The notes under the pieces: model-generated
What the model was told of the DNA's origin: nothing
The model's database searches: none
The model's input: the letters and a program-made list of their open reading frames with translations, nothing else
Made by a program: the position numbers and the translations under genes
Virus record (IMG/VR): IMGVR_UViG_3300032236_000808
Span: 1 to 21,648 of that record
Reading direction: 5' to 3' (one strand)
Source of the DNA: a virus
DNA length: 21,648 bases
Shown here: positions 1-21,648 of the stretch, piece after piece
How positions within the stretch are numbered: the stretch's first letter is position 1
Layout: every line of letters starts with the position of its first letter

Positions 1-52
1 AAGAAAATGAGTAAGTAGAGAGTAAGACGTAACTCAAAGACTGATAGTCTCA

Positions 53-203
53 AATCATCCACATTGAATTGGTACTACTCAAAAGGTAGTGGAAATGAAA
101 GGAAACAAATAATCTTTCTAAAGCTGGTTCACAATATGGAGTATTCTCATCCCTATTTTATTTATCATAATGGTTAGTGTTGGTTCGATTCCAACGATGA
201 TAG
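53..203 (+). ncRNA. possible long tRNA-like RNA, or decayed tRNA with intact T arm
   Basis: The clear part is a 5-bp TPsiC stem with the canonical TTCGATT loop (179-195), followed by GATGATA, G and CA, i.e. a normal tRNA 3' end. No ordinary 5' half lies in the expected place. Bases 53-59 (AATCATC) can form 6 of 7 acceptor pairs with 196-202. Between them are a D-loop-like TTGAATTGG (64-72), a 5-bp hairpin with a 7-nt loop (74-90) and a GAAAG/CTTTC hairpin (97-118). This order and the 151-nt length resemble the better supported element at 3408-3557. A competing 6-bp partner (TATCAT, 163-168) sits only ten bases before the T stem and would make a mini-helix. It may simply be a degenerate tRNA. 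Confidence 0.3.
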
Positions 204-205
204 CA

Positions 206-303
206 AGAAGTAATTTATCGAGGCTTGTATTAACCGGAGCATGACTTGACGTGGCGTATTTTGAAGATGGATTACTTTTTTAATTTCTATATATTTATAA
301 CAA
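206..303 (+). other. non-coding stretch with a weak terminator-like helix
   Basis: No gene is seen. AAGTAAT (208-214) can pair with ATTACTT (271-277), which runs into six T's, so this could be a weak long-loop terminator for whatever RNA precedes it. A TATATTTA box at 290-297 has no TTTG at the right distance and is not called a promoter. Confidence 0.25.
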
Positions 304-318
304 ATGAAAGCATTAGCA

Positions 319-372
319 TTACATACACTTTATTGTACACCGACTCAGAATTGGGGTAGCAGAGGTATGTAA
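319..372 (+). ncRNA. possible small structured RNA (8-bp closing stem)
   Basis: TTACATAC (319-326) and GTATGTAA (365-372) are perfectly complementary, enclosing 38 bases, and an intrinsic terminator follows 32 bases later. The same interval carries a 22-codon ORF (ATG at 304, TAA at 370-372). Neither reading can be proven; no tRNA features (T loop, CCA) are present. Confidence 0.25.
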
Positions 373-403
373 AGTTAGGCTAGATTTATATTAAGAATTT
401 TAG

Positions 404-436
404 AAAACCCTGACTTTAATTAGTTGGGGTTTTTTG
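404..436 (+). terminator. intrinsic terminator before the tRNA array
   Basis: A 12-bp stem (404-415 with 422-433: AAAACCCTGACT against AGTTGGGGTTTT, with two G-T pairs) has a 6-nt loop and runs into a T tract. It separates the upstream RNA region from the tRNA array. The terminator at 19615-19644 has the same AAAACCC/GGGGTTTT core. Confidence 0.85.
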
Positions 437-441
437 TTTTT

Positions 442-526
442 GGGAGTATCGCATAGTGGCAATTGCGGCTGACTGTAAATCAGCTCTCTTTCGAGTTCGG
501 TGGTTCGAGTCCATCTACTCTCACCA
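442..526 (+). tRNA. tRNA-Tyr (anticodon GTA)
   Basis: The acceptor GGGAGTA (442-448) pairs with TACTCTC (516-522). The anticodon stem is GCTGA/TCAGC with loop CTGTAAA. The variable arm is long (class II), as expected for a bacterial tRNA-Tyr. The T arm has loop TTCGAGT, and ACCA is encoded (523-526). First gene of the array, just after the terminator. Confidence 0.95.
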
Positions 527-529
527 AAT

Positions 530-603
530 TCTCACTTAGCTCAGTTGGTTAGAGCGGCGCACTGTTAATGCGTAGGTCCTAAGTTCAAGTCTTAGAGTGA
601 GAG
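530..603 (+). tRNA. tRNA-Asn (anticodon GTT)
   Basis: The acceptor TCTCACT/AGTGAGA is perfect. D arm TAGCTCAGTTGGTTAGAGC is canonical. Anticodon stem GCGCA/TGCGT has loop CTGTTAA, and T stem CTAAG/CTTAG has loop TTCAAGT. Discriminator G is followed by CA only, so the last A of CCA would be added by a nucleotidyltransferase. Confidence 0.95.
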
Positions 604-612
604 CAAACAAAA

Positions 613-685
613 GCAGATGTCGTATAATGGCTCATTACTCCTTCCTTCCAAGTAGGAGACGGAGGTTCGATTCCTCTCATCTGCT
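613..685 (+). tRNA. tRNA-Gly (anticodon TCC)
   Basis: The acceptor GCAGATG/CATCTGC is perfect. The D arm TCGTATAATGGCT is the same as in bacterial glycine tRNAs. Anticodon loop CTTCCAA gives TCC; its stem CCTTC/GTAGG has one T-T mismatch. T loop TTCGATT, discriminator T. Confidence 0.93.
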
Positions 686-690
686 CAAAT

Positions 691-762
691 TGTCGGATGG
701 TGTAATTGGCAGCACAATAGATTTTGATTCTATTAGTTTTGGTTCAAATCCAGGTCCGATAA
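691..762 (+). tRNA. tRNA-Gln (anticodon TTG)
   Basis: Acceptor TGTCGGA/TCCGATA contains one G-T pair. Anticodon stem ATAGA/TCTAT has loop TTTTGAT, giving TTG. T stem TTTGG/CCAGG has loop TTCAAAT. The leading T-A acceptor pair is typical of glutamine tRNAs. Confidence 0.93.
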
Positions 763-768
763 CAAAAA

Positions 769-842
769 TGGGAATTAGCGTAGTCCGGTATCGCGCTAGC
801 TTTGGGAGCTAGAGGCCGTAGGTTCGAATCCTGCATTCCCAA
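769..842 (+). tRNA. tRNA-Pro (anticodon TGG)
   Basis: Acceptor TGGGAAT/ATTCCCA is perfect. Anticodon stem CTAGC/GCTAG has loop TTTGGGA, giving TGG. T stem GTAGG/CCTGC has loop TTCGAAT. Discriminator A is followed by CA. Confidence 0.95.
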
Positions 843-847
843 CAATT

Positions 848-916
848 GCGTGGTAGGCTATGGCAGCCAATTGGTCTCCAAAACCAAAGGAGAGGGTCCG
901 ATTCCTTCACTGCGTG
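848..916 (+). tRNA. tRNA-Trp (anticodon CCA)
   Basis: Anticodon stem TTGGT/ACCAA with loop CTCCAAA gives CCA. The acceptor pairs GCGTGGT (848-854) with ACTGCGT (909-915), but three of seven pairs are G-T wobbles. T stem GAGGG/CCTTC has loop TCCGATT instead of TTCGATT. The gene is short (69 nt) because of a small D loop. The anticodon arm is unambiguous; the rest is weaker than in its neighbours. Confidence 0.85.
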
Positions 917-921
917 CAAAT

Positions 922-994
922 AGTTTCATAGTGAAATGGATTATCACATAACACTACGAATGTTAGAGTGTAGGTTCGAATCCTACTGAAACTA
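922..994 (+). tRNA. tRNA-Arg (anticodon ACG)
   Basis: Acceptor AGTTTCA/TGAAACT and T stem GTAGG/CCTAC (loop TTCGAAT) are perfect. Anticodon stem TAACA/TGTTA has loop CTACGAA, giving ACG. In bacteria this A34 is deaminated to inosine by TadA, so it would read CGU, CGC and CGA. Discriminator A. Confidence 0.94.
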
Positions 995-1000
995 CAATAA

Positions 1001-1071
1001 GGTGAGTTGTCCGAGTGGCTAGGTGGAGGTCTGCAAAACCTTTAACATTGGTTCGAATCCAATACACACCT
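1001..1071 (+). tRNA. tRNA-Cys (anticodon GCA)
   Basis: Acceptor GGTGAGT/ACACACC has one A-A mismatch. Anticodon stem AGGT/ACCT with loop CTGCAAA gives GCA. T stem ATTGG/CCAAT has loop TTCGAAT. Discriminator T, which should be U73 in cysteine tRNAs, fits. Confidence 0.92.
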
Positions 1072-1077
1072 CAATAA

Positions 1078-1134
1078 AGGATAAAGGAGTATCGCCTAAC
1101 GTAAGAGTTGGGAAAGTGGTTCGATTCCACATAT
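1078..1134 (+). pseudogene. decayed tRNA (orphan T arm)
   Basis: A canonical T loop TTCGATT closed by GTGG/CCAC (1117-1131) is preceded by D-loop-like sequence (GAGTATCGCCTAACGTAAGA), but no anticodon arm and no 5' acceptor partner is found. Its 3' acceptor region runs directly into the 5' end of tRNA-His at 1135. It reads as a tRNA that lost its middle. Confidence 0.5.
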
Positions 1135-1206
1135 GGTCTTAGAAGCATTAAGGTGATGCGCCGGTTTGTGGAGCCGGATAAGTCGGTTCGATACCGTCCT
1201 TTGACC
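1135..1206 (+). tRNA. tRNA-His (anticodon GTG)
   Basis: Anticodon stem CCGGT/GCCGG with loop TTGTGGA gives GTG. An extra 5' G (1135) faces discriminator C (1206), the histidine-specific G-1/C73 pair. The acceptor GTCTTAG/CTTTGAC has two T-T mismatches and the T stem has one. The D arm GCAT/ATGC is the same as in tRNA-Thr at 2300, which suggests shared ancestry. Confidence 0.87.
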
Positions 1207-1212
1207 CAAATA

Positions 1213-1297
1213 GGAAAGTTGGGTGAGTGGTTGAAACCAGCAATTTACTAAATTGCCGACTGTTAAAGGTCCGTGAGTTCGAATCTCACACTTTCCG
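1213..1297 (+). tRNA. tRNA-Ser (anticodon ACT, class II)
   Basis: Acceptor GGAAAGT/ACTTTCC, T arm GTGAG/CTCAC (loop TTCGAAT) and a long variable arm are all as in serine tRNAs; discriminator G fits serine. The anticodon stem GCAAT/ATTGC carries loop TTACTAA, so the anticodon is ACT rather than the usual GCT for AGU/AGC codons. The fold is sound, so the A34 is not simply part of general decay. Confidence 0.9.
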
Positions 1298-1315
1298 CAA
1301 AAAAATGGTAAACAT

Positions 1316-1347
1316 TTTGATTCTTTTTATAGTGTGTATTATATTTA
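1316..1347 (+). promoter_or_regulatory. Bacteroidota-type promoter before the HNH gene
   Basis: TTTG (1316-1319), 20-nt spacer, TATATTTA (1340-1347). The ATG of the HNH gene is at 1362, so the leader would be roughly ten bases. This matches the five other TTTG-N19/20-TATATTTA sites of the window and supports the downstream start codon. Confidence 0.65.
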
Positions 1348-1361
1348 TATTAAACAATAAT

Positions 1362-1802
1362 ATGAGAAATGATATAACAACTAGAAAATCTGAAATTGAA
1401 AAATGGATTAGTGAAAATAGAACAAAAAATTGGATAGCTACTCAATTGGTGTGTAAAATAGATACATTAAATTCTTATCTAAAAAAATGGAATATTATAT
1501 ATGTAGGTAATCAGGGTGAAAAAGGATACAAAAAATCAAAAGTTAGAAAAACAGCAATTGAATATTTGAAATCGGATAAACATATAAGTAATCCAAGACT
1601 TAGGAAAAAATTGATAGAAGATGGTATAAAAAAAGATGAATGTGAGGATTGTGGAACTAGTGAATGGATGGGTAAAAAAATTGTATTGGAATTACATCAT
1701 ATGGATTGTAATCATTATAATAACAATTTGTCAAATCTAAAAATACTTTGTCCAAATTGTCATTCACTAATACCAAACCATCATAGAAAAACACCCGTAT
1801 AG
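1362..1802 (+). CDS. HNH endonuclease, homing type
   Basis: A 146-aa DNA endonuclease of the HNH superfamily, of the kind that spreads as a free-standing homing gene in phage genomes. The C-terminal half shows a Cys2-Cys2 zinc framework (CEDCG and CPNCH) around the catalytic LELHHMD and a conserved Asn-rich helix (NNNLSNLKILC), the HNH/beta-beta-alpha-metal fold. The N-terminal part (NDITTRKSEIEKWI, then LNSYLKK) looks like a small helix-turn-helix DNA-binding region seen in similar phage proteins. The frame is open upstream to an ATG at 1305, but that extension is a run of Ile/Phe/Leu encoded by promoter-like DNA, so ATG 1362 is chosen. The last three codons lie inside the acceptor stem of tRNA-Leu (starts 1793). 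It separates tRNA-Ser from tRNA-Leu; the likely target is the tRNA array itself (inference). Confidence 0.88.
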   Translation: MRNDITTRKSEIEKWISENRTKNWIATQLVCKIDTLNSYLKKWNIIYVGNQGEKGYKKSKVRKTAIEYLKSDKHISNPRLRKKLIEDGIKKDECEDCGTSEWMGKKIVLELHHMDCNHYNNNLSNLKILCPNCHSLIPNHHRKTPV

Positions 1803-1865
1803 CCGAATGGGATAGGCAGCAGTTTTAGAAACTGAAATTTATAGGTTCGAATCCTATTACGGGTA
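1793..1865 (+). tRNA. tRNA-Leu by anticodon (TAG), short variable loop
   Basis: Acceptor ACCCGTA/TACGGGT and T stem ATAGG/CCTAT (loop TTCGAAT) are perfect. Anticodon loop TTTAGAA gives TAG (codon CUA), with one mismatch at the outer pair of the stem GCAGT/ACTGA. Only five bases separate the anticodon stem from the T stem, whereas bacterial leucine tRNAs normally have a long variable arm. The 5' acceptor strand is shared with the end of the HNH gene. Confidence 0.85.
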
Positions 1866-1922
1866 CAAATGTACTTTTTTTCGATTTTACCAAAAGTCCA
1901 AAAATTTTTTTGAGGGTAATTT

Positions 1923-1954
1923 TTTGGTATATAGGGAAATTTATTGTATATTTA
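1923..1954 (+). promoter_or_regulatory. Bacteroidota-type promoter before structured RNA and tRNAs
   Basis: TTTG (1923-1926), exactly 20 nt, TATATTTA (1947-1954). Transcription should begin near 1960, right at the 5' end of the structured RNA at 1961, and could continue through the Glu-Thr-Asp tRNAs. Confidence 0.75.
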
Positions 1955-1960
1955 ACATAT

Positions 1961-2085
1961 AAGGTTGATTGGGAACAAAAGTAGCCCGCTAAATCGAGTT
2001 AGTGCAAATCTAATACGCTACTACCGGTAAGTAAAGCCAATCATAAAAGTAGTCGTCCACGCACCCATCTTCTACTTTCCTTTAA
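1961..2085 (+). ncRNA. structured RNA of unknown class at the promoter start
   Basis: No ORF or tRNA fits these 125 bases. Nested helices can be drawn: TGATTGG (1966-1972) with CCAATCA (2037-2043), AGTAGC with GCTACT inside it, and TTAG with CTAA closing a 7-nt loop at the centre. A second hairpin follows, AAAGTAG (2046-2052) with CTACTTT (2072-2078). The element begins where the promoter at 1923-1954 would start transcription and ends just before tRNA-Glu. It could be a leader that is trimmed away, a small RNA, or a degenerate RNA gene. Confidence 0.5.
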
Positions 2086-2086
2086 C

Positions 2087-2158
2087 GCTCGGTTCGTCTA
2101 ACGGTTAGGACGCCAGGTTTTCATCCTGGTAATACGGGTTCGATTCCCGTACCGAGTA
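2087..2158 (+). tRNA. tRNA-Glu (anticodon TTC)
   Basis: Acceptor GCTCGGT/ACCGAGT has one G-T pair. D arm TCGTCTAACGGTTAGGACGC is typical of glutamate. Anticodon stem CCAGG/CCTGG with loop TTTTCAT gives TTC. T stem ACGGG/CCCGT has loop TTCGATT. Confidence 0.95.
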
Positions 2159-2164
2159 CAAACT

Positions 2165-2298
2165 TAAAACCGGGTCGGGTTTGTCATTAAAGAGAGTACC
2201 TGCGACTATGTTATCGGACTATGTTATCGTAGCGGTAAAATTAGACAAAATGACATTAAATAACTCTCCGTTGAAGGTGGTATCGGTGACCTTCTAAA
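2165..2298 (+). ncRNA. structured RNA with predicted pseudoknot, upstream of tRNA-Thr
   Basis: This non-coding stretch between two tRNAs has crossing helices: TGTCATT (2182-2188) with AATGACA (2249-2255), and GAGAGT (2192-2197) with ACTCTC (2263-2268), the arrangement of an H-type pseudoknot. Inside lies TACC..GC with GC..GGTA (2197-2203, 2232-2237), whose loop carries two tandem 13-bp repeats. A third hairpin GAAGGT/ACCTTC (2273-2278, 2289-2294) ends six bases before tRNA-Thr. No tRNA signature and no ORF are present. The class is not recognised. Confidence 0.5.
2204..2229 (+). repeat. two tandem copies of a 13-bp repeat
   Basis: GACTATGTTATCG occurs twice head to tail with no mismatch (2204-2216 and 2217-2229), placed in the apical loop of the structured RNA at 2165-2298. 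It may be a slippage duplication or a repeated binding site. Confidence 0.95.
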
Positions 2299-2299
2299 A

Positions 2300-2371
2300 G
2301 CCTCTTAAGCATTGCAGGCGATGCGCCAGATTTGTAATCTGGATAACTCGGTTCGATTCCGGGCGGAGGCT
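2300..2371 (+). tRNA. tRNA-Thr (anticodon TGT)
   Basis: Acceptor GCCTCTT/CGGAGGC has one mismatch and one G-T pair. Anticodon stem CCAGA/TCTGG with loop TTTGTAA gives TGT. T stem CTCGG/CCGGG has loop TTCGATT. Discriminator T. Confidence 0.93.
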
Positions 2372-2377
2372 CAAAAA

Positions 2378-2452
2378 GGTCTATTAGTGAAGTAGTTATC
2401 ATATCTGCCTGTCACGCAGAAGTAAAGGGAGCGTAACCCTTATAGACCGCCA
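2378..2452 (+). tRNA. tRNA-Asp (anticodon GTC) with abnormal T loop
   Basis: Acceptor GGTCTAT/ATAGACC and anticodon stem TCTGC/GCAGA (loop CTGTCAC) are perfect; discriminator G and a full CCA are encoded. The T stem AAGGG/CCCTT is intact, but its loop is AGCGTAA instead of TTCRANY, and the D loop reads AGTAGTTA where GTCGGTTA with GG is expected. The paired changes are discussed in the findings. Confidence 0.87.
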
Positions 2453-2502
2453 AAATATATTAGACAAAGTATAGGTCAACGGTTCGACTCCGTTATCCTC
2501 CA
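2453..2502 (+). pseudogene. truncated tRNA (3' half only)
   Basis: A perfect T arm AACGG/CCGTT with loop TTCGACT (2478-2494) is followed by ATCCTCC, A and CA, and preceded by AGGTC, a normal variable loop. A 5' acceptor GGAGGAT and a D arm are missing: tRNA-Asp ends immediately upstream. This looks like a 5'-truncated tRNA. Confidence 0.55.
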
Positions 2503-2508
2503 CAATAT

Positions 2509-2599
2509 GCCGGTTTGGCGGAATTTAGACGCATCCGAACTAGTAAGGGCGATTCATCCGAAAGGGACTTCGTGTAGGTAACCAATCCTTCAACCGGCA
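2509..2599 (+). tRNA. leucine-like class II tRNA with unassignable anticodon
   Basis: The acceptor GCCGGTT (2509-2515) pairs perfectly with AACCGGC (2592-2598). The D stem GCG/CGC and the following sequence resemble leucine tRNAs, and a variable arm fits 2550-2572. The D loop (GAATTTAGA) lacks GG, and the T arm (2574-2591) has a mismatch and an 8-nt loop TAACCAAT without TTC. The anticodon region 2533-2549 forms at best two or three pairs around CTAG, so TAG (Leu) or CTA cannot be decided. It is either a diverged tRNA or a decaying one. Confidence 0.6.
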
Positions 2600-2623
2600 C
2601 CTTTTTATAAAAAGTTTAATAAA

Positions 2624-2655
2624 TTTGGTAATATAATTTATTTTTTGTATATTTA
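2624..2655 (+). promoter_or_regulatory. Bacteroidota-type promoter before two small genes
   Basis: TTTG (2624-2627), 20 nt, TATATTTA (2648-2655). The first ATG is at 2663, only eight bases after the box, so the transcript would be leaderless or nearly so. Confidence 0.75.
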
Positions 2656-2662
2656 ATGAACA

Positions 2663-2821
2663 ATGGAGATTACAAAAGATAATATTAAAAAATTAATTGG
2701 TAAAGAAGTACATGGATATGTCTTTATGCATGATAAGAAGACTGGTACTACCACTATTAAAGTAAATCCACATATAAACGAAGAAGCGGTAAAAATTAAA
2801 ATTAAAACTATAAAAAAATAA
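2663..2821 (+). CDS. small basic protein of unknown function
   Basis: A 52-aa ORF beginning MEITKDNIKKLIGKEV and ending KIKIKTIKK. It is lysine-rich and has no membrane segment or recognisable motif. It is the first gene after a strong promoter (box ends 2655), has almost no 5' leader, and stops 3 bases before the next ATG at 2825, so the two are probably co-transcribed. Position and early-type promoter suggest an early host-takeover peptide, but that is only inference. Confidence 0.6.
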   Translation: MEITKDNIKKLIGKEVHGYVFMHDKKTGTTTIKVNPHINEEAVKIKIKTIKK

Positions 2822-2824
2822 GTT

Positions 2825-3091
2825 ATGTTAGTTAGTTATTATGTAATGTGTGTTATCTATTGTTTCTATCAGTTGTACAAAAACTTAGATAAAAGATATA
2901 GTAATGACCCTACCGGTGGTTCTCCTGAAATGGATACTATAATGGTATTAGTTATGGCTTGGATATTAGCACCTGTTGATGCATCTTTGACTTGGATTAG
3001 ATGGTATAAAGAGGCAGAGCAAGCTAGAATTAATCAAACAAAATTAGATTTGAAAGAAGCATTCAGAAATGAAGAAGTTCATATCTATTAG
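2825..3091 (+). CDS. small membrane protein of unknown function
   Basis: An 88-aa protein with a hydrophobic N-terminal segment (residues 2-18, VSYYVMCVIYCFYQL) and a second one at about 38-52 (IMVLVMAWILAPVDA), followed by a charged helix rich in Glu, Lys and Gln. It probably spans the inner membrane twice. It lies directly after the 52-aa gene under the same promoter, and tRNA-Ser follows 8 bases after its stop. Two-membrane-segment early proteins of phages include superinfection and inhibition factors; no family is recognised here. Confidence 0.6.
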   Translation: MLVSYYVMCVIYCFYQLYKNLDKRYSNDPTGGSPEMDTIMVLVMAWILAPVDASLTWIRWYKEAEQARINQTKLDLKEAFRNEEVHIY

Positions 3092-3099
3092 TATATAAC

Positions 3100-3186
3100 G
3101 GAGGTTTGCTAGAGTGGTTGAATAGGTCAGTCTTGAAAACTGAATTACGGGAAACTGTAACTGGGGTTCGAATCCCTGAGCCTCCG
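3100..3186 (+). tRNA. tRNA-Ser (anticodon TGA, class II)
   Basis: Acceptor GGAGGTT/AGCCTCC, discriminator G, anticodon stem CAGT/ACTG with loop CTTGAAA (TGA), a long variable arm with ACGGGAAACTGT, and T loop TTCGAAT. All serine features are in place. Confidence 0.95.
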
Positions 3187-3205
3187 CAAATTGATATTTA
3201 TATGC

Positions 3206-3412
3206 ATGACACAATCAATGCTGCAACTAAACCCTACAATACCAATGGTTAGGGTAAGTGATGGGATGAAAGGATATGCATTCGCTATGATAGATTACTC
3301 ACAGGAACATTATGTTCACTTTGTATGTGGTTTAGATAATGGTGAAATATGGGTATTAAGTAACAAAGATATAAGGTTACAAACAAATATAAGTTTGGGC
3401 CGAACATTGTAA
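3206..3412 (+). CDS. hypothetical protein, 68 aa
   Basis: The frame is open from a TTG at 3191, but ATG 3206 (MTQSMLQLNPTIPMVRV) is the first ATG and avoids the tRNA-Ser tail. The sequence looks like a small beta-rich domain: MVRVSDGMKGYAFAMIDYSQ, then VCGLDNGEIWVLSNKDIRL, resembling short phage proteins that bind or regulate something, but no family is recognised. Its stop codon lies inside the acceptor stem of the tRNA-like element that begins at 3408, the same overlap arrangement as the HNH gene with tRNA-Leu. Confidence 0.6.
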   Translation: MTQSMLQLNPTIPMVRVSDGMKGYAFAMIDYSQEHYVHFVCGLDNGEIWVLSNKDIRLQTNISLGRTL

Positions 3413-3557
3413 GGTGTTGAAATTTGGCAGACATGCCCTCTCGTCTCGAGGGTAGGGATTAAGAAATAGAAAGGTAATATGGGGTTGACCACCAGCTTGC
3501 AAGCGATTATGTTACTTTCCGAATCTCCCTGTGGTGGTTCGAATCCATCCCTTACAG
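3408..3557 (+). ncRNA. 150-nt tRNA-like RNA with giant extra arm
   Basis: The acceptor TGTAAGG (3408-3414) pairs perfectly with CCTTACA (3550-3556), discriminator G, then CA. The T stem GGTGG/CCATC with loop TTCGAAT is canonical. A D-loop-like stretch with GG (AAATTTGGCAGA) follows the acceptor. Next is a hairpin CCCTC/GAGGG with 7-nt loop TCGTCTC, in the anticodon-arm position but lacking T33. The remaining 77 bases (3454-3530) form AGGGA/TCCCT enclosing a helix of about 13-14 pairs (from 3469-3482 with 3507-3519, one bulge). This is either a tRNA with an extreme variable arm, a tRNA with an insertion, or a tRNA-derived regulatory RNA. Confidence 0.65.
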
Positions 3558-3573
3558 CAAAAGTGTTATATTT

Positions 3574-4131
3574 ATGAGTATGAGAATTAAATTATTTGTT
3601 GCATTACCAAGTGAGTTTCCGATAGAGAAAGCTCCTATGGGTGTAGATGTTATCTATACCGGAGTTGGTAAAATTAACGCAGCTATCAAAGCTACTCAAA
3701 CACTAGAAAATTTACCATCATCAGATACTATTGTTATTAATTATGGCTCAGCAGGTGCACATGAAGCTATGTTTGGACAATTATTTATGTGTAAAACATT
3801 TGTTCAAAATGATATTGATGCTAGACCATTTGCCAAAAAAACAATAACACCTTTTGATGATATAGTATATCCAAAATTAAGTAATGGTGATACTATTTCA
3901 TTTGGAACAGGAACGGTTTGTTACACACAAGATAAGTTTGAAAAGAAACCATCCGAAATATGTGATATGGAAGCATATTCAATTGCAAAAGTATGTAAGA
4001 TTTATGGTTTTGATTTTACATCATACAAATATATAAGTGATAGTGGTGACCCGATTGATTGGACAGAAAATCACAGAAAAGGTATTGATTTATTCCTACA
4101 AAAATTAAAAGAAGATTTTAAAGTAAGTTAA
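3574..4131 (+). CDS. MTA/SAH nucleosidase-like (nucleoside phosphorylase family) protein
   Basis: A 185-aa protein resembling the PNP/UDP phosphorylase and MTA/SAH nucleosidase superfamily, which cleaves N-glycosidic bonds of purine nucleosides. Visible motifs are GVGKINAA (30-37), YGSAGA (57-62, glycine-rich substrate loop), DMEAYSIAKV (131-140, the ribose-binding Glu region, MEA in the family) and SDSGD (155-159, the region of the catalytic Asp). It is shorter than bacterial MTA/SAH nucleosidases (about 230 aa), so some surface parts are trimmed. In a phage it could recycle SAH from methylation (a methyltransferase lies at 8730) or hydrolyse another nucleoside. It is 1 base from the next gene (ATG 4133), so the two probably form an operon. 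Confidence 0.75.
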   Translation: MSMRIKLFVALPSEFPIEKAPMGVDVIYTGVGKINAAIKATQTLENLPSSDTIVINYGSAGAHEAMFGQLFMCKTFVQNDIDARPFAKKTITPFDDIVYPKLSNGDTISFGTGTVCYTQDKFEKKPSEICDMEAYSIAKVCKIYGFDFTSYKYISDSGDPIDWTENHRKGIDLFLQKLKEDFKVS

Positions 4132-4132
4132 T

Positions 4133-4852
4133 ATGACAAACGTTCAAAAAAAATCATATGGATGGGGTTCAATTTGGAATTTCTTAAATGAAGAAGAAAC
4201 TAATATACTTAAATCATTTTATGATATCTTAATAAAATTTAAAGATAATCCAGAATGTGCTACTTATTTATATTCAACACAAGATAAAACACATCCTAAA
4301 TCTACACAAAGTGGATATTATGATAAAGAAACTTCGGATGAAATACATGAATATATTTTAAGTTTAAATGATACATCAAAATTACCACATCAAAAAAACA
4401 AAATGATTCATACTCATTTGGATATGTTCTGCAAAAAGTATGAATTGCCAACTGATTATTTTGAAAAATATATTTTACTTTTAAATTCATTAGCAAGTAG
4501 AATAGTAAAACATGAATACAATATCATTACAAATGATGAACAGACTAATGAAGGACAGTTATCTTGGTATACTGATGGTGATTTTATAACATTTCACAAT
4601 GATGGTCCTTCTGGTGATAGATTATGTGCATTATTAATATATTTAACACCTGCAGATTTTTATAAAGTAGGTAATGGTGGTGAATTGGTGTTAAAAGATG
4701 ATAGAGAGGTGGTTGATTTAGTATATCCTACATTGGGAACATATGCTTTAATAGATTTTTCAAAAAACAATCCATATCACGGTGTTCATAAAGTTATAGG
4801 TGATTTTAATCGTTTTACTTATTTAAACTTTATAAAAAAACCTAATATTTAA
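4133..4852 (+). CDS. 2OG-Fe(II) oxygenase, prolyl-4-hydroxylase type
   Basis: A 239-aa non-haem iron oxygenase of the 2-oxoglutarate family. The C-terminal double-stranded beta-helix shows the iron triad: FHND (H155, D157) and YHGVHKV (H216), with R227 of DFNRF in the place that binds 2-oxoglutarate. NGGELVLKDD (about 181-190) and YPTLGTYALID (198-208) match the strands of prolyl-hydroxylase-like enzymes. The N-terminal 100 residues are helical and not recognised. Substrate is unknown: protein proline, or a nucleobase, are both possible. It sits between the nucleosidase-like gene and the 2H phosphoesterase. Confidence 0.85.
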   Translation: MTNVQKKSYGWGSIWNFLNEEETNILKSFYDILIKFKDNPECATYLYSTQDKTHPKSTQSGYYDKETSDEIHEYILSLNDTSKLPHQKNKMIHTHLDMFCKKYELPTDYFEKYILLLNSLASRIVKHEYNIITNDEQTNEGQLSWYTDGDFITFHNDGPSGDRLCALLIYLTPADFYKVGNGGELVLKDDREVVDLVYPTLGTYALIDFSKNNPYHGVHKVIGDFNRFTYLNFIKKPNI

Positions 4853-4858
4853 TTATAA

Positions 4859-5389
4859 ATGATTAAATTAAAGAAACTATTAAAAGAAATTGAAAGTGGT
4901 CCATATGAGTATGGATGTGTGATGTTATATTTTGACTTTGATGAGACTCAGATGTCTTCAATAATAGATGATAAGGATATTTACGATGATGGTAGTGGTA
5001 AGTACGGAAAAGAAACTGAACCACATGTAACTCTATTATATGGGTTACATTCTAATGTCACTCCACAAATAGTTCAACAAATTTTAGATACAATTCATTT
5101 TGGAGATATTCAATTAAGTAATGTTTCAGTATTTGAGAATGGTGAGTATGATGTATTAAAAATGGATGCTAGTGGTGATGGATTAGAAAAGGCAAATAAA
5201 TTATTAATGAGATTACCAAACTCAAACGAATATCCTGATTATCGACCACATATGACTATTGCTTATTTACAAAGAGGTAGATGGCAAGCATATACCAATA
5301 GAATGAGAGATTTACAATTTCAAGTAACTCCTATCTTTGCAATTTATTCAGTACCATCCGGAAAGAAATTCAAATTAAAGATAAAATAA
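4859..5389 (+). CDS. 2H phosphoesterase (2'-5' RNA ligase/cyclic phosphodiesterase fold)
   Basis: A 176-aa protein with the two HxT motifs that define the 2H superfamily: PHVTLLYG (H56, T58) and PHMTIAYL (H131, T133), separated by 75 residues as in the family. These enzymes open or form 2',3'-cyclic or 2'-5' phosphodiester bonds. Members in phages include LigT-like proteins and Acb1 of T4 (gene 57B), which destroys cyclic-oligonucleotide signals of CBASS defence; the size is close to that of Acb1. The N-terminus (KLKKLLKEIESG) is a charged helix. It lies 6 bases after the oxygenase, and the promoter of the polymerase gene starts 1 base after its stop codon. Confidence 0.82.
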   Translation: MIKLKKLLKEIESGPYEYGCVMLYFDFDETQMSSIIDDKDIYDDGSGKYGKETEPHVTLLYGLHSNVTPQIVQQILDTIHFGDIQLSNVSVFENGEYDVLKMDASGDGLEKANKLLMRLPNSNEYPDYRPHMTIAYLQRGRWQAYTNRMRDLQFQVTPIFAIYSVPSGKKFKLKIK

Positions 5390-5390
5390 T

Positions 5391-5421
5391 TTTGTAGTAT
5401 AAAAGTTATTCGTTATCTTTA
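5391..5421 (+). promoter_or_regulatory. promoter of the DNA polymerase gene
   Basis: TTTG (5391-5394), 19 nt, TATCTTTA (5414-5421), with the polymerase ATG at 5428. The box is one base off the consensus, and the leader would be very short. Confidence 0.6.
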
Positions 5422-5427
5422 CAACAT

Positions 5428-7953
5428 ATGTATCAAAACGTCTATTTACAAAAAGGAAAGGATTTAGTTCATCTTTGGGATGATAAATTAGGTTATCAAA
5501 CATTTCCTTACAAAACATTTAATTACGCCTACGCACCAGCAGAAAGAGGTCAATCAACTGCATTAGATGGTACAAAAGTTACCAAAATCTATGAGTTTCA
5601 AAAAGATGACCCTGCATACTATGAAACGGATGTACCGGAAACAACCCGTATTTTAGTTGATTTATATTCAGAAAGTGATTTACCATCAGAAGGGCATGTG
5701 GTTATGACTTTTGACATTGAGGTAGAAATGGAAACAGGTCTTCCTGATGTTGAAAAAGCTGAGAATGAAATTACAGCTATAGCAATGCATGATGGTGTAA
5801 CCGATACTTATTACGCACTAATTTTAGATAAAGGTGGTAAGTTACAAAATACAATTAAAAAAGATAATAGAGTAATTAAAGCATTCCGAAGTGAAAGAGA
5901 ATTACTTAATGCATTTTTAACAGTCTACGAACATATTAACCCTACAATCCTTACTGGTTGGAACATTGATGCATTCGATATTCCTTACTTATTCAATCGT
6001 TTAACAAATGTATTGGGTAAGCAAAACGCATATCGATTATCACCAATTAGAGATGGTTTCTATTCTCCATATCGAAAGAAGTGGAGTTTAGCTGGGGTAT
6101 CTATTTTGGATTACATTACACTATATAAGAAATTTACCTATTCACTAATGCCTTCTTACGCATTAAATTATATTGCAAAGAAAGAATTAGGTAGAGAGAA
6201 AATTGCATACGAAGGAAGTTTGGATGACCTTTTTAGAGAGGATATTGAAAAGTTTATTGAGTATAATATTGTGGACGTTGAGTTGGTTGTAGAGTTTGAT
6301 AGGAAATTACAATACATTGACTTGTGTCGAGGTATTTGTCACGCCGGACACGTACCATATGAGGATTATATGTTTTCATCAAAATACTTAGAGGGAGCTT
6401 GTTTGAACTACTTAAAGAAAAGAAACTTAGTAGCACCTAATAAACCGGCAGATAGAAGGGAACAAATGGAGGCACTAAAAGAAAGTGGTGAGCAAGGATT
6501 TATTGGAGCATATGTAAAAGACCCGATACCAGGTAAATATGATTGGTTATATGACTTGGATTTGACATCACTATATCCATCAATCATTATGAGTTTGAAT
6601 ATTTCACCGGAAACAAAGGTGGGTAAAATTGTAAACTTTGATGCAGAAGCATTTGTTAAGGGGGATTATAGAGTATGGAATATAGAACATACGGCTCTTA
6701 ATTATACAACGGAGGAATTGAGAAAGGAATTAACTGAGGAAAATTTATCCATATCATCAAACGGAGTTCTTTATACACAAGATAAACCAGGATTGATTGC
6801 AGATATATTAGATGAGTGGTTTTCACAACGTGTGGAGTTCCGTAAGTTAGAGAAAAAATATGGTAAAGAGGGAAACAAACAACAACACGAATTCTATGCA
6901 AAAAGACAGTTAGTACAAAAAATCTTATTGAACTCTTTGTATGGAGTATTGGGATTACCGGCATTTCGTTTCTATGATGTGGATAATGCAGCAGCGGTAA
7001 CTACAACAGGACAAACGGTAATTAAGAATACTGCAAAAATGGTAAACATTAAGTACAATAAAGAATTGGGTACTAATGATGATTATAACATTTACATTGA
7101 TACGGATTCAGTATTCTTTTCGGCATTACCTTTAGTTAAACATCGTTTCCCTAATTGGGCAGAATTTGATGACACGGTAATGGCAGAAAAAATTGATGAA
7201 ATTGCAGGTGAGGTACAAGAGTTTCTTAATAAGTTCTACGATATGATGGCAGATAAGTTCTTTAACATTAAGAAACATAGATTTGAAATTAAGAAAGAGT
7301 ATATCAGTAAAGCTGGTATATGGATTGCAAAGAAACGATATGCACAATGGATAGTTGCTGCAAATGGTTTACCGATGGATAAATTAGATGTTAAAGGATT
7401 AGATGTGGTTCGTTCCTCATTCCCTAAAGCATTCCAAGATTTTATGGCAAGAATGTTGCGAGATATCTTACAAGGTAAATCAAATGAAAGTGTAGATAAT
7501 GAATTGAGAGATTTCAAATTATCATTAGCAGGATTGGATGTATCATTGATTGCAAAGGGTGGAGCAGTAAAAGAAATCAGTAAGTATGATAGAGGTGGAA
7601 AGAATAAACAATTAGGTGATTTTGAAAAGGGAACACCTGCACACATTAAAGCTGGTATCACTTACAATAGATTACTTAAACATTTTAATTGCCCTTTCAA
7701 ATATGAACCAATGAAAGATGGTGATAAGATTAAATGGGTATATCTAAAACAAAATCCATTAAGTTTAGAAACCGCCGCATTTAAAGGTTATCAAGACCCT
7801 CCTGAAATATTAGAATTTATCCAAAAATATATTGATGTAGATAAGATATTTGAAGCAGAATTAGAAAACAAAATGGATGATTTCTACAAAGCATTGGGTT
7901 GGGAAAAATCATCGTTCAGTTCAAAGAAATTAGAAGAGTTCTTTTCCTTCTAA
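5428..7953 (+). CDS. 43: family B DNA polymerase, T4 gp43-like
   Basis: An 841-aa replicative polymerase with 3'-5' proofreading. Exonuclease motifs: FDIEVE (D96, E98), GWNIDAFDIPYL (N179, D184) and YNIVD (Y279, D283). Polymerase motifs: DLDLTSLYPS (D378), KILLNSLYG (about 498-506) and YIDTDS (D558, D560). All catalytic residues are present, so it should be active in both functions. The length is near that of T4 gp43 (898 aa). The C-terminus ends in LEEFFSF, a clamp-binding peptide like the last residues of gp43, consistent with the clamp gene next door. It has its own promoter (5391-5421) and is followed by the clamp promoter. Confidence 0.97.
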   Translation: MYQNVYLQKGKDLVHLWDDKLGYQTFPYKTFNYAYAPAERGQSTALDGTKVTKIYEFQKDDPAYYETDVPETTRILVDLYSESDLPSEGHVVMTFDIEVEMETGLPDVEKAENEITAIAMHDGVTDTYYALILDKGGKLQNTIKKDNRVIKAFRSERELLNAFLTVYEHINPTILTGWNIDAFDIPYLFNRLTNVLGKQNAYRLSPIRDGFYSPYRKKWSLAGVSILDYITLYKKFTYSLMPSYALNYIAKKELGREKIAYEGSLDDLFREDIEKFIEYNIVDVELVVEFDRKLQYIDLCRGICHAGHVPYEDYMFSSKYLEGACLNYLKKRNLVAPNKPADRREQMEALKESGEQGFIGAYVKDPIPGKYDWLYDLDLTSLYPSIIMSLNISPETKVGKIVNFDAEAFVKGDYRVWNIEHTALNYTTEELRKELTEENLSISSNGVLYTQDKPGLIADILDEWFSQRVEFRKLEKKYGKEGNKQQHEFYAKRQLVQKILLNSLYGVLGLPAFRFYDVDNAAAVTTTGQTVIKNTAKMVNIKYNKELGTNDDYNIYIDTDSVFFSALPLVKHRFPNWAEFDDTVMAEKIDEIAGEVQEFLNKFYDMMADKFFNIKKHRFEIKKEYISKAGIWIAKKRYAQWIVAANGLPMDKLDVKGLDVVRSSFPKAFQDFMARMLRDILQGKSNESVDNELRDFKLSLAGLDVSLIAKGGAVKEISKYDRGGKNKQLGDFEKGTPAHIKAGITYNRLLKHFNCPFKYEPMKDGDKIKWVYLKQNPLSLETAAFKGYQDPPEILEFIQKYIDVDKIFEAELENKMDDFYKALGWEKSSFSSKKLEEFFSF

Positions 7954-7956
7954 AAA

Positions 7957-7988
7957 TTTGGTAGATTGGAAATAAAATCGTATATTAG
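7957..7988 (+). promoter_or_regulatory. promoter of the clamp operon
   Basis: TTTG (7957-7960), 20 nt, TATATTAG (7981-7988). The clamp ATG is at 8011. The sequence around it is close to that of the promoter at 21027 (GGTAGAT and then GGAAA/GGAAAA are shared in the spacer). Confidence 0.72.
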
Positions 7989-8010
7989 ACATATAAATAA
8001 AACATAAATT

Positions 8011-8730
8011 ATGAACAAAACAAGAATTACACGCTTTATCAGCAAATACAATTTAGCTGGATTAGTTGAATCGGTTACATGGGCTACCGATGGTCAAAAA
8101 TTATCAACAAAGTTTATCGCAGATGACAAAACCGTATTAGGTGAAATCACATTAGATAACTTTAACTTTGAAAATGCAGAGTTAGGTATCTATACGACTT
8201 CTAATCTAAACAAAATGTTATCGGTATTAGGTGATGATGTTAATTTAGAAGTTCAAAAGGTTGAGGATAAATCAATCGCATTAGGTTTAGGTAGTGATGA
8301 TATCAAAGCAGCTTATCAATTAGCTGATTTGAGTGTTATCCCAAATGTACCTGAATTAAAACAATTACCACCATTTGATATTGAAATCGATTTAGATGGT
8401 AAGTTTATCGACAAATTCATCAAAGCTAAAAACGCATTGAGTGATGTTGATACATTTACAGTATTAACTGAGAAAGGTAATTTGAATATTGTTATGGGTT
8501 ACTCTAATGTAAACTCAAACAGAATTACATTCAAAGCAGTAGAAAACTACGGAAGTGATGTAAAAGCAATTTCATTCTCTGCAAAGTATTTGAAAGAAAT
8601 TTTAACTGCAAACAAAGAAGCAACATCTGCTAAATTGTTAGTATCATCTAAAGGATTAGCTCACATTAGTTTCATTATTGATGATTTTGTTTGTAAGTAT
8701 TATTTAGTAGAGGTGCAATTATCAGCATAA
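8011..8730 (+). CDS. 45: sliding clamp, T4 gp45-like
   Basis: A 239-aa protein close in length to T4 gp45 (228 aa), the ring-shaped trimeric processivity factor that tethers polymerase to DNA. It has no catalytic motif; the call rests on the pattern of two similar halves, on segments such as ISFSAKYLKEILTANKE and HISFIIDDFVCKYYLVEV typical of gp45-type C-termini, and on its position between the polymerase and clamp-loader genes. It leads the operon that starts at the promoter 7957-7988; its stop codon overlaps the methyltransferase ATG by one base (TAATG), suggesting translational coupling. Confidence 0.87.
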   Translation: MNKTRITRFISKYNLAGLVESVTWATDGQKLSTKFIADDKTVLGEITLDNFNFENAELGIYTTSNLNKMLSVLGDDVNLEVQKVEDKSIALGLGSDDIKAAYQLADLSVIPNVPELKQLPPFDIEIDLDGKFIDKFIKAKNALSDVDTFTVLTEKGNLNIVMGYSNVNSNRITFKAVENYGSDVKAISFSAKYLKEILTANKEATSAKLLVSSKGLAHISFIIDDFVCKYYLVEVQLSA

Positions 8731-10295
8731 TGAATTACACTAAGAAATATTTTTACGAAAGAAGTGATTGGTTCTATGATCCGGAAATGAATCTCAAGTA
8801 CGAACAAGTGCTTGAGATGTCATTCCCTGACTTCGAAAAGTGGGTAGCCAACTTTAAGAAAACTGCATTGAAACAATGGGATGAGACTGGTGCTCCTCCT
8901 AAGATTGGTGTTAATGAAGCAGAAATCATTGAGAACTTTTCTAAATTACAAGGTTATAAGATAACTAAGTTTGAGGAAAAGGATGATGATGGAAATGAAG
9001 TAATATTCAATTTTAATAAGTTTGCAACTCCCGTAAATCAATTCTTTCCGGCTATGTACAAAACTGCTATCGGTGGTAGTACATATGATAAGCCAAAACC
9101 ATCTATCTACGAAATATTTGCATCAGATGATTACTTAGAGTTATTCACTAAGCAAATGAGGAGATTGACTAGACAAGATGGTATGTATCGTTTTTCTAAA
9201 ACCCTTCATAAAGATAACCCAGAGTTCCATAATTCAAACTTAACAACCGGTAAGGAGTGGATTGAGAAATGGCAAAGTGGGGATAAAGGAGAGGGTTTAG
9301 GATTCGCTTTATCACAGGCAGATAGTAGAATACCATCATTACCAATTTCAGCAGAAGAAGTAAAAGAATTATACAAAAGTGGTGTGTTAGAATATAAGCA
9401 TATCGCATCCTTAAAAACAGCAGATTGGGGTGAAAATATTGATAACTTAGTTGATTTACCCAAACAACCAATTCAAATCAGGGTGTACCCATTGGGTCAG
9501 AGAATTTTTCCTGAAGCAACAGCCGCATTTAGAATTGGTATGGGTTCTCAACCAGCCGTAAACTTCCCACCATTAACTGCAAAGTATCTCTATGAAAGAT
9601 TTACTCAACACATTAAAGGACAGGATAAAATCAATATCTATGACCCTTCAAGTGGGTGGGGTGGTAGAATATTAGGAGCATTAAGTGTTGGTGATAGAAA
9701 CATTCACTACATTGGAAATGACCCTAATACTGAAAACCAAATACCTGAAATAGGAAAGACTCGTTATGAATACTTAGCTGAGTTCTTTAATACACAAGTA
9801 CCTGGTGTTGCAAACCCATTTTGGGGACATCAGAATACATATGAAATCTTCACAACTGGTTCAGAAATAATAGCAGATGATCCTAGATTTCAAAAGTATA
9901 AAGGACAATTAGATTTTGTATTTACTTCTCCACCATACTTTGATAGAGAAAGATATTCAGATGATGATACACAATCATTTAAGAAATTCAATTCATATGA
10001 AAGTTGGAGAGATGGTTTCTTAAGACCTACACTTACAACTGCATTTGAATATCTAAGAAATGATAGATACATTTGTTGGAATATTGCAGATATTAAAGTG
10101 GGTAAAGATAAGTGGTTTACGTTAGAACAAGATAGTATTGATATTCTTACAGAGTTAGGAATGGAATACAAAGGTAAATTGAGAATGACAATGAGTCCAA
10201 TGACAGGTGTAGATTTGAGTGGTGTAAAGAACTCTATGAAATTAGAAGGAACATCATACAAATACGAACCAATTTTTATATTTTATAAACCATAA
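8730..10295 (+). CDS. DNA methyltransferase (N4-cytosine or N6-adenine type)
   Basis: A 521-aa protein with a SAM-dependent amino-methyltransferase domain in its C-terminal half: motif I YDPSSGWGGR (304-313) and the catalytic motif IV TSPPYF (399-404). The order I before IV excludes the beta class. The TSPPY form is commonest in N4-cytosine enzymes, but N6-adenine cannot be ruled out. The first 240 residues are not recognised and may recognise DNA or another partner. There is no restriction endonuclease nearby, so it is a stand-alone enzyme, probably masking phage DNA from host restriction. It is coupled to the clamp gene at its start and dUTPase begins 2 bases after its stop. Confidence 0.88.
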   Translation: MNYTKKYFYERSDWFYDPEMNLKYEQVLEMSFPDFEKWVANFKKTALKQWDETGAPPKIGVNEAEIIENFSKLQGYKITKFEEKDDDGNEVIFNFNKFATPVNQFFPAMYKTAIGGSTYDKPKPSIYEIFASDDYLELFTKQMRRLTRQDGMYRFSKTLHKDNPEFHNSNLTTGKEWIEKWQSGDKGEGLGFALSQADSRIPSLPISAEEVKELYKSGVLEYKHIASLKTADWGENIDNLVDLPKQPIQIRVYPLGQRIFPEATAAFRIGMGSQPAVNFPPLTAKYLYERFTQHIKGQDKINIYDPSSGWGGRILGALSVGDRNIHYIGNDPNTENQIPEIGKTRYEYLAEFFNTQVPGVANPFWGHQNTYEIFTTGSEIIADDPRFQKYKGQLDFVFTSPPYFDRERYSDDDTQSFKKFNSYESWRDGFLRPTLTTAFEYLRNDRYICWNIADIKVGKDKWFTLEQDSIDILTELGMEYKGKLRMTMSPMTGVDLSGVKNSMKLEGTSYKYEPIFIFYKP

Positions 10296-10297
10296 GA

Positions 10298-10726
10298 ATG
10301 CAAGTACGAATTAAAAAATTAAATGAAAACGCAGTAATACCAACCTATGCAAAAGATGGAGATGCCGGTATAGATTTAGTTGCAACATCAATTAAGTTTG
10401 ATGGTACACAAATTACATACGGAACAGGATTGGCAATAGAAATACCTGAAGGATTTGTAGGATTGATATTTCCTCGCTCATCTATCCGCAAAACTGATTT
10501 ATCATTGAGTAATTCAGTAGGTGTGATTGATAGTGGTTATAGAGGTGAAATACAAGCAACTTTTAATCAAAAATCTTTATCTAAAGATGGCCAAATTTTA
10601 TATGGTGTAGGTGATAGAATTATGCAAATTATAATTATCCCATACCCACCAATTGAATTTAAAGAAGTAGATGAATTAACAAACACCGAAAGAGGTGAAG
10701 GTGGATTCGGTTCAACTGGAAAATAA
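10298..10726 (+). CDS. dut: dUTP diphosphatase
   Basis: A 142-aa trimeric-type dUTPase that hydrolyses dUTP to dUMP, keeping uracil out of DNA and feeding dTMP synthesis. All five motifs are present: I DAGIDL (22-27), II FPRSSI (58-63), III GVIDSGYRGEI (75-85, catalytic D78), IV GDRIMQIII (105-113), V RGEGGFGSTG (132-141), the C-terminal lid. Length is normal for the family. It sits in the replication operon, 2 bases behind the methyltransferase and 1 base before the next gene. Confidence 0.97.
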   Translation: MQVRIKKLNENAVIPTYAKDGDAGIDLVATSIKFDGTQITYGTGLAIEIPEGFVGLIFPRSSIRKTDLSLSNSVGVIDSGYRGEIQATFNQKSLSKDGQILYGVGDRIMQIIIIPYPPIEFKEVDELTNTERGEGGFGSTGK

Positions 10727-10727
10727 G

Positions 10728-11891
10728 ATGATATATTTACATGGTAATATAAGTTCTATTTTCTATCAAGCATTGTTTTACAATTCTTATATTAAAGATG
10801 ATATTTACAAATATTTTTATCTACATAATACAAATGAATTGGATAATGAAAAAGCAAATGCATACAATAGTATTTTAGATATTTTAAAGCAAAAATATAA
10901 TATTATAGTTGATGAAAATTATAATAATATAAATGATAGTGGTAAACATATTGTAGATGATATTAATAAAATAAATTTTAATTCCTTAAATACAGAATCT
11001 AAATATTATTTTATACAATTTAGTAATATGGAAGGATTGGGATTAATAGAAAATAAACCTATTACTAACAATCATTATATATTTGCATCAGGTAATCCAA
11101 ATACAGCATCAGATTTGGGTTTCTTATTAAGAACAAATTTTTTTAGTAGACTTCTTAGTACATCTTTTTATTCACATGATATATTTAAAACAACTAAGAA
11201 AAAATATAGATTTGATTTATCAATAAGAAATTTCATAGATAAATTTGAAAGAATTGATTTATTTAATAAACTTAAAAATATAAATCATCCATTTGTATCA
11301 ATAAAAGTAAATTCATATGTTCTAAATAAATTTAAAATAGCATATGAGTATTTACCAAATAAATCATTATTTAAAAATGAATATGATTTTATAAATAGTA
11401 TTAGTGAAAATTTGATAGAAAAAGATGAAATTAACGATACACCATTTACATTTGGAAATCATAACAATGATACAAAATTAAAAAGAACATTAGAATCGGA
11501 CATTAATATTTTATTTGAGTCAACTACAAACAAATTATATGAAAATGATAGTTTTAGAAATGGGTATGTTAGTGAAAAATTAGTTGATAATTTATTAATA
11601 GGAAAACCATTTATAAATGTATCATTAACAGCACATCATTTTTTAAAAAATAATGGATTTGATGATTATTCCGATGTTTTAAAAATAAATTACGAAGATA
11701 TATTTTCAGATATTAATACTACAAATGATAAAATTATGGTACATATCAACCAAATTTTAAATATGAATGAAGTTGAATATTCTAATTTGTTATATAGATT
11801 AAAAAGTGTAGCATTTAAAAATAGAGAAAAATGTTTGGAAAGTTTTGAAAAAAATAGTATATTAGAGGATATAATAAAAGATAAAATATAA
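10728..11891 (+). CDS. glycosyltransferase-like protein of unknown substrate
   Basis: A 387-aa protein starting at ATG 10728; an earlier in-frame GTG lies inside dUTPase and is not used. The only telling segment is NGYVSEKLVDNLLIGKPFIN (278-297) followed by a segment ending NNGFDDY: this resembles the (Y)TEK...L..GKPFI...LK..GF pattern of phage and bacterial glycosyltransferase-like proteins related to fucosyltransferase (GT10) C-termini. The rest is Asn/Ile/Lys/Phe-rich and unrecognised. Its base composition is visibly more AT-rich than that of the flanking dUTPase and clamp-loader genes, and it is unrelated to replication, so it looks like an inserted cargo gene. It might modify host surface sugars or phage DNA/proteins. 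Confidence 0.5.
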   Translation: MIYLHGNISSIFYQALFYNSYIKDDIYKYFYLHNTNELDNEKANAYNSILDILKQKYNIIVDENYNNINDSGKHIVDDINKINFNSLNTESKYYFIQFSNMEGLGLIENKPITNNHYIFASGNPNTASDLGFLLRTNFFSRLLSTSFYSHDIFKTTKKKYRFDLSIRNFIDKFERIDLFNKLKNINHPFVSIKVNSYVLNKFKIAYEYLPNKSLFKNEYDFINSISENLIEKDEINDTPFTFGNHNNDTKLKRTLESDINILFESTTNKLYENDSFRNGYVSEKLVDNLLIGKPFINVSLTAHHFLKNNGFDDYSDVLKINYEDIFSDINTTNDKIMVHINQILNMNEVEYSNLLYRLKSVAFKNREKCLESFEKNSILEDIIKDKI

Positions 11892-11894
11892 ATT

Positions 11895-12842
11895 ATGAGC
11901 TTTTTTGAAAAGGAAACAACAAAAACAGAAAACACATTGTGGGTAGAAAAATATAGACCACAAACATTAAAAGATTATATAGGTAATGATTTACTTAAAG
12001 AAAAAGTACAATCCTATTTAGATAACAATGACGTTCCACATTTACTTTTATATGGTAAAGCTGGGACAGGCAAAACAACATTGGCTAAAATCATAGCACA
12101 AACAATTGAGTGTGATATGATGGTGATTAACGCATCTGATGAGAACAATGTTGAGACGGTAAGAAATAAAGTAAAAAACTTTGCAAGTGGTGCGGGTTTC
12201 AAAGGATTCAAAATTATCATATTAGATGAGTTTGATTATATGACTCCAAACGCACAGGCCATCTTAAGAAACTTAATGGAAACATTCAGTAGACACACTA
12301 GATTTATCTTAACGTGTAACTATCATGAAAAAATTATCGAACCAATTTTATCTCGTTGCCAAACTTTTGCGGTAAATCCACCATCAAAAAAAGAAGTGGC
12401 GGTACATGTAACAGATATATTAAATAAAGAAGGTATTAGATTTGATATTAAAGATGTAGCAGATATTATCAGTAGTTTCTATCCTGATATTAGAAGGGTT
12501 ATGAATACCTGCCAATTACAATCATCTAAGGGTGAGTTAAAGGTAGATAAACAAACTATCTTACAAGCGGATTTTAAAAATAAGATTGTAGATTTATTGG
12601 CAAGTGGTGAGGAAAAAAGAAACGCATATATGCAGATTAGACAAATAGTGGGTGATAATAAAGTAAATGATTTTGCAGAACTTTATACGGCATTATATGA
12701 AAGATTAGATGATTATGCAGCGGGAAACACTGCAAACGTAATCTTAGAATTAGCACAAGGACAATTTAGAGATGCTTTAGTAATAGATAAAGAAATCTGT
12801 TTTATGGCAACAATTATAGCAATCATTAACATTATAAAATAA
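11895..12842 (+). CDS. 44: clamp loader ATPase subunit, T4 gp44/RFC-small-like
   Basis: A 315-aa AAA+ protein (T4 gp44: 319 aa) that opens the sliding clamp with ATP and loads it on primed DNA. Seen: the RFC box WVEKYRPQTLKDYIG (16-30), Walker A GKAGTGKT (54-61), Walker B LDEFD (110-114), sensor 1 TCN (140-142) and the SRC arginine-finger motif (153-155). All ATPase residues are intact. It starts 3 bases behind the glycosyltransferase-like gene. The small subunit partner is likely the product of 13408-13893. Confidence 0.96.
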   Translation: MSFFEKETTKTENTLWVEKYRPQTLKDYIGNDLLKEKVQSYLDNNDVPHLLLYGKAGTGKTTLAKIIAQTIECDMMVINASDENNVETVRNKVKNFASGAGFKGFKIIILDEFDYMTPNAQAILRNLMETFSRHTRFILTCNYHEKIIEPILSRCQTFAVNPPSKKEVAVHVTDILNKEGIRFDIKDVADIISSFYPDIRRVMNTCQLQSSKGELKVDKQTILQADFKNKIVDLLASGEEKRNAYMQIRQIVGDNKVNDFAELYTALYERLDDYAAGNTANVILELAQGQFRDALVIDKEICFMATIIAIINIIK

Positions 12843-12847
12843 AAAAT

Positions 12848-13156
12848 ATGAGTAAAGAATTTGCAAAAGCAAAACCAATTGGTGATAGATTATTATTAGA
12901 GATTGAAGTAAAAGAAAAAACAATCGGTGGAATTATTATTCCAGATTCAGTAAAAACAGGTGACCATAAAATTGCAACCGTAGTAGCGACTGGTGATGGT
13001 GTTTACACTCAACAAGGTGTTAAAGTTCCTATGACTGTTAAAGTTGGTGATAGAGTATTATTACCATTAGGAGAAATGGCAGTACAAAAGATTAAGTTAG
13101 GTGATAAGGAATATTATATGTGTAGAGAAATGGATTTATTATTAGTAATCAGATAA
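12848..13156 (+). CDS. groES: GroES-like co-chaperonin
   Basis: A 102-aa Cpn10 family protein that would cap host GroEL during folding of phage proteins. The pattern IGDRLLLEIEVKEKTIGGII (11-30) contains the conserved DR and the GroEL-binding mobile loop (GGIIIP), and VKVGDRVLLP (65-74) matches the family core. It is closer to bacterial GroES than to the highly diverged T4 gp31. The reading frame is complete and lies 5 bases behind the clamp loader. Why folding aid sits in the replication operon is not clear; large capsid proteins of big phages often need a modified GroES. Confidence 0.93.
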   Translation: MSKEFAKAKPIGDRLLLEIEVKEKTIGGIIIPDSVKTGDHKIATVVATGDGVYTQQGVKVPMTVKVGDRVLLPLGEMAVQKIKLGDKEYYMCREMDLLLVIR

Positions 13157-13166
13157 ACAAAATATT

Positions 13167-13421
13167 ATGCAACCAATGGATTTAAGTAGTTTGGGACAAG
13201 CACCAACACAACCGGATTTAAGTAAAACAACAGCATTAGAATGTAAGTGTGGGGGGCAATTCTTTTCACCGGCAATTCATTTTAGACAAGAAAGTGCATT
13301 AGCAAATGCAAGTGGAAAAGCACAAACAATACCTGTGGAAGTTTACTTATGTATTGATTGTGGTGAAGTATTTGAAGATTTATTACCAAAATCATTAAGA
13401 CCAGACAATGGCCAAGATTAA
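13167..13421 (+). CDS. small zinc-ribbon protein
   Basis: An 84-aa protein with a four-cysteine zinc site: CKC (C26, C28) and CIDC (C62, C65), linked by a beta-rich segment; the N-terminal 22 residues are low-complexity and probably flexible. Such ribbons bind nucleic acid or act as protein adaptors, and function here is unknown. It overlaps the next gene by 14 bases, so the two are likely translated together. Confidence 0.8.
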   Translation: MQPMDLSSLGQAPTQPDLSKTTALECKCGGQFFSPAIHFRQESALANASGKAQTIPVEVYLCIDCGEVFEDLLPKSLRPDNGQD

Positions 13422-13893
13422 AAAAGAATCGGATAAAGAAGTAAAACGATTAGGTTTATTTGACCATATATCGGCCGTAACTGAATATCAGGATCCACAA
13501 TATTGGAAAAAGATTTCCGATGATGATAAAAAAACTTTTGGTAATTTTATTATTCAAAGATATATCTCTATGAATCCTGATTGGATAGAGTGGATAGCAG
13601 AAGTTCAACCCTATGTTCAATCTTTACCTAATGAATATTTTTATAGATTCTTTAGTGATATGATTCCACCTAAGAAATATTATTTAAAATATATTAAAGG
13701 TAAGAAAGCAAATGACTATGAAGATTGGGTAGTTGATTTGGTGGTTAAAGAATATACCTGTTCAACCAAACATGCTAACGAATATTTAGATATTTTATAT
13801 TCAACAAGAGAAGGCAGAGAGCAAATTAAAGGTATGTGTGAGAAGTATGGTATTGATAAAAAACTAATAACATCACTTAAATTAAAAATCTGA
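13408..13893 (+). CDS. 62: clamp loader small subunit, T4 gp62-like
   Basis: A 161-aa protein that I match to gp62 of T4-like phages (187 aa in T4), the one non-ATPase subunit of the gp44/62 clamp loader. The evidence is pattern similarity: FIIQRYISMNPDWIEW, then LPNEYFYRFFSDMIPPKKYY, then KEYTCSTKHANEYLDIL, which follow the gp62 order of FMVENALSQFP, FNYLMAAVPRGKRY and AKRYQVNTNDAINYKSIL, with the same spacing. It has no motif of its own. Position in the same operon as gp44-, gp45- and gp43-like genes strengthens the call. It stops at TGA, 49 bases before the next gene. Confidence 0.75.
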   Translation: MAKIKKESDKEVKRLGLFDHISAVTEYQDPQYWKKISDDDKKTFGNFIIQRYISMNPDWIEWIAEVQPYVQSLPNEYFYRFFSDMIPPKKYYLKYIKGKKANDYEDWVVDLVVKEYTCSTKHANEYLDILYSTREGREQIKGMCEKYGIDKKLITSLKLKI

Positions 13894-13927
13894 TAATAAT
13901 CATATGTTCTTTTATACTTATATAGGT

Positions 13928-13935
13928 AAAAGGAG
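13928..13935 (+). promoter_or_regulatory. strong Shine-Dalgarno site (unusual here)
   Basis: AAAAGGAG lies 7 bases before ATG 13943. Only one other gene of the window (19330) has such a site; most starts show none, as is usual in Bacteroidota. Confidence 0.75.
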
Positions 13936-13942
13936 TTAACAT

Positions 13943-14596
13943 ATGAAAGCAAAGTTATTAGAATTAAGAAAAAATTGGAGAGAACAAGTTGGATTACTAC
14001 TTGTTAAATCTGTATTAGTATTTGTAATAGCAGCATTACTATTTCAAATATCAGGGGTTATCATTCACTTTTGGGGACCTGAAGGAATGGAACAAAACAT
14101 CGTAAATCAAATTGATTGGAAAATTAATGGTACATTCAAAAATAGTCCAGGTAACATTTGGTATAATGCAGATGAACAAATTTGGGTAGATGGTGTAACT
14201 AATGAAGTTAAAATAGGTAAATTAGCTGGTAATAGAAAGTTAGAGTTTGGTGTTAAAAACATTTTAGAAGAATACTTACAAGAGAAAGGTTATAATCTAT
14301 CTAAAAGTGCACCAAATAGATTATCAGTTCAAATTATATTTTTAGATGTTCTTACAACAAAAAAGAACATATCCGTATTTCATAGTGGAGAAGAAGAAGT
14401 AGTTATTCGTTTAAGAGGTGTTCTAAAATCCGAAGGGAAAAAGGACAAAGTAGTTATAGTAGAAGAATCCTCCTCAGAAATTTCAATGAGCACATTGATA
14501 GTTGACGAAGGTGGTGGTTTTAATCAAACAAGTTTAAGTAATGCACTTAAAAAAGGTTGTGATAAACTAATCACTAAATTATCAGAGGCTAAATAA
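13943..14596 (+). CDS. membrane-anchored protein of unknown function
   Basis: A 217-aa protein with a basic start (MKAKLLELRKNWREQ), one transmembrane segment at about 17-42 (VGLLLVKSVLVFVIAALLFQISGV), and a soluble region outside. The soluble part alternates beta-strands and helices (LSVQIIFLDVLTTKK, EEEVVIRLRGVLKS), reminiscent of small envelope-associated domains, but no family is identified. It starts a new gene block with a strong Shine-Dalgarno and a 49-base intergenic gap, and its stop is 2 bases before the next ATG, so it is the head of the envelope cassette. Confidence 0.65.
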   Translation: MKAKLLELRKNWREQVGLLLVKSVLVFVIAALLFQISGVIIHFWGPEGMEQNIVNQIDWKINGTFKNSPGNIWYNADEQIWVDGVTNEVKIGKLAGNRKLEFGVKNILEEYLQEKGYNLSKSAPNRLSVQIIFLDVLTTKKNISVFHSGEEEVVIRLRGVLKSEGKKDKVVIVEESSSEISMSTLIVDEGGGFNQTSLSNALKKGCDKLITKLSEAK

Positions 14597-14598
14597 AC

Positions 14599-16254
14599 AT
14601 GAAAAAATTTCTTATGGGTTTAGGGATAGTAATTCTATCTCTATTATCATTTACATCAAATGCTCAATTAACTATTAATCAATCCGCAACTCCAACTACT
14701 GGATTAAAAGTTGGTGATACAATTTCAGTTAAATACACAATTGCAAGAGGTACAACTACACCTCGTTATTTTTGGTTAAGATACCAATACAATAACAAAG
14801 CATTGGCATATGTTTCAACTACATTCTCACAAGGAACATCTGTTCAAACATATTACACAAGTTGGACGGGTTATAAATTTACAGCAAGTACTGCAAATAG
14901 TATTACTGCAACAAGTTTATATGACCAATACAAAGCAACTCCTTGGGGATATGCAACTAACGCAGACTGGAATGCGGGGCAATTGACAGTACAAAGAACC
15001 GATGCATCAATTAATGGAGATATTGCAACTCAAAAATATGTAATTAAAGATTTGGGTGATTATACTAATATTCACAAATTAGATTTATCATATTCAATCG
15101 ATGCAACAAGTGCAAACATTGGACCTATTACAACCGATCCTGGTACATTATCTTTATCAAATGTGACGGGTAATACATCTTCATTTAAAGTCAGAGTATT
15201 ATTCCCAACTGGATACGATATCACAGCACATACAGTTGCGTTATTCCCAATTAAAACAGATGGTACAATAGATTGGACAGTAACACCAATAGCAAGTAAA
15301 GTATTTGATGCAAGTGGAGAAGCAACTTTTACATCTGGAGTTAAAGTAGGTGATAGTTTAGCAGTTTGGATATATGGTGCAAGTGGTAAAACATTTATGG
15401 ATAATATTATAACGGTATCAGATGCATATAAAGCATTCTTAGGTATTTCACAAACTGATATAACAGGTGCTGCAACATATTTTACAAGACCAACATTACA
15501 AAAAAATATAGGACAAATTACAAAAGGAAAAGGAACATTTAGTGAAAGTGATTCTTATTATTCATTTGCATATGTGATGGGTATTGCTAATGTAGGAGAT
15601 AGTGCATATATTCCATCTAGCACAAGATCTAGTTCTTACAAATGGTTTAGCGGTTTATTAAATCAAAGTTGGTTAGATGGTACACCAACATACAAAACCA
15701 AAGTAACAAATTCAACTCAAGCAATTGATATGGTTTATGCTTGGGGTGGTGATTTAGATTGGTCACATTCATCAAATCCTGATACAATTGCAAGTAGAAT
15801 TAGTAGTGGTAATTACGCAAATTCGGTAGCTAATACAACTACAATTAAATCATTTTCAGTTGGAAGTATGAGTTATACATCTGCAATAGAAAGTGCAAAA
15901 TTGGGATTAAACTCTACTATTGTTAATGGTAAAGTTGTATTAACTGGAACATTAACTAAAGAAGGTTTAGCTGGTTTAGAAGTAATCTTACAATATGATA
16001 ATACTAAATTAACTTTTGACAATATAGCATTTGATGCAGGTGCAAATGTAGTAAACTTTTCAACAAATAAAGATGGTAGATTAACATTTGGTTCAATGGA
16101 CCAGACAAAGTTGGATAGAATTAAAATAGGAACACCATATACATTAACATTTACGCCAAAAGAAACATTAGCTAATACAGCAGGTTTATTTTATACAGTT
16201 TTAGCAGATGCGGTTGATGGAGCCGGAAATAAGATTAACTTAATAGTAGAATAA
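14599..16254 (+). CDS. exported protein with C-terminal cohesin-like domain
   Basis: A 551-aa protein with a clear Sec signal peptide (MKKFLMGLGIVILSLLSFTSNA, cleavage probable before Q23). It consists mostly of beta-sandwich-like stretches rich in Ser, Thr and Asn. Residues about 435-550 (TKEGLAGLEVILQYDNTKLT, then LTFGSMD, then LFYTVLADAVDGAGNKINL) follow the cohesin-type pattern. A degenerate dockerin-like loop may lie near 308-328 (KGKGTFSESDSYYSFAYVMG). It is paralogous to the next gene in the C-terminal half. Likely destination is the periplasm or cell surface, unusual for a phage gene; a virion surface fibre exported by mistake is less likely given the signal. Confidence 0.7.
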   Translation: MKKFLMGLGIVILSLLSFTSNAQLTINQSATPTTGLKVGDTISVKYTIARGTTTPRYFWLRYQYNNKALAYVSTTFSQGTSVQTYYTSWTGYKFTASTANSITATSLYDQYKATPWGYATNADWNAGQLTVQRTDASINGDIATQKYVIKDLGDYTNIHKLDLSYSIDATSANIGPITTDPGTLSLSNVTGNTSSFKVRVLFPTGYDITAHTVALFPIKTDGTIDWTVTPIASKVFDASGEATFTSGVKVGDSLAVWIYGASGKTFMDNIITVSDAYKAFLGISQTDITGAATYFTRPTLQKNIGQITKGKGTFSESDSYYSFAYVMGIANVGDSAYIPSSTRSSSYKWFSGLLNQSWLDGTPTYKTKVTNSTQAIDMVYAWGGDLDWSHSSNPDTIASRISSGNYANSVANTTTIKSFSVGSMSYTSAIESAKLGLNSTIVNGKVVLTGTLTKEGLAGLEVILQYDNTKLTFDNIAFDAGANVVNFSTNKDGRLTFGSMDQTKLDRIKIGTPYTLTFTPKETLANTAGLFYTVLADAVDGAGNKINLIVE

Positions 16255-18149
16255 TGAAAAAATTATTCGTTACATTACTTCTAACAATATTATCATTCGT
16301 AACCTACTCCCAATCAGGAGTGGGTTATTTGAATTATACCGTCTATAACATTATAAGTAACGGAGCGGGTCAATATGCTAATAATGCAACTAACTTTGTT
16401 AATATGTTTGATGTTACAAAGGGAGCTAGTGTTTATACAAGCGGAGTAACAACAGCAGCAAAAGCTTTATATTTTGTTAATAGTTGGACACCTTCAGGAG
16501 TTCCAAATGGTGGTGCATATACCGGTATTAAAATTACTGGATATTTTGTTCCAAAAGAAAGTGGAACATATTCATTTGGTATTGATGGAGATGATGGTGT
16601 AGATTTTTCATTAGATGGTGTTGTTGTAACATCATTTTATGGACCACATGGTTTTGGTGGTTATCGTTTTGGGACAATTAATTTAGTTGCGGGAAAGACC
16701 TATGCATTTATGGCAAGATACCAAAACTGGGGTGGTGGATGGGGTTTGGATTTAGCATGGAAAAGACCTTCTCAATCACAATGGACGGTTCAATCAAATG
16801 AGGTGTATTCAACACAACCATCATCACCAACCAAAAAAGCAATTACCAATTTTAACTTTAATACAAATCTAAATGCAACAACATTTGCCGTAGGTTCATC
16901 ATTAAGTTCGGCGGGTTCAATAGATATAACAACATTATTAGATAGTGTTAAAGTTGCAAATGGTTATAAAGGTAACATCACTTCAGGACAAGTTGAGTGG
17001 AGTTATGTTAATTTTTTTAATGGAGTAACTACACTTTATATTGACATGAGACAATTTGGTAATACAATACCATCAGCAGTTAATAGTGTTTCTATATTGG
17101 ATGTTTATAGTGGACCTGTTACATTTACAACAAGTGATGGAACTTGGGCACAATATACTATTCCATCTACATTAACAAAAGTAACTGATGGAACTTCTAT
17201 TTATAACTCAAATATAAGAAATGCAGGATATAATAATTATGCATTCGCTTGTAATGTAGGGTTTACAGCAAATCAAATATACAAACCACAAACAATATCC
17301 CTTTCAACTACAAACAATTTAACTACTTTGTATAATAGTATTGTGACAGTATCCGATGTTTATTTAGCATTTCAAGAATATTCAAACCAAGGTATATTTG
17401 GTAATCAAACAGGAACTGCATTTACAAAAGGTATTCAATATCAAAATGCTGATATAGATGGTAATGGTATATTTGATGAAAATGATTGTTTCTTATTATT
17501 ACAAAATATGACAGGAGCAAAAACATTAGTTGACACATTCAATCTAAACAAAACTTTAAGAATAATACCACAATCAAAATATGATAGTATTGGTAAATCT
17601 AATTGGAATACATTTACAAATCCATTGGGTAGTTCATATACATTCGATATAAACACAGGTAAATCAACAGATACATTAAATTTAGCAGCTGCTTGGAAAG
17701 GTGATGTAAACTTATCACATTCAACTACACCAGCAACAAATAATTTAACATCAATGGCTTTAAAATCAATGAGTGTTAGTACTGAAATTAATGGAACAAT
17801 TATGACTGAAATAATTGGTGATAGTGTATATGCAACATTAACAATAGACCCATTAGGACAAGAATTAGTAGGAGCACAATTTAAATTAAATTATGATAAT
17901 AGTTTGTTAAAATTTAATAATATATCATTTAAAACAAAAAACAATCCAACTAATTTTGGAACTGATATGGGTGATTATATAAATTTTGGTTCTTTAATTA
18001 CAACGGGTGCAACTTTAGATAATACTACCGAATATAAAATTATATTTACAACTAAATCAAAATTAGATAATATATTGGGATTGATTTCAATATATCTAAC
18101 GGATGCGGTAAATAAAAGTGGAACAACATTAAAATTGAAAATACAATAA
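16254..18149 (+). CDS. exported PA14 / dockerin-like / cohesin-like protein
   Basis: A 631-aa secreted protein. Signal peptide MKKLFVTLLLTILSFVTYSQ (1-20). A PA14-type carbohydrate-binding beta-barrel lies at about 75-175: YFVPKESGTYSFGIDGDDGV and LVAGKTYAFMARYQNWGGG are diagnostic. A calcium-binding, dockerin-like loop follows: D400-x-D402-x-N404-G-x-x-D408-x-x-D411. The last 120 residues form a cohesin-like sandwich homologous to that of the upstream gene. Its ATG overlaps the stop of that gene by one base, as does the next gene, so three genes are translationally linked. It probably binds glycans or a partner outside the cell. Confidence 0.78.
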   Translation: MKKLFVTLLLTILSFVTYSQSGVGYLNYTVYNIISNGAGQYANNATNFVNMFDVTKGASVYTSGVTTAAKALYFVNSWTPSGVPNGGAYTGIKITGYFVPKESGTYSFGIDGDDGVDFSLDGVVVTSFYGPHGFGGYRFGTINLVAGKTYAFMARYQNWGGGWGLDLAWKRPSQSQWTVQSNEVYSTQPSSPTKKAITNFNFNTNLNATTFAVGSSLSSAGSIDITTLLDSVKVANGYKGNITSGQVEWSYVNFFNGVTTLYIDMRQFGNTIPSAVNSVSILDVYSGPVTFTTSDGTWAQYTIPSTLTKVTDGTSIYNSNIRNAGYNNYAFACNVGFTANQIYKPQTISLSTTNNLTTLYNSIVTVSDVYLAFQEYSNQGIFGNQTGTAFTKGIQYQNADIDGNGIFDENDCFLLLQNMTGAKTLVDTFNLNKTLRIIPQSKYDSIGKSNWNTFTNPLGSSYTFDINTGKSTDTLNLAAAWKGDVNLSHSTTPATNNLTSMALKSMSVSTEINGTIMTEIIGDSVYATLTIDPLGQELVGAQFKLNYDNSLLKFNNISFKTKNNPTNFGTDMGDYINFGSLITTGATLDNTTEYKIIFTTKSKLDNILGLISIYLTDAVNKSGTTLKLKIQ

Positions 18150-18499
18150 TGAAACATATTAAAATTATAATCCTTTGTTGTATCATTTTTATAATATCTT
18201 GTCAAAAAGTATTAGTTGTACCGGTAGAAGTAAAGGTAAACAATGTATTTGATGCACCTCAAAATAGTATTACAAATGGACAAGAAATACAATTTAATTT
18301 AACAACAAGTGGTGTATATACATTAACAATTGGTGATAGTGTAACTAACCAAGTTTTGACAAGAGAAAGATTTAATGGACAAATTGGACAAAATAAAAAG
18401 AAAATATACACTAAAGGGCTACAAAGTAAATATTTATATTTGTTATTGGAAGATGTTACAAAAAATAAAATAGGTAAAACAACAATAATAATAAACTAA
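18149..18499 (+). CDS. lipoprotein with C-terminal beta-domain
   Basis: A 116-aa protein with a lipoprotein signal: basic start MKHIK, hydrophobic run, then IISC with Cys18 as the lipidation site followed by QK. The remainder (about 40-116) is a single beta-sandwich-like domain; its pattern, YTLTIGDSVTNQVLTRERF then YLYLLLEDVTKNKIGKTTII, resembles the C-terminal tails of Bacteroidota type IX secretion substrates. It overlaps the previous stop by one base and stops 1 base before the next gene. Confidence 0.7.
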   Translation: MKHIKIIILCCIIFIISCQKVLVVPVEVKVNNVFDAPQNSITNGQEIQFNLTTSGVYTLTIGDSVTNQVLTRERFNGQIGQNKKKIYTKGLQSKYLYLLLEDVTKNKIGKTTIIIN

Positions 18500-18500
18500 A

Positions 18501-18869
18501 ATGAAAAAATTAATTTTAATAGCATTAGTAGGAATGATGTTTGTAGGATGTAGAAAATCAGATACAATAGCAATGGTTAATACAATACCATCTGAATTGG
18601 CAATCAATAGTGTAAGTGGTATTAAATTGGAAACACCATTTGTAACATCACAAGTATCTATGAATGTTAAAAGTGAAGTAGCACAAACGGTAACAATAAA
18701 AATATTTGATATATCTAATAGAGTAGTATCTAAATCAACATCCGATGTAAAAGTTGGTGATAACATTTTAAAAGTATATACAAACGCATTACCATCATCA
18801 GCATATAGAATTGCATTATTTGATGATAAAGGAAATCAATTAGGAATTACGGATTTTAATAAAATATAA
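18501..18869 (+). CDS. lipoprotein with type IX tail-like domain
   Basis: A 122-aa lipoprotein: MKKLILIALVGMMFVGC, lipidated Cys17, then RK. The C-terminal 65 residues (VTIKIFDISNRVVSKSTSDV, then ALPSSAYRIALFDDKGN) strongly recall the type A sorting domain of the type IX system, where the pattern is xVxIYDxxGRxV...G.....LxSGxYxxxL. The tail is not extended by an enzyme, so it would be an anchored, bare domain; it might act as a decoy or receptor modifier (inference). It is homologous in layout to the upstream lipoprotein. Confidence 0.72.
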   Translation: MKKLILIALVGMMFVGCRKSDTIAMVNTIPSELAINSVSGIKLETPFVTSQVSMNVKSEVAQTVTIKIFDISNRVVSKSTSDVKVGDNILKVYTNALPSSAYRIALFDDKGNQLGITDFNKI

Positions 18870-18873
18870 TATT

Positions 18874-19230
18874 ATGGCAAAAGCAAAAAAAGAGCAATCA
18901 CCAGAAGAAGTGATGGCTAAAAATGAAAAACACAATGACGGTACAATGAGTGGTTTAAAGAAAACTATCATTGGTACGGTTGGTACATTGGTAACCGCAG
19001 GTGGTGCATTTTTAATGACTTACTTACAAAAACCAAAAGAGGGAGAAAACAAACAACAACCTCAAAGTATTAACATCAATATACCACAGCAACAACAAGC
19101 AGCTGGTGGTAAGACTGTAATAATCAAAGAGAAAGCAGCTAATGGTGGAGCAACCGCTAAACCAGCAGAACAACCAAAACCTAAAAAGAAAGAAGGTGAT
19201 GAGTTCAAAGAAAAACCTGCTCAATGGTAA
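18874..19230 (+). CDS. small membrane protein with flexible Q/K/P-rich tail
   Basis: A 118-aa protein: charged N-terminus (about 1-28), one transmembrane segment (about 29-50, IIGTVGTLVTAGGAFLMTYL), and a disordered tail rich in Gln, Lys, Pro and Ala. It starts 4 bases after the second lipoprotein gene. The next ORF overlaps its end by 7 bases. Position before a holin-like gene suggests a lysis role (inner-membrane spanin or accessory), but no motif proves it. Confidence 0.6.
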   Translation: MAKAKKEQSPEEVMAKNEKHNDGTMSGLKKTIIGTVGTLVTAGGAFLMTYLQKPKEGENKQQPQSININIPQQQQAAGGKTVIIKEKAANGGATAKPAEQPKPKKKEGDEFKEKPAQW

Positions 19231-19325
19231 TATATTATCAAATAGGAACGGTAGTATTTTTTGTAGGAATATTATCATTTCTTATTCGATGGTCTTTAAA
19301 AACACAAAACAAAACAAAGGAGTAA
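19224..19325 (+). CDS. 33-aa single-pass membrane peptide
   Basis: ATG 19224 overlaps the stop of the upstream gene. The peptide MVIYYQIGTVVFFVGILSFL then RWSLKTQNKTKE is one hydrophobic segment followed by a positive tail. It ends just where the Shine-Dalgarno of the holin-like gene lies and stops 4 bases before that ATG, so it is likely translated as part of the same cluster. Size and form fit a lysis accessory peptide. Confidence 0.5.
   Translation: MVIYYQIGTVVFFVGILSFLIRWSLKTQNKTKE
19316..19322 (+). promoter_or_regulatory. Shine-Dalgarno site of the holin-like gene
   Basis: AAAGGAG, 7 bases before ATG 19330, with the same spacing as the site before 13943. It overlaps the end of the 33-aa ORF. 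Confidence 0.75.
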
Positions 19326-19329
19326 CAAG

Positions 19330-19599
19330 ATGACTTTTAAGCAATGGATAATAGACCTTTTCAGAGATGAAAGAGGTTCTATTTCAGTAAAACCAGTTAT
19401 CGCATTTTTTGGTGCATTATTTTTATGTATCACTATGATTGCGAATAGCTATTCTGCTAAAGATATCGCTCCATCTGATAAGTTAGTTGATGCTGTAATG
19501 GTTATAACTGCAATCGGTATGGGTGCGGATAGTTTAGACAAGTTCAGTAAGAAGGCACCAGCAGATGAGCCGGCAGCTAAAGAAGAAGAATTAGGTTAA
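19330..19599 (+). CDS. probable holin
   Basis: An 89-aa protein with a short charged N-terminus (MTFKQWIIDLFRDERGS), a transmembrane segment at about 22-41 (VIAFFGALFLCITMIANSYS), a second hydrophobic helix at about 52-66 (KLVDAVMVITAIGMG) and a charged tail ending EEELG. Two segments with a tail of charges is a holin-type layout; holins pierce the inner membrane at lysis. It has its own strong Shine-Dalgarno site and the intrinsic terminator follows. No endolysin gene is visible in this window, so the role is inferred. Confidence 0.6.
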   Translation: MTFKQWIIDLFRDERGSISVKPVIAFFGALFLCITMIANSYSAKDIAPSDKLVDAVMVITAIGMGADSLDKFSKKAPADEPAAKEEELG

Positions 19600-19614
19600 T
19601 AATTAATTAACATT

Positions 19615-19644
19615 AAAAACCCTCACAATTAGTGGGGGTTTTTT
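19615..19644 (+). terminator. intrinsic terminator after the envelope/lysis block
   Basis: AAAAACCCTCAC (19615-19626) pairs with GTGGGGGTTTTT (19632-19643) with a 5-nt loop and a T run. It separates the 13943-19599 block from the glycosyltransferase gene. Confidence 0.9.
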
Positions 19645-19654
19645 ATTTATACTT

Positions 19655-20350
19655 ATGGATAACTTATTAACAATAGTAATACCTTGTAAAAATGAAAAAG
19701 ACAACATATATGAATGTATTGCATTTATTGCAAAACAAGTGGGGTTCGCAGGAACTAGAATTATTATTGCAGATACTTCCGATGAAGCAGATAGTTTAGA
19801 TTTTTTATATTATGTTAAAAGAGATTTCAAATATTCATTAGAAATAGAAATTATTGAAGGTGGTTTTCCTGCAAAGGCCCGTTTAGAAGGTAGTAAATTA
19901 GTAACTACACCTTACATTCTTTTTTTAGATGCCGATATAATGTTACAAAACAAATTTATATTAGGTGAATGTTTGGCATACAATACTGATTTAGTAACAG
20001 TTCCATTTCAAACGGAAAAAGGATTTAATTGGATATTTCGTTTATTTGATATTCAACAAAAAATGAGTAATTGGTTAGGTACACCATTTGCAATAGGTGG
20101 ATTTCAATTATGGAAAACCAAAGCATATTGGAAAACGGGTGGATATGATGAAACACATCTATTTGCAGAAGATTATTGGGTATCACAAAAAGCAGATGTA
20201 ATGAAAATACATAATACTAAAGGAGTATGGACATCTGCAAGAAGATTTAAAAATAAAGGATTTTTCTATATGTTTTTAATCAGTATAAAATGCTATATCA
20301 ACCGAAACAACACAAATTTCTTCAAACAACATCACAACTATTGGACATGA
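19655..20350 (+). CDS. family 2 glycosyltransferase
   Basis: A 231-aa GT-A fold enzyme that would transfer a nucleotide-activated sugar. N-terminal IVIPCKNEKDNI (7-18) is the family nucleotide-binding start; LDAD (91-94) holds the DxD metal site; AEDYWVSQ (171-178) is the ED/acceptor motif. A hydrophobic C-terminus (GFFYMFLISIKCY) suggests membrane association, so a lipid-linked or surface glycan acceptor is likely. It is the first gene after the terminator; its stop overlaps the next ATG by four bases (ATGA), so the two enzymes are produced together. Confidence 0.88.
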   Translation: MDNLLTIVIPCKNEKDNIYECIAFIAKQVGFAGTRIIIADTSDEADSLDFLYYVKRDFKYSLEIEIIEGGFPAKARLEGSKLVTTPYILFLDADIMLQNKFILGECLAYNTDLVTVPFQTEKGFNWIFRLFDIQQKMSNWLGTPFAIGGFQLWKTKAYWKTGGYDETHLFAEDYWVSQKADVMKIHNTKGVWTSARRFKNKGFFYMFLISIKCYINRNNTNFFKQHHNYWT

Positions 20351-21069
20351 AATATCAGGCAATAATCGTATCGGATTTACATTTAGGAACAAAAGATAGT
20401 AAAGCAGAGGAATTTTTAAATTTTATTGAACAACATCCAACCGACCTTCTCATTCTTAATGGAGATATCATAGATGGTTGGGCAATCAATAGAGGTGCAA
20501 AATGGAAAAAACAACATACTAAAGTTATCAGTAAATTACTTAAACTTTCAAACAAAACACAAATTATTTGGATAAGAGGAAATCATGATGAGTTCTTACA
20601 TGAATTTATGGGAAACCATTTTGGTGGAGTTGAAATTAGAGAAGATTATGTTCTTAATTTACATAATTCTATGGAGAGTTACTATATTTTCCATGGAGAT
20701 GTTATTGATGTTTTTATAACAAAGTATAAATGGTTAGCAAAGATAGGTTCAATTGGATATGACTTTGCACTTACACTTAATCGTTGGTATAATCATTATA
20801 GAAAATGGAGAAATTTACCATATCAATCCATATCACAAAAAATAAAAGGTGGTGTTAAAGCTGCAACTAATTATATAAATGATTTTGAAACAACAGCATT
20901 ATCTATGGCAACTAAAAAAGGGTGTGATGGTGTGATGTGTGGACATATTCATCAGCCAGAAGATAGAATGATAAATGGTAAACGATATGTTAATAGTGGT
21001 GATTGGGTAGAAAACCTATCGGCAATTTTGGTAGATAAGGAAAATAATGTATATTTATATAAAAGTTAA
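20347..21069 (+). CDS. LpxH-like metallophosphoesterase
   Basis: A 240-aa calcineurin-type metallophosphoesterase of the UDP-2,3-diacylglucosamine diphosphatase-like group. Metal ligands are complete: SDLHLG (D10, H12), NGDIIDG (D40), RGNHDE (N79, H80), HGDVID (H116) and CGHIHQP (H200, H202). ATG 20347 overlaps the upstream glycosyltransferase stop; an earlier ATG at 20290 lies inside that gene and is not used. In Gram-negative hosts the LpxH reaction releases lipid X from the UDP-linked precursor of lipid A. A phage copy next to a glycosyltransferase suggests alteration of envelope glycolipids, but the true substrate is open. Confidence 0.85.
   Translation: MKYQAIIVSDLHLGTKDSKAEEFLNFIEQHPTDLLILNGDIIDGWAINRGAKWKKQHTKVISKLLKLSNKTQIIWIRGNHDEFLHEFMGNHFGGVEIREDYVLNLHNSMESYYIFHGDVIDVFITKYKWLAKIGSIGYDFALTLNRWYNHYRKWRNLPYQSISQKIKGGVKAATNYINDFETTALSMATKKGCDGVMCGHIHQPEDRMINGKRYVNSGDWVENLSAILVDKENNVYLYKS
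21027..21057 (+). promoter_or_regulatory. internal promoter before the 85-aa gene
   Basis: TTTG (21027-21030), 19 nt, TATATTTA (21050-21057), inside the last codons of the metallophosphoesterase gene; the next ATG is at 21074. Confidence 0.65.
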
Positions 21070-21073
21070 CATT

Positions 21074-21331
21074 ATGGCAAAGAACTCAATTTTACAAAAC
21101 GAAAATGAAAATACAATTTCTGAACAAGAGATTGAATTAGCTATTTTACATTTGGTAGAGATAGCAGAAAAAGCACACAACGAAGAACTACATGGTTTAG
21201 AAGAAGCACTTAAAAGTGGTTTCGTAGATGAATATGATGTGGCAAAGTATAGAAATTTTAAAAAGGGTGAAGTAGAAGGATTACATATCGCAATTGATAT
21301 TTTAAATCACATTGTTCACCATAACCAATAA
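21074..21331 (+). CDS. small helical protein of unknown function
   Basis: An 85-aa acidic protein starting MAKNSILQNENENTISEQEI. ATG 21074 is preferred over an upstream start in the same frame that lies in the phosphoesterase gene and contains promoter DNA. The body is one long run of helix-forming residues (LAILHLVEIAEKAHNEELHG and YDVAKYRNFKKGEVEGLHIA), ending with HHNQ. No domain is recognised. It has its own promoter (21027-21057). Another exported gene follows 5 bases after its stop. Confidence 0.65.
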   Translation: MAKNSILQNENENTISEQEIELAILHLVEIAEKAHNEELHGLEEALKSGFVDEYDVAKYRNFKKGEVEGLHIAIDILNHIVHHNQ

Positions 21332-21336
21332 AATGT

Positions 21337-21648
21337 ATGAAAAAATTATTTATATTATTAAGCGTATTTTTAGTAAGTCTTGTTGCAAATAGTCAGACAA
21401 TAGGTTCTACAAAGACAGAAAACTTTAAAGCTGATTTTGAAAAGAAAAAGGATATCTCTCAATATATGGATTATGATGGACCTAAAAAGAATATCCAATT
21501 ATTGAAGTGTGGTATTGGTGATGAAGTATATGAAATGTACCCTGAATTAAAAGAAAAAAGAGTTGGATTGGGTGTTGCAAATATCGTATTAGAATATTTG
21601 GACAATTTAAATAGATTTGAATTTACCGAAGATAAGACTGAAATTAAG
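21337..21648 (+). CDS. exported protein, N-terminal part (cut by window end)
   Basis: A signal peptide MKKLFILLSVFLVSLVANSQ (1-20, cleavage near 18-20) is followed by 84 residues and the frame is still open at the window end. The mature start (SQYMDYDGPKKNIQLLKCGI and RVGLGVANIVLEYLDNLNRF) has the look of CsgG-like outer-membrane proteins, a weak resemblance only. ATG 21337 is used; ATG 21333 is in another frame. It follows the 85-aa gene by 5 bases. Confidence 0.7.
   Translation, partial: MKKLFILLSVFLVSLVANSQTIGSTKTENFKADFEKKKDISQYMDYDGPKKNIQLLKCGIGDEVYEMYPELKEKRVGLGVANIVLEYLDNLNRFEFTEDKTEIK

Follow-up and report, generated by a model that had tools for sequence, protein, structure and literature searches.

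The window analysed here, a 21,648-base fragment of virus record IMGVR_UViG_3300032236_000808, contains T4-type replication genes, including a clamp loader and a DNA polymerase whose relatives are those of T4-like phages, as well as a GroES gene and 15 tRNA genes. Positions 13943 to 18869 are occupied by a single tightly packed run of five genes, w16 to w20 (Table 1), with gaps of 2, -1, -1 and 1 bases between them. The run codes for one membrane-anchored protein (w16), two paralogous Sec-exported proteins (w17 and w18) and two paralogous lipoproteins (w19 and w20). The original prediction had described five adjacent genes joined by 1-base overlaps or tiny gaps and encoding a membrane anchor, two signal-peptide proteins and two lipoproteins; the spacing agrees with this description, and the signals are kept across the protein families. 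Missed there were the CsgG-related gene w26 and its beta-barrel-like partners, with which the module reaches past the five genes.

Table 1. Genes, protein domains and signals of the exported cassette and its surroundings, in window coordinates.
Feature	Position	Strand	Description
TACTTAT	13915..13921	+	One-mismatch form of TATTTAT, 28 bases before w16; w16 of the window has only this near match
w16	13943..14596	+	217 aa; membrane segment at the N-terminus plus an exported domain akin to lipoproteins of the CsgG superfamily/YajG type
w17	14599..16254	+	Sec-exported, 551 aa: N-terminal cohesin-like domain, middle beta domain, degenerate dockerin-like region, C-terminal cohesin
w17 C-terminal cohesin-like domain	15889..16251	+	Residues 431-551; aligns with the w18 cohesin
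w18	16254..18149	+	Sec-exported, 631 aa: PA14, beta domain, dockerin, cohesin
w18 PA14 lectin-type head	16449..16793	+	Residues 66-180; DD motif in YSFGIDGDDGVDF, residues 106-118
w18 dockerin-like segment	17343..17513	+	Residues 364-420; calcium loop NADIDGNGIFDEND at 17445-17486
w18 C-terminal cohesin	17784..18146	+	Residues 511-631; pLDDT about 71-91
w19	18149..18499	+	Lipoprotein, single small Ig-like domain; lipobox conserved
w20	18501..18869	+	Lipoprotein, single small Ig-like domain; weak type IX sorting tail/DUF3244 likeness
w21	18874..19230	+	Small membrane protein; constant neighbour of the cassette; also in phage immuto (gp016)
w22	19330..19599	+	Small membrane protein; holin-like by size alone
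Terminator-like hairpin	19615..19643	+	Ends the gene run; TATTTAT directly 3' at 19644
w26	21337..21648	+	5' part of exported CsgG-related protein; gene cut by the window end

The head of w18 matches the Pfam PA14 family (PF07691, E 6.9e-13, 49.1 bits against a cut-off of 24), and Foldseek places it with the sugar-binding PA14 adhesin domains of Marinomonas, Epa and Flo (6x7j, 4d3w and 4lhn). Each of the eight PA14-type rows with coverage of the site contains the DD calcium motif. By fold and DD motif the head is of the carbohydrate-binding PA14 lectin type, and glycan binding is predicted. In the w18 family, 13 of 23 members match Dockerin_1 (best 5.4e-4), mostly below the cut-off. One calcium loop of the dockerin-like segment is invariant at D400, E409 and D411 in 23 relatives, the second is degenerate, and the helices are modelled at low confidence. 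At the C-terminus, 10 of the 23 family members match the Pfam cohesin profile (best 7.3e-6), and this part of the w18 model (mean pLDDT 67.9 and pTM 0.37 overall) finds the solved cohesins 2jh2, 4ums and 5nrm with TMt values of 0.60-0.71. Taken alone, w17 and w18 of the window fall below the Pfam cohesin threshold; the profile matches in family members and the fold of the model identify the w18 C-terminus as a cohesin.

The w17 family gives a similar picture, with Pfam cohesin matches in 9 of 24 members (best 3.6e-6), a cohesin profile match to the N-terminal domain in one relative, and a degenerate dockerin-like loop. The paralogy of w17 and w18 extends over about 260 C-terminal residues (hhalign 99.4%), and w19 and w20 are paralogues as well (hhalign 99.3%). 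Against the type IX sorting tail, w20 scores 17.1 bits with a cut-off of 27; 14 of 18 members of the lipoprotein family match this profile, at 0.0024 at best, and the likeness of the w20 family is equally close to DUF3244 and FlgD Ig-like domains. No type IX sorting domain above the cut-off was found on w17, w18 or w20, and of the cassette proteins compared, immuto gp015, described below, alone carries one. Profile searches of PDB sequences, made for w16, w17, w20 and w26, gave no meaningful match. The domain assignments anticipated from the window itself, namely a PA14 part in the cassette, a dockerin-like calcium loop on one large protein (w18), cohesin-like C-termini on both large proteins and the paralogy of the two, all hold up under these comparisons. 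The structure search proposed as a check, run on w18, recovered the cohesin fold and left the dockerin region at low confidence, and the expectation that the lipoproteins end in type IX sorting tails is reduced to a weak resemblance.

The heads of w18-type proteins vary on an otherwise stable architecture. A C-type lectin stands in place of PA14 in 14 of the 23 relatives, and two carry an additional LCCL domain. Between PA14-type and lectin-type proteins, sequence identity is 24% in the head but 65% for the dockerin and 54% for the cohesin; the low identity of the heads next to that of the dockerin indicates that heads are exchanged on a conserved chassis. A diversity-generating retroelement behind the lectin heads was rejected, as no reverse transcriptase was found in the ten large genomes considered below.

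A second set of proteins links the module to CsgG. The truncated w26 is about 87% identical to positions 14409-15128 of the related locus L003, whose complete protein was modelled as a stand-in (mean pLDDT 72.7). In a Foldseek search of the PDB with this model, CsgG, alone or in complex with CsgF, accounts for the top 22 matches (best E 8.8e-8), at TM-scores of only 0.37-0.50. A direct search with the CsgG profile matched none of seven phage records at E 10. The bridge is the single cellular homologue in the genome collection, a protein of an Ignavibacteriales MAG (L114) that shares 36% identity with the query, exceeds the Pfam cut-off for CsgG (28.6 bits, cut-off 20.8) and aligns with the w26 family at 99.9% in hhalign. 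Together, the L003 model and this bridging protein indicate that the w26 family carries the CsgG fold; the phage members have no lipid anchor or lipobox. Within the phylum of the MAG the homologue is found in 3 of 396 genomes, that MAG counted, and the w17 family was not found in the MAG itself.

For w16, the match to Pfam Lipoprotein_16 (E 2.3e-4) is below the cut-off. The gene beside L114 in the MAG is a CsgG-paralogue with a weak match to the w16 family, and on these values (E 4e-4, hhalign 29%) w16 was dropped as a certain CsgG relative; a CHASE2 cyclase lies two genes beyond the paralogue. In many loci the w16-type N-terminal segment is a separate small gene directly before the CsgG-like gene. 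Relatives of w26 usually lie near a further protein, X495, in which a signal peptide and a long low-complexity linker precede a C-terminal region that, read by eye, is a putative outer-membrane beta-barrel. In PHROGs, X495 matches a head scaffolding protein weakly (E 4.9e-4).

The cassette is conserved well outside the window. Searches with w17 and w18 recovered 30 viral loci on contigs of up to 317 kb, and the order w16-w17-w18-w19-w20-w21 is repeated in most of those loci that hold the full stretch. The w26 family is larger, with at least 504 viral contigs, 80 of which were taken for comparison. Over the fetched loci, which are related rather than independent, the order runs w16, w17, w18, w19, w20, w21, small membrane proteins, w26 and X495, and some loci have one large protein in place of two. 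In the phage collection, w17 had zero matches, and w18 had PA14-type matches alone, to two records. The cassette is present in all ten large relatives (160-336 kb), genomes that were picked for holding it, so that their unanimity is uninformative on prevalence; all 20 cohesin matches in these genomes fall inside the cassette. In contig coordinates, about 21-144 kb separate it from the capsid gene of these genomes. The absence of morphogenesis genes from the cassette, noted earlier for the window, thus extends to the ten genomes.

The cultured Flavobacterium phage immuto also carries a cassette, in which diverged proteins follow the same logic. Its gp013 is a C-type lectin protein (Pfam, 57.3 bits), gp014 is cohesin-like, and gp015 combines a cohesin (36.7 bits) with a type IX sorting tail (34.6 bits), both above the cut-off. 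Of the remaining proteins, gp016 corresponds to w21, gp017 to w26 (51%) and gp019 to w16, and gp018 is barrel-like. From the host of immuto and the Bacteroidota-style signals of the proteins, we infer that the uncultured relatives infect Bacteroidota-type bacteria.

Export signals are a consistent property of the cassette. The signal peptides of w17 and w18 end in ...NAQ and ...YSQ, and the lipoboxes of w19 and w20 read ...IISC-QK and ...FVGC-RK. By a simple, crude rule of our own that was identical for every ORF class, a signal peptide with Q at +1 is present in 128 of 147 w17/w18-type proteins, several of the misses being fragments, and a lipobox in 131 of 144 w19/w20-type proteins. The same kind of signal peptide, with Q at +1, occurs in 97 of 105 members of the w26 family, which lack a lipobox, and in 107 of 111 X495 proteins. 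Other clustered ORFs carry an export signal in 87 of 1216 cases (7%), compared with about 90% in the cassette families. The earlier view of an exported cassette acting at the envelope is supported by this retention. The w19/w20-type lipoproteins show no obvious acidic signal of the kind known for surface export, and w17 and w18 have no type IX tail. These proteins may therefore remain in the periplasm.

Several lines of evidence bear on the timing of expression. First, TATTTAT outnumbers every other 7-mer in upstream gaps; it is directional (133 occurrences versus 22 for the complement in tandem gaps) and lies mostly 10-35 bases before starts. Second, an exact copy occurs within 60 bases upstream of w16 in 43 of 70 loci, and in 24 of 40 when similar upstream sequences are removed, versus 2.6 expected from shuffles. 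Third, the motif is shared with other genes: it precedes the endolysin gene in 17 of 24 cases, immuto gp013, and 42 of 161 starts in structural regions, among them putative terminase, portal and scaffold genes, assigned by sequence appearance and position beside a profile-identified capsid gene. It is absent before w17/w18 genes (0 of 135), before a downstream membrane gene (0 of 75 copies) and before replication-region genes (0 of 54 starts, a small set from few related loci). No convincing site for the Bacteroidota-type promoter consensus was found before the cassette. Since the motif is common to w16, the endolysin gene and the structural operons and precedes none of the replication genes tested, late expression of the cassette is likely.

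We propose, with a probability of roughly 0.45, that the phage expresses the cassette late, as an operon whose products form an extracytoplasmic assembly at the host outer membrane, and that this assembly serves in adhesion at or just before lysis. An assembly is suggested by three features of the proteins: they carry Sec or lipoprotein signals, the large ones combine head, dockerin and cohesin, and they are kept together with CsgG-related and beta-barrel-like proteins. In such a scheme the host would export the cassette proteins late in infection, and the two lipoproteins, with the CsgG-like and beta-barrel proteins, would anchor the assembly at the outer membrane. Cohesin-dockerin contacts would join w17 and w18 copies to one another, while glycans would be bound by the exchangeable heads, PA14 or C-type lectin. 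The assembly could then glue neighbouring cells to the infected cell, or it could mask the receptor glycans of the dying cell and of its fragments and so keep progeny from being lost to debris. Adhesion, at lysis or shortly before it, is the likeliest use. A bolder and clearly more tentative version is that T4-like phages of Bacteroidota-type hosts possess a late surface organelle of their own, in which a base derived from CsgG and a beta-barrel displays cohesin/dockerin-linked lectin chains with exchangeable heads, capturing fresh hosts or shielding progeny from debris at lysis.

The original prediction had placed superinfection exclusion first among the possible functions. In this reading the exported proteins would act early, masking or jamming the receptor of the infected cell against later phages. 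Phage lipoproteins are capable of this, as Llp of T5 acts from the periplasm to block FhuA (PMC9586334), and variable lectin heads would suit a surface arms race, an idea also raised for the type IX cargo of Cryophage (PMC7468147). However, exclusion proteins are usually early (PMC9586334), the upstream motif is the one found at endolysin and structural genes and not at replication genes, and five to ten proteins are many for such a task. The timing evidence thus counts against exclusion as the leading reading; early exclusion is unlikely, and a late, glycan-binding assembly at the outer membrane, used for cell capture or receptor masking, is favoured over it.

A role in lysis, in which the lipoproteins and the exported, barrel-like and small membrane proteins would substitute for spanins and breach or weaken the outer membrane, is somewhat less probable still. 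In many loci an endolysin gene (phrog_181, E 4.6e-73) adjoins w16, and the cassette is followed by small membrane proteins. In other loci, however, the endolysin gene lies elsewhere or outside the examined stretch, holin and spanin profiles match poorly (a diverged relative of w22 reaches E 0.095 against phrog_126, holin/anti-holin), and no lytic role is known for lectin, dockerin or cohesin domains. The CsgG-like fold raises the further idea of an outer-membrane import or export channel with the lectin proteins as gate or cargo, in line with the uptake proposed for pelagiphage CsgG (PMC7029224, PMC9599517). This is doubtful, as the phage CsgG relative lacks a lipid anchor, membrane insertion of its pore-forming strands is only putative, and swappable glycan-binding heads are left unexplained. 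Least likely, and very improbable, is that these are virion proteins (adsorption fibres or decorations) with misleading signal-like N-termini: phage tail proteins often contain PA14 or C-type lectin domains, some of the BFVD matches are tail proteins and the motif is of late type, but the distance from the capsid gene and the conserved export signals on the products, both cleavable-type with Q at +1 and lipoboxes, argue against it, as do the CsgG-like and barrel-like partners.

The late assembly proposed here would give a role to a conserved and widespread module without a described function, and it points to a remodelling of the outer cell surface by large lytic phages as infection nears its end. 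In the sources consulted on this topic, such remodelling has been argued for the curli genes of pelagiphages alone. Both immuto and its host, Flavobacterium sp. LMO8, are cultured, which makes the idea directly testable.

Curli-type (type VIII) secretion genes are encoded by pelagiphages and by methylophage Melnitz (PMC7029224, PMC9599517, PMC9004378). As in those phages, a CsgG-family protein here belongs to a conserved exported cluster of large T4-like phages, and aggregation or release of progeny has been proposed for the curli phages too. Unlike theirs, the CsgG relative is far diverged, with no direct Pfam match and no lipobox, and it is accompanied by proteins of lectin, dockerin, cohesin and barrel-like type; among the genes searched, neither CsgA, CsgB, CsgF nor a curlin repeat was identified. 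With no lipidated CsgG and no subunits identified, the cassette is not placed in the curli family. Cryophage carries variable type IX secretion cargo that includes one PA14 protein (PMC7468147), and the two systems have in common that the phage supplies variable proteins for the cell surface of Bacteroidota. Each Cryophage cargo has a sorting tail, whereas the tail-like domain of the window is weak and sits on separate lipoproteins; because it scores below the cut-off, the cassette is not placed in the type IX cargo family. Immuto gp015, with its cohesin and true tail, is intermediate between the two.

T5 Llp (PMC9586334) is likewise a small phage lipoprotein at the outer membrane, but it is a single early gene, whereas the cassette is multi-genic, probably late and equipped with lectins. 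The PA14 adhesins of Marinomonas (MpAFP), Candida (Epa) and yeast (Flo) share the fold and DD motif of the w18 head, which differs in being exchangeable with a C-type lectin head. The literature searched, which covers few subscription papers, contained no phage cohesin-dockerin module. Compared with the cohesins and dockerins of cellulosomes (Pfam PF00963 and PF00404), the phage proteins share the cohesin fold and the calcium-loop signature of dockerins; they differ in having no catalytic domains and in carrying cohesin and dockerin inside the same small proteins, an arrangement more suggestive of chains than of enzymes docked on a scaffold.

A directional TATTTAT motif lies upstream of genes in these phages, where it is common to the exported cassette and the endolysin and structural operons (viral loci L034-L113 and others); no TATTTAT was found before the replication genes tested. 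TATTTAT is a candidate late promoter element of these phages.

Coordinates of features in the window and related viral loci
Feature	Location	Remarks
TATTTAT motif	window 19644	
TATTTAT variant	window 13915	
tRNA cluster	window 442-3187	15 genes
HNH-like ORF	window 1227-1802	among the tRNA genes
ORF, 398 aa	window 10695-11891	amid replication genes
Module membrane protein	L006:3447-4031	DxDGDG calcium-type repeats; possible zinc-binding CxxC tail
Module membrane protein	L098:3381-3977	CxxC tail kept
LCCL domain, w18 counterpart	L015:12868-13038	E 2e-12
X495	L003:16010-17497 and relatives	exported protein beside w26

The 398-aa ORF, in a stretch of ~20% G+C, has no match in Pfam or PHROG. The gene is either fast-changing or replaced: its identity is 32–36% across relatives that are elsewhere 90% identical.

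Like X495, which has a long Ala/Ser and Lys/Glu linker, the c9 and c10 families are exported proteins adjoining the CsgG-related w26; by eye, all three look like outer-membrane beta-barrels. The window lacks a counterpart of the tabulated membrane protein, whose CxxC tail in L006 may bind zinc. In L015, the counterpart of the large cassette protein w18 carries an LCCL domain, unusual in phage, in addition to C-type lectin.

T4 TATAAATA differs from TATTTAT, which is the reverse complement of the TATAAATA core. In an Ignavibacteriales MAG (L114:10001-17437), two adjacent CsgG-type genes occur together with a CHASE2 adenylate cyclase gene and one whose product is transglutaminase-like; the pelagiphage curli clusters resemble this cellular locus in that a cyclase is also present (PMC9599517).
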